Shown piece after piece: positions 1 to 43,725 of a DNA stretch of 43,725 nt. A program made the translations under genes and the position numbers. Under the pieces are notes generated by a model. It searched no databases. It was not told the DNA's origin and was given only the letters and a program-made list of their open reading frames with translations. Where the stretch lies: positions 1 to 43,725 of IMG/VR virus record IMGVR_UViG_3300042939_000422. One strand, written 5' to 3'. The DNA comes from a virus. Position 1 is the first letter of the stretch, and each line of letters starts with the position of its first letter.

Positions 1-135
1 GGGCGGCAGGCCGTACTTGTTGCGAAGATGCCATAGGTGGCCCCTGGCGATGCCAATGCGAGCCGCCAACTCTTCGTTCTTGAGGTCGGAGTGCCAGAGT
101 TGAAAGAGCAGGGCGACGTCGATGATCTTGCGCAT
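1..135 (-). CDS. small helix-turn-helix protein, 3' end cut by window edge
   Basis: 45 codons are visible from an ATG at 135, and the frame is still open at position 1. Residues 21-43 (ELAARIGIARGHLWHLRNKY) read like a helix-turn-helix: a first helix, a G-x-A turn, then a recognition helix. A sequence-specific DNA-binding role is inferred. The start is well supported: TAGGAGG lies just upstream, and the ATG shares its A with the TAA of the preceding gene (TAATG). It is the last visible gene of the early run. If the molecule is circular, the frame would run into the GCGT tract at the right end of the window. Confidence 0.7.
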   Translation of the reverse strand, partial: MRKIIDVALLFQLWHSDLKNEELAARIGIARGHLWHLRNKYGLPP

Positions 136-374
136 TACTGCGGCCTCCTATATCCGGCGTATTCGTACTGGTTCCATTGCTCGCGCGAGCCGTCCGCGTT
201 CATGACGTTGACGAACGTGATCTTGTAGGTGTGCTGGCCAAACAGCAGGCCGGTCGTGCCGTCTTCTCGTGTGTAGTAGGCGATGTCCTTCGCGTCTGGG
301 ACGACGTACATTCTGCACCCGCTGGCTTCTTCTTCCCGGCCGTCCAGCGGCCCGCCGACAAAGCGCATCAGCAT
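135..374 (-). CDS. small phage protein with FVGGPLDG N-terminus
   Basis: 79 aa. It opens with MLMRFVGGPLDGR, a start shared by many short, uncharacterised proteins of phages and high-GC bacteria; the function is unknown. The rest is a compact beta-rich polypeptide (RMYVVPDAKDIAYYTRED, then HTYKITFVNVM) with no transmembrane segment or cysteine cluster. ATG at 374 overlaps the TAA of the upstream gene (TAATG), and its own TAA overlaps the next ATG, so it is translationally coupled on both sides. The second in-frame ATG at 368 is an alternative start. Confidence 0.7.
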   Translation of the reverse strand: MLMRFVGGPLDGREEEASGCRMYVVPDAKDIAYYTREDGTTGLLFGQHTYKITFVNVMNADGSREQWNQYEYAGYRRPQ

Positions 375-919
375 TACTTCGCCTCAGGCGGCTCGGGCAG
401 CGGCATCCAGTGTGTGAATCGTTCGAGCGGTCGCGGCCCATTCGCCTCTGCGTCCTCTCGCACGTTCCAGTACCCGCAGCCGGCACTCCAGCAGCCAAAC
501 GTAACCCAATCGCTGTCCGTAAGAATCACCATGTCGTAATCTTCCGGGAGCCTCTCGCTCACTGGTATCCATTGAGGAACGCCAGCAAACGCGTCCGTGA
601 TGTCATCCAAGACTCGCTTCGCCATTCGCTCGGCCAGTGGCTGGCCAGTGCCCTGCAGCATCATTTCTGCGCAGGCGCGGGCGGCAATGATCTCGTCGCG
701 GCAGTCCCGCAGGCAGCGGGTCACCTCAAACTCTTCGATCTCGGCCGCTGGCGTGTTTGCCAGCAGGGCCTCGATGCGGCTGACGATGTCCACGGGCGGC
801 TCCTCCTTTGGCTGCATTTCCTCTATCCAGCGGCGCTTGATGTATCCCATGGCAGTTGTCGGCCTAATTCTGGTTCTGTGGCTACTTGCCGTCTGCCGAC
901 CGGGCCGCGAGCGGGTCAC
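374..919 (-). CDS. DUF551-domain protein
   Basis: The C-terminal part carries a DUF551-type signature: WIPVSERLPEDYDMVILTDS near the middle, closing with RFTHWMPLPEPP. DUF551 proteins are common small phage and bacterial proteins without a defined activity. The central part is a helical, acidic region (IEEFEVTRCLRDCRDEIIAA). The GTG at 919 gives a GTGA overlap with the upstream stop, but the first ~23 residues are Arg/Ser/Thr-rich and look unconserved. ATG at 850 or ATG at 817 (preceded by AGAGGAA) are reasonable alternative starts. A second DUF551 gene lies at 2546-2791. Confidence 0.65.
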   Translation of the reverse strand: MTRSRPGRQTASSHRTRIRPTTAMGYIKRRWIEEMQPKEEPPVDIVSRIEALLANTPAAEIEEFEVTRCLRDCRDEIIAARACAEMMLQGTGQPLAERMAKRVLDDITDAFAGVPQWIPVSERLPEDYDMVILTDSDWVTFGCWSAGCGYWNVREDAEANGPRPLERFTHWMPLPEPPEAK

Positions 920-1116
920 CCCAGGCCAATTTCTTCCATCATGTCGATGATCTCTTCCGCCAGACGAGTTTCGCCGTCGTCCGAATCCGGGTGCGCCAGT
1001 GCGTCACTGCAGGCCCCGCTGATCCTGCGGAGCAGTTCCAGCACAGACGCCGCCTGCATGGCGACCTCGAACTCTTCCACTTCGTCCGGCAGGGTGTAGG
1101 CAAGGGTGGCGCGCAT
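916..1116 (-). CDS. small acidic hypothetical protein
   Basis: 66 aa, acidic and mostly helical (EVEEFEVAMQAASVLELLRR, then RLAEEIIDMMEEIGLG). ATG at 1116 forms TGATG with the preceding stop and has an AAAGGAAAG ribosome-binding site; a GTG one codon earlier is an alternative. The EEFEV stretch resembles IEEFEVTRCLRD in the next gene (374-919), hinting at a shared helical segment or partial duplication. No catalytic motif is visible. The function is unknown; it may be an adaptor or inhibitor-like protein, by size and charge only. Confidence 0.6.
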   Translation of the reverse strand: MRATLAYTLPDEVEEFEVAMQAASVLELLRRISGACSDALAHPDSDDGETRLAEEIIDMMEEIGLG

Positions 1117-1253
1117 CACTTTCCTTTCTTCTTGGCCTTGGCGGCAATGTCGAGGGCAATCGCGACGGCCTGCTTCTGCGGCCGCCCTTCTTTTTTGAGC
1201 GTCTTGATGTTCTCGCTCACAGTCTTGTGGCTATACCCCTTCTTCAGCGGCAT
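1116..1253 (-). CDS. 45-aa basic phage protein (MPLKKGYS type)
   Basis: 45 aa from an ATG at 1253 with a strong GGAGGAGG ribosome-binding site. The protein is Lys-rich ([40 protein letters not shown]). Short proteins that open with PLKKGxSxKTVSxNI and continue [10 protein letters not shown] are widespread in phages of many hosts; no activity is established. The charge suggests nucleic-acid contact. A longer frame runs up to 1364 but its N-terminal part overlaps the preceding gene and looks non-coding. It is coupled to its neighbour through TGATG. Confidence 0.75.
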
Positions 1254-1458
1254 CGCTTTCCTCCTCCAGCATTTTTCGGCTGACGTATCGCACCAGTTCT
1301 TTCTCAAACACAGCCAGCGACTCTTCCAGCATCTGCCCGGCAAACACGAGGCCGCTGGCACCATCGGACGAGGCTGCCGCCGTAACGGCCCCGAAGGCGA
1401 TCCGCAGCCCCGTGAGCATGATCTGCAGTTCGGACAGTTTCTCTAGACCATTCTCCAT
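1231..1458 (-). CDS. small helical hypothetical protein
   Basis: 75 aa starting at ATG 1458, inside the 3' end of the GNAT-like gene (shared ATGGAGAATGGTCTAG region), with a GGGGGA upstream. It looks like a helical bundle ([20 protein letters not shown], then [20 protein letters not shown]) with an acidic tail. No known domain was recognised. The 3' end overlaps the first codons of the 45-aa gene by 23 nt, consistent with tight early-operon packing. The longer frame to 1677 overlaps the GNAT gene completely and is rejected as a start. Confidence 0.6.
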
Positions 1459-1838
1459 TCGCCGTCCCCCTGCCGCTGGAACATTCGCGCCATCAGTCCG
1501 ACGTTTTTTGCCACGACGAGCATCGACGGGTGAAACACGGCCACGAGCCTCCCTGGCAAGGATTGCGCGGCCAATAGTCCAACTGCGGCAAATGTCGCAA
1601 TGCCTCTCCCGCGGTGAGAGATACACACGAAACTTTCTAGGGTATGCCATCGCTCCCAATGCTCCGTGCGAGTCCATCCGACGATGTCGCCGCCGTCACG
1701 AACGACAGCGATGCTTCCGTCCAGTTGCCCCTGCGCAAGTTTGTTCTGAAAGTCGCTGCCGGGCTTCGTGAGCGCCGACGCGATAAAGCGGCGGTCCGCC
1801 TCTGGCAGATCCTTCAGCGCCGTCACCGTGCAGTTCAT
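1443..1838 (-). CDS. GNAT-like N-acetyltransferase
   Basis: 131 aa from ATG 1838, which overlaps the methyltransferase stop as ATGA. The fold cue is the acetyl-CoA loop HRGRGIATFAAVGLLAA, matching the GNAT motif A R/Q-x-x-G-x-G/A at the start of a helix, preceded by a strand (TLESFVCIS). N- and C-terminal parts (SIAVVRDGGDIVGWTR, RLVAVFHPSMLVVAKNVGLM) are compatible with GNAT beta strands. The substrate is unknown. In phages such proteins may acetylate host proteins or small molecules, or belong to DNA-modification sets. The adjacency to a DNA methyltransferase is suggestive only. Confidence 0.6.
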   Translation of the reverse strand: MNCTVTALKDLPEADRRFIASALTKPGSDFQNKLAQGQLDGSIAVVRDGGDIVGWTRTEHWERWHTLESFVCISHRGRGIATFAAVGLLAAQSLPGRLVAVFHPSMLVVAKNVGLMARMFQRQGDGEWRMV

Positions 1839-2542
1839 CGTGCCCCCGCAATCGCCGCGTACTCTGGATTGAGTTCGATTCCGATCGAACTCCTGCCCAT
1901 TTCTTCCGCTACTGCACAAACCGTGCCGGAGCCGGCGAACGGATCGAGGACTACGTCGCCCGGATTGCTGGAGACTCCGACGATGCGGCGCACGAGTTCG
2001 GACGGCAGTTGCGTCGGCACGCCTTCAATGCGCTCGCCGAACGTCCCACACACGCGGCTGATCGTCCATACGTCGCCCATGATCTTGCCGCCGGCAGCGG
2101 CGCGCTTGTCGCCGTACTTCGTCTGCCTATCAGACGGCACCGTGACGGCCGATTTGTTGAACGTGAACTGCTTGGGGCTTTTGACGGCGTAGAAGATCGG
2201 CCGGCTCGTCCTGCCAAACTTGCGATGGCAATAGACGCCGAAGGTCTCGTGCCATGTAATGCGGTTGCGGATCGACAGCCCTTCGAGTTGTATCGAGAGG
2301 TCGATCTCTGCGCCATGCTCCTGGCCGCTCACGATCCACAGCGACCCATGCGGCCGCAGCAGCCGGCTGCAGAGATAGATCCACTTCCGGCACCACGGCC
2401 AGTAGTCATTGCGTCGGTCGGCCTTGCGGCCAAAGCCGTAGTCGACGCCGATGTTGTAGGGCGGATCCGTCACGATCAGATCGACGGAGTTTGGCTCCAT
2501 CGCCCGCATGACTTCGACGCAGTCGCCTGTGATGATGTTCAT
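1835..2542 (-). CDS. orphan beta-class DNA (adenine-N6 or cytosine-N4) methyltransferase
   Basis: 235 aa. The catalytic motif IV comes first (TDPPYNIG, DPPY at residues 26-29) and the AdoMet-binding motif I last (DPFAGSGT, residues 200-207). This order defines beta-class amino-methyltransferases of the N6_N4_Mtase family (HinfI/CcrM-like). The target-recognition region lies between them. DPPY fits adenine-N6, though cytosine-N4 cannot be excluded. No restriction endonuclease is seen nearby, so it is an orphan enzyme, probably protecting phage DNA from host restriction or marking it for regulation. ATG 2542 follows the preceding TAA by 3 nt. Confidence 0.9.
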   Translation of the reverse strand: MNIITGDCVEVMRAMEPNSVDLIVTDPPYNIGVDYGFGRKADRRNDYWPWCRKWIYLCSRLLRPHGSLWIVSGQEHGAEIDLSIQLEGLSIRNRITWHETFGVYCHRKFGRTSRPIFYAVKSPKQFTFNKSAVTVPSDRQTKYGDKRAAAGGKIMGDVWTISRVCGTFGERIEGVPTQLPSELVRRIVGVSSNPGDVVLDPFAGSGTVCAVAEEMGRSSIGIELNPEYAAIAGAR

Positions 2543-2545
2543 GGT

Positions 2546-2791
2546 TTACGCCGGCCACCCGCCGAGAAACACGTTGCATCCCGGATCCCACTCCGGAATG
2601 GGAAGCCAGAAGTCGATGGCCCGAACGTCTCCCATTTCGCCAACTGCCTCTTGATCCTGCAGGTACGAGTACCAGACCCCGTCTCGGAGCCAGCCAGCGA
2701 ACTTGCGGTACATGCCGGTCGCCGGAATGATCTGGCCGACAACAACCGTCTGCATTTCGCTAGGCATCTGCTCCGCTATCGGAATCCACAC
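2546..2791 (-). CDS. DUF551-type small protein, GTG start
   Basis: 81 aa. The GTG at 2791 gives an N-terminus MWIPIAEQMPSEMQTVVVGQ and the protein ends with AIDFWLPIPEWDPG. This is the start-and-end pattern of DUF551 (WIPVxExLPxxxxxVLV...TxWxPLPxPP). The open frame extends to 3034, but that extension is antisense-like and lies over the real upstream gene, so the GTG at the domain boundary is preferred. It overlaps the upstream gene by 32 nt. The middle (GWLRDGVWYSY) is the variable DUF551 loop. Function unknown; it is the second copy of the family in the early region. Confidence 0.75.
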   Translation of the reverse strand: MWIPIAEQMPSEMQTVVVGQIIPATGMYRKFAGWLRDGVWYSYLQDQEAVGEMGDVRAIDFWLPIPEWDPGCNVFLGGWPA

Positions 2792-3164
2792 TGACCGTGA
2801 GGCCCATCTTTCGCTTTTTGTGCATGATTCCTGACAGCGATCGGCCGAGCATCGTGGCGATCTCCGGCTCCGTGTGCCCCTCGGCAACGAGTTCTCGCAG
2901 CCGCTGCTCGTCACCGTCCGTCCACCGTCGCCGCCCGTTGTGGGCGACGATTCTGAAGGCAAGTCGCTTTTCCTGTCGTTTCTCATATCCAGGCGTCCCC
3001 TTGCGGCGGCTTTTGCGAATCGTTTCGCGGCCACGCTCCGAATGGGCGTACTTCCTCCAGACCTCTCTCGATCGCTCTGACTTCCGCCAGCGGAGCATTG
3101 CCTCTCGCGCCGGCGATCCAGGTATGGCCCGCAGCCTGCGTTGCCTCTCGGACTTCGTCTCCAT
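2760..3164 (-). CDS. Myb/SANT- or GcrA-like DNA-binding protein
   Basis: 134 aa from ATG 3164 (TGATG overlap with the membrane-peptide gene). The C-terminal ~50 residues (RRRWTDGDEQRLRELVAEGH, then EIATMLGRSLSGIMHKKRKM) form a tri-helical SANT/GcrA-type HTH: W-T-x-x-D-x-x-L-R-E-L at helix 1, G-x-T-x-x-E-I-A at helix 2, G-R-S as the turn. The N-terminal ~75 residues are strongly basic (ERQRRLRAIPGSP, RGRETIRKSRRKG) and resemble HNH-less linkers of phage homing-type proteins. A DNA-binding regulator is inferred; the target is unknown. Confidence 0.65.
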   Translation of the reverse strand: METKSERQRRLRAIPGSPAREAMLRWRKSERSREVWRKYAHSERGRETIRKSRRKGTPGYEKRQEKRLAFRIVAHNGRRRWTDGDEQRLRELVAEGHTEPEIATMLGRSLSGIMHKKRKMGLTVSVDSDSGADA

Positions 3165-3262
3165 CACTCGTCAAACCACGTTGAATAGGGCAGCACTGAC
3201 AGGTAGGTGACTGCTCCGGCTAGGCACAGCACCATCGCCACGTTTAGCCAAACGTGCAGCAT
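3164..3262 (-). CDS. 32-aa single-span membrane peptide
   Basis: A 32-residue protein from ATG 3262 with GAGG eight bases upstream. Almost all of it is one hydrophobic segment (VWLNVAMVLCLAGAVTYLSV) followed by LPYSTWFDE, so it should insert in the inner membrane with a short acidic tail. The function is unknown; candidates are a lysis-control, superinfection-exclusion or anti-host peptide. It overlaps the preceding gene by 19 nt and couples to the next by TGATG. A longer frame to 3388 has an Arg-rich, unconserved N-terminus and is not preferred. Confidence 0.55.
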   Translation of the reverse strand: MLHVWLNVAMVLCLAGAVTYLSVLPYSTWFDE

Positions 3263-3582
3263 GAGATTTGCCTCGCAAGGTTCTCGCACTCGCCGATGAC
3301 GTATGCCTCGTCGCGGCGGACGCCGCCCAGTTGTGGGATCTTCGGGATGTAGTCCCCGGCGTGTCCGGTGTCGAAACCGATCCACCACCCGTCAGGTTCT
3401 TCGCTGGGCGGCAAGGAGTTGTCCGAGTAGGTGCAGCCACCGTGAACCTCAAGGTTGAGGTCGAAGTAGTGCCTGCCAAACAGCGGGTGCGACTCGTCGG
3501 CAATCCGAACGTAGCCGTTCAAGTTGCCGAGCGGGCCTTCGAGGACCGCACACTCCAGGCCGTGCGAGATGAATCGCTTCAT
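3244..3582 (-). CDS. conserved-looking phage hypothetical protein
   Basis: 112 aa from ATG 3582, coupled to the csrA stop as ATGA. The segment GYVRIADESHPLFGRHYFDL, then EVHGGCTYSD, then WWIGFDTGHAGDYIP, matches a pattern seen in many phage proteins of unknown role (GYV...HPLxGxxY...VHGGxTYS...WWxGFDxxHxGDxxP). The conserved His, Gly, Trp and Asp residues could make an active or metal site, but no activity is established. The frame extends upstream to 4005, but that part is antisense to csrA and its neighbour and is rejected. Confidence 0.7.
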   Translation of the reverse strand: MKRFISHGLECAVLEGPLGNLNGYVRIADESHPLFGRHYFDLNLEVHGGCTYSDNSLPPSEEPDGWWIGFDTGHAGDYIPKIPQLGGVRRDEAYVIGECENLARQISCCTFG

Positions 3583-3743
3583 TTCTTGCTCACCAGGAGT
3601 TCTTCCCGGTAGACCCCAACGTCCTGCGGCGCTTTCACGCCGATCCGGACGGCCCCGTTCGGCAGCACCTTGACGATCGTGATCTCGATCCCCTTGCTGG
3701 GGATCATGACCCGCTCGCCGGCTTTCCTTGTCACTACAAGCAT
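3579..3743 (-). CDS. csrA: CsrA/RsmA family RNA-binding translational regulator
   Basis: 54 aa, close to the usual ~60 for CsrA. The N-terminus MLVVTRKAGERVMIPSKGIE and the C-terminal stretch VRIGVKAPQDVGVYREELL follow the CsrA consensus (MLVLTRKxGExI...VRIGIxAPxxVxVxREEI). The basic residues used for RNA contact are kept: Arg6 in strand 1 and the Arg of YREE in strand 5. CsrA dimers bind GGA motifs in mRNA leaders and usually block ribosome access. GGAG lies six bases before ATG 3743, and the stop overlaps the next start as ATGA. The codons for Thr-Arg-Lys contain ACAAGGA, a CsrA-site-like sequence, so self-regulation is possible. A phage-borne copy could retune host or phage translation. 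Confidence 0.9.
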   Translation of the reverse strand: MLVVTRKAGERVMIPSKGIEITIVKVLPNGAVRIGVKAPQDVGVYREELLVSKK

Positions 3744-3755
3744 GGCTGACTCCGT

Positions 3756-4217
3756 TCAGCGTTGTGTGGCCGGGTAGCCTACCGAGGCCACCCACGATTT
3801 GCAAGCCTCTTTGACGGCACTGCTTTTGTGCTTCTCGGCACACCATCGGATGTAAGCCACTCCTTGCTCCGTTTCTGACACTTGTGCAAGTGCCATGCCG
3901 GAGTAGCGGCCGTTGAGAAAAACGAAGCCGGGCTTGTCCTCGACGATCTGCCGGATGGCCGGGACGCGGATCTTGATGCCGCAGAAGGCACACTCCGCGA
4001 GCCATTCACCGCGATAGTCGTCGATGATGTCAAAATAGGTAGACCCGCAGTCGCAGGTGTATTCGCCGTCGGAGCGGCCGAGGATCCCGCAGGCCGGAAT
4101 CTCCAGGGCGGGCTGGGCTTGGGCAGGGGCCGGCTCGGCCGCCTTCTTTTGAGGCGACTTCTTCTTCGCCTTTTTGTCCGGAACCTCCTCCGGCGAGATG
4201 TCGAAAAGCAGGCTCAT
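3756..4217 (-). CDS. zinc-ribbon protein with ExoX-like C-terminal domain
   Basis: 153 aa. Residues 1-45 are a Lys/Ala/Pro-rich linker. Residues ~50-85 hold a four-Cys zinc ribbon (YTCDCGSTYFD, then LAECAFCGIKIRVP). Residues ~95-150 (GFVFLNGRYSGMALAQVSET, then AYIRWCAEKH) resemble the DUF3820 / exodeoxyribonuclease X C-terminal domain (GKYKGxxLxEIxxxDxxYLRWL). No exonuclease core is present, so it is probably a nucleic-acid-binding accessory of the replication block. ATG 4217 overlaps the helicase stop as ATGA, indicating coupled expression with the UvrD-like helicase. Confidence 0.6.
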   Translation of the reverse strand: MSLLFDISPEEVPDKKAKKKSPQKKAAEPAPAQAQPALEIPACGILGRSDGEYTCDCGSTYFDIIDDYRGEWLAECAFCGIKIRVPAIRQIVEDKPGFVFLNGRYSGMALAQVSETEQGVAYIRWCAEKHKSSAVKEACKSWVASVGYPATQR

Positions 4218-5854
4218 AGTTTCAGATTCATCCGGTAGTCCACCGGCTCCGAGGACACAATCAGTTCATGCCGCGCCCGAGTGACGCCGACGTACTCGAT
4301 CCGCCGCTCCTCGTCATGCTGCTCGCGGTCGGACCGCTGGGCCTCGTCGATGCGGCGGGTCGTGGTCGTCGAAAGCACAACCACATCGGCCTCCATGCCC
4401 TTTGCAGCATGAATCGTGCCAAGCCGAATCTGTGGCCGAGTAGCCAAATCGGCACCGTATTTCACGGCCGAGTTCCGCCACCGATCGCCGCCCGTCACCA
4501 GATCGCCCCATGTCCCGCCGGTTATCCGGTCGACCATGGCCCTGGTCATGCCGGTGTCCTCAAGGTCTGACGGAAACACGGCGTCCCAGCGGCGTACCGT
4601 GAGTTCGTTCTGCCAGAGCGTCTTGGTGCCCCGGTCAAGGAGCGGGCCGTCCTTGCCGCGGGACGGCAGTTCCTGGATGGCGCAGGCGAAGTCATCGCCG
4701 GAAACAGCCTCGCCATGCTCCAGGTCCCAGAGGGCCTTGATGCCGCGCAGCGCGGCCGTGGTGTCCTTGGACTTGAGTTTGGCGAACGGCATTTTTCGCT
4801 TTCGCAGGGCTTCGGCCCACTCGTCGAGCGTGAAGTTGCAGCGGGAGAGAATGAGCGTCGGTCGGGCTGGGTCGAGGGCCGGAATCACAGACGACGGCCC
4901 GCCGCCCCGCGAGATCTTGCCGTCATGGTCCGCCGGGGCCACGCCGCGGTCGAAATATCCCTCGTGCATCTGCCGCAGGCATTTCTCGCCCAACTGCAAG
5001 ATGGGGGCCGGGCATCGGTAGGACTTGGGCATGACGCGGGTCTTCTTGGCCTCCCAGGCGAGGAAGTGCCGGGCGTCCGAGCCGCCGAAACTGAAGATCG
5101 CCTGGAACGGGTCGCCGGCGATGTAGACCCATTTGACCTCCGGGCCGGCCGCGAGGCGGCGGCACACCCGGTCGACGAGCGCCGAGGCGTCCTGGGCCTC
5201 GTCGAAGATCCAGGCTCGAACGTCCCGCGGCAGTTCGCCCTCCGGATCCACCTCGTACACGCCGTCGGCGTCGAAGTGGATGCCGGCGTAGCGGGCCAGC
5301 AGGTCGCTGAAGTCGCAGCGGTTCTCCAGGCGCTTGGCCTGCTCGTACCGCTGGATGAACTGCTTGCACTGGGCGAACGGCGGAACGTCCTGGCCGGCCC
5401 GAACCATGCGCTGGAGGGTCTTCTTGAGCGGCTCGATCCTAGCCCGGCTGACCTCCCAGCAGTTCAGGGCCGTCGCGGCCGCCCTGTCGCCGGCGTACAC
5501 GGCGTACCCGCTGTCGTCGTCGATGATCGTGCGAACGTCGACCTTGAGGGCGTCGGCCAGCCAGATCTGGCTGGCCTTGGTGTCGTCGATCAGTTGGCCC
5601 TTGGCGACGGCCAGTTGCTTGTGGGCGACCCCGTGGCAGGTCTTGAACCACCCGTCGCGGGCCAGAACCTCCGGCGGGATCCCCCAGGCGAGACTGGCCC
5701 GCTCCACGGCCTCGGCCCTGGCAGCCCTGGTAAACGAGGCAAACCCGATCGCGAACGGACTGCCCCCGAGGGCCTTCTTGGCACCCTCCATGACGCGGAG
5801 AAGTTCCGTAGTTTTCCCAGACCCCGCAGATCCAATCAGTTTGGCGACTTCCAT
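4214..5854 (-). CDS. UvrD/PcrA-like superfamily 1A DNA helicase
   Basis: 546 aa with the full SF1A motif set: Walker A GSAGSGKT (residues 8-15), motif Ia around FASFTRAA, motif II IFDEAQD (218-222), motif III YIAGDPFQAIFSFGG, motif IV SYRCP, motif V LGTIHAAKGMEADVVVLS and motif VI YVGVTRARHELIV. It is shorter than cellular UvrD (~700 aa), as phage versions often are. It is expected to unwind DNA with 3'-5' polarity during replication or recombination. ATG 5854 is chosen over GTG 5860 because GGAA is better spaced from it. It is separated from the primase gene by ~90 bp containing a perfect palindrome. Confidence 0.92.
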   Translation of the reverse strand: MEVAKLIGSAGSGKTTELLRVMEGAKKALGGSPFAIGFASFTRAARAEAVERASLAWGIPPEVLARDGWFKTCHGVAHKQLAVAKGQLIDDTKASQIWLADALKVDVRTIIDDDSGYAVYAGDRAAATALNCWEVSRARIEPLKKTLQRMVRAGQDVPPFAQCKQFIQRYEQAKRLENRCDFSDLLARYAGIHFDADGVYEVDPEGELPRDVRAWIFDEAQDASALVDRVCRRLAAGPEVKWVYIAGDPFQAIFSFGGSDARHFLAWEAKKTRVMPKSYRCPAPILQLGEKCLRQMHEGYFDRGVAPADHDGKISRGGGPSSVIPALDPARPTLILSRCNFTLDEWAEALRKRKMPFAKLKSKDTTAALRGIKALWDLEHGEAVSGDDFACAIQELPSRGKDGPLLDRGTKTLWQNELTVRRWDAVFPSDLEDTGMTRAMVDRITGGTWGDLVTGGDRWRNSAVKYGADLATRPQIRLGTIHAAKGMEADVVVLSTTTTRRIDEAQRSDREQHDEERRIEYVGVTRARHELIVSSEPVDYRMNLKL

Positions 5855-5905
5855 GACCACGTTCCACTTTCCAGAAAATGATTTTGGCGATTTGTGGTAT
5901 GTCGC

Positions 5906-5928
5906 AAGTCCTTGACGATCAAGGACTT
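5906..5928. promoter_or_regulatory. perfect 10-bp inverted repeat, candidate operator
   Basis: AAGTCCTTGA, a 3-bp spacer, and TCAAGGACTT form a perfect palindrome between the primase and helicase genes. Neither side has a T-run, so it fits a protein-binding operator better than an intrinsic terminator. The left part GTCCTTGAC-n-AT recurs at 11036-11047, in the divergent control region beside the integrase. A shared repressor binding both is an inference. Confidence 0.5.
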
Positions 5929-5945
5929 CGGACGCGAAAAACCAC

Positions 5946-7673
5946 TTATCCGGTTTTCCGCGCCGTTTCGGCGCTGCTCACCCTCATTTCTCCTGTATTA
6001 ACTAGGGAATCGCCCGCGGCCATCCGCTCCAGTGCCCGCAGGTGCTTGCCGGTGAACCGGATGTAGCGCCGGGTCGAGCCGCCGTCGCCCGTATAGCGGC
6101 CCACAGGGAACGACCGCTCCCCGGTGGCCGCCAGGAGCATCTTCTTGACCTTGAGTTTGTCGCCCTCCTCCAGACGCCTCTGGCGGCGGTCTACGTCCTC
6201 CCAGACCCTGGACCACCCAAACCACAGTTCCCAGACCCCGTCCTTGCTGCGGACCCAGGCGGGCCTCCCAGAGGCATCAGGCTCGCCGTCGTCCTCCTCC
6301 TCCTCGCCCGGCTCCGGAGTCATGCACAGGGCGTCGAGCATCCAGCCGGCCACGGCGGCATACCGGAGGTTCTCGGCCGTCGCCTCCTCCTGGACGGCCT
6401 CGTCCATGAGTTTGGCCTTCAGCCCCCGGACGGCAGGCTGGCCGGCCCGCGGCCCCTTGGTCTTGGCGGCCGACCCGCACCAGATGACGCCCCACTCCTC
6501 CGGAACGGCGTCCAGGATGACCGTGTGCGTGGCCTCCAGGACCGCGCAGGCCACCTTGGCGGCCGACCGATAGGTCTCGGCGTCCATGATGACGTCGACC
6601 ATCTTGGTGTCGCCCTTGGAGAACACCGGGATCGCGAGGATGAACGTCACGGGGTCGTTGTGGACAACCTTCAGCCGCCACCGGCCCGGGAACCACTCGC
6701 CGTCCCGGAACTCCAGGCCGTTGAGCGTAAAGGGGCAGTCCACGCGCTCGTCGGTGTCGGCCACCTCGTCAACGCCGCCTGACTCGATGCGTTCCTGCAG
6801 GCGCTTTTTGAGGAACTCCGGCCCGCCACCCTCGGCCCGAACTTTGATCGCCCAGCGAACTTGGCCGCGCCAGATGTTCTCGACCTCCTGGTCAGGCAGC
6901 GGCGGCACACACTGCGTCAGGTTGATGGCCTTGGCCTCGATCAGCGTCTCCTGTTGCTCCTGGGGGTCGTGCGGGTCGAGCATCCGCACACACTTGGAGG
7001 CGATGTACCGCACCATCGTCAGATGGCGGGAGCCAGAGTCCGCCTTCTTGTGGAGGATCTCGCTGGCCGGCGTCTTCAGCCCGGCCTCGTCGCGGCTCGT
7101 GGCCTTGACGATGGCCTGCATGAGTTCGTGCGGGATCTCGGCCACCGAGACCTCGTCCGGCGAGAACCCGTATTTCCAGCGGTAGCGCACGCCAGAAGCG
7201 TGGATCGAGGGCGGAAACACCGACTGCGCCCCCTTGCCGCCGCCGCCGATGCGGATCTCCAGGCCGCCGATCTTGATGACGGCCTGCTGCGGGAGCCGCT
7301 CGTCGAACTTGAAGATCCGATGCTCGCTGCGGTGCGAGATGTAGGTCGGCGTCTCGACGAGGTGCAGGCCGAACTTCTCGGCCGTCTCCTTGCCGGCCTC
7401 GTCGTCCCACTCGATGTCGACGATCCCCGACTCCTTGCCGAGGGCCACGCCGATATTCACCGGCGCGGTGCCGTCGAACCACTCGGCCAGGGTCTCCTCG
7501 TCAGTGGTCGCGATCCTCTGCCACTTGGGGTGGACAGGATGCTTGCCGGGCGTCCCGCAGGCCGTCCCGTAGGTGCAGGTGCAGGTCTTGCCGTCGGCCC
7601 GCAGTCCATTGATCGGCAGGCAGCGCCAGCCCATCGCGGCATACGCAGCCGCGGCCTTGAAAAAGTCTTCCAT
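5946..7673 (-). CDS. bifunctional primase/polymerase-type (AEP) replication protein
   Basis: 575 aa. The N-terminal ~200 residues match the prim-pol domain of phage and plasmid replication proteins: FFKAAAAYAAMGWRCLPING, the TPGKHPVHPKW loop, catalytic acidic motif IVDIEWD (D86, E88) and GAQSVFPPSIH with the motif II Ser/His. Four Cys at 31-39 (CTCTYGTAC) may bind zinc. The middle (residues ~210-300) is helical, and the C-terminal ~200 residues contain an acidic linker and a winged-helix-like end (YIRFTGKHLRALERM). No P-loop is visible, so unwinding must come from the neighbouring helicases. ATG 7673 follows GGAGGT by five bases; a longer frame to 7775 lacks such a site. Confidence 0.85.
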   Translation of the reverse strand: MEDFFKAAAAYAAMGWRCLPINGLRADGKTCTCTYGTACGTPGKHPVHPKWQRIATTDEETLAEWFDGTAPVNIGVALGKESGIVDIEWDDEAGKETAEKFGLHLVETPTYISHRSEHRIFKFDERLPQQAVIKIGGLEIRIGGGGKGAQSVFPPSIHASGVRYRWKYGFSPDEVSVAEIPHELMQAIVKATSRDEAGLKTPASEILHKKADSGSRHLTMVRYIASKCVRMLDPHDPQEQQETLIEAKAINLTQCVPPLPDQEVENIWRGQVRWAIKVRAEGGGPEFLKKRLQERIESGGVDEVADTDERVDCPFTLNGLEFRDGEWFPGRWRLKVVHNDPVTFILAIPVFSKGDTKMVDVIMDAETYRSAAKVACAVLEATHTVILDAVPEEWGVIWCGSAAKTKGPRAGQPAVRGLKAKLMDEAVQEEATAENLRYAAVAGWMLDALCMTPEPGEEEEDDGEPDASGRPAWVRSKDGVWELWFGWSRVWEDVDRRQRRLEEGDKLKVKKMLLAATGERSFPVGRYTGDGGSTRRYIRFTGKHLRALERMAAGDSLVNTGEMRVSSAETARKTG

Positions 7674-7698
7674 GTCTACCTCCATGCGACAAAGAGAC

Positions 7699-7856
7699 GC
7701 CGCCGGGGAGTGTGGCTCCCCGGCGGCGCCGACTGGCCATCCGCTGCGGTGACGGGAGAATGCGCCCCGCAGCACAGACGACTTCCAGAGTTACGACGCC
7801 ACCGCTGGCTGGGCGACCGGCCCACGAATGCGTGGGTCTGGGCCGCCGGTCCAGCC
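7699..7856 (-). other. multi-hairpin structured leader upstream of the primase gene
   Basis: The 190-bp gap between the 259-aa gene and the primase contains three strong dyads. 7699-7727: a 12-bp perfect stem (GCCGCCGGGGAG) with a 5-nt loop, ending ~25 nt before the primase ribosome-binding site. About 7735-7780: GCTGCGG paired with CCGCAGC. 7807-7856: an ~11-bp stem (GGCTG/CAGCC plus GACCGG/CCGGTC) enclosing CCCACG-AATG-CGTGGG. No T-run follows any of them on the minus strand. A terminator, attenuator or mRNA-stability element are all possible. Confidence 0.5.
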
Positions 7857-7863
7857 GCTGTTC

Positions 7864-8643
7864 TCACTCCTCGCCCATCTCGTCAGCCTCGACGGCCGAC
7901 GCAATCGGCGGGGCGGTGAACATCGCCCGGATCGGGTCTGCGTAGACCCGCTTTGCGACCTCGCCCTGCTCCGGCGTGATCGTGCCGGCAAGCCGCGGCA
8001 CGATCTGGGAGTACGGCTGGCCGCCCCGACCCTTCGCCTTCACCAACTTGAGGCCGATGACAGCCTCGTGCGGGAACACCGGGAGCCGCTTCAAAAACGG
8101 CACGATGTTCCGCAGACTGCCCGGCCCGACGGTGACCAGGATCGGCCACGTTTCGCCCTGCCGCAGGATGGCCAGGGTGCGCGCCTCCTTGCACCGCTTC
8201 CCGCTGCCGCCGCGGCCGCTGCCGTAGCCGAACTCGGGACCGTTCGACAGGCTGACCCAGTCGTACTTCCTGTCGCCGATCCGGTACTTCTCCAGGGCCT
8301 CCGGCCGAATCGAAGTCCCGATGTCATCCGACACGCGGTAGCCGATCTGCAGATCGTTCGTCACGATCACGGGCCGCGCATCGCTGGGATCCTCCTCGGG
8401 CCACAGAACCCCCTTCTTGCCGACGCCGACCAGCAGGCCGACGATTTCGTCGGTTGTGGTCGTGTTGCCGTCGACCTCGATCGTCCACTGTGTCGCCCCG
8501 CCCAGCGGCGTCTTGACGCGGACGAGGTCGGTCTCCTGCATCTGCTCGCCTTCGAGGTTCGCGGCGATGATCGCCATCTGCCGCGAATCCGGCGTCAGTG
8601 CCGGATAATCGACCGTCTTTACCGCCAACTCTGCAGTAGCCAT
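7864..8643 (-). CDS. 259-aa replication-block protein, possible ssDNA-binding role
   Basis: ATG 8643 has AGGAGG at good spacing. No named domain was recognised with confidence. The N-terminal third (ELAVKTVDYPALTPDSRQMA) is followed by a beta-rich body, a Gly/Arg-rich loop (EFGYGSGRGGSGKRCKEART) and a predicted strand set (WPILVTVGPGSLRNIVPFLK, then LPVFPHEAVIGLKLV). It ends in an acidic tail (EADEMGEE). An acidic C-terminus and position between primase and SNF2-helicase genes fit a phage single-stranded-DNA-binding protein, but this is inference. It is a soluble protein without membrane segments. Confidence 0.6.
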   Translation of the reverse strand: MATAELAVKTVDYPALTPDSRQMAIIAANLEGEQMQETDLVRVKTPLGGATQWTIEVDGNTTTTDEIVGLLVGVGKKGVLWPEEDPSDARPVIVTNDLQIGYRVSDDIGTSIRPEALEKYRIGDRKYDWVSLSNGPEFGYGSGRGGSGKRCKEARTLAILRQGETWPILVTVGPGSLRNIVPFLKRLPVFPHEAVIGLKLVKAKGRGGQPYSQIVPRLAGTITPEQGEVAKRVYADPIRAMFTAPPIASAVEADEMGEE

Positions 8644-8681
8644 TTATGGCCTCCTGTCGCTAATCGTCCACCGAACCAGCG

Positions 8682-9128
8682 TCAGCCAACCGTGACATGA
8701 CGCAACTTCATCTCCGTGTATTCACCGACGATCCCGTCGAACGGGGTGCCGGCGGCAAACGGGGAACCGGCCTCCCTGCCGGTTTCCTTTGCCCGCTCGA
8801 CGAGCCACGCCTTGAGCGTCGTGGTCGCCACCGTCGTGATCGCATCCTCGATCCCGACGGCTCGCGCTGCTTCCAGCACCGCGTCGCGCCGATCCTTCGG
8901 CACCGACAGGTGAAGGGACTCCTCCACCCGCCAACTCCTCCCTGCGACTCGAACTCCATCGAGTCGTTGCACCGTCATGTCCTCGACGGCGATCTGCTCC
9001 AGGCGGACACGACGCTTTTTCATGTCGTCCACCCGTGCCGACAGCGCGGCGATGTCCTTGTCGAGTTGCGTGATTTCCTCAAGCAGCCCCGACAGCCCGT
9101 GTTCCTCTGTAGCCTGTAATGATGGCAT
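8682..9128 (-). CDS. coiled-coil hypothetical protein
   Basis: 148 aa from ATG 9128, which has an ideal AGGAGG seven bases upstream. Residues ~10-55 are a coiled coil (LLEEITQLDKDIAALSARVD, then KKRRVRLEQIA). The rest is a compact alpha/beta domain (VPKDRRDAVLEAARAVGIED, then TTTLKAWLVERAKE). Short proteins with this layout next to SF2 helicases occur in many phages without assigned role. The 5' end overlaps the SNF2 helicase gene by 50 nt, so the two are surely co-expressed. An alternative ATG at 9176 lies deeper in the helicase gene and lacks a clear ribosome-binding site. Confidence 0.65.
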   Translation of the reverse strand: MPSLQATEEHGLSGLLEEITQLDKDIAALSARVDDMKKRRVRLEQIAVEDMTVQRLDGVRVAGRSWRVEESLHLSVPKDRRDAVLEAARAVGIEDAITTVATTTLKAWLVERAKETGREAGSPFAAGTPFDGIVGEYTEMKLRHVTVG

Positions 9129-10452
9129 CAATGACCTCCTGTCTGCTTTCCAGTGCCTTGTAGACCGAACCGTCAACGGTCTGGTTGCCGTCTACCGTCG
9201 CAACCAGACTGTAGAAGTGCGTTTTCTTGGTCTGCCCAGGTCGGTGCAGCCGCGCGATCGCCTGCAGGTACTCGCTCAAACTGTGCCCCAGGCTATAGAA
9301 GACCCCGTAGGCGGCACGCGTCAGGTCGATGCCGATGCCGCCGCTGGCCTGATTGGCCACGAGAACCGTCGTTTTGCCGTCCTGCCAATCAGCCAGTTCG
9401 TTCTTCTGGCCGTTGAGGACGCTCACCGTTCGCCCGGCCGCGAGGCAGGCTGCGGCTGCAGCCTCGCCATCAGCCTTGTAGCGGTGAAACACGACGAGCG
9501 GCTCGGAAGGGTCCAAACAGTCCAGAATATCAGCCAGCGCCGCCGCCTTGCTCGGAGTCTCGTCGATTTTGATGGCCGCGCGGCTGCCGTCGGTGTGGAT
9601 GCTGCCGCCGCAGACTTCCAACAGCCGGGTCAGGTGGACGAGGACGTTGGCCGGCGTCACCTCCGCGTCACCGACCGTCGCACAGAAGTCGGCTTCCAGG
9701 CTGCGGTAGAGGGCCGCCTCCTTGGCCGTCAGTTCTACGTCTACCTGCTCGTGCATGATGTCTGGCAGATCCAAAACGTCTTCCGTGCGTCTGTGAAATG
9801 TTGTTTCTGCAACCTTCGTGCCAAACTCATCTGTGTTTCTGTAGCCAACTACCCAGCCTGGGTAACCTGGGCGAGTGATGGCGTAGCGCGCCCGAAACGT
9901 CGTGTACGACTGGCCGAATGTCTGGCACTCGGGCGACTCGATGGCCCGGTAGACCCCAAAGGCGTCGAGCGGGGAGTGGGCCAGGAGCGTCCCGGACAGG
10001 CCGATTCGCTTGGCCTGTGGGTTTTTCTTGCCCATCCGGGCCGCCCAGCGGCTCGTCGTGCCGCTCGGAGACTTCAGTTTGTGGCACTCGTCGTAGCAGA
10101 TCGCGTCCCACTTGGTCTTTTCCAGGAGCGGGATCCGCCACGCCGATTCGTAATTCGTGACCACAATCAGCGGCCTGGAGTCAGCCAGGGCCGCGGCCAC
10201 CAACTGCTCTTTCTGCTTCGAGGACCCCTTGGTCAGCAGCAGGATCCGGTAATCCCCCAGCCACAGCCCCGCCTGTTTGCCCCATGCCGGCACGACGGCC
10301 TTGGGGCAGCAGATCAGAACCTTGGACAGCCCCTCGGCCTTGAGGATCTCTAGAAGGCAGCGGGACTTCCCCGTCCCCATCCCCATGTGCAGGAGGACGC
10401 AGCGCCTGCCTGCCGCCCACGCAATCGCGTCCCGCTGGTGTTGCCAAAGCAT
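9079..10452 (-). CDS. SNF2-type superfamily 2 DNA helicase/translocase
   Basis: 457 aa, the length of compact phage SNF2 proteins. Visible motifs: Q-like LWQHQRDAI, Walker A MGMGTGKS (residues 23-30), motif II YDECHKLKS (DECH 121-124), motif III GLSGTLLAHSP, motif V NQASGGIGIDLTRA and motif VI QAIARLHRPGQ with the SNF2-typical HRPGQ. It should use ATP to translocate on duplex DNA, probably in replication or recombination. GGAG lies upstream of ATG 10452. It is the first gene of the leftward replication block after a 42-bp gap, and its 3' end overlaps the coiled-coil gene. Confidence 0.92.
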   Translation of the reverse strand: MLWQHQRDAIAWAAGRRCVLLHMGMGTGKSRCLLEILKAEGLSKVLICCPKAVVPAWGKQAGLWLGDYRILLLTKGSSKQKEQLVAAALADSRPLIVVTNYESAWRIPLLEKTKWDAICYDECHKLKSPSGTTSRWAARMGKKNPQAKRIGLSGTLLAHSPLDAFGVYRAIESPECQTFGQSYTTFRARYAITRPGYPGWVVGYRNTDEFGTKVAETTFHRRTEDVLDLPDIMHEQVDVELTAKEAALYRSLEADFCATVGDAEVTPANVLVHLTRLLEVCGGSIHTDGSRAAIKIDETPSKAAALADILDCLDPSEPLVVFHRYKADGEAAAAACLAAGRTVSVLNGQKNELADWQDGKTTVLVANQASGGIGIDLTRAAYGVFYSLGHSLSEYLQAIARLHRPGQTKKTHFYSLVATVDGNQTVDGSVYKALESRQEVIDAIITGYRGTRAVGAA

Positions 10453-10494
10453 CGCTCGCTCCGTCCGTGGTGGATGGAGGATAGCGGTGATTGG

Positions 10495-11010
10495 CTACTT
10501 GTCAACACGGGTCCGCGGCCTGCCGATCTTCGTGCCGGCCTGCTCCAATTTCGTGATTTCTGCCGCCCGGCGCTCGCAGGACTGCCGCGAGAAGATCCAC
10601 AGCCGCGACTGCGCGGAGCGGCCGGAGTGCAGGACGCGGCCGATAATTTTTCCGTCTCTGGCCAGCCGCGGCACCAGCGTCCAGAAGACACCTAGTATCT
10701 TCGCGGCCTCGTAGACGCCGACAGCGTCCCCGAACGCGATCTTCTGCCTGCCGGAAGCCGCCAGGGCCTTGAGCATGGCCGGGCGGGCGTCCACGGCCGT
10801 CCTGGGGCGACGGGCCTCCGTGCGCTTGGCGGCGTAATCCCGGTAGTTCTCCTCGCACTCTTGCCGGGAATAAACGGCAAACTCGCGCCCTTCCTGCCCG
10901 CACACCACGCGGGCCGAAATGGTGCCGGCGTCCGCCATGCGCTTGGGGCGCGACCAGTGGACACCCAAAAGTGCCGCCGCCTCCCACGCGCCGAGAGCCT
11001 CGTCTTTCAT
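10495..11010 (-). CDS. tandem-HTH DNA-binding protein (excisionase or control-protein candidate)
   Basis: 171 aa made of two copies of the same unit. Copy 1 spans residues 8-57 (AWEAAALLGVHWSRPKRMAD ... FAVYSRQECEEN). Copy 2 spans 99-147 (VYEAAKILGVFWTLVPRLAR ... LWIFSRQSCERR). Each has the MerR/Xis-like pattern: E-A-A-x-x-L-G-V, a recognition helix, a wing, then YSRQ or FSRQ. They are joined by a basic linker (KRTEARRPRT). ATG 11010 is where homology begins; no strong ribosome-binding site is seen, and the frame runs to 11328 over the divergent gene. It faces the integrase across a short intergenic region, so a role in excision or the lysogeny switch is inferred. Confidence 0.7.
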   Translation of the reverse strand: MKDEALGAWEAAALLGVHWSRPKRMADAGTISARVVCGQEGREFAVYSRQECEENYRDYAAKRTEARRPRTAVDARPAMLKALAASGRQKIAFGDAVGVYEAAKILGVFWTLVPRLARDGKIIGRVLHSGRSAQSRLWIFSRQSCERRAAEITKLEQAGTKIGRPRTRVDK

Positions 11011-11095
11011 GGCGATATTCTGGGCAAGATACCCCGTCCTTGACAATTCGAGTGGAGGCGGCAACACTCTAATGACGACCACGGAGGGCCAGCAA
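11011..11095. promoter_or_regulatory. divergent control region between tandem-HTH gene and plus-strand integrase operon
   Basis: This 85-bp region is the only divergent intergenic space in the window. On the plus strand it has a consensus TTGACA at 11040-11045, but no convincing -10 box 16-18 bp later. On the minus strand TATCTT is seen at ~11027-11032. GTCCTTGACAAT (11036-11047) matches 11 of 12 bases of the left half of the palindrome at 5906-5928. Operator function is inferred. Confidence 0.45.
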
Positions 11096-11299
11096 ATGAA
11101 GCGATGGAAGGTCGTCGTCGACTGGAGAGATGGCGATGTTGAGGATTCTGACGAATTGACTGTTTGCGCAAAGACTGCCGCCGGGGCTGCGTCTCGCGCC
11201 AAGGCAATCTGGTCCGAGACCAACCGTGCCGAGTGGCCGCGCATTCGGATCGAGAAGGTTTTTGTTCTGACTCCGAAACGACTTCGGAGTTTGCTCTGA
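11096..11299 (+). CDS. 67-aa plus-strand hypothetical protein
   Basis: One of only two plus-strand genes. ATG 11096 follows GGAGGG by seven bases; an in-frame ATG at 11072 is an alternative. The protein (MKRWKVVVDWRDGDVEDSDE, then KAIWSETNRAEWPRIRIEKV) reads as a small alpha/beta domain with basic C-terminal helix. No family was recognised. It lies 43 bp upstream of the integrase in the same direction, so it is probably co-transcribed and may modulate integration or lysogeny. It is divergent from the tandem-HTH gene. Confidence 0.6.
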   Translation: MKRWKVVVDWRDGDVEDSDELTVCAKTAAGAASRAKAIWSETNRAEWPRIRIEKVFVLTPKRLRSLL

Positions 11300-11342
11300 T
11301 CGCATGGAGGTGGCATATCTACCCACAAGAGGGGCGCCGCCT

Positions 11343-12200
11343 ATGAAACTGACTGACTTTCTTGAGCAGATCTACATACCGCTGAAGCGCATCAAGAAGC
11401 ACACCGAGACCCTCTACAGGATCACCATCTCCGAGTTTGGGAAGTCTCTCGGGCACGATCCGACGCTGGACGACCTTGAGGAACTCAAAGTCGCCCGGTT
11501 CCTCGCCAAGCGAGTGCGCGAGCGTCAGCCGGCAACGGCCGCCAAGGACAGGAGCCAACTCCGCGCGATGTGGGAGTTGGCCGCCCGCCGCAAGATGGTG
11601 GAAATGTGGCCGACCATCTCGCTGATACGCATCCCCGAGCGCGTTCCAGAGGCGTGGCTGACAGACGAGATGCAGATGATCCTGCAGTCGGCGGCCCGCG
11701 AGTCTGTGAAATACGGAGAGATTCCAGCGGCCGACTGGTGGCGCGCGCTGCTGCTCGTGATGTACGACACCGGGGAGCGCGTGGGGTCTGTCACGGCGCT
11801 GCGGTGGCGCGACGTGCGCGGCAACGCCGTCCTGTATCCTGCCGAGAACAGGAAGGGCAGCCGCCGCGACATTCTCCGCAGCATCGGCGACGACACCGCG
11901 TCCGCCCTGCAGGCGATCAGGATGTCTCGCGGGCCGGAGGACCTCGTGTTCCCCTTCCCGCGGAGCAAGTCCTACCTGTGGCGGCGGCTGGAAATCATCC
12001 TCAAGAGGGCCGGCCTGCCGAGCGGCAGAACGTGCAAGTTCCACAAGATCCGCAAGACGACGGCGTCCTACGCCGAGGCCGCCGGCCTGTCGGCCCAGGC
12101 GCTCCTCGACCATTCAGACCCGAAGACGACACGGAAGTACCTGGACCCCAGGATTGTGCGCCAAAAGAACGCGCCGGACGTTCTTCCGAAGGTCAGTTAG
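11343..12200 (+). CDS. int: tyrosine recombinase / phage integrase
   Basis: 285 aa. The N-terminal SAM-like core-binding domain spans ~1-100 (KLTDFLEQIYIPLKRIKKHT). The catalytic domain carries the family residues: Arg146 in TGERVGSVTALRW, Lys171 in ENRKGSRRD, His234-x-x-Arg237 in HKIRKTTAS, His257 in LLDHSDPKTTRKY and nucleophile Tyr266 in KYLDP. It lacks an arm-binding N-terminal extension. ATG 11343 follows GAGGGG; an upstream ATG at 11304 adds 13 unconserved residues. It should integrate the phage at an attB site. No attP could be recognised by eye. Its stop overlaps the 3' end of the convergent minus-strand gene by 8 nt. Confidence 0.93.
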   Translation: MKLTDFLEQIYIPLKRIKKHTETLYRITISEFGKSLGHDPTLDDLEELKVARFLAKRVRERQPATAAKDRSQLRAMWELAARRKMVEMWPTISLIRIPERVPEAWLTDEMQMILQSAARESVKYGEIPAADWWRALLLVMYDTGERVGSVTALRWRDVRGNAVLYPAENRKGSRRDILRSIGDDTASALQAIRMSRGPEDLVFPFPRSKSYLWRRLEIILKRAGLPSGRTCKFHKIRKTTASYAEAAGLSAQALLDHSDPKTTRKYLDPRIVRQKNAPDVLPKVS

Positions 12201-12480
12201 CGTTCGGCATCTGCGGCATCAGTGCCTTGTACTGTGCCTCCGCGACCTCCTCGACGGCACCGCTGGCGAGAAGTTGCGGGAGGAGTTGCGACGGCAGGAC
12301 GTATTCGCAGTAGTCGTTGCTGACGGCCAGATACACGCGGCCCTGTGCATCCGATGGCAGGTCTGATGCGAGCGGCAGCGTGCGGGCAGTCTTCGTCTCA
12401 ACGTTGGGATAGCCATAGGCTGCGTCCAACTGTTCGCAGATGCTGGCGTAGACGGCAGGTGTAGAGCGGAAGTATCTCAT
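12193..12480 (-). CDS. small conserved-looking tail-region protein
   Basis: 95 aa from ATG 12480, overlapping the upstream fibre-like gene as ATGA. Sequence MRYFRSTPAVYASICEQLDA, then QGRVYLAVSNDYCEYVLPSQ, then LLASGAVEEVAEAQYKALMP. I do not know a functional family. Similar small proteins sit directly after lectin-like tail proteins in other phages, so a tail-fibre accessory or assembly role is an inference from position. The protein is soluble and mixed alpha/beta. It is the last gene of the long leftward late operon; its stop overlaps the integrase stop region tail to tail. Confidence 0.6.
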   Translation of the reverse strand: MRYFRSTPAVYASICEQLDAAYGYPNVETKTARTLPLASDLPSDAQGRVYLAVSNDYCEYVLPSQLLPQLLASGAVEEVAEAQYKALMPQMPNAN

Positions 12481-13247
12481 GCGACGGTGATGTTCCACTT
12501 CTTAGACAGATACTTCTCAACGGTTCCAATATCGGCCGCACTGAGCTCTCGGTTGTATCCGATGATCTCGTACATAGTTCCCTGCAAGTAGTACGCCCCG
12601 ATAAACGGAGAGCCACCATCAACGTAGACGCCAATGAACGATTTCCATGGCGTTCCAGTGGTGTTGTTCATGTTGCTTTGCGTGCCGGCCGTGCCGTTCC
12701 TTCTCGTCAAGGCTTTGTTGTTGGCACCGATAAAGGTGGCAATGTTGTTGCCGGCCGCAACTGAATCGTCGCCCGCTGGCGGGTAGGCATTGAACCCGTT
12801 ACCAGCGATGCGAAACGGAAAGCCGTTTTCGTGCATGGACAACGTAATGCCTGCCTGGCCGAACACGTCTGCATTAGAGGCGTCAGGAGCGTTGAACACA
12901 CGCGCAAAACCGCCGCGCGTCGATTCCTCAAATACGATGAACCACGTTGATGGCTTGAAGGAGATGGCTGGGCTTCCTCCAGACTGAAGGTATGTCGTGC
13001 TTCCCTGGCCCATGCGGATGGCGTTTTTGCCGTTTCTGTACCCGGTGCTATACGCCGGCTGATACGCGGCAGTGGATTGCGAATAGGCAATGCCGCTGCC
13101 GCTGCTGTCTCGCCACTCCGAAACATTGCTGCCGTTGAGCGTGATGCTTGACGAGTTGTTGGCGTCAAGCCACAGCTGCAGCCCGGAGATCTGCTTTGGG
13201 CTGAACCCGCTTGCCCGTGGCCGCAGCAGTCTGTTGTTCATCGCCAT
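12477..13247 (-). CDS. concanavalin A/LamG-like tail fibre or receptor-binding protein
   Basis: 256 aa. The opening ISGLQLWLDANNSSSITLNG, then VSEWRDSSGSG, then NGKNAIRMGQGSTTYLQSGG is the hallmark of LamG/concanavalin-like jelly-roll domains in bacterial and phage surface proteins (LxLWLDAxD...VxxWxDxSGxG). Middle strands (PSTWFIVFEESTRGG) and the end (IGAYYLQGTMYEIIGYNREL) complete the sandwich. It probably binds a host surface glycan at the tail tip. MAM at 13247 is used as start; a third codon ATG at 13241 is possible. It follows the holin-candidate gene after 3 nt and is coupled to the next gene by ATGA. Confidence 0.75.
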   Translation of the reverse strand: MAMNNRLLRPRASGFSPKQISGLQLWLDANNSSSITLNGSNVSEWRDSSGSGIAYSQSTAAYQPAYSTGYRNGKNAIRMGQGSTTYLQSGGSPAISFKPSTWFIVFEESTRGGFARVFNAPDASNADVFGQAGITLSMHENGFPFRIAGNGFNAYPPAGDDSVAAGNNIATFIGANNKALTRRNGTAGTQSNMNNTTGTPWKSFIGVYVDGGSPFIGAYYLQGTMYEIIGYNRELSAADIGTVEKYLSKKWNITVA

Positions 13248-13250
13248 GCG

Positions 13251-13565
13251 TCAGTTCCGCGTCGGCGGCTCCTCGACGATGCCCTTCACGAACTGATGCA
13301 GTTCCCGCTGGCCGTGCGAGAGTTCTTGCAGCGTCAGCGCCTGCTGGCGTTGCACTTGCCCAATCTCTTTCAGCGTCTCCGACGTCGTGTCCAAGAACTC
13401 AACGTGCGACCGCACCATCGGCTCGACGACCGTCCCGTGCAGCGCGACGGCCGCCTCGCGGCCGAAATACATCACCACCGCCAGAATGACGCACGGCACG
13501 CCAAACCTGTCCGCAATGCGGAGGAACGTGTCCAGGACGCCCTGCTTGATCTCCTCTGCCGTCAC
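13251..13565 (-). CDS. single-span membrane protein, holin candidate
   Basis: 104 aa from GTG 13565, 12 nt after the upstream stop and just after GGGGGC; ATG 13601 is an alternative that overlaps the upstream gene. One clear membrane segment (FGVPCVILAVVMYFGREAAV) is preceded by a helical segment (IKQGVLDTFLRIADR). After it comes a long polar helical or coiled-coil tail (LDTTSETLKEIGQVQRQQAL, then QELSHGQRELHQFV). This resembles phage membrane proteins annotated as holins or tail-associated lysis proteins, but no catalytic endolysin was found next to it, so the role is unproven. Confidence 0.6.
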   Translation of the reverse strand: MTAEEIKQGVLDTFLRIADRFGVPCVILAVVMYFGREAAVALHGTVVEPMVRSHVEFLDTTSETLKEIGQVQRQQALTLQELSHGQRELHQFVKGIVEEPPTRN

Positions 13566-13576
13566 GGCCGCCCCCG

Positions 13577-13933
13577 TCAGGTCTTGAGGAGGACGACGCA
13601 CGAAGCCGCCGTGCCGGCGGCCTGCCCGGCGACGAGTTTGATGGCTCCGACGCCGTAGGCGGCGTCAGGGAGGGCGTAGACGCGAGCCTCGGTGGTGGAC
13701 TGGGCCAGCGTGATGTCGGCCGCGCTGCCGTCGGCGGCATACACACGGCCGAATGTGCCGTCGGTCGTGCCGGACGCCCACAACTGGATCGAGGTGAACG
13801 ACGTCGCGCTGGTGCCGACGAGAATCGACCCGCCGGCAACGTCGTCCCAGCGAATCACAGATGACCCGGCAACGCTCGTGCCGAGGGTGGCCGAGACGGC
13901 CTTGAACTTTCTGCGGATCTTCGGCTCGGACAT
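13577..13933 (-). CDS. beta-rich hypothetical structural protein
   Basis: 118 aa from ATG 13933 with GGAGGT eight bases upstream. After a basic start (SEPKIRRKFKAVSATLG) it is a Ser/Thr/Ala/Gly-rich beta domain (SSVIRWDDVAGGSILVG, ATSFTSIQLWASGTTDGTFG, AAYGVGAIKLVAGQAAGTAA) typical of small phage decoration or fibre proteins. Its style matches the 28376-28828 and 30951-31394 proteins. No family was recognised. It stands between nucleotide-metabolism genes and the holin candidate, and a 60-bp gap separates it from the dNMP kinase gene. Confidence 0.6.
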   Translation of the reverse strand: MSEPKIRRKFKAVSATLGTSVAGSSVIRWDDVAGGSILVGTSATSFTSIQLWASGTTDGTFGRVYAADGSAADITLAQSTTEARVYALPDAAYGVGAIKLVAGQAAGTAASCVVLLKT

Positions 13934-13993
13934 GGTTCGCACCTCCGTGTGCGTTGCGGGCCTCTCGGGGCCACTCGTGGCGTGCTACAGGGG

Positions 13994-14551
13994 CTATACC
14001 TCAATTGTAGCGTTCTGTAGCCCACGGATCGCGCAGTCGACGGCAGCAGAAAGTTGGAGCAGCGAGCCAGAATTGACAATCTCGCCATCGACGTATTCGT
14101 CAGGGATCCCGCGCTCGCTCTCGTGCGATGCCGTCGATCCCGCCAGAGTGGAGAAGCCTGGGCGAATCACGCGCCACACGACCCCGCCTCGGGCCTTCAC
14201 GGCGGCGGCCTCGTTGGCGAAACGTACATCGGTGATGCAAAAGTTGAACTCCGTGTGCTCCTCAATCTTCCGCATCGTCGCCATGACCCATATTTCCGGG
14301 TGGATCATGTTCCGCCCCCAGTCGGTGCCGAGGGTCTGCAGCAGCCGCCTGGGCGAACAGCCGATGAACCCAAGGGCGTTTTCCTTGAGGCTCCTGTCCT
14401 GCAACTGCTCGACCGTCAGCCCGGTGATGGCCGACACGGCGGCGTACAGAGGATCCGCAAATGCCAGCGGCACAAACTGGTGTTCTAGGCACAGCCGCTC
14501 CGCAACGCTGTTCTTCCCGGCACCAGCCGCCCCGCAGAGTCCAATGATCAC
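13994..14551 (-). CDS. deoxynucleoside monophosphate kinase (P-loop)
   Basis: 185 aa. P-loop GAAGAGKNS (residues 7-15) at the N-terminus, then LAFADPLYAAVSAITGL with the nucleotide-binding Asp-Pro, SPRRLLQTLGTDWGRNMIHP and the downstream strand FNFCITDVRFANEA. These are the landmarks of phage dNMP kinases (T4 gp1-like group). It should phosphorylate dNMPs to dNDPs to raise precursor pools. ATG 14551 overlaps the dCMP-deaminase stop as ATGA, so the two act as one unit: dCMP to dUMP, then phosphorylation steps. Both are embedded in the late tail operon, where they may also serve base modification; no thymidylate synthase-like gene is present. Confidence 0.85.
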   Translation of the reverse strand: MIIGLCGAAGAGKNSVAERLCLEHQFVPLAFADPLYAAVSAITGLTVEQLQDRSLKENALGFIGCSPRRLLQTLGTDWGRNMIHPEIWVMATMRKIEEHTEFNFCITDVRFANEAAAVKARGGVVWRVIRPGFSTLAGSTASHESERGIPDEYVDGEIVNSGSLLQLSAAVDCAIRGLQNATIEV

Positions 14552-15051
14552 AGTTCCATCTCCTCTCCGTTGAATCGAATCGTCACCCCCAGCGGACCAG
14601 CGAGCCAGCGGATATTGACCCTCGCCTCAATCAGCATGGCCTCGGCCTTGACGATCTGTTCGGTCCACCGATCCGGCGTTGCCGCCCGCGGCCGAACATG
14701 GCCCACCACCTCCGATATGCCGGCCATGATGATCGCCCTGGCACAGTCCATGCAGGAGAACCATGGGCAGTAGAGAGTCGCCCCCAACGTCGGCGTGCCC
14801 ACCCGCGCGGCGGCGTAGATCGCGGCCCGCTCCGCGTGTTCGATGTAGCCGTACTTCTCCGGCCTCCGCAGCCTTCCCGGCGCGGCCCACACCCCAGACG
14901 GCACCTTGTTGACTCCGATGCAGACGTAGGACGCAGTCGCAGGAACCAGGACTGCACCGTTCTGCGTGTGCGGGTCATCGCTGCCGGAGGCGGCCTCCTG
15001 GGCGGCGATCCGCAGCCACTCCAGCGGTGGCGTGTAGTCAATCGCAGCCAT
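14548..15051 (-). CDS. dCMP/cytidine deaminase family protein
   Basis: 167 aa. The zinc site is complete: HAE at residues 72-74 (YIEHAERAAIYAAA) and the two Cys of CPWFSCMDCARAI (100 and 103). The N-terminal DPHTQNGAVLV and IGVNKVP strands match deoxycytidylate deaminase (DxxTQNGAVIV, GxN). The expected reaction is dCMP to dUMP, feeding thymidylate synthesis. It is coupled to the metallophosphoesterase through TGATG upstream and to the dNMP kinase through ATGA downstream. A role restricted to free nucleotides rather than RNA is inferred from family and neighbours. Confidence 0.88.
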   Translation of the reverse strand: MAAIDYTPPLEWLRIAAQEAASGSDDPHTQNGAVLVPATASYVCIGVNKVPSGVWAAPGRLRRPEKYGYIEHAERAAIYAAARVGTPTLGATLYCPWFSCMDCARAIIMAGISEVVGHVRPRAATPDRWTEQIVKAEAMLIEARVNIRWLAGPLGVTIRFNGEEMEL

Positions 15052-16202
15052 CAGTCAACACCCGCAACGTGCATGGACACGAGTCCGCCCTCGGGGCGGT
15101 AGAGAAACGTCTCCATGGCCCGCCGAGACCCGATGAACCCGTTTTCGGCGTGCCAATCGTCCGGCGGGCAGATGGCCGGGGCGGTCCTGACGATCACTCC
15201 GTCAATCGTCTCGATGGGCCGCTGCCACTCCGCGGCCTGGGAGTGGTAGTGCCCGGTGTGCCACTCTCGGCAGGCGGCGTTGCTCCAGTGCTTCGGCTGC
15301 TCCAGGGCCATGATCTGCCCCAGTTTCCTCTTGGCCTTGTGGCCGTGGGCGAAGCCCAGAAGATTCCGGCCGTGCGTGGCGTACTGCCTGCCCGTGTGTG
15401 CGTCCGACACCGTCACGCGGCCGTCGTTGCGAAACCGCTCCATCAGCACACGCTGCCACGCCCATGAAAGCGTTTCGTCGTGGTTCCCGTTGACGACCAG
15501 AACGTCCGTCGGCGCTGTCGCGGCCGACCGCTCCACCATCTCCAGGAGCGTGTCCCAGCCGATCTGGAGCATCTTCTGCAGCCGGCCGTCGCGCTCCAGC
15601 TGTGTGCCAGAGGTGGTCTGCCCACGGGGGTTGTCGTAATGGAGGATGTCGCCAAGAAACGCGATCGTCCGTCGCGCCGGCTTCATTGCGTCTCCGACGG
15701 CGAGCAGTTCGCCAGACACCTGCCGCACGATCTTCTCGGCGATGTAGAGGTCGTAGTTCGCGCCGCCGGTCGTGCCCTTGTAGGCGTAATTGCCGAAATG
15801 AACGTCTGACACGACGACGACCTGCCACAGGCCGTTCCGCTTCGCCGGCCGCGGCACGCTCTTTCTTCGCAGGTCCTTGGCCGCCGCGGCGATCATGGCC
15901 TCGACGCACTCCAGCACACCCGGGCCGGCCTTGGGCTTGAGGCGAACGAAGACGCGGTGGAGTTCGACGGCACCGCCGCTGCCATCGCCGCACTCCCACT
16001 TGGTGGCCTCGCTCGCGGCCACCTCGTAGCGAGTCATGTCGGCGTCGATGTGCCGGAGCAAATCCTCGACGGTCTTGATCCGGCGGGATGTGCTTTTGGC
16101 CTCCAGCGTGTCGCCATCTCGCCGCTGCGTCACCTGCTCGGCGTCGGCAGTCACTGGGGTCGTGGCCGCAAGAACGTCGGCCTTCAGGGTCGTCTTAGCC
16201 AC
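15051..16202 (-). CDS. calcineurin-like metallophosphoesterase
   Basis: 383 aa. A ~120-residue N-terminal helical region is followed by a complete metallophosphoesterase core: VVSDVHFG (D133, H135), FLGDILH (D185), VNGNHDE (N240, H241), FAHGHK and HTGHYHS near 317-320. The substrate is unknown; phage members are variously nucleases or nucleotide phosphatases. GTG 16202 has GGAG seven bases upstream and overlaps the previous gene by 19 nt. Its position next to the deaminase and dNMP kinase suggests nucleotide or DNA metabolism, although it lies in the tail operon. Confidence 0.88.
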   Translation of the reverse strand: MAKTTLKADVLAATTPVTADAEQVTQRRDGDTLEAKSTSRRIKTVEDLLRHIDADMTRYEVAASEATKWECGDGSGGAVELHRVFVRLKPKAGPGVLECVEAMIAAAAKDLRRKSVPRPAKRNGLWQVVVVSDVHFGNYAYKGTTGGANYDLYIAEKIVRQVSGELLAVGDAMKPARRTIAFLGDILHYDNPRGQTTSGTQLERDGRLQKMLQIGWDTLLEMVERSAATAPTDVLVVNGNHDETLSWAWQRVLMERFRNDGRVTVSDAHTGRQYATHGRNLLGFAHGHKAKRKLGQIMALEQPKHWSNAACREWHTGHYHSQAAEWQRPIETIDGVIVRTAPAICPPDDWHAENGFIGSRRAMETFLYRPEGGLVSMHVAGVD

Positions 16203-16405
16203 GCCTCAACTCCTGGGAATCCGATGTTCGACAGACCGCGCTCTTGCAGGGACTTGGAAATCGCCCTGGCGAGGGATCGCAGCGGCGTGACCAGCGTTCG
16301 GTCGCGAAAAGCCCGCTTGATGTCCTCAAGTTCTTGCCGCTCGCCGGCAGGAATCGAGTCAATCCACGTTTTGGAGTTGTTGTACGTCGCAGGCAGCGCG
16401 GCCAT
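16184..16405 (-). CDS. small helical hypothetical protein
   Basis: 73 aa from ATG 16405, eight bases after the preceding stop. Sequence: AALPATYNNSKTWIDSIPAG, then ELEDIKRAFRDRTL, then LARAISKSLQERGLSNIGFP, ending in GVEAWLRR. The last part has an HTH-like rhythm (ISKSLQERGLxxIGFxGVEAWL). Family not recognised. The frame is open to 16534, but that part runs antisense-like over the preceding gene; a TTG at 16447 is a less likely start. It overlaps the metallophosphoesterase start by 19 nt, so it is translated with it. Confidence 0.55.
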   Translation of the reverse strand: MAALPATYNNSKTWIDSIPAGERQELEDIKRAFRDRTLVTPLRSLARAISKSLQERGLSNIGFPGVEAWLRRP

Positions 16406-16412
16406 GACGGCG

Positions 16413-16712
16413 TCAAGGAGCCTCGGTTTCGTCGAGCCTGTAGCCAAGGCTCCAGACGACTCTGGTGATGTCGCGGGCCGCTTCGGTGACATGGTCCTCC
16501 GACGCTGTTGGGAACGAGACATGGATGAGTTCATGGAAGATGATCTCCAGGCGTTTGCGGCCTTCCAGGCGGCTGTCGATCAAGATCTTCGGGCGGACTC
16601 GCGGCGCCTTGGCGTCTGGGAGGTATGTCCACCCGTAGGCGTTGCCGCGAAGCCTCGTGAATCGCAGCAGCCAGCGGACGCCGTGAATGAGGAAGTGATG
16701 GTCGCCGGTCAT
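16413..16712 (-). CDS. small HExxH (zincin-like) protein
   Basis: 99 aa. The notable motif is IIFHELIHVSFPTASEDHVT (HELIH plus Glu/Asp/His downstream), a zincin signature, preceded by a basic strand region (RPKILIDSRLEGRKR). The N-terminal half (VRWLLRFTRLRGNAYGWTYL) is compact. Such short HExxH phage proteins resemble truncated metallopeptidases of the ImmA/IrrE or SprT style; activity is not proven and the third ligand cannot be assigned. ATG 16712 has no obvious ribosome-binding site; it lies 25 bp after the previous stop. An endolysin-accessory or host-take-over role are both possible. Confidence 0.55.
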   Translation of the reverse strand: MTGDHHFLIHGVRWLLRFTRLRGNAYGWTYLPDAKAPRVRPKILIDSRLEGRKRLEIIFHELIHVSFPTASEDHVTEAARDITRVVWSLGYRLDETEAP

Positions 16713-16737
16713 GTGCGATATGTTGCCATGTGGCCTT

Positions 16738-17106
16738 TTATTTGTCCATGCCTGCGCTGCGTGCCTTATCTCGCGCAGTCCGGCAGGCTTTCCTAATCAG
16801 CCACATCGCCGCCGTCTCGCTCCACGGCAGGATGGTCTTCCGCTTGCCATGCTCCGTCCGCATGGCCGACAGGATTTCCGGCATCCCCGGCCCCTCGCAC
16901 CAGTCTGGCCCGTTGGCGTTCATCTTGCGCGCCATCGCATTGCACGAGCAGCCGAGGCTGGCCTTGATGCCGAACCACTTGAGGAGGATCGCCTTGAGTT
17001 CCGTCCCAGGGCCATCCTGCGGGGGCTGCGGCGCGGCGGGCTTGCCTGTGGCGCAGTCGCGGTACACCGCGGTGCCGTTTTCGATGATTTTCTCCACGCA
17101 TCCCAT
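16738..17106 (-). CDS. Cys-containing hypothetical protein (WFGIKASLGCSCNA type)
   Basis: 122 aa from ATG 17106, two bases after the TAG of the cysteine-rich fibre gene. The core GTELKAILLKWFGIKASLGC, then SCNAMARKMNANGPDWCEG matches a motif seen in planctomycete and phage proteins (GTELKxLLxWFGxxxxxGCxCxxRAxxMDxxGPxxCE). The three Cys may bind a metal or form the core of a small domain. The C-terminal helix (IRKACRTARDKARSAG) is basic. The function is unknown. The family resemblance supports a planctomycete-type host. Confidence 0.6.
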   Translation of the reverse strand: MGCVEKIIENGTAVYRDCATGKPAAPQPPQDGPGTELKAILLKWFGIKASLGCSCNAMARKMNANGPDWCEGPGMPEILSAMRTEHGKRKTILPWSETAAMWLIRKACRTARDKARSAGMDK

Positions 17107-17108
17107 GG

Positions 17109-19169
17109 CTAGTTGATTGTGAGAGTGGACGTTGCGGAGTTGTAGGTGCCGGTGGCGCTCGTGCCGGTCAGCACGGGCGTGTAGGTCTGCTGCGTGGCGC
17201 CGCCGAATATGACGTACTGCGAACCAGAGGCCGGATTGCCAGTGAAATCAACCGTCAGCGCGCTGCTGCTGAACGTAGCCGACGCCGCAAGGTCGCCTGG
17301 GTTCGTCTTGATGTTCGTGAATACCACCGTGCCGTGCAGAAACGACACGGTGCCGCTGGTGTTGAGCGTGCGAAGCATCCGCACCTCACCCGCGTAGCCG
17401 GGGATGCCGAACTTGATGTCTACCGTTGGATCGCCACTTCCGGCGGCTCCCTTCAGAAAGCCGGAGAAGAACGTCGTGGAGCCATTGTCAGCCACCAGCG
17501 TCACGCCCCTGCCAAGCCACAGATCGTTCTGGTAATCGACCGTGCCGGAGCCGCGGCCGCCAATGATGACAATCTGCTGGCCGCCTGATCCAGACGCTTG
17601 GATATTGATGACCTTGTCGGTCGAAAAGCCCGCGTCGATGAGCAGCGTGGCCGTCCCGCTGATGTTCGACGCATCATCGCCAACAAGCACCTCCTGCACG
17701 CTGGCCGCGCCGAACGCGCCGTTTGACGTCAGGCTGTCGCGGCCGGCAACAAGCGTCCCCTGCTTCACTTGCAGCGGCACGGTGAACGCATTCGCACCAC
17801 CCAGAACCCAGAGGCCAACGCCGCGCTTGACAACCGTCGTGGCATAAGACCCAGAGCGATCGCTGATCGCCCCCTCTATCTCGTTGTCGCCAGTATTCGT
17901 GCCGGTGAGCGTCAGCGTCCTGGCGCAGTCTCCGGCGTGTGTGATCGGCGTGGTCAGCACGAGCGGCCCAGTGCCGCTGGCTTCGATTACGGCGTCACCG
18001 CGCATCACGATTGTGGCGTTGCTCGTGTGACCCGGCCCCGTGTAGAGCAGCGTCGTGACGCAGTCGTATTCGCAGTTGCCGAGCCACACGGTGATGTCAT
18101 TGCATCCAGAAAACTTGAGCGTCTCGGTGTCGGTGGCCTCTTGGTCCCAGCAGACTTTGATGTCCAGGCCGGCGAAATTGGACCCGCACGGCACCGGCTC
18201 GACGTTGAAGGAGTCCCAGCACATCAAGAACGTGATTGTCTCGTTGCACTTGCCGTATGGGCCGCCTGTGATGTATTCGCCGTGGACGAGGATGTCAGAA
18301 ATGGTGGAGACGGTGACCGTCACTTGCACGGTATCCGAGAACGGCGGCAGCCGCTTGCCTCTCGGCTGCGTGAACGTCAGCCCCGCCCCAGTGCTGCTTT
18401 TCTCCTCGCAGCAGCATGGAGTCAGCGGCTCGCGGCAGCGAAAGTCGTCGTCGAACCCAGGCTCCTCGCACATGCGGCATTCGGTCGTGCCAATGCCCTG
18501 AAACTCGCCATCGGCGGCATCGCAAGCCGCCTTCGTCATCGGCGACCCATCGACGGTGACGTAGTTTCCTTCTTCGTCGTAGTAGCAGCACCCCCCCTTG
18601 CACGCCGTCTCGCATGGCTCGTCATCGAGCGTGCCGGCGCAGGCGCTCTGCTCTGTCTTCTGGCAGGCGACGTTTCCGCTGCCGTCTTCTGTGCAGCAAG
18701 ACTTCGGGCAGCCCTCCTCGCAGCAATGCACTGCCGACCACTCGTGAGCGCACTCTGCCTGGAGTGTTTCGCTGCACTGGATGCCGTCGCAGCACCGGCC
18801 CTTGCAGCCAACGAAGTTGCCTTGTAGGTCGAATGGCAATAGCGGCGCCAATGGATCGCACACGGGGCAGCACAGGTCTGCCAAGACGTCGGCCGTGTTG
18901 ACTAACCCCTGGACGCGGCCGTCGAAGATTTGCTCCGGCAGGCAGCCGCAGCACTGATCGTTCACGCCCCACTCGAAAAACTTTTTGCCCTCTGGACATG
19001 GACCGTCCGGGTCGGCGTCCGGGTGCCAAGCGCCGCCGCAGCAGCGGCCCTCTTCGCAGTGGCACTCGCCGCCGCAGCAGACGCCGCCGAGGACGCACTC
19101 GCACCAGAACTTTCTGGTGGCGACGAGCATACCGTTGAATGCCGCCAGAGCGCCGTTGACTAGGAGCAT
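17109..19169 (-). CDS. cysteine-rich tail fibre / adhesin with autotransporter-type beta repeats
   Basis: 686 aa. Residues ~20-260 hold about 38 cysteines in modules such as CVLGGVCCGGECHCEEGRCC, GCKGRCCDGIQCSE and CKGGCCYYDEEGNYVTV. These echo the GACC...C...C...C repeats common in secreted planctomycete proteins. A central beta domain follows (DTVQVTVTVSTISDILVHGE). The C-terminal ~300 residues contain a PATR-like strand repeat (LTGTNTGDNEIEGAI, then GLWVLGGANAFTVPLQVKQG) and end in a Thr-rich beta region. The likely role is a disulfide-stabilised host-adhesion fibre. ATG 19169 overlaps the previous gene by 10 nt. Disulfide formation would need an oxidising environment or late oxidation in the virion. 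Confidence 0.7.
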   Translation of the reverse strand: MLLVNGALAAFNGMLVATRKFWCECVLGGVCCGGECHCEEGRCCGGAWHPDADPDGPCPEGKKFFEWGVNDQCCGCLPEQIFDGRVQGLVNTADVLADLCCPVCDPLAPLLPFDLQGNFVGCKGRCCDGIQCSETLQAECAHEWSAVHCCEEGCPKSCCTEDGSGNVACQKTEQSACAGTLDDEPCETACKGGCCYYDEEGNYVTVDGSPMTKAACDAADGEFQGIGTTECRMCEEPGFDDDFRCREPLTPCCCEEKSSTGAGLTFTQPRGKRLPPFSDTVQVTVTVSTISDILVHGEYITGGPYGKCNETITFLMCWDSFNVEPVPCGSNFAGLDIKVCWDQEATDTETLKFSGCNDITVWLGNCEYDCVTTLLYTGPGHTSNATIVMRGDAVIEASGTGPLVLTTPITHAGDCARTLTLTGTNTGDNEIEGAISDRSGSYATTVVKRGVGLWVLGGANAFTVPLQVKQGTLVAGRDSLTSNGAFGAASVQEVLVGDDASNISGTATLLIDAGFSTDKVINIQASGSGGQQIVIIGGRGSGTVDYQNDLWLGRGVTLVADNGSTTFFSGFLKGAAGSGDPTVDIKFGIPGYAGEVRMLRTLNTSGTVSFLHGTVVFTNIKTNPGDLAASATFSSSALTVDFTGNPASGSQYVIFGGATQQTYTPVLTGTSATGTYNSATSTLTIN

Positions 19170-19654
19170 GATGTCGCCGTCGCCAAGGTGATCGACATTG
19201 TGGACGTCTGGCCGGGGTACGGCACCCAGGCGAGTACGCGGGTGAACTCAAGGGCGGCCGTGGTCAGCGTCACGCTTGTGAAGAATGCCGTCTCGTGATG
19301 CTGCACGTTCAGCAAGTGCCACGCCGCGGTAGCGCCTTGCGGCTTCGGCGACGACACTCTGCCAATGTAGGCGACCTGGGTTTGGCAGGCGTCTCCGATG
19401 GTGAATAGTTGATTGGTGGCGACGACCGTGCTGGAGGTGTCGTTCTGAAACGTCAGCGTCTTGGTTTCGTTGATGTTCCACGAGCCGGTGAATGTACACG
19501 CTCTGATGCCGCTGCCCGGACGCTGCAAGTCTTGCAGGCGCACTGGCTGTTCGGCGCCGCTAGTTTTCGGCGCAATGGCGTCCACCCGCGTGATGGTCCC
19601 GCGGATTTCGCTCAACAGCGACGGGCCGATGAAGTAGCGTTCCTGCCGCGCCAT
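19160..19654 (-). CDS. minor tail region protein
   Basis: 164 aa from ATG 19654, coupled to the previous gene by TAATG. It begins MARQERYFIGPSLLSEIRGT, a start that recurs in uncharacterised phage tail-tip genes placed before fibre genes. The body is beta-rich (GSWNINETKTLTFQNDTSST, AAWHLLNVQHHETAFFTSVT). No enzymatic motif is present. It probably links the tail tip to the cysteine-rich adhesin that follows; this rests on position only. Confidence 0.6.
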   Translation of the reverse strand: MARQERYFIGPSLLSEIRGTITRVDAIAPKTSGAEQPVRLQDLQRPGSGIRACTFTGSWNINETKTLTFQNDTSSTVVATNQLFTIGDACQTQVAYIGRVSSPKPQGATAAWHLLNVQHHETAFFTSVTLTTAALEFTRVLAWVPYPGQTSTMSITLATATSCS

Positions 19655-20769
19655 TACTGAAGCCGTAGTTGCAGGGTCTGTGTTAGGTCGATTTCCGGCT
19701 GGACCTGATAGGCGTAGACCAGGACTTTCGGATTTGCCGACTCGATTCTCGGCCGCCCGTTGTCGTTGAGCGGGATGGGGGAGGCCGATGGCGCCTGCGA
19801 TGTACCGCCATCCTCATACTCAAAGACCCGAACCATGCCACGCACTCTTTCGCCCGGCGCTATTCCAACTGGTAAAGCAAGAATGGGGACAATCCTCCCG
19901 GCCGCGTGCTTCAGGGGTTGCCCGTGTACGTCGTCTTCGTTGCCTCCCGGCGGCGCAAACGCCTTGACATTGAATCCGGTCTGCGGCACGGCGATGTCCC
20001 AGCCGATGGCGACTGCTTGTTCGCCGCCACCACCAACCGCAAATCCGGGCAGAAAAATCTTTGTTACATTCCGCTTGAATGCGAACTCGTATGTCGCTTT
20101 CCACCCACGCCTGATCTCGCCGCCCCAACTCTCGACGTGCGGCTGCGACGACACCCCGCGAAACATGACAGTGTGCTTGCTCATCACAAGGGTGCCGAGC
20201 GTCATTTCGTTACGGTTGATGTGCCCAGCATAAAGGCAGTGCCGAGTCGGGTCTTGCAACTCGAATTGCTCAATGCTTATGTTCACAACGGCGGTCAACT
20301 TCGTCACCCCGTCGTAGGCGTCTCCGGCCGCGTTGACGGCCGGGCCTTCAATAGCGAAATCGTCGATTCCTGGAATCCCCCCGGCCGCGTTTAGCATTTT
20401 GCGCCACGAATACACGGGCGTCTCAATGAGCGACGTACTCGTGGTCCAGTTCGCGGCTCGCAATTCCGGCGGCTTGTTGTTTTGATCAGCCTGCGCGGCG
20501 TGGGCTTGCGACTCGTAGTTGAACGTGACGATCATCACCAGACGACTGTCGCCGTCAAAGCGAACGTCAAACGACTTGCAAGTGACGTTCGTGTTGATTG
20601 GATGCGAGTCGCCGACGCGAATGTTGCAGTGCTGCTGTGGGTCAACAACCTCGCTTGGAGCGCTCAAGATGATCTTGAACACTCGCACTTGGCTGTCGGC
20701 CACGCTGCCGTCCTGCATCGACCGCGTGAACTGCGAGCCGGAAGTTACTTCCGAGACCAACTTGGGCAT
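19654..20769 (-). CDS. minor tail protein, baseplate/tail-tip candidate
   Basis: 371 aa, soluble and beta-rich, directly downstream of tape measure and a small tail protein, where distal-tail or tail-tip proteins are encoded. Visible stretches include GSQFTRSMQDGSVADSQVRV near the N-terminus, SLIETPVYSWRKMLNAAGG, LTAVVNISIEQFELQDPTRH and a proline/serine segment TSQAPSASPIPLNDNG before the end (VYAYQVQPEIDLTQTLQLRL). No family was recognised. ATG 20769 follows the previous stop region by 2 nt. Confidence 0.65.
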   Translation of the reverse strand: MPKLVSEVTSGSQFTRSMQDGSVADSQVRVFKIILSAPSEVVDPQQHCNIRVGDSHPINTNVTCKSFDVRFDGDSRLVMIVTFNYESQAHAAQADQNNKPPELRAANWTTSTSLIETPVYSWRKMLNAAGGIPGIDDFAIEGPAVNAAGDAYDGVTKLTAVVNISIEQFELQDPTRHCLYAGHINRNEMTLGTLVMSKHTVMFRGVSSQPHVESWGGEIRRGWKATYEFAFKRNVTKIFLPGFAVGGGGEQAVAIGWDIAVPQTGFNVKAFAPPGGNEDDVHGQPLKHAAGRIVPILALPVGIAPGERVRGMVRVFEYEDGGTSQAPSASPIPLNDNGRPRIESANPKVLVYAYQVQPEIDLTQTLQLRLQ

Positions 20770-20771
20770 GA

Positions 20772-21140
20772 TCAGCCCTCCGTAATGTCAACGCGAAGCC
20801 GCGTGCCGGCCACGCCTTTGGCGTAGTACGGCGTCCCCGGCGTGAGTCGCATGACTGCCGGCTCGCCAGCGCGAAGAGTCGTGAAGCCGATGAACGACCC
20901 GCCAGCGTCGATTCCGATGGCGCATGTCGATGCCGTGGCGGTCGAGAGATTTTGCATGAAGGCGATTCCCACGCTGCCCAGGTTCGCCGTCGAGATGCTC
21001 ACTGCGTTCGTGGACAACGTGAGCGTTTGGCTCTGAAGACCAGTCAGGCTCATGTTCGCCGTGACGTTGCTGGCGAGAACCTGTGAGTTGAGGAAGTCCT
21101 TGGCGATGCGGTATGAGATGCTGTATGTGATGTCTGCCAC
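20772..21140 (-). CDS. small tail protein, GTG start
   Basis: 122 aa. The GTG at 21140 has AAGGAG seven bases upstream. Sequence MADITYSISYRIAKDFLNSQ, then SLTGLQSQTLTLSTNAVSIS, then GAGEPAVMRLTP-like strands, is a beta-sandwich pattern typical of small phage tail or decoration proteins. It sits between the tape measure and the 371-aa minor tail protein. The specific role is unknown. Confidence 0.6.
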   Translation of the reverse strand: MADITYSISYRIAKDFLNSQVLASNVTANMSLTGLQSQTLTLSTNAVSISTANLGSVGIAFMQNLSTATASTCAIGIDAGGSFIGFTTLRAGEPAVMRLTPGTPYYAKGVAGTRLRVDITEG

Positions 21141-21152
21141 TGGCCTGCTCCT

Positions 21153-24100
21153 TTAGTTGGCGATGTTTGCTGGGTTGTTGGCGATGAGGTCCAGAAGGCG
21201 ATTGGCCTCCTTTTGAAGTTCCACGAGGCTGTTCTGGTCCCTCGCCGCGTCGTCTCCGCGGAGAAGGCGGGATAGTTCCCGCGAGCCTTCGACCGTCGAG
21301 GCGTCGGCGACATTGAGGGCTGCGCGCGACGGGCCGCGCAGGATGGCGTTCTGAACTTGGTCGGCGAGACTGAAGATGGTTGGGGCTTGCTGGCGGGATG
21401 CCTCCTCTTGCAGCCTCCTGCGCGCCTGGTCACCCTCGTTCTGGATACCGGGGATGTCGCCGAACCTAAAGTCCCTAGCAGCCTCGGCCGCGCGTTGGTT
21501 GATCTCTGCGTCCAACTCCCGCAACTGCTGATCGAGTTCACGACGCGCTCGCTGGCCGGGGCGAAGGAGCAGTTCTCTGCCGCGGTTCTCGGCCAATTGC
21601 CTCTGCTCAATGCGGGTGCTGTTGTCCCTGGCCGCGCGAACAGCAGGCGACCCCTCGATTTGCCGATCGACCTGATCCTGCAGGCGTCTCCGCTCCTCAA
21701 TGAGGGCCGTCCTGTCTTGGGTCGTGCCGGCACCGGAGTTCAATTGCTCGTCGATTTCGCGAAGCCGCGCGAATGTCTGATTGGGCGGATTGTTTGGATC
21801 CTGCGCAAGGCGCTCCAGTCGGTCTCGCTCCTTGGCGACCGTCTCCTCTACCGCCCTATTGGCCGCCCTTTGTTCTTCAACATTCCGCCTAGCGCGATCC
21901 CTGTCCGCCCGCGTCGGAATATCTGCGCCGCGGCCTGGAGCAAGGCGCTGCCGGCGGATGTCGTCGTCGCGCTGCTGCGCTGCCTGCAGGTTGCTTTCTG
22001 CTTCGGCCGTGGCGCGGGCAAGCGCCTCCGAGAATCGCTTCAGTCCGAGCGTGGCGGCCTCGATTTCCGCAATTTGCCTGTTTGTGGCTTCGAGGGCCTG
22101 CTGCGCGTTTTTGTCGCCTGGGGTGCGCGAAAGATCTGTAATGATTTCAGCGCGGCGAGCCTCCAACTCGCGGAGCCGACGCGCAATCACGCCGGACTCT
22201 GCCCCTGACTCCTGCAAGTTCGCGCGTGTCCTGTCAGCGCGGGCGGCAAACAGCGACTGTCCGTCCACCTGCCGGCGCCGCTCAACGGCGCGTGCGTCCG
22301 CGAGGGCCGCGTCCCTGCCTCGACGTCCGGCCTCGATTTTTCTGCTTTCCTCATCAACGATTTCATTTCGGCGAGAAAGCGTTATGTCCTTGGACTCAAG
22401 AAGGGCGTTTGCCTCCGCTATCCTTGCCTCCGACTGGCGGATTTGCTCCGCAAGCCCGTCGAGCCGCGATTGAAGCGCTGCGGCCTCTGGGATACCGTCC
22501 GACAGGGCCTTGGCGGCAAGTTCTTGCGCTTCCGCCAGAGACCTCGCGCCGTCGGCTGCCTTCTTGAAATAGTCTGCCAGACCATTGTCCCCGAGGAGGC
22601 GCAGCCGTTGCTCCTCCAGTTCGCGGATGGTGTTGCTGGCTTCGGTGGCCGCTGCTGTGCGGAACCCGAGGACGTTTGGCCGATCTGCCACGCCCTTGAG
22701 TCGCTCGATGATGTCGTCGAGCGCGTTGACCTGCGCCCTCCTGTCTTCATTGGTGGCACCAAGCGGAACGCTTGCCGCGAGTCGCTCGGCCTGAAGGGCT
22801 GTTCCAGAAAGGACCGGATCGCGCCTGCGAAATCCAAAAAACGCCCCCGGGTCTTGCAGTGCGCCAAAGAACCCGCGAGATGCGATTGCATTGCTCGTAC
22901 CAACGCTGCCGGTTAGCGTCGACTCTGTAAATCGGAGTCGCGCGGCGGCTGCCGAAAGAGAGTTTCTAACGTCAATGCCGGACGGTGGCGGCGCGTCTAG
23001 AAGCGCTCTCCCTGTCTCAAACTCCGACCTGCGCAACTCTGCCTGCAGCCTTCGCCGCGCAATTGCCTGACCCGGATTGTCTGACGCCTCAAGGCGCTGG
23101 CCAATCCTCTCCTGAAGGCCGATTTGCTCAACGGCGCCCGCGTTCGTTGCCAGTAACTCTTTGGCCTTCAGTTCTTGCTGCTGTCTGGCGATCCGCTCCA
23201 GCGCGAGCGCCAGTTCGTTTGCTGACTTGGCGGCAGAAGAGAACCCATCCGCAACAATCCCCTGCCCAATTGACGCAAACCCCTGCGTTATCTGCTGAAG
23301 CAGCGCACGCTGCGCAGAAAGAGTGCTGTTGAGGCCCTTTGTCCTGTCCTCAAGTTGCTGCGATCCGGAAACGTACCGCAAAATGGCACTGATGGCCTGA
23401 CCGCCAAGCACGGCCGACAAGCCAATAAAAAGCCCTGTCGTGGCCGAAAGGCCCGGTATCACGCCAGACTGGCCGAGCAGCAGCCCCAATTGCGTGATGT
23501 TGTTCCCAACCGCGCGCAACTTATATTCCAGCCCGCCGGTCGACGACACGAGGTCGTCGATTGCAAACAGAGCCTGCTGAAACGCCAGTTGCGCTGTCTG
23601 CGCACTGGAGGCAGTGAGCGACCCCGCTTGGTTCCGCGCACGGCGCATGGCGTCTTCGATCTGACGCGTGCCGAACGCACCGCCACTTCTTGCGGCTACG
23701 AACTCTGCGAGTCCTCTAGTCGATTGCCGAATCTCGTTGTCGAGCCTGTCGAGTTCAGCGGCCCTTTCGTCGAGACCCATGTCGCTTGCGGCGACTCTGG
23801 CCATTTGCTGCTGCAGCGCGACGACGCCAGCAGTGACTCGGTCGATTTCGCCCTGGATCTGAATGCGAGACAGACCGTTGGAAATCTGACCGCGAAACTG
23901 CCTTGCCACAGACAGGTCGGCGGCCGCGTCACGGCCGCCTTGCGACAGTTGCTCCGCGCTGCCGCCAGACGCTTGGAGGAAGAGTTCTTCCTGCCGACGC
24001 GCTGCATTGCGGATCTCGACCTGATCCGTGATCTCGGCTTCGACTCTCTGTTGTTCGGCGAGCAGCCCAGCGATCCTTTGCAGCCGAGCCACGGCTTCGT

Positions 24101-25523
24101 TGCGCTGGTTGTTGTTGTTGAGGTTTGTGGCTCTCGTGAGTTCGGCGTTGATCTGACGGTTGATTTCAAGAATGCGATTCGCCTGACGCTCTGCCTCTGG
24201 AGTCCAGAGCGAACGCGCAGACTGCGCTGCCGCCTGCGTCCGCGGAATGATTTCAGAATTGAGCGTTTCGCGATTCAGGTTGATGAACCGCTCGACCGCA
24301 GCACGCCCGCGGCGCGGGTCGTCTTGGGCAAGCCCAGCGACCTGCCGATCGAAGTCGCGTTGTATGCTGCGCCTCGCGAGGTCTCGCGGCGTGAAGATGA
24401 GCGACTCTGTCTGCTGCTGCAGGCCGCGCGTCGTGTTTGCGGCCGAGAGCGATGCGGCGAGCGCGTCGACGGCCTGCTTGGCCTCCCTGGCCGATGCGGT
24501 GCCGCGATTGAACTGCTCGACGACGGCAGCGGCGCCAGAGATCAAGCCGTTGAATTGCTGGCCATTGATCGCCCGCAGTTCGGTCGCCAGCCCAGCCAGA
24601 CGCTCACGAAGCGCGGTCACCTGCCTCTCGGCGCCTGGCGAAACGATTTGCTGGATTGCCGCGGAGTCCAGTTCGCGCTGGAATGACAGGTTGATGGCGT
24701 TCTGCCTGGACGTTTCGTTGTCCAACCTTCGCTGCGCTATGCCCCTGTTTGCCAACTGCAGAGAAGTAACAGGCCGGCCTTCGCGCTCTGCTGTTGCAAT
24801 TTCCAGTTGGTATCTGGCAACCCGCGCGGCCGCGCGAGCGACACGCTCCGCGCTCTCTTCCGCCTGCACGGCAAGGTCCGCGAAGACGTCAGACCGAAAA
24901 GCAGCAGGCACCTCCTGCGCCCTACCGCGCAGCGAGAGCGAACGCTGCAGCGAATCAAGCGCGCGGGGCTGAAAAAACGCACCTCCAGAGTTGTTAGCAT
25001 TGAGCGACCTTGAGAGCCGGTCAAAGTCTCCGACTGCGGCAGTAGCCCGACCGAGCGCTACGAGGCTCGTCCGCAGTGAGTCGATTCGCTGCCTGGAGGC
25101 GTCGTATGTGGTCGCGCCTTCCCCGATTGATCGGTATAGGTCTTGAAAGCCAGCCTGCACTCTTCCGAGTTCAGGGTACAACTGACTCTGCAGAGAGTTT
25201 GCCAGACCTTCGATTAGTCCGCGAACCTGCGTAAGCGGGCGGCCGATGTCCTCGAAGGCGCGAAACTGGTCGCGCAGGCGGCCGACATTCGGCAGGCCGG
25301 CGTCGACGCCCCTGGCCTGGAGTTGCTGGATCTCGCGCAGCGTCCGCTGAAACCGCTGCAACTGGGTCAGCGTGCCGTCCAGCGCCCTGGTGTTGAGGTT
25401 GAACTGGATGCCGCGGGCTTGGCGCGCAAAATCCTGCAGTTCACGCCGGGACTCGCCGATCCGGCGTGTGAAGTCCTGCGTGTTCGCAGTCAGGACCGCG
25501 GAGATTTTGCCGAGCAGGGCCAT
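21153..25523 (-). CDS. tail tape measure protein
   Basis: 1456 aa, the longest gene in the window and in the canonical place right after the frameshifted chaperones. The N-terminus (ALLGKISAVLTANTQDFTRR, then RELQDFARQARGIQFNLN) is typical of tape measures. Most of the protein is Gln/Arg/Glu-rich coiled coil (RLAGLATELRAINGQQFN; RDRARRNVEEQRAANRAVEE). A hydrophobic stretch near residues 660-720 (ATTGLFIGLSAVLGGQAISA) is the usual membrane-active region. At about 1.5 angstrom per residue the tail would be near 0.2 micrometre. No lysozyme or peptidase motif was seen in it. Confidence 0.95.
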   Translation of the reverse strand: MALLGKISAVLTANTQDFTRRIGESRRELQDFARQARGIQFNLNTRALDGTLTQLQRFQRTLREIQQLQARGVDAGLPNVGRLRDQFRAFEDIGRPLTQVRGLIEGLANSLQSQLYPELGRVQAGFQDLYRSIGEGATTYDASRQRIDSLRTSLVALGRATAAVGDFDRLSRSLNANNSGGAFFQPRALDSLQRSLSLRGRAQEVPAAFRSDVFADLAVQAEESAERVARAAARVARYQLEIATAEREGRPVTSLQLANRGIAQRRLDNETSRQNAINLSFQRELDSAAIQQIVSPGAERQVTALRERLAGLATELRAINGQQFNGLISGAAAVVEQFNRGTASAREAKQAVDALAASLSAANTTRGLQQQTESLIFTPRDLARRSIQRDFDRQVAGLAQDDPRRGRAAVERFINLNRETLNSEIIPRTQAAAQSARSLWTPEAERQANRILEINRQINAELTRATNLNNNNQRNEAVARLQRIAGLLAEQQRVEAEITDQVEIRNAARRQEELFLQASGGSAEQLSQGGRDAAADLSVARQFRGQISNGLSRIQIQGEIDRVTAGVVALQQQMARVAASDMGLDERAAELDRLDNEIRQSTRGLAEFVAARSGGAFGTRQIEDAMRRARNQAGSLTASSAQTAQLAFQQALFAIDDLVSSTGGLEYKLRAVGNNITQLGLLLGQSGVIPGLSATTGLFIGLSAVLGGQAISAILRYVSGSQQLEDRTKGLNSTLSAQRALLQQITQGFASIGQGIVADGFSSAAKSANELALALERIARQQQELKAKELLATNAGAVEQIGLQERIGQRLEASDNPGQAIARRRLQAELRRSEFETGRALLDAPPPSGIDVRNSLSAAAARLRFTESTLTGSVGTSNAIASRGFFGALQDPGAFFGFRRRDPVLSGTALQAERLAASVPLGATNEDRRAQVNALDDIIERLKGVADRPNVLGFRTAAATEASNTIRELEEQRLRLLGDNGLADYFKKAADGARSLAEAQELAAKALSDGIPEAAALQSRLDGLAEQIRQSEARIAEANALLESKDITLSRRNEIVDEESRKIEAGRRGRDAALADARAVERRRQVDGQSLFAARADRTRANLQESGAESGVIARRLRELEARRAEIITDLSRTPGDKNAQQALEATNRQIAEIEAATLGLKRFSEALARATAEAESNLQAAQQRDDDIRRQRLAPGRGADIPTRADRDRARRNVEEQRAANRAVEETVAKERDRLERLAQDPNNPPNQTFARLREIDEQLNSGAGTTQDRTALIEERRRLQDQVDRQIEGSPAVRAARDNSTRIEQRQLAENRGRELLLRPGQRARRELDQQLRELDAEINQRAAEAARDFRFGDIPGIQNEGDQARRRLQEEASRQQAPTIFSLADQVQNAILRGPSRAALNVADASTVEGSRELSRLLRGDDAARDQNSLVELQKEANRLLDLIANNPANIAN

Positions 25524-25526
25524 GCC

Positions 25527-26158
25527 TCATCCTTGAAGTTTCTTGAGTTCGTCAAACATTTGGTCAACCGACTGGTGTGGCTTCGCAGTCGATGGAATGA
25601 AAATGTTTTCCTCTGGCACCCGCTTGTAGTTTCCGCTCGCCGCCATCACCGTCCGACACAGCCGCGCCGTCTGCCACCAAGGATCAGGCAGCGGCCAGCG
25701 CTGATCGTAGGCATACCACTCGCTCAACTCCTCGGAGTCGCACTCCGTCAGGAGCCGCTTGACCGTCATGCCCAGTGCCAGCGCTAGGCGGAAATAGAAC
25801 CTCCGCTCTGGTCGGTCGGTGAATCTTTTCCCAGGCTTTCCACAGCCTCCGACGTCAGGGCGTTGTGGCTCCACGCCTTCTCGAACAGACGATTGATCAC
25901 CACGCTCGACTTCTTGCCGAGCAGGTCCAGGTCGTCGTCGGAGAACAGCCGGTCGCCAGAGTCGTCGCACAGCGTCAGCAGGAGAAAGCGGACGCGGAAC
26001 GACTTCATCTTCTGCTCGGCGTAGGACTCCTCGAACGCGTCCCGCTCCAGGCCGGAGAGCGTCTTGATGTAGACGTCGCCGCCCCACTCCGGGACCTTGA
26101 TCGCGTCACTCAACCGAACGTCCTTCGCCGCCAGAATCGCAGCCTTGCTCAAAGCCAT
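25527..26158 (-). CDS. tail assembly chaperone GT, -1 frameshift fusion
   Basis: Product of a programmed -1 frameshift. The first 111 codons are the G frame from ATG 26158; the ribosome then slips on GGGAAAA (25826-25832) and reads 99 more codons to the TGA at 25527, giving ~210 aa. The T part (RPERRFYFRLALALGMTVKR, then LTECDSEELSEWYAYDQRWP) is a classical GpT-like segment (LALxLGMTVxELLxxMxSxELxEWxAY). GT should bring tail-tube subunits to the tape measure during assembly. The T frame has no good start of its own in the expected place. Its stop is 3 nt before the tape-measure ATG. Confidence 0.9.
25784..26158 (-). CDS. tail assembly chaperone G (unshifted product)
   Basis: 124 aa. It starts ALSKAAILAAKDVRLSDAIK and contains WGGDVYIKTLSGLERDAFEE, a pattern common in tail chaperones after the major tail protein (VxVPEWGGxVxVRxLSGxERDAFE). 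It is followed by SFRVRFLLLTLCDDSGDRLF. It is the majority product when no slip occurs and ends at TAG 25784 after a Ser/Asp-rich tail (SLGKDSPTDQSGG). It lies 3 nt after the tail-tube gene. The GT fusion shares its first 111 codons. Confidence 0.9.
   Translation of the reverse strand: MALSKAAILAAKDVRLSDAIKVPEWGGDVYIKTLSGLERDAFEESYAEQKMKSFRVRFLLLTLCDDSGDRLFSDDDLDLLGKKSSVVINRLFEKAWSHNALTSEAVESLGKDSPTDQSGGSISA
25826..25832 (-). other. GGGAAAA -1 ribosomal slippery site
   Basis: In the G frame the codons are CTG GGA AAA GAT, giving the X-XXY-YYZ heptamer G-GGA-AAA. A slip back by one base pairs the tRNAs with GGG AAA and continues with AGA TTC ACC into the T frame. This is the classic arrangement of tail-chaperone genes (lambda uses GGGAAAG). 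Confidence 0.9.
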
Positions 26159-26161
26159 CTG

Positions 26162-26542
26162 TCAGGTCCCCTGGTAGTCGGTAAGGCGAAAAGTCGCAGA
26201 CCCGCGCACCAACTCACCAACGCGGGCCTCCGTGTTTGCAGACTCAAGGATCGCGCGCCTTGTGACCGACCAAGACGGCGACGAAAAGGTCAACTGGCCG
26301 ACGCCGCGGACAATCGCCGCGACGTCGCCGGTCGACGGCGTGGCCAAGAAGTCCAGCGACACGCTGCCGCCAGACCACTCGCCGGTCGGCACGAGGACGG
26401 CGTAGCCCGCTGGGTCGGACGGAGACGTCATATCGACGACCTCCGCAACCGGCGTCTCGACACTGATGCCGACGACGTTCCCCTGGAAACTGCCCCGCGA
26501 ACCGGCAAACGTGAAGGTTGCGCCTTGAGCAGATAAGGCCAT
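26162..26542 (-). CDS. tail tube protein paralogue 2
   Basis: 126 aa, clearly related to the gene just upstream (26558-26890). Both begin with SAQG-x-TFTF-x-G and end with VG-(E/D)-(L/F)-VRGSATFRL. It is beta-rich (FQGNVVGISVETPVAEVVDM; WSGGSVSLDFLATPSTGDVA). Proteins of this length and position (before the G/GT chaperones) are major tail-tube subunits. GGAGGG precedes ATG 26542. Which of the two copies makes the tube cannot be told; one may be a specialised or minor form. Confidence 0.75.
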   Translation of the reverse strand: MALSAQGATFTFAGSRGSFQGNVVGISVETPVAEVVDMTSPSDPAGYAVLVPTGEWSGGSVSLDFLATPSTGDVAAIVRGVGQLTFSSPSWSVTRRAILESANTEARVGELVRGSATFRLTDYQGT

Positions 26543-26557
26543 CGGACCCTCCGGTCG

Positions 26558-26890
26558 TCAGGCGAGCCGGAAGGTCGCAGAGCCTCGCACGAAGTCGCCG
26601 ACCGAGCCGCCAAGGGACGCGCTGGAGATCGTCGCGTTGCCGCTGAAGGACAGGGGGCCGCTGATGGACAGGGCACCGGACTGGCCAGCGGTGAGAATCG
26701 TGCTGTTGTAGTAGTCGATCTGCACCTCGCGGTCGGTGGCGAAGCCGCCGACGAAGATCCGGCGGGCGTTCGGGGCAACGCCGAGGTGGGTCGCGTCGAG
26801 GAGATCCTGCGTGTCATTGACCTGCACCGAGGTGACGGTGATAGTCGTACCGCCAAACGTGAACGTAAGTCCCTGTGCCGACGTTGACAT
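26558..26890 (-). CDS. tail tube protein paralogue 1
   Basis: 110 aa with an AGGAGG ribosome-binding site before ATG 26890. N-terminus STSAQGLTFTFGGTTITVTS; the middle VQIDYYNSTILTAGQSGALS; the end FVRGSATFRLA. It has the compact, beta-only style of siphovirus tail-tube proteins and shares both ends with the next gene, consistent with tandem duplication and divergence in the middle. It follows the tail terminator gene, the normal order. Confidence 0.75.
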   Translation of the reverse strand: MSTSAQGLTFTFGGTTITVTSVQVNDTQDLLDATHLGVAPNARRIFVGGFATDREVQIDYYNSTILTAGQSGALSISGPLSFSGNATISSASLGGSVGDFVRGSATFRLA

Positions 26891-26917
26891 TCTGGTGCGC
26901 CTCCTTGCGCGATTGTG

Positions 26918-27346
26918 TTAGCCGGTCGCCTCTGACCAGCGAACCTGAAAAAGTTGTCTGACTTCGTATGCCGGCGGCAGTTGTGCCCCAACCGCCGTGG
27001 GGTCGAGGAAGTCGTCCACTTCGGAGACTAGCCTCATATCATGTATTGTAACCCCGGACAGCGTCCCGGTGTGGCAATCCAGGGCCAGCCGCACCTCGTC
27101 TGACAGAGCCTTGGCGCCTTCGTAGGTCAGCGCCCAGGAGGCCACCTGGAGCGACACCTCTGGCATGAACAACGGGGTGTTGGTGAGGGTGCCCTCGCGG
27201 CGCACGTTGGCCCGCTTGTAGATGATGAACGGCATCGACGCCCCCTTGGGGACGGCGATCGGGTAGACCTGAAACCCGACCAGCCGGGCCACCGCCGGGG
27301 ACGAGACGAGTTTCATGTAGATGTGCTGCTCTGGGAGCAAAAGCAT
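26918..27346 (-). CDS. tail terminator / completion protein (DUF3168-like)
   Basis: 142 aa. The pattern is that of DUF3168 tail-completion proteins: an N-terminal helix with VSSPAVARLVGFQVYPIAVP, the strand PFIIYKRANVRREGTLTN, a helix with YEGAKALSDEVRLALD, the strand IHDMRLVSEVDDFLDP and the final strand YEVRQLFQVRWSE. DUF3168 proteins cap the tail tube and join it to the head connector. ATG 27346 overlaps the previous TAA (TAATG). The neighbours (HK97 gp10-like, tail tube) agree. Confidence 0.85.
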   Translation of the reverse strand: MLLLPEQHIYMKLVSSPAVARLVGFQVYPIAVPKGASMPFIIYKRANVRREGTLTNTPLFMPEVSLQVASWALTYEGAKALSDEVRLALDCHTGTLSGVTIHDMRLVSEVDDFLDPTAVGAQLPPAYEVRQLFQVRWSEATG

Positions 27347-28065
27347 TACAAGGCCCCTGCGACGGCGCTATTGATGGCCTCGATCAGGCCGTTGCGAATG
27401 ATGGCCTGGGCCTGGGAGCGGCGGGCCGTGATCGTATTTTCCATCAAGTGGTATCCGGGCATCTCGCCGTAGTCCTCGCCGGGGCGAAGCGTGAAGACGC
27501 CGCCGTTGGGCAGGAAGTCGTGCGTATACCCCCTGCCCGCCCGCGCCTGACGCGTCGGCTCACGCCACGAAGACATGAGGAAGTAGTAGCCGCGGGACCG
27601 GGCGGCAAACTTGTCGCTATCCTCCAGTTTGGCGACCTTGGTCATCCGCATATTGATGGACTGGTGGACGTTGATGTACGTCTTTCTGGTGCCGCGGGTG
27701 GACGGCCTGCGGCGGCCGTTCGACCCGAACTCGACCAGCCAACTGTGATTGCCGCTGGCCTGCTGCCCAGTGGCCCCCACGCTGCCGGTATGCCGCGGGC
27801 CGGCGATCGCCACGGACACGCCGGGCCGATACGTCTTTGTCTTGATGGTCGTGCTTTTGGCGAGGTTGCCAGTGGCGTCGTGCCGCAGGGCGGCCGCCCG
27901 GTAGGTGTCGCGGATCGGCCTCGCGGCCCGGCGCAGGATCTTCTCCAGTTCCTCGCCGGCCGACAGCACTCCGGCGATATTTTCGAGCGTGTCCAGTACC
28001 GGACGGACGCCCTCGACGCCAATGCGGATAAACGCCTGCGCGCGCCCAAAGTTGTCTACAGCCAT
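27346..28065 (-). CDS. HK97 gp10-like neck/tail-completion protein
   Basis: 239 aa from ATG 28065 (TGATG with the head-tail joining gene). Landmarks of the HK97-gp10 family: a helical N-terminus (VLDTLENIAGVLSAGEELEK), LRRAARPIRDTYRAAALRHD, then a strand GPGVSVAIAGPRHT-like region and the LVEFGSN motif (SWLVEFGSNGRRR). It is longer than the ~140-aa norm because of an insertion with TRKTYINVHQSINMRMTKVA and a C-terminal part. It should sit at the head-tail junction. The open frame to 28479 is rejected because it overlaps the real upstream gene. Confidence 0.8.
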   Translation of the reverse strand: MAVDNFGRAQAFIRIGVEGVRPVLDTLENIAGVLSAGEELEKILRRAARPIRDTYRAAALRHDATGNLAKSTTIKTKTYRPGVSVAIAGPRHTGSVGATGQQASGNHSWLVEFGSNGRRRPSTRGTRKTYINVHQSINMRMTKVAKLEDSDKFAARSRGYYFLMSSWREPTRQARAGRGYTHDFLPNGGVFTLRPGEDYGEMPGYHLMENTITARRSQAQAIIRNGLIEAINSAVAGAL

Positions 28066-28379
28066 CACTGCACCTCTCGGGCAAGGATTTCCAGGGCCGT
28101 GCGGTTGTCCCGCTCGACAACGCTGGCTATCTCCATTGTGCGCCCACGCCAAATCAGCCGCTGGGTGTGGGTGACGCTGGGGCGGTAGCGGATGCGAAAG
28201 CGGTGCGTGGCGATCAGGTTGGCCTGCTGGGCCTGCAGGATGTCCCGCGTCGATAGGCCGTCTGCGCTGGCCCAGACCGTCGCGACGTTGGCCCACGACA
28301 GGGTCGTGTCTCCGGTCGGCGTCCGGCTCTCGGACGGCGACTGAATCGTCACGCGCTCCCGCATCTTGCCGATGATCAT
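28065..28379 (-). CDS. head closure / head-tail joining protein
   Basis: 104 aa. Sequence MIIGKMRERVTIQSPSESRT, then WANVATVWASADGLSTRDIL, then THRFRIRYRPSVTHTQRLIW, then EIASVVERDNRTALEILARE is the Phage_H_T_join (SPP1 gp16 / HK97 gp7-like) pattern: MR.RVTIQ, W..VATVWA, TH...IRYR...I...R.I....I......R..L...A.E. It closes the portal vertex after packaging. ATG 28379 overlaps the preceding TGA (ATGA). Confidence 0.85.
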   Translation of the reverse strand: MIIGKMRERVTIQSPSESRTPTGDTTLSWANVATVWASADGLSTRDILQAQQANLIATHRFRIRYRPSVTHTQRLIWRGRTMEIASVVERDNRTALEILAREVQ

Positions 28380-28828
28380 GCCACCGTGCCCTCGCCGATG
28401 AGGACGATGTCGTAGGACGCGCCTGCGGATCCCGTGACCGTGACTCCGGAGGCCGCCATTCCGGCGGCTGAAGGGTCAAACTGCGCGGCCGCGGCGCCTG
28501 GGGCGACCGTCTGGCCGGAGAACGGCGAGCCAGTGAACGTCAGGGTCGCCGTGCCGGAGTTCCGGACATACCAACCCTTGACCGCCGTGATGGTCACCGT
28601 GGCCGGCGATCCGTCCCGCGTGTCCGGCAGGGAGGCGAGATTGAGGACTTCGGAGGCGCCGGCAAGAGTCTTTGTGCCGCTCCAGGCGACCTGCGCCTGC
28701 CCGGCCCCAGCGCCATCTCCGAGGGACAGTGCATAGGAAACAGGCGTCGTCCGCAGCGTGCGGGAAATGTCGCCGGCAGACGACTCGTGGGCGACAAGCG
28801 AAAGGACGATCTGCGAAGAGAATGCCAT
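28376..28828 (-). CDS. beta-rich head/neck accessory protein
   Basis: 150 aa, Ala/Gly/Ser/Thr-rich all-beta (SSQIVLSLVAHESSAGDISR; GTATLTFTGSPFSGQTVAPG; SAGASYDIVLIGEGTVA). No family was recognised; size and place between connector genes suggest a decoration or head-completion protein. The 18 bases around its start (stop of the previous gene, then ATGGC) are identical to those at the chaperone G start near 26160. It is coupled to the head-tail joining gene by ATGA. Confidence 0.6.
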   Translation of the reverse strand: MAFSSQIVLSLVAHESSAGDISRTLRTTPVSYALSLGDGAGAGQAQVAWSGTKTLAGASEVLNLASLPDTRDGSPATVTITAVKGWYVRNSGTATLTFTGSPFSGQTVAPGAAAAQFDPSAAGMAASGVTVTGSAGASYDIVLIGEGTVA

Positions 28829-28831
28829 CTG

Positions 28832-29317
28832 TCAGGTCCCCATGACGTAGATTTCGTACTGCTGCCCGGCCGTGCCGCCGATGCGGAGGATGCTGCCGCC
28901 GACCGTCGTGCCGAATCCGATCGAGTTCGGGCAGCAGAGCAGCATCGCGCCGCCCTCGCGGATCGGGTAGCCACGAAGCGTGAGCGATCCGAGGTTGATC
29001 ATCGGGCTGAAGTTCCACGACGTTACGTCCTGGCGAAACAGGCTGAACTGGCTGCCCGTCCAGCCGGCAGACAGGGCGATCTGGTGGGTGGCCGACAGGT
29101 TCTTGATGCACAGAAGTTTCACGGTCGAGATGCCGACTGCGGCAAAGTCGATTTCGTCATACCCTCCGGAGAACGTCCGGCGGTCGCTCCATACCGTCGT
29201 GCAGTCGCCTACGTCGAACGAGAACGAAAGCGGGCTTTCGGTGAGCGATTGCGTCAGCCCCGCCGACGACGTCGACCGGGCCGTGATGCTTGCCGTGGCT
29301 TTTGCGACTAGCGTCAT
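28832..29317 (-). CDS. beta-rich head/neck accessory protein
   Basis: 161 aa from ATG 29317, overlapping the connector gene stop as ATGA. All-beta composition (TLVAKATASITARSTSSAGL; ISTVKLLCIKNLSATHQIAL; NLGSLTLRGYPIREGGAMLL), ending AGQQYEIYVMGT. The style resembles the preceding and following accessory proteins. Not recognised; a structural virion role is inferred from operon position. A longer frame (to 29536) lies over the connector gene and is rejected. Confidence 0.6.
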   Translation of the reverse strand: MTLVAKATASITARSTSSAGLTQSLTESPLSFSFDVGDCTTVWSDRRTFSGGYDEIDFAAVGISTVKLLCIKNLSATHQIALSAGWTGSQFSLFRQDVTSWNFSPMINLGSLTLRGYPIREGGAMLLCCPNSIGFGTTVGGSILRIGGTAGQQYEIYVMGT

Positions 29318-29958
29318 CGGTATCCGCCCCAGCCCGACACCGCCAGCAGCGTCTCGAAGGTAGCCGGAATCGGCATCTGCATCCCCTGCACGACGGGCTG
29401 GCGAGCCTCGTACCAGTGGGCCACAAGCAGCAGAATCAGGTGCTTGAGAACGCCCGGGACGGCCGCGCCGGAGGCGCCGTAGCCGGCGGTCCAACTCACG
29501 GTGACGCTGTTTTCGTCGCCGCGAACAGCCGGCCACACGCCACCGTACACGGGGAATGCGCGCCCAGGCGTGACGTAGAAGTCGATCTGGAACGCTCCAG
29601 TGGCACTCGTGAGCGTCTGGTTCGTTCCGCCCTCGTCACGGTAGACGATCGTGACCGTCTGGTTCTGCATCGGCGGCCGAGGCAGGATGATTTCCCACAG
29701 CGGGAACGTGTCGTAGCGGGCCTCCCAGACCGTCGAAATCATGGAGACGTCCAGGACGTCCTCGACGTACTCCCTGGCCGTGGAGACCAGCGTAGAGATG
29801 TAGGCGTCATCGTCGCTCGTATCGACGCGGCACTGCACTTTGGCTTCTGCAAGCGTGACCGGCTCGACGGCCGGGGCCGTGTGCCTGCGGAGGCTGCGGT
29901 ACGGCGTGATTCCGGAGTCCGGCTGCTGCGGCGACCCGTAGCGGATGGTGACAGTCAC
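29314..29958 (-). CDS. head-tail connector protein (gp6-like)
   Basis: 214 aa. It contains VEPVTLAEAKVQCRVDTSDD, then AYISTLVSTAREYVEDVLDV, the helical core of gp6-like connectors (LxEAKxHLRVDxxxEDxxIxxLIxAAxxxxExxxxR). The long second half is beta (LPRPPMQNQTVTIVYRDEGG, then SVTVSWTAGYGASGAAVPGV) and ends with the helix LKHLILLLVAHWYEARQP. This is the typical layout of the phage gp8/gp6 connector family. It forms a dodecameric ring under the portal. It is coupled to its neighbours by ATGA on both sides. Confidence 0.88.
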   Translation of the reverse strand: MTVTIRYGSPQQPDSGITPYRSLRRHTAPAVEPVTLAEAKVQCRVDTSDDDAYISTLVSTAREYVEDVLDVSMISTVWEARYDTFPLWEIILPRPPMQNQTVTIVYRDEGGTNQTLTSATGAFQIDFYVTPGRAFPVYGGVWPAVRGDENSVTVSWTAGYGASGAAVPGVLKHLILLLVAHWYEARQPVVQGMQMPIPATFETLLAVSGWGGYR

Positions 29959-30149
29959 TTGTTCCTCTTCTTTCCTTGCGGCTGCACGGCGCGCTCGACC
30001 CTGACCTCGACGGCCGCCGTTTCCTGGTCCCTGTCCTCAACCCTCTCGACAAGCCCTCTCGCGATCAGAACGCGGGCCATGCCGTCGCCCCAATCAAACT
30101 CGCGGCCTGCCTTGTAGCCACCGAACGGCTTCACGACCCTGACTCTCAT
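29955..30149 (-). CDS. 64-aa hypothetical protein
   Basis: 64 aa from ATG 30149 (ATGA with the glycosyltransferase stop). MRVRVVKPFGGYKAGREFDW, then GMARVLIARGLVERVEDRDQ, then a basic tail (QPQGKKRNK). It has the short SH3-like pattern (VVKPFxxYxxGxxFDW...ARxLIxRGLVE) seen in small proteins between capsid and connector genes in many phages. Function unknown; often annotated as a head-related protein. Its codon frame extends to 30251 but the ATG at 30149 is at the overlap. Confidence 0.65.
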   Translation of the reverse strand: MRVRVVKPFGGYKAGREFDWGDGMARVLIARGLVERVEDRDQETAAVEVRVERAVQPQGKKRNK

Positions 30150-30874
30150 GCGATGAACCCCCAGGCGCTCTCCGGTGGCGCCTTCCCATTGCTCCAGAAC
30201 TCCGTCGTGTGCTGCTGCACCTTTCCGCCCTCGGCGCTCCGGGACGGCCATGTGATCATCAGTTCGGCGTGGCCAACGCTAACGTGCGTGGCGATGCCAA
30301 GCCGGTTGCCGCTGGCCGAGAACTTCTTCCAGAAGTAGATGTCCTCGTCCACATGCCCGCCCGTGAACGTGCCTTCGGCGTTGGCCTCGTGCAGAAACCA
30401 CGGTTTCGCCATCTTCTTGATGGCGGCCGTGCGGATGAACGTGCAGCCAAAGTGGGCAGTCTCTGCCAACTGCACGGGCTTCGAGAACCAGTCGTTCTCG
30501 ACGGTCATCTTCTCGTCCGGCGTGACGCCCGGCAGGGCGAACATCACCGTGTTGGCTTCCCGCTTGGTCTGAAGCGGGGCGATCGCGTCGAATCCAGAGT
30601 GCATCAGCAGCGCCAGCAGCGCCTCCACCGTCTTTGCGCTGAAGATCGTGTCGTAGTCGATCGTCAGAACGACGTCGTGCGTGTCGATAACTTGCTCAAG
30701 GCACCGCTGCACGCACTGCCCCCAAAACACGCCCGTGTGCTTGATCGGGGCGATGCCGTGCGGCGCCAGCGCCTGTGAGATGCAGAAGAAATTATCAGTG
30801 AAGCCGAGGCGAGGGACGCTCATGAGAGCGGCTACCTTCACCTCGGCTTCACAGTTACCGACACGCAGCAGCAT
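30146..30874 (-). CDS. GT-A type glycosyltransferase-like protein in the head operon
   Basis: 242 aa. The centre has a GT-A nucleotide-sugar signature: DVVLTIDYDTIF (D73-x-D75) and, downstream, the acidic HVDEDIYFWKKF (174-181) followed by GNRLGIATHVSVGHAEL, which often supplies a metal-binding His. Similar proteins are found in phage and bacterial GT2-like families. It lies between capsid-cluster and connector genes, so a virion protein may be the acceptor, but DNA or host glycans are not excluded. AAGGAG precedes ATG 30874 and is buried in a 6-bp hairpin (30880-30895), suggesting translational control. The leader contains ACAAGGA, like a CsrA site. Confidence 0.7.
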   Translation of the reverse strand: MLLRVGNCEAEVKVAALMSVPRLGFTDNFFCISQALAPHGIAPIKHTGVFWGQCVQRCLEQVIDTHDVVLTIDYDTIFSAKTVEALLALLMHSGFDAIAPLQTKREANTVMFALPGVTPDEKMTVENDWFSKPVQLAETAHFGCTFIRTAAIKKMAKPWFLHEANAEGTFTGGHVDEDIYFWKKFSASGNRLGIATHVSVGHAELMITWPSRSAEGGKVQQHTTEFWSNGKAPPESAWGFIA

Positions 30875-30879
30875 GGTTC

Positions 30880-30950
30880 GCTCCTTGTGAGGAGCGGGCG
30901 CGCATCCTTGCGCCTTTGTCGGCCGTCATGGCCGTCCCGCTTGTACGGGA
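30880..30950 (-). promoter_or_regulatory. row of four small hairpins; first one buries the glycosyltransferase ribosome-binding site
   Basis: On the minus strand the 76-nt gap folds as TCCCG/CGGGA (30935-30950), CGGCC/GGCCG (30920-30934), GGCGC/GCGCC (~30897-30914) and GCTCCT-CACA-AGGAGC (30880-30895). In the last one AGGAG, the ribosome-binding site, is paired. ACAAGGA at 30882-30888 overlaps it. Regulation by folding or by CsrA is inferred. Confidence 0.5.
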
Positions 30951-31394
30951 CTAGCCAATGACCCGGCCGATGACACCAGCGTCGGAGTTCGACACGGGCG
31001 ACTCCTCGGCGCGGCCCAGCCGGCCGACGATCGCCACGGTGGCGGACGCACCCGGGGTGTAGGACACCTTGAGGTAGCGCTTCTTCGCCTTCGTGTCGAT
31101 GTCCAACTTCAGGATCGCAGCCGAAGCCGTCCCAGCCGCGCTCACGGCAGGGATGCTGAAGCCGCCAGTGCCGCCGCCGACAAGAGCCGTGACGTTCGAG
31201 TAGGACGAGTTGTCGTCCGACTCCTCGACCTTCACGACGTTTGCGAACACCGTGCTGGCGTTGCTGGCCCGCAGGACGGTCACGCTGGCGTGGTCGTACC
31301 CGAGGGTGTCGATCGTCAGCGTGGCGGTCGCGGTGGCGCCAACGGCCGCGGTGGGCAGTTCGGCGACGACCTTATGGTTCTGGGCGTGAATCAT
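30951..31394 (-). CDS. head decoration-like protein
   Basis: 147 aa. The stretch GYDHASVTVLRASNASTVFA, then VVKVEESDDNSSYSNVTALV, then KKRYLKVSYTPGASATVAIV is the pattern of small beta-sandwich proteins encoded right after the capsid gene in many phages (LGYxxAxVxV...LxEsdDnssxsdVtgl...rYLkvs.t.g). Their likely role is capsid decoration or stabilisation. An AAGGAG lies ten bases before ATG 31394, and the gene follows the capsid gene by 18 nt. Confidence 0.7.
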   Translation of the reverse strand: MIHAQNHKVVAELPTAAVGATATATLTIDTLGYDHASVTVLRASNASTVFANVVKVEESDDNSSYSNVTALVGGGTGGFSIPAVSAAGTASAAILKLDIDTKAKKRYLKVSYTPGASATVAIVGRLGRAEESPVSNSDAGVIGRVIG

Positions 31395-31412
31395 TTGCTT
31401 TTGGCTCCTTTA

Positions 31413-32756
31413 TCACGACGCGGCAGACTTGAGGGCGACGACGGGGCCGACCTCCGAAGTGCTGCCGAGGCTGTGGTGGTTGATGTCGAACCGCATGGTC
31501 CCCTGGAGCAGCAGTTGATCCGTGGTGGCGTACACCTGATCGAACAGCCGCACCGAGAAGTCACGACGCCGGGCGTAGATGCTGGACAGGCCCATGTTGC
31601 CGAACAGCACCTTCACCTTGCTGGCGTCGGCGCCGAGCGTGCTGTTGAGGACATGGACCATCCGCACCGGGTAGCCGAGGAACGACTCGCCGGCGTCACG
31701 GCCGAGGTTGTCAACCGTGTTGCCGCCAGCCGCGTACTTCAGGCGGCTGATCGACGCGGCGTAGCCGGCCGGCGAGACGTACCACGCAGCGCCCTGGCGG
31801 GCGTAGAGCGGCAACTTGCCGATGACGCCGAGGAAGTCCTCGATGTCGAGGGTCTCGAAGCCAGTGTTGCCGGAGGCTGCCGTCACAACGCTGGCAGTGT
31901 GCGTGCCGTCGTTGATCTTGTTGACGATGCCGTTGATGCCACCGAACTCGGAAGTGCCGGTGCCGAGCCAGCCGCAGGTGTCGATCTTGTAGGCCAGCGA
32001 GGTCGCGAACTCCGCGGCCACGCTGTCGGCCAGCGACACCAGGGCGTCCTCGACGACCTCCGTCGACATGCGGCAGGACACGCCCAACTTCTTGGCGACG
32101 AGCGACACGTTGCCGTAGGTCGGCTCGCTCTCGGTCACGCTCGACCCCTCACCGATGAAGTAGGCCGTCGTGCCCGTCAGCCGCTTGGGCACCACCATCG
32201 TGTCGCGGTTCATCGAGACGTTCTCGGCGGCGCCGGGGAAGGTGCCGTAGGTCTCGACGAGCCGGATGACGCGGTTGGCGAACTCTTCGGGAACCAGCGC
32301 GCCGCCGGCCGAGTTGCTGCCCTCGTTCAGGGCACGGCTCTCGACGCCGTGGTCGCGGCACCACCGCAGGTCTTCCTGGTTGCGGAACACCGTCGCCCGC
32401 AGCCAGCGGCCGCAGCGGTAGGCGCTCTCGACGGCGTCGGGGCCGTCATTGAAGGCCCGCAGGCTCGTGTGATGCGGGTTGATGGCCCGGATCTCGACCT
32501 TCTTCGGCTCCTCGGCCGGGGCGGCCGCGGGCGCCGGGGCAGGGGCGGCCCGCTCGACGACCGAACGCAGTTCCGCCTCCTTGGCGGCCAACTTCTGCTC
32601 GAACTCCAGGTCCGACTTGACCTTGTCGGCCTCCTCCGTCAGGCGACGGAGTTCGACGGTCTGCTCCTCGGAACGCTCCTCGCAGTCGGCGAGTTCGTTG
32701 AGGCGGGCGGCGATGGCCGCGGCACGGTCCTGAAGACGCTTGAGGTTGGAAGCCAT
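31413..32756 (-). CDS. HK97-fold major capsid protein with N-terminal scaffold (delta) domain
   Basis: 447 aa. Residues 1-70 form a coiled-coil delta domain (ASNLKRLQDRAAAIAARLNE, then EEQTVELRRLTEEADKVKSD), followed by an Ala/Pro linker at ~70-85. The HK97 capsid core includes ALVPEEFANRVIRLVETYGT, a central KIDTCGWLGTG segment, a P-domain-like GKLPLYARQGAAWYVSPAGY and a C-terminal strand set (QGTMRFDINHHSLGSTSEVG). The delta domain is expected to be cut off by the prohead protease. ATG 32756 has AAGGAG ten bases upstream. A longer frame to 32825 lacks support. Confidence 0.95.
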   Translation of the reverse strand: MASNLKRLQDRAAAIAARLNELADCEERSEEQTVELRRLTEEADKVKSDLEFEQKLAAKEAELRSVVERAAPAPAPAAAPAEEPKKVEIRAINPHHTSLRAFNDGPDAVESAYRCGRWLRATVFRNQEDLRWCRDHGVESRALNEGSNSAGGALVPEEFANRVIRLVETYGTFPGAAENVSMNRDTMVVPKRLTGTTAYFIGEGSSVTESEPTYGNVSLVAKKLGVSCRMSTEVVEDALVSLADSVAAEFATSLAYKIDTCGWLGTGTSEFGGINGIVNKINDGTHTASVVTAASGNTGFETLDIEDFLGVIGKLPLYARQGAAWYVSPAGYAASISRLKYAAGGNTVDNLGRDAGESFLGYPVRMVHVLNSTLGADASKVKVLFGNMGLSSIYARRRDFSVRLFDQVYATTDQLLLQGTMRFDINHHSLGSTSEVGPVVALKSAAS

Positions 32757-32930
32757 TTGGCTGTTGCTCCTTTTTTGAGCCAGCCAAACGCAAAAGCGGC
32801 GGCTGGCGGGGTATCCCGCAAGCACGCCGCGACAAGAATCCTCAAGTCGCTCGCACTGCTCTCCGCGAAATCCATCGCGGAGCGGTTATGTCTCTCTGTA
32901 GCCTACACAATAACGCCGTAGGCGTGCAAG
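32757..32930 (-). promoter_or_regulatory. capsid gene leader: 7-bp hairpin and weak promoter candidate
   Basis: The 174-bp gap has a CTCCGCG/CGCGGAG hairpin (32861-32882) and a GCCTAC/GTAGGC inverted repeat (~32900-32923). On the minus strand TTATTG (32908-32913) and CATAAC (32885-32890) are 17 bp apart, a weak sigma70-like pair. A dedicated capsid promoter is common in phages but is not established here. Confidence 0.3.
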
Positions 32931-33218
32931 TCAGTTCGGGGGTGGGGGTGCCTCGAACTGTATGGGACCAAGCCCAGTTACCTCGCACCTGATACCCCAC
33001 GCATTCAGGAAGTCGGCGGCCATTGGGTACAGCATCCCGAACTCGCGGCCATATTCCATTGCTGATTCTCGGTGATTTGCCAGTTCGCGTGTTGAGAAGT
33101 GATCCGAAAGCATTCCGATTGCCACCAAGCCCTGATCTGAAGTTCCATCAAAGTCCCACAGCAATGACTCTTGGTCCAAGGATACTGCCCAATCTTTTCC
33201 GACGATCTTTGCCGCCAT
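32931..33218 (-). CDS. hypothetical protein upstream of the capsid gene
   Basis: 95 aa from ATG 33218, one base after the preceding TGA. Sequence: AAKIVGKDWAVSLDQESLLW, then DGTSDQGLVAIGMLSDHFST, then RELANHRESAMEYGREFGML, ending in a Pro-rich tail (QFEAPPPPN). The frame is open to 33296, and an ATG there would overlap the preceding gene by 77 nt. No family was recognised. It has a mixed alpha/beta, soluble profile. A head or scaffold accessory role is possible from its place before the capsid gene. Confidence 0.6.
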   Translation of the reverse strand: MAAKIVGKDWAVSLDQESLLWDFDGTSDQGLVAIGMLSDHFSTRELANHRESAMEYGREFGMLYPMAADFLNAWGIRCEVTGLGPIQFEAPPPPN

Positions 33219-33219
33219 T

Positions 33220-34752
33220 TCAGATAATGCCCGCAAGTATGAGTACCGATAGATCGAAGCCGTGCCTCGCTCGCCTACGAAATGTGGCCGGTTCACGATA
33301 GATGGATTCTATGCCGGTAGAAAACACCTCTGTCCCGCGATTTATTCGAGGTTTGTTCGGAAGCGACTGCCGCATGGCCTGATCGTATCCACAGTCGGAA
33401 TACCTCCTTGCGTACCCGAGATGGCTTGGCGCATAGAGGTCTAGGTGCTGCCGCTGCTCGCCGGCTCTGTAGAGGCACTCGTAGAACCCGACACCGTTCA
33501 CGCCCATGATCTTCGACCCCTTTTCGTTGGCCAGAAAGTCATTTGCCCGCTTTGTGAAATCCTCATCCAGGGCGCGGAGCGTTCTCGCGTCTGCATTTTC
33601 GATTGCGTGCCCATACTCGTGGACTGCCGTCTTCCTTGTTGTGCCCCGATCCTGCGCGCCGATTGTTACCTCCTCCTCGTCTCCGTTGTGCGAGCCGCCG
33701 CCGCCGGGGCGAATCGCGATTTTCTGCCGCGCGATGGTCTTGGCGTGCTTCGTAGACGCAACTCGCGAAAGCCACCGCCACGCATCTTTGAGCGAGTCAA
33801 TTGCGTGTTCGCGATCTTCCAGCGACACGCCGGGTTTTGTCACTATCTTGTAGTCCTTGACGTCCGTCGAAACAGTGGCCGTGCCGCCGGAATAAGCCCT
33901 CGTGAACTCGCCAACGACGGCGTGAAGTTTGTCGTCGCGCTCCGCATAGTGGGATTCAATCGCTTGCTGTTGCCGCTTGATGGACTCCTTGATTTCATCG
34001 TGCCGCGATTTCCACTCGTCGCGGCGTGCGTTGAACATCGCTCGATCATTTTCGTGACTGCGAAGAGTGTCGCCAAGGTTGTCAATGTCTTGCTGCGTTT
34101 TGAATATTCGCGCGTCGTATTCAGCCTCGATCCGTTTCGACTCGGAGTGCAGCGCGTCGAGGTCTTGCTTGTGTCGGCGAATCTGGAACTCGACCTCTGT
34201 CTCGCCGGCGTTCTTCACGGCGCTGGAGGCCTTTCCAGAAAACATCGACGCCGGCTTCTCGATTACCTTGAGCCGCTCGTTCGCTTTCTTGACGCGAATC
34301 TTCTGCAGCATGGCGGCGCGCTTCTTGGCGGCGGCCTCGGCGGCGGCCTGCTTTTCCGCGGCCTCGCGCTCGCCCTTCTGGGCCTTGCGCTCGGCGGCCG
34401 ACTTGCGCAAGCCCTCTATCCGACGACGCTTGACGTCGGAGGCCATTTTCTGCTTTTTGGCGACCATCTCCTTTTGAGCCAGCGCCTTGGCTGCAGCGAT
34501 GTCTTTCTTCGCGTTGCCCTGCTTCAGCGCGCCGCCCTGCGAGAGCGGCTTCTGCGGAATGCCGTCCTCGGTGGCGCAGTTGTTGCCGGCCTTGAAGCCG
34601 CCGGCTCCGGTGCCGCAGCCAGCCGACGCGCCCATCTTGGCGGGCCGGCGATTGGCAGCCTTGACCTTCTTCTGCTTGCGCGGGCCGCCGCCGCGGCGGC
34701 GAAACTCCGCAAGCCGCTCCAGGGCGGCCCGCAGTTCAGCGAGGACGTCCAT
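33220..34752 (-). CDS. phage head-cluster protein with C-terminal zincin-like domain
   Basis: 510 aa from ATG 34752. The N-terminus (DVLAELRAALERLAEFRRRG) is followed by a Lys-rich linker and a GCGTGAGGFKAGNNCATEDG motif, a short Cys/Gly segment known in phage minor-head proteins. Residues ~75-330 are a long, highly charged helical region (KASSAVKNAGETEVEFQIRR; EADYDARIFKTQQDIDNLGD-like). The last 135 residues contain HEYGHAIE (378-382) with GTEVFSTGIESIY near 475-485, whose Glu could be the third zinc ligand, so a metallopeptidase-like domain. It overlaps the prohead-protease gene by 17 nt. It could be an injected effector, a maturation protease or an inactive relic. Confidence 0.65.
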   Translation of the reverse strand: MDVLAELRAALERLAEFRRRGGGPRKQKKVKAANRRPAKMGASAGCGTGAGGFKAGNNCATEDGIPQKPLSQGGALKQGNAKKDIAAAKALAQKEMVAKKQKMASDVKRRRIEGLRKSAAERKAQKGEREAAEKQAAAEAAAKKRAAMLQKIRVKKANERLKVIEKPASMFSGKASSAVKNAGETEVEFQIRRHKQDLDALHSESKRIEAEYDARIFKTQQDIDNLGDTLRSHENDRAMFNARRDEWKSRHDEIKESIKRQQQAIESHYAERDDKLHAVVGEFTRAYSGGTATVSTDVKDYKIVTKPGVSLEDREHAIDSLKDAWRWLSRVASTKHAKTIARQKIAIRPGGGGSHNGDEEEVTIGAQDRGTTRKTAVHEYGHAIENADARTLRALDEDFTKRANDFLANEKGSKIMGVNGVGFYECLYRAGEQRQHLDLYAPSHLGYARRYSDCGYDQAMRQSLPNKPRINRGTEVFSTGIESIYREPATFRRRARHGFDLSVLILAGII

Positions 34753-36262
34753 GGGCCGCGGTCTCCAGTGCCTTGGCCTTGAGGCGAGCAGCCTCTGCCG
34801 CCGGATCCACGCTGCGCTTCGCAGGCTGCGCGAGCCGCTCCTCGGGGATGACCCAGAGTTTGCAGACGGCGTTGGGGTCGATCTGCCCGTCAACGACGTC
34901 GCACGAGCCGCCCTCGTTCCAGAAGATGCAGTTCTGGCACTTCATGCCGCGCTCGGCGAACGGATTCTCGGTCATGTAGTGGGCGCCGTCGGGTCCTTCC
35001 TGCGGCCACGGGCCGTTCTCGACGGCAATCTGCTCGATGGCCTCGTAGAGCGCGAAGTTGGCCGGAGACAGGGTCTCCATCGGATCTTCCTCGGCGCGGA
35101 CCTCGACTTCCGCCTCCGGCTCGGCGCGGTCGGCCGACTCCATGGCCGCCACCTTGCGAGACGCCCAGTTCTTCGCCGGCGTGCCGCCCCACAGCAGCCA
35201 TGCCACGAACCCGGGCTTCTCCTCGCCGGCCTTGTCCCAGCCGGGCGACTTGCTCGCCGACTCGTGACGCGCGAACCACGCGTTCATCTCGCGGACATGG
35301 TCTTCGGTCAGTTCCTCGCGGCGGGCGATCTTGTTTGCGCGGGCCACGGTCTCGGGCTTCAGGCCGTCGCCTGACTTGCCTTCCTCGTGCAGCCGCAGGC
35401 CGCGCTTGGCGGCGGCGGCCATGCCAGCGGTGGGCTTGAGGCCGACGGCCCGCTGGTCGATGAACGCCGGGGCCTCGCCCATGATGTTGCTGGCCGAAAC
35501 CAGTTCGCTCATCTTCTTGGCGACGAAGTAGTCGGACTCCTCCCAGACGCCGTCCTCGAAGTCGTACTTCCGCACCAGGGCGGCCGGATCGTCAGGCGTG
35601 GCCTCGATCGGCTCCTCCGAATAGTCGCCAATCGACCCCTCGGCCATGACGTACTCGATGCGGCCGACACCGCCGTCCCAGGCCACGAAGTCGCCAGCGG
35701 CGTACATGGCACGCTTCGCCATCTCCAGCGCCCGGCGGCTGACGAACGTCTCGGTCGCTGGGTAGGCCGGCCGCAGGACCGGGCCAACGTCGAACAGGCC
35801 GTCGAAGTCGACGATCTCTCGGAGTTGGCGGCCGTCGGCCATCCGCGTCCACTTCTCGCCGGCACCCTTCACCTTGAAGGCGAAGGACGATCCTCGGACG
35901 TCGCCACGCTCAATAGCCTCCACGACGTCAGCGCGGCTTTCAGGAGCGTCGATTTCGTAGCGGAGACCACGCTCGTCGACGGAGAGACGAAGAGTTCCGG
36001 CCGACTCTCGGCCAAGGAGGAACATCGGCTCATGGTTGTAGAGGGCAACGACGTCGGTTCCTCGCTTGATGACATTGTCAAAGGCTCCAGGGAGAATCCG
36101 CTCCACAAAGCCGCCCAGATCCTGGCTGTCGCTCTGGAACAATGCCGCATAGCCGCGGATGACGGCCTTCTTCTTGCCAGTTTTGTCGCAGAGGCAGCGC
36201 TCGACGGCCGTGTCGGCCTCGATCAGCCGTCGCTCAACGTCTTCTCGACTCTGTCCGTCCAT
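34736..36262 (-). CDS. prohead protease (HK97/U35-like) fused to extra C-terminal domains
   Basis: 508 aa, far longer than the ~200 aa of a simple prohead protease. Residues ~30-175 are the protease: VIRGYAALFQSDSQDLGGFV, catalytic His77 in LYNHEP and Ser125/126 in RGSSFAFKV, ending in FDVGPVLRPAYPATE. Residues ~210-380 hold an alpha-helical segment with AAKRGLRLHEEGKSGDGLKP, ARREELTEDHVREMNAWFAR and PGFVAWLLWGGTPAKNWASR. Residues ~440-475 hold a four-Cys motif (MKCQNCIFWNEGGSC ... VCKLWVIP) that may bind a metal or Fe-S cluster. AGGAGG lies ten bases before ATG 36262. It should cleave the capsid delta domain during maturation; the appended domains have no assigned role. Confidence 0.85.
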   Translation of the reverse strand: MDGQSREDVERRLIEADTAVERCLCDKTGKKKAVIRGYAALFQSDSQDLGGFVERILPGAFDNVIKRGTDVVALYNHEPMFLLGRESAGTLRLSVDERGLRYEIDAPESRADVVEAIERGDVRGSSFAFKVKGAGEKWTRMADGRQLREIVDFDGLFDVGPVLRPAYPATETFVSRRALEMAKRAMYAAGDFVAWDGGVGRIEYVMAEGSIGDYSEEPIEATPDDPAALVRKYDFEDGVWEESDYFVAKKMSELVSASNIMGEAPAFIDQRAVGLKPTAGMAAAAKRGLRLHEEGKSGDGLKPETVARANKIARREELTEDHVREMNAWFARHESASKSPGWDKAGEEKPGFVAWLLWGGTPAKNWASRKVAAMESADRAEPEAEVEVRAEEDPMETLSPANFALYEAIEQIAVENGPWPQEGPDGAHYMTENPFAERGMKCQNCIFWNEGGSCDVVDGQIDPNAVCKLWVIPEERLAQPAKRSVDPAAEAARLKAKALETAAHGRPR

Positions 36263-37821
36263 GTCTCAAGAACCTCCTCGTAGGGGCGACCGCTCCGGTG
36301 ACAATCCAGGAGCAAGTCCCGCGTCTCGTTCATCCAGCCGGCCGCGAACTCGTCAATATGTAGGCCGGTAGCCTGTGCGGCATCGCACAGTTCCGTCCGC
36401 ATCCGCTTCTCGTGTGCCTCCAGCCACGCGGCCAACTTGGCTGGCTTCGTTCGCCGTTCGCGAATCCCGTCCGCCTCGATGGCCGCCAGTTTCCGCAGGG
36501 TCTGCTTGAACAGGACGCCGGCGGCCGACCGGGCGGCGTCCATCGCCGGCTCCTCGGCGACAACAGGCGCCTCTTCTTCTGGAGCGGGCGCCTCGGCGGG
36601 TGGCGTTTCCTCGGTCGGCGGCTGGACGACGAACGACTCCAGGAGGGCCATGTTGACCTGCACGAACCGCTTGTCGCCGTGTTCGATGGGGTTCATGCCT
36701 TCGCTGGAGCGGATCTCGTTGATCGAAAGAACGCCCAGGTTCCAGAGTTCGCGGTAATACTGGGCGCGGCCGGCGTTGTCGCCGCGGAGCAGGCCGCGAA
36801 CGTCGAACTCGGCAAAGTAGTTGTCGTCGTCAGCAATGAGGTCGCGGCGAACGGCACCCTCCCAGCGGCGCAGCCACGGGACCAGGGTGAACGTGACGAA
36901 ATCCAGGCCCTGCTGCTCCACCGAGGAGTACGAACTCTTCGTCAAGTCGCCGATCATGTAGACCGGCACGCGGTAGGCGCGGGCGATGTCCTCGACTTGG
37001 TAGCGCCGGGTCTCAATGAGTTGGCTGGACTCGTTGGTCCCGGAGAGTTCCTTGAGTTTGATGCCGTGCGGCAGGACCGCCGTCTTGCTACTGTTCTGCG
37101 GGCCGCGGCCATGAATGTCGTCCCACGACTGCCGCAGCCGCTGCGCCGTCTCGGGCTTGAGCGGCTGATCGGACTCCAGGACGATCCCCGGCTTCGCGCC
37201 GTTCCCGAAGTATGCGCCGCTGTGTAGTTCTGTAGCCCTTGCGAGAGCAATGGCTTCGCGGGAGAGCGTCGTCGGGATGTAGCAGTTGACGCCGTCCTGC
37301 GTCATCCACGGGATCCGGAAGATCTGATCCTGCGAATAGATGGTCGGCGTGGCCTTGTCAGGCTCCTGGTAGAGAAACCGGAGCCGGCCGTTCTTGATCC
37401 GCTCGACCGTCATGCGGCTGGGGTGCAGCGGCCACAGTTCCGTCACGGACCCCAGTCGACCAGGGCGGATCTCGGCGTAGGCCGCGCCCCAGAGCATACA
37501 CCAGGACTGCATGAGTTCCCGGAACTCGAAACTCGTCATCCAGGAGTTGGGCTGCTCGGAGAGGATCTTGTGCAACGGCATCCCATCGGCAATCTCCTTG
37601 CCGCCAGCAATCAGCCGGCGGTAGAGCGAGAACGGGAGCGAAGCCACCGATTCTGACACCACCCGAACGCAGGCGAGGACCGCGCTGCACTGCAGCGATG
37701 TTTCCGGCGAAACATGGATTCCGGCAACCGTTTTCCTGCTCTCCGAAATCTCCTCGAAGACGCGGGAAATGCCGCTGCGAACCTCAAGAATGTCTTCAAT
37801 GGCAGCCGACTGCGATTCCAC
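36223..37821 (-). CDS. HK97-type portal protein
   Basis: 532 aa. The portal family pattern is clear: ETSLQCSAVLACVRVVSESV ASLPFSLYRR at the start, WGAAYAEIRPG, then LWPLHPSRMTV, an FGNGAKPGIVLESDQPLKPE segment, GIKLKELSGTNESSQLIETR and RVPVYMIGDLTKSSYSSVEQQGLDFVTFTL. It ends with an acidic/Pro linker and a C-terminal helical tail (RKLAAIEADGIRERRTKPAK). It forms the dodecameric DNA entry ring at one capsid vertex. The GTG 37821 overlaps the large terminase TAG (TAGTG). It overlaps the prohead protease gene by 40 nt. Confidence 0.95.
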   Translation of the reverse strand: MESQSAAIEDILEVRSGISRVFEEISESRKTVAGIHVSPETSLQCSAVLACVRVVSESVASLPFSLYRRLIAGGKEIADGMPLHKILSEQPNSWMTSFEFRELMQSWCMLWGAAYAEIRPGRLGSVTELWPLHPSRMTVERIKNGRLRFLYQEPDKATPTIYSQDQIFRIPWMTQDGVNCYIPTTLSREAIALARATELHSGAYFGNGAKPGIVLESDQPLKPETAQRLRQSWDDIHGRGPQNSSKTAVLPHGIKLKELSGTNESSQLIETRRYQVEDIARAYRVPVYMIGDLTKSSYSSVEQQGLDFVTFTLVPWLRRWEGAVRRDLIADDDNYFAEFDVRGLLRGDNAGRAQYYRELWNLGVLSINEIRSSEGMNPIEHGDKRFVQVNMALLESFVVQPPTEETPPAEAPAPEEEAPVVAEEPAMDAARSAAGVLFKQTLRKLAAIEADGIRERRTKPAKLAAWLEAHEKRMRTELCDAAQATGLHIDEFAAGWMNETRDLLLDCHRSGRPYEEVLETWTDRVEKTLSDG

Positions 37822-39323
37822 TACAGCACCATGATTTCGGGTTCTACCTGCGGCCCGTGGACTTCGCCGCTGGCAAGAGAGAGGGCCATGCAGAGGGCGA
37901 CGACGCCGTCGATGCGGCCAACGTCATGTGACGACTTTTTGACGGGCTTGATAAGACCTTCGTCATTGGTCTTCACTTGCACGTTGCTGGCCTGCCACAA
38001 CAAAACTGGGTTTCCGCCGTGCCGAAGCCTGCCGGAGGTCACGAGATTCTCAAGCAGGCGTGTCGGCGCGTTCATCGGGCCAAACCCTTGCCCGAAGGGG
38101 TGAACTGTCACGCCTTCGGCCGAGAGTTGGGTCATGAGGTGAACCGCGTTCCAGCGGTCCACAGCCACGCCCTTGACCCAGTTTTTCTCACAAAACCCGA
38201 GAATGTAATCTCGGATCTCGTCGTAATCCGTTATGTCTCCATCAGTTAGTCTAACAAAACCGTCCTTCTCCCATTGGCCATACGGCACCCTGTCGGCCTT
38301 CTCGCGCTTGCCGGCGTTGTCGCCTGGGATCCAGAAGGTGGCCTGAACGTCAACGCTCCCGTCCTCGTCTGGCCAGATCGCCACGAACGCCGTCGTGTCG
38401 TAGGTACTGGCGAGGTCGAGGCCGCAGTAGCATGGGCGGCCGGCGGGCGGCCTGATCGGCGCGCTGCAAGCCTCAAAAACACCGTGCTTGAAGAACTTCT
38501 CTTCGGAGTTCGTCCATTGGTTCAAGTGGAGCCGGCGAAAGGTCATCTCGTCGCTGGTGGACTCTCGCGCCTTGGCCGACATTTGCGCGAAGTAGTCCTC
38601 TTTGATGGTCACGCTGAAGTTCGGGTTCGCAGCGCGCCAAGTCGCCGGATCAAAGGGGTCGGCGTCCGGCTCGGCTGCGTAGATGCAGGGCAGGAACGTC
38701 TCGTCGACCAGGATGCCGTCGCGGATCTTCTCGGCCCGCTCCCATGTCTTGAAGCATGGGGACTGCCTGTCGTAGCCGGCCGTCGTCAAGAAAATGGTCA
38801 GCGGCTGGCGCCTGGCGCCGGTGGCTGTCTCTAGGACGTCGACCAATTCCCGGTCTTTCTGGACATGGTATTCGTCCACCAGGATGCACGACGGGTTGTA
38901 CCCGTGCTTGGTCGCCGCCTCGCTGGAAATGGTTTTCATGACCGCGTTGGTGCCCGGAACGGCGATGCTGTTCCGGTACAACTTGCAGCGGGAGAGCAGG
39001 GTCTCGTTGCTCTCAACCATCTGCTTGGCGGCGTCATGGAGCAGCGCCGCCTGCTGGCGATCACCGGCCGCGACGATCACTTCTGCGCCGATGTCGTCGC
39101 AGAAAAGCATATAGAGGCCGATGGCCGCGCACAGTTGAGTCTTCCCATTTTTGCGCGGAATCGCCAGCAGGCTCGACCTGTATTGGCGCAGGCCGTCGGG
39201 GCGGCGCGTGTTGAACAACTTGTCGAGATACTCCCGCTGCCACGGGAACAACTCGAACGGCTTGCCAGCAAACTCACCGCGGGTGTGCCGCAGGCAAGAT
39301 ATGAAATCGCAGATGTCAGCCAC
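37821..39323 (-). CDS. terL: terminase large subunit
   Basis: 500 aa. The N-terminal ATPase has the deviant Walker A AIPRKNGKTQ (56-63) and Walker B CILVDEYH (149-153), with coupling motif IFLTTAGYDRQSPCF. The C-terminal nuclease shows YCGLDLASTYDTTAF (D303), then GVAVDRWNAVHLMTQLSAEG and SSHDVGRIDGVVAL. The family is the Terminase_1 / HK97-like group, usually of cos-packaging phages. It pumps DNA into the prohead and cuts concatemers. GTG 39323 overlaps the small-subunit stop by 8 nt. Confidence 0.96.
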   Translation of the reverse strand: MADICDFISCLRHTRGEFAGKPFELFPWQREYLDKLFNTRRPDGLRQYRSSLLAIPRKNGKTQLCAAIGLYMLFCDDIGAEVIVAAGDRQQAALLHDAAKQMVESNETLLSRCKLYRNSIAVPGTNAVMKTISSEAATKHGYNPSCILVDEYHVQKDRELVDVLETATGARRQPLTIFLTTAGYDRQSPCFKTWERAEKIRDGILVDETFLPCIYAAEPDADPFDPATWRAANPNFSVTIKEDYFAQMSAKARESTSDEMTFRRLHLNQWTNSEEKFFKHGVFEACSAPIRPPAGRPCYCGLDLASTYDTTAFVAIWPDEDGSVDVQATFWIPGDNAGKREKADRVPYGQWEKDGFVRLTDGDITDYDEIRDYILGFCEKNWVKGVAVDRWNAVHLMTQLSAEGVTVHPFGQGFGPMNAPTRLLENLVTSGRLRHGGNPVLLWQASNVQVKTNDEGLIKPVKKSSHDVGRIDGVVALCMALSLASGEVHGPQVEPEIMVL

Positions 39324-39804
39324 CGGCCAGCAGCGCCTTCATCGGGTCTGCCGACTTGGCCTGACGGTCGATGACGGCCATTCCTAGGCGCGTCCTGTCG
39401 GCGGGCGTGAACCCAAGGACCGACTCAAGTTGCCGCAACTGCTCATGACAGGCTGCCGACTGCGCAAAGAACGGGGAAGGCTTCGCTGCCTTCTCCTCGC
39501 CCTGGCGGCCCGTCATGGAATGAAAATGGATTGCAGCCTTGGCCAGTTCTTCTTCGGCCGAATACCAGCGGTCCAGCGTCACGGCGTACCGGAGGACGGC
39601 GTGCTTGTCCGTCTTCGCCAGAACTCCCATGGAGTCCAGTTGCCTGCAGGCTTCCCGGAAGAACTCTCCGGCCCGCTCGCGGACGAACTCCGGGGGTTCC
39701 GGCAGTTTGTCGTAGAACTCGCCCAGTTCCTCGCGGTGATCGGCGCGCCACGACCCGGACATGGCCAGAACGTGCTTCGGCTTGGGTGGCGGGCCTCGTC
39801 GCAT
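39316..39804 (-). CDS. terS: terminase small subunit (P27-like)
   Basis: 162 aa. RRGPPPKPKHVLAMSGSWRA at the N-terminus, then ELGEFYDKLPEPPEFVRERA and EFFREACRQLDSMGVLAKTD follow the P27 small-terminase pattern (RGPPPxPxxLxxLxGxxR...PxPPxxLxxxAxxxWxxxxxxLxxxGxLxxxD). The second half is helical (KHAVLRYAVTLDRWYSAEEE) and ends FTPADRTRLGMAVIDRQAKS. It recognises the packaging site, probably in the DNA just upstream of this gene. TAGGAGC lies upstream of ATG 39804. It is the first gene of the late leftward operon. Confidence 0.9.
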   Translation of the reverse strand: MRRGPPPKPKHVLAMSGSWRADHREELGEFYDKLPEPPEFVRERAGEFFREACRQLDSMGVLAKTDKHAVLRYAVTLDRWYSAEEELAKAAIHFHSMTGRQGEEKAAKPSPFFAQSAACHEQLRQLESVLGFTPADRTRLGMAVIDRQAKSADPMKALLAGG

Positions 39805-39895
39805 TGACAATGCTCCTACTATCTATAGGATACCGATGAACACAACGCGGCGCAGGCAGTCCCCGGAACCGGGGGAGTTTCATCATGAGCGCTAG

Positions 39896-39928
39896 AACCC
39901 TACGAGAAACCTACAAGAACCCTACGAG
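39896..39928 (-). repeat. three tandem 11-bp iterons upstream of terS
   Basis: On the minus strand the units are CTCGTAGGGTT, CTTGTAGGTTT, CTCGTAGGGTT, head to tail. An 11-bp step is about one helical turn, so a protein could bind all three on one DNA face. The place, ~90 bp upstream of terS, fits terminase-binding R-sites or a regulator array; this is inference. Confidence 0.7.
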
Positions 39929-39937
39929 GAACGCGCA

Positions 39938-39976
39938 CGCACGCGATGGCCTCGCGTGCGCGCGGGGTCTTTTTTT
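39938..39976 (+). terminator. terminator-like hairpin with T-run
   Basis: CGCACGCGA-TGGCC-TCGCGTGCG (9-bp perfect stem, 39938-39960), then CGCGGGGTC and seven T (39970-39976). The 9-nt gap between stem and T-run weakens it as an intrinsic terminator. It would act on plus-strand transcripts, though no plus-strand gene is nearby; a packaging-site dyad is an alternative. Confidence 0.35.
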
Positions 39977-40086
39977 CTCAAACTCGTGACCGGGTGCGAG
40001 GCGTTGGCGTGCGGTCTGCCGAGGGGGGCGGCCAACTTTCCCGGCCCCCCCGCCCCCGCCGGATCCGCGCCGCCCCCGTGATTCGC

Positions 40087-40635
40087 GGGCCTGGGCCTCG
40101 ATCACCAGGGCGGGCCTGGGCCTCGATCACCAGGGCGGGCCTGGGCCTCGATCGCCAGGGCGGGCCTGGGCCTCGATCACCAGGGCGAGCCTGGGCCTCG
40201 ATCACCAGGGCGGGCCTGGGCCTCGATCGCCAGGGCGGGCCGGCGGGCCGGCGGGCCGGCGGGCCGGCGGGCCGGCGGGCCGGCACCAGGGCGGGCCTGG
40301 GCCTCGATCACCAGGGCGGGCCTGGGCCTCGATCACCAGGGCGGGCCGGCGAGCCGGCACCAGGGCGAGCCTGGGCCTCGATCACCAGGGCGGGCCTGGG
40401 CCTCGATCACCAGGGCGAGCCTGGGCCTCGATCACCAGGGCGGGCCGGCGAGCCGGCACCAGGGCGAGCCTGGGCCTCGATCACCAGGGCGGGCCGGCGA
40501 GCCGGCACCAGGGCGGGCCTGGGCCTCGATCGCCTGGGAGGGCCGGCGAGCCGGCACCAGGGCGGGCCTGGGCCTCGATCGCCTGGGAGGGCCGGCCGCT
40601 CGATCGCCTGGGAGGGCCTGGGCCTCGATCGCCTG
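40087..40635. repeat. GC-rich degenerate tandem repeat array, 25-bp unit
   Basis: About 15 copies of GCCTGGGCCTCGAT are spaced by CACCAGGGCGG or variants, giving a 25-bp main unit. They are interspersed with a second unit built on GGGCCGGC, including six GGGCCGGC in a row near 40230-40285 and CCGGCGAGCCGGCACC spacers. Copies differ by A/G and C/T swaps (CGATCACC or CGATCGCC). There are no unique spacers, so it is not a CRISPR array. The units contain CCAGG...CCTGG dyads. Function unknown; iteron, recombination or DNA-protein assembly roles are possible. Confidence 0.85.
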
Positions 40636-40777
40636 GGCCGCGGATCCGACGATCGGCCTGTACGTCAAACCGCCTGCAGCGTTGACGTACAAAAACCGGC
40701 CGCCGGCCCGGGGATCATGCCGGCCGCGGATCCGACGATCGGCCTGTACGTCAAACCGCCGCCCACGTTGACGTACA
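40636..40777. repeat. two 56-bp direct repeats, each with a 10-bp inverted repeat
   Basis: The units at 40636-40691 and 40722-40777 are identical except for about five bases. Each contains GGCCGCGGATCCGACGATCG, then TGTACGTCAA, a 13-base loop and TTGACGTACA. The difference lies inside the loop (ACCGCCTGCAGCG against ACCGCCGCCCACG), so the stems are conserved while the loop varies. They stand just after the terminator of the AAA+/VWA operon. A protein-binding site pair, origin element or RNA hairpin pair are possible. Confidence 0.8.
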
Positions 40778-40821
40778 GAAAAGCAAGAGGGCCGCCGATC
40801 CGGCTGGCGGATCGGCGGCCC
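40776..40821 (-). terminator. intrinsic terminator of the AAA+/VWA operon
   Basis: On the minus strand a 14-bp perfect stem (GGGCCGCCGATCCG with loop CCAGC; 40789-40821) is followed by the U-rich stretch CTCTTGCTTTTCTG. It lies 27 bp after the VWA stop codon. Confidence 0.75.
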
Positions 40822-40848
40822 CGGCTGGCCACGGTCGACGGTCGACGG

Positions 40849-42126
40849 TCACCGCCGCAGCGCGTCAACGTGCGGGATGATTTTGATTCCCGCGGCCCGG
40901 CAGATCGCCCGGCACTCGGCATGCGATTCAGAGCCGATCCCGAAATCAGTCACGCCGCCGACCCCCTCGTCAGAGATCCAGAAACGCGGGGCCGGCTGGC
41001 GAGCCAGCCACCGCAGCGCCGGACCGTCCACGAGGTTGTCGCCACCGGGCAGGGCACGGCGAACGTCCGCCACGGTGGCGGCCCGGCCCTTCGAGCCGGC
41101 AACGACGATCCGGCCCAACTTCCGCCCCTGGGAGCCGGCATAGAACGCGATCGTCGCGCCCGGCGCTTCGAGGATCAGCCGCTCGATGTCGTCGTCCGAA
41201 TAGTGCATGGATCCGGACGCATCACACAGCACAGTGCCACCCTTGACCCGCCGCTTCGAGGCGAAGATAGCGCCGTCGACCGGGAGCCGATGGACGGCCG
41301 ACGGAATCACCCCGGCATCGCTCCAACGGCGGGCCGGGGCGCGGCGCGGCCGGATGGATCGAGTCGTTTTCAGAGTGTGAACGTCCGACAGCGGATACCA
41401 TGCTCCGCGGGCCTTGATGGTGCGCAGTTTGCGCGCCGCTTCCAGGTCTCCGGGCTGGCGGCTATTCCCGCCATCGGTGCCCGGCGGAAACTCGAAGTCG
41501 AAGGCCTGGGCCAGTGGCACGGTCCAGGACTTGAACCCCGCCTGCGTCCGGATCGCCTTGACGAACGGACTCGGGCCGCTCCGGCGGCGGCGGCCGCGGC
41601 CGCGGGAGAGCCGCTCTTTCTGGGTCTCGATCATGCACTCGATCCGGGCCTCGATCCCGTCGAGGACTCCGGAGTCGACGCCACGGCGGGCGAAGGCATT
41701 GAACAGCCGCGCCCGCTGGTAGGGCTGGAACCAATTCACGAGGAACGCGCCGGCGATCGTCCGATCGGATCCGCCGCACACCTGGGCGATCATGTCGGCC
41801 TCGGTCTCCGTGATCGCGTCACGGTCGACCAGATCCGCACGATCGAGGAACGCGCCGATCCGGGAATCTTCGCTCCACTGGATCGCTTCCATCGTCACGC
41901 CGTGCCGCTTGCACAGCGCGTCCGCGGACATTCGCGGCGTGAGCCGGGCGTGCCCTAGTTCGTGATTCCGCACGAGGCGCGCCGTCGGCGTGTCGGACAA
42001 CGGGGCGAACAGGTTTGCTTTTTTCGTGTCGGTCGCGCCGGCTAGGTCACCGGGGCTTCCGGCCACGGTCCATCGACGGCCGTCGATCGCGGCCGGCATC
42101 GGTCGATTCATGTCGGGCAGGTGCAT
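40849..42126 (-). CDS. VWA-domain protein with HExxH...EDxRI signature (CobT/NorD-like)
   Basis: 425 aa from ATG 42126 with GGGAGA upstream. Residues ~50-95 carry LVRNHELGHARLTP (HELGH 55-59), then IQWSEDSRIGAFLD (EDSRI 86-90). This is the motif pair found in CobT-, NorD- and CbbO-type proteins that work with MoxR-family ATPases. The C-terminal VWA domain has the MIDAS motif VLCDASGSM (D302, S304, S306), with YAGSQGRKLGRIVVAGSKGR and FWISDEGVGGVTDFG as further strands. It is expected to bind a divalent metal and to be driven by the adjacent AAA+ ATPase. The target is unknown: metal insertion, protein remodelling or phage-host conflict are options. A longer frame to 42195 lacks a ribosome-binding site. 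Confidence 0.8.
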   Translation of the reverse strand: MHLPDMNRPMPAAIDGRRWTVAGSPGDLAGATDTKKANLFAPLSDTPTARLVRNHELGHARLTPRMSADALCKRHGVTMEAIQWSEDSRIGAFLDRADLVDRDAITETEADMIAQVCGGSDRTIAGAFLVNWFQPYQRARLFNAFARRGVDSGVLDGIEARIECMIETQKERLSRGRGRRRRSGPSPFVKAIRTQAGFKSWTVPLAQAFDFEFPPGTDGGNSRQPGDLEAARKLRTIKARGAWYPLSDVHTLKTTRSIRPRRAPARRWSDAGVIPSAVHRLPVDGAIFASKRRVKGGTVLCDASGSMHYSDDDIERLILEAPGATIAFYAGSQGRKLGRIVVAGSKGRAATVADVRRALPGGDNLVDGPALRWLARQPAPRFWISDEGVGGVTDFGIGSESHAECRAICRAAGIKIIPHVDALRR

Positions 42127-42161
42127 TGTGGGGTCTCCCTTGAATGTCGGTCTCTCGATCC

Positions 42162-42192
42162 GCCGGGGCCGCCCAACGTGGGCGGCCCCGGC
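42162..42192 (-). other. long hairpin between AAA+ and VWA genes
   Basis: A perfect 14-bp stem (GCCGGGGCCGCCCA) with a 3-nt loop, 35 nt upstream of the VWA start. No T-run follows, so it is more likely an mRNA-stability or expression-ratio element than a terminator. Confidence 0.6.
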
Positions 42193-42207
42193 CACGGTCC
42201 GCCGCGG

Positions 42208-42885
42208 TTACTCCGCGGCCACGGCGAGCGAGTCCAGGACCGCTTGCCAATTGGGACCGAACGTCGCCGCCGCCGCGGTCTCCGCGCCCACGGCCGCACG
42301 GAGCCGGGCGAACGCCAGCCACGAACGGAGCGTCACGCGATCGTCACCCGTGGCGGTCACGGTGCCGCGGGCTGCGTTGTGCAGGTCCGCGGGAAGGGCC
42401 TCGATCGCCGCGGGGTGCGGTTCGAGAATCTCGACGTTGACGCTGAAGCGATCACGCAGCGCCGGCAGGAGATCCTCGGGCCGGCCGTTCATCGTGCCCA
42501 CGACATGGAACCCTCGGGCCGGGGTCACGGTCTCACCGCTCGGGAGGGTGAGCCGGCACGATTCCCGATTGTCGAGGGCCGCCAGCAGAAACGACAGCGT
42601 GTCGCCGCCGGCATGGTCGACCTCGTTGAGAACGACACGGGAACCCTCCCGCATCGCGGCCACAACGGGACCGTCCACCCAAACGAACTCGCCGCCGCGG
42701 GGGTGGTAGTGCCCACGCAATTCGGCGGCCGGAGTCTCCGGCGTGAGCGTCACGTTCCGGACGCCACCCGTGCCAGCCTGGGCCGCGAAACTCTTGCCCG
42801 TGCCCGGAGGACCGTACAGGAGCGTATTCCCTTCGGCCACCGCGACCACCGCTTCCGCCACCTTCCAACTGTCGACCTTAGCCAT
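42208..42885 (-). CDS. MoxR/CobS-like AAA+ ATPase
   Basis: 225 aa from ATG 42885 with GGGAGA upstream. Walker A GPPGTGKS (25-32), Walker B VVLNEVDHA (84-92), a MoxR-style loop TLPSGETVTPARGFHVVGTM with sensor-1 Asn133 (GTMNGRPEDL) and arginine RDRF (144-147). It is shorter than cellular MoxR (~300 aa), mainly by loss of the C-terminal lid. MoxR ATPases typically remodel VWA partner proteins and their clients. The VWA gene follows directly, so the two form a functional pair. It is preceded by a strong structured element at 42915-42961. A longer frame to 42906 is rejected. Confidence 0.85.
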   Translation of the reverse strand: MAKVDSWKVAEAVVAVAEGNTLLYGPPGTGKSFAAQAGTGGVRNVTLTPETPAAELRGHYHPRGGEFVWVDGPVVAAMREGSRVVLNEVDHAGGDTLSFLLAALDNRESCRLTLPSGETVTPARGFHVVGTMNGRPEDLLPALRDRFSVNVEILEPHPAAIEALPADLHNAARGTVTATGDDRVTLRSWLAFARLRAAVGAETAAAATFGPNWQAVLDSLAVAAE

Positions 42886-42914
42886 GATTGTCTCTCCCTT
42901 GCACACTCGAAACC

Positions 42915-42961
42915 CTCCCGCACGGGGCCGGGGCGATCGCCCCGAAAAACCCCGGCGGGAG
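42915..42961 (-). other. nested hairpin between the 65-aa gene and the AAA+ gene
   Basis: CTCCCGC (42915-42921) pairs with GCGGGAG (42955-42961), CGGGG pairs with CCCCG inside it, and the centre is the 16-bp palindrome CGGGGCGATCGCCCCG (42929-42944). AAAAA at 42945-42949 is a TTTTT loop on the minus strand. As a partial terminator it could set the ratio of the small protein to the ATPase. Confidence 0.55.
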
Positions 42962-42981
42962 AATACTGTCGCTCTGTCGCC

Positions 42982-43179
42982 TTACTCGCCGATCGCCCGG
43001 AGGAGCGCGTCCAGATCGTCACCACTGGGCGCGTCCGGATCGCTTCCGAACTCTGCCGCCAGCGCTTCGAGCGCTTCGCACACTTCAACGTCCAGGGTAT
43101 CGGCGTGCCGGAAAATACGGGGCGGCCGGCTGCGGACGGTGGCGGACGGTGCGATCATCAAGGAATAGTTGCCGAACAT
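42982..43179 (-). CDS. small acidic protein, first gene of the AAA+/VWA operon
   Basis: 65 aa from ATG 43179 with AGGGAGA upstream. FGNYSLMIAPSATVRSRPPR, then an acidic helical C-terminus (LDVEVCEALEALAAEFGSDP, then SGDDLDALLRAIGE). No family was recognised. It lies ~50 nt after the predicted promoter and is co-transcribed with the AAA+ and VWA genes. An adaptor, inhibitor or substrate-tag protein for the ATPase pair is possible from position and charge only. Confidence 0.6.
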   Translation of the reverse strand: MFGNYSLMIAPSATVRSRPPRIFRHADTLDVEVCEALEALAAEFGSDPDAPSGDDLDALLRAIGE

Positions 43180-43234
43180 TGGTCACGGTCTCCCTCGGGG
43201 TTGTGTCGCCCGGTAGCCTTCCCGGGTCGCAGGA

Positions 43235-43263
43235 AAGATAACCCGAACGGTCAAGTCGTGCAA
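43235..43263 (-). promoter_or_regulatory. sigma70-like promoter of the AAA+/VWA operon
   Basis: On the minus strand TTGCAC (43258-43263) and TATCTT (43235-43240) are separated by exactly 17 bp, ~50 bp upstream of the 65-aa gene. A TTGACC lies inside the spacer. This is the best promoter match seen in the window. Confidence 0.6.
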
Positions 43264-43339
43264 CCGGATTTTTTTCCGGCGGCCGCGAAACCCAAATTGG
43301 ACACTTGGGATTGTCGATTTTGGCAGTCACGGCAACCCC

Positions 43340-43570
43340 CTATCGGTAGGGTAGAATCCGGTCCGCGCCGTCCACGAGGGCCGCCAGCGTCCGCCGGATC
43401 GGTCCCGGGCCGGGCGGCGGGGCCGGCAGCACGGGGGCGGCTGGCCATGGGGCCGCCGCGGCCGGCCACGGGGCCGGGGCCGCCACGGGCGGCGGGACGG
43501 GGGCGGGCGGCTGCAGGGCCGCCACGAGGGCCGCCACGGCGACGGCGAGGGCGATCGGATCGCGGTGCAT
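43340..43570 (-). CDS. Pro/Ala-rich protein with hydrophobic N-terminus
   Basis: 76 aa from ATG 43570 with CGGAG eight bases upstream. MHRDPIALAVAVAALVAALQ is a hydrophobic N-terminal segment that could be a signal or membrane anchor. It is followed by a Pro/Ala/Trp low-complexity stretch (VPPPVAAPAPWPAAAAPW) and an Arg-containing end (RRTLAALVDGADRILPYR). It may be a small secreted or membrane-tethered protein. The extreme GC content makes coding uncertain; only the ribosome-binding site and the start support it. Confidence 0.4.
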   Translation of the reverse strand: MHRDPIALAVAVAALVAALQPPAPVPPPVAAPAPWPAAAAPWPAAPVLPAPPPGPGPIRRTLAALVDGADRILPYR

Positions 43571-43667
43571 GATCGAGACTCCGGAGGGCCGGGCGGGGCT
43601 TGTGGTGCCCGGTGGCCAATTCATCGGCGGGCGGGCCGCCCGAACTTGAACCGGCCCGGCCGCCCCT

Positions 43668-43717
<50 letters not shown>

Positions 43718-43725
43718 GGCGCGGG

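Follow-up and report, generated by a model that had tools for sequence, protein, structure and literature searches.

MoxR-VWA gene pairs are common in phages, where annotation often assigns them to vitamin B12, and we found no tested function for them in tailed phages. Phage MoxR/metallopeptidase-VWA pairs and pairs annotated as CobST have already been described (PMC7824862, PMC8651126, PMC7911831, PMC11288001). The question raised by the present locus is what such a pair does for the phage that carries it. The window, i.e., the whole stretch of DNA that was analysed, is a linear IMG/VR virus record of 43,725 b. It contains a three-gene operon that encodes an acidic protein, an AAA+ ATPase and a protein with zincin-like and VWA parts (Table 1). 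For the last gene the mechanical ORF reaches 42195 by way of an upstream GTG. The operon is followed 3′, on the same strand, by genes for TerS, TerL, portal, head protease and major head protein. Contaminant host DNA was considered as the source of the operon and is rejected, since several independent contigs have the operon running on into the packaging genes of a phage. Related contigs show the same gene order as the window or run beyond its right end; thus, the window probably represents only part of a longer sequence, with its breaks at repeats. The window terminase is about 42% identical to terminases of various Firmicutes-type phages, and portal matches at 25–39% are found in 15/294 Planctomycetota genomes.

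Table 1. Operon, expression signals and protein motifs in the window, in the order of transcription of the operon.
Feature	Position	Strand	Basis or remark
Promoter TTGCAC-17-TATCTT, CTTGACCGTT	43235..43263	minus	place and spacer (17-18) kept in 7/7 of the window group
Operon of three genes	40849-43179	minus	ORFs and expression signals
GGGAGA ribosome-binding site, 65-aa gene	43189..43194	minus	word count on minus strand
65-aa acidic protein gene	42982-43179	minus	no Pfam match; weak PHROG match only
Intercistronic RNA hairpin 1	42915..42961	minus	compensatory changes
GGGAGA ribosome-binding site, AAA gene	42893..42898	minus	word count on minus strand
AAA+ ATPase gene, 225 aa, ATG start	42208-42885	minus	Pfam AAA_5, PHROG 16448, AF2, PDB match
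Intercistronic RNA hairpin 2, 14 bp	42162..42192	minus	compensatory changes
GGGAGA ribosome-binding site, VWA gene	42134..42139	minus	word count on minus strand
Zincin-like + VWA protein gene, 425 aa, ATG start	40849-42126	minus	PHROG 33218, AF2, PDB match
HELGH, residues 55-59, putative zinc-site motif	41950..41964	minus	in helix 47-62 (AF2)
EDSRI, residues 86-90, E86 = putative third zinc ligand	41857..41871	minus	in helix 79-96 (AF2)
MIDAS DASGSM, residues 302-307, plus N364, D367, D386	41206..41223	minus	alignment of 56
Terminator hairpin after operon, 14-bp stem and T-rich tail	40788..40822	minus	stem scan
Head maturation protease gene	34736-36262	as operon	separate window gene

A sequence-only reading of the window had described a MoxR-VWA pair in a phage with its own promoter, peculiar ribosome-binding sites, large intercistronic hairpins and a strong terminator. 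This description holds: packaging genes follow the operon, and other, independent contigs show the arrangement again. We refer to the window and six relatives (L003 and L007–L011) as the window group, and all seven share the promoter layout. The layout is TTGCAN-17-TAnnTT, except that L010 has TTGACA-18-TAGAAT at the same position. The scanner missed the operon promoter because it matches the consensus at only 8/12 positions. The word GGGAGA occurs seven times on the minus strand, and the three occurrences that lie shortly 5′ of an ATG precede exactly the three operon genes. It was absent from the starts called for seven other main genes of the window. Eight stems in the window have 10 or more perfect pairs, compared with 0–3 in each of eight shuffles, and half of these stems fall within 40659–42192. 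In hairpin 1, both sides change at 8 of 18 pairs and 94% of cells are paired, a result equalled by 0/500 shuffles. In hairpin 2, compensatory changes are found at 5/14 pairs and all cells are paired (7 sequences), which beats nearly all shuffles. Both hairpins were judged against shuffled and slid controls in only seven related sequences, and an Rfam search of the operon gave no match above the gathering score. Relatives also carry a strong stem 3′ of the VWA gene. Expression signals of this kind are a property of the window group; many members of the family outside it have an ATPase gene that overlaps or directly adjoins the VWA gene.

By sequence and predicted fold, the 225-aa protein is a NorQ/MoxR-type AAA+ ATPase with a variant Walker B. 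Pfam AAA_5 is matched at 2e-22, the AF2 model has a mean pLDDT of 93.4, and the best PDB fold match is NorQ 9qh9 (E 1e-15). By sequence, too, NorQ is the nearest single-module protein, nearer than CobS. The protein has the features of a MoxR/NorQ-type module: an AAA_5-type module, Walker A (GPPGTGKS), sensor 1 (N133), an Arg finger and sensor 2; R146 and R187 are present. Across the family, Walker A, R146 and both sensors are conserved. Walker B, VLNEVDHA, has Asn-Glu in place of the canonical Asp-Glu in 48/49 ATPases, while the Glu is kept in 49/49. The usual Walker B Asp is described as the magnesium ligand (PMC9976466). The replacement makes ATP hydrolysis by the phage ATPase less certain, and because Walker B is not canonical we assign the protein to the NorQ/MoxR type on fold and sequence, as a variant. 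In the Walker B region (42601–42627, residues 87–95), Asn takes the place of the Asp and an Asp stands two residues past the Glu, so that the two are exchanged when compared with the midasin-type DE.N.

In the VWA protein, a zincin-like domain with HExxH...EDxRI at the N-terminus is fused to a VWA domain with a MIDAS at the C-terminus, which is the architecture of metallopeptidase-VWA co-chaperones. HELGH, EDSRI and the MIDAS, all noted in the sequence-only reading, are present and conserved. In the alignment of 56 members, H55, E56 and H59 are kept in 52, 51 and 52, respectively, E86 in 55, and R89 in all; D302, S304, S306, N364, D367 and D386 of the MIDAS are each 56/56. The combination of HExxH with E[DE]xR[IVLMF] is found in 1 of the 237 window ORFs of at least 100 aa. 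Seven of the 56 members have partly lost the HExxH/E site, the residues of which are each kept at 91% or more, and all seven retain the MIDAS. It follows that not every member needs proteolysis. In the AF2 model (mean pLDDT 85.7), the HExxH and E86 lie in two helices, and a linker modelled with low confidence leads on to a VWA fold. Its best PDB match is NorD 9qhd_G, a modest one (Foldseek E 8e-4, TM 0.20–0.29), which supports the earlier description of the protein as NorD-like; phage VWA proteins labelled ‘cobalamin biosynthesis’ are also among the best matches of the model. Searching PDB sequences with the profile of the VWA protein gave nothing meaningful. Each of the 56 proteins in the alignment has a match to PHROG 33218, of unknown function; Pfam has no entry for the family and gave one spurious match among the 56. 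In NorD, a finger of the VWA domain enters the ATPase ring (PMC13036017), and by analogy the strongly conserved stretch before the MIDAS of the phage protein may be such a finger.

The 65-aa protein has 12 D/E against 5 K/R, and its C-terminus, AL.ALAAEF...DLDALLRAIGE, is kept in most of the window group. A short acidic ORF is found at the same place in 7/7 members of that group and nowhere else; it is absent from L021. The triplet proposed earlier thus stands for the window group, and in the wider family the unit is the pair. Where it is present, the acidic partner could occupy the MIDAS of the VWA protein.

Linkage of the pair is strict, and the earlier expectation that the two proteins co-occur elsewhere was borne out. 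The ATPase gene is directly 5′ of the VWA gene in 74/74 untruncated loci found with the VWA protein, and a VWA gene is 3′ of the ATPase gene in 77/80 loci found with the ATPase, the exceptions being contigs that end just past the ATPase gene. Adjacent genes and a MIDAS intact in every aligned member indicate, at the gene level, a MoxR-VWA partnership. The distances of the two proteins correlate across 42 genomes (r = 0.95), a value that shared descent alone could yield. Single scans of viral contigs gave 268 VWA and 309 ATPase matches, and the pair is mostly in contigs of 20–60 kb. Isolate phages and plasmids gave no tblastn match to the VWA protein, and genomic copies of the pair are rare (in the G025 phylum, titled Planctomycetota, 2/294 genomes). 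In one genome of that phylum, the pair at L199 (G290:C190) is apparently chromosomal, its neighbours being judged by eye.

Among the closest systems already described is the jumbo-phage pair of Iyer et al. 2021 (PMC7824862), in which a MoxR-type ATPase is encoded beside a VWA protein that has a metallopeptidase domain at its N-terminus. The present proteins differ in being compact (225 and 425 aa) and in forming their own sequence family; the jumbo-phage members were compared by description only. The signature HExxHA.[LWY][ST]...E[DE].RI plus D.SGSM is common to the VWA family and proteins of cyanophage P-HM1, Mosig and actinophage DSL-LC01, and the Mosig ATPase is matched by the ATPase profile at 1.8e-20. 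P-HM1 and Mosig also have replication/recombination gene neighbours: in P-HM1, the ‘peptidase’ and cobS sit between gp46 and gp45/gp44. In both, however, the gene order is VWA-AAA, and the VWA proteins of the cyanophage/pelagiphage CobS-‘peptidase’ pairs and of DSL-LC01 are longer (609–769 aa). In hhalign comparisons with known phage members (1e-4, 5e-3), similarity of the VWA protein is confined to 39–67 columns around the zinc motif. Given the common zinc/MIDAS signature and a similarity limited to the motif, the pair is, by sequence, a compact variant of the known phage MoxR/metallopeptidase-VWA pairs. NorQ-NorD, which mature nitric oxide reductase, provide the best PDB match of each phage protein, and NorD likewise has an N-terminal helical domain, a linker and a VWA domain with a MIDAS. 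The phage pair differs in its Asn-Glu Walker B, in its conserved HExxH and in having another client. CbbQ-CbbO, RavA-ViaA, Midasin and ATV p618/p892 are also AAA+ plus VWA partnerships; they have other clients, and the portions of their descriptions consulted make no mention of an HExxH domain.

The gene neighbours of the pair point to DNA recombination and packaging. An SbcD-like exonuclease gene lies 3′ of the pair on the same strand in 117/171 loci, many of them related (at 328–542 nt in those listed), and an annealing-protein-like gene comes next after it in 59 loci; these phages are not independent samples. Counted by VWA cluster (single linkage, 50% identity), the exonuclease is within 1 kb 3′ of the pair in 10/21. 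Terminase genes adjoin the pair in the window group and in the distant phage L012. TerL is divergent from the pair in L021, and the two are opposite in strand in most lineages where TerL was found. In the window, the exonuclease gene (15051–16202) does not adjoin the pair, and at the actinophage loci of Gordonia phage Phendrix and phage DSL-LC01, the ATPase gene has no annotated nuclease within 5 kb.

We propose that the pair is a two-part MoxR/NorQD-type AAA+ remodelling machine, possibly proteolytic, that acts on phage nucleoprotein complexes, a reading to which we give about an even chance. The type of machine is well supported; complex formation, protease activity, timing and client are what we infer, the client from the gene neighbours. 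Following the NorQD mechanism and its VWA finger (PMC13036017, PMC9976466), the steps would be as follows. The pair would probably be made before the late genes. The ATPase would form a ring, as in NorQD, and the VWA protein would dock on this ring by way of the conserved stretch that directly precedes its MIDAS. Hydrolysis of ATP would then turn or stretch the VWA protein, with the MIDAS gripping an acidic patch of the client, and the N-terminal helical domain, with its zincin-type HExxH...E site, would probably clip the strained client or a protein bound to it. Because of the gene neighbours, the client would most likely be a phage (or trapped host) nucleoprotein complex of DNA recombination and processing, up to packaging.

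Next after remodelling in DNA processing we place virion assembly, in which the pair would remodel and cleave structural proteins of the head or tail. Iyer et al. 2021 proposed this role for the MoxR and metallopeptidase-VWA pairs of group 2.2 jumbo phages (PMC7824862), it has also been proposed, without a peptidase, for Acidianus two-tailed virus, and the terminase-portal block begins just 3′ of the pair in L012 and the window group. We consider it unlikely, since most lineages have the pair in an operon with the exonuclease and annealing protein, on the strand opposite TerL where TerL was found, and since the window operon has its own promoter and terminator and the window phage its own head maturation protease. 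A chaperone for metal sites, in which HExxH/E only holds the metal and the pair loads or remodels a metalloenzyme, e.g., the SbcD-like metallophosphoesterase, is rather improbable. NorQD does insert iron (PMC13036017), the commonest neighbour belongs to a metal-dependent nuclease family and some members lack HExxH, but most members by far retain HExxH plus E in full, and in the window a long distance separates the nuclease gene from the pair. More improbable still is an anti-host, defence or counter-defence module. The operon of the window group is autonomous and MoxR-VWA cores are known from conflict systems that have been predicted (PMC7159879); against this, the neighbours, read in passing, include no recognised effector or third conflict-system component, and the pair recurs in distant phages in similar functional neighbourhoods rather than as variable cargo. 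Neither the virion metalloenzyme chaperone nor the defence module suggested earlier found direct support. The usual neighbours are a recombination exonuclease and annealing protein or terminase genes. Finally, an auxiliary CobS-CobT cobaltochelatase that boosts host cobalamin synthesis, as the common cobS/cobT annotation implies, is very improbable indeed: the 25 records sampled, some of them fragments, contained neither CobN, which the host might supply, nor a ribonucleotide reductase, which argues against a cobalamin role, and the VWA protein has a conserved HExxH domain and the ATPase is nearer NorQ than CobS, so that of the earlier CobS/CobT-like label the architecture stands and cobalamin synthesis does not.

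It is tempting to extend remodelling of nucleoprotein complexes to phage ‘CobST’ pairs generally, as ATP-driven, protease-coupled machines that clear or remodel proteins on phage DNA together with SbcCD-type nucleases. This we regard as unlikely, and we found in the literature no description of a role of MoxR-VWA systems alongside SbcCD-type recombination nucleases. The PHROG 33218 VWA family is a widespread, unannotated phage family whose usual neighbours suggest phage DNA processing over vitamin B12. Its abundance in IMG/VR, a size compact enough for biochemistry and its neighbours make what phage CobST does directly testable.

The flanks of the operon are rich in repeats. Directly beyond the terminator lie two copies (40659–40691 and 40744–40778) of an inverted repeat, TGTACGTCAA...TTGACGTACA, both of which are present in L004 and L005, with a variant in L007. 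Farther on is a GC-rich tandem array of 22 copies of a 25-bp unit (40085–40638). Relatives have tandem arrays of other sequence at the equivalent place after the VWA gene, and it is within or close to such arrays that several contigs end. Between terminator and array, an element TCGACGC..TAGGATTGCGC is conserved 3′ of the VWA gene in L003, L009, L010, L011 and L112. At the other end, 5′ of the operon promoter, is a small Ala/Pro-rich ORF with repeats (43340–43570), and similar ORFs are found in L003 and L007.
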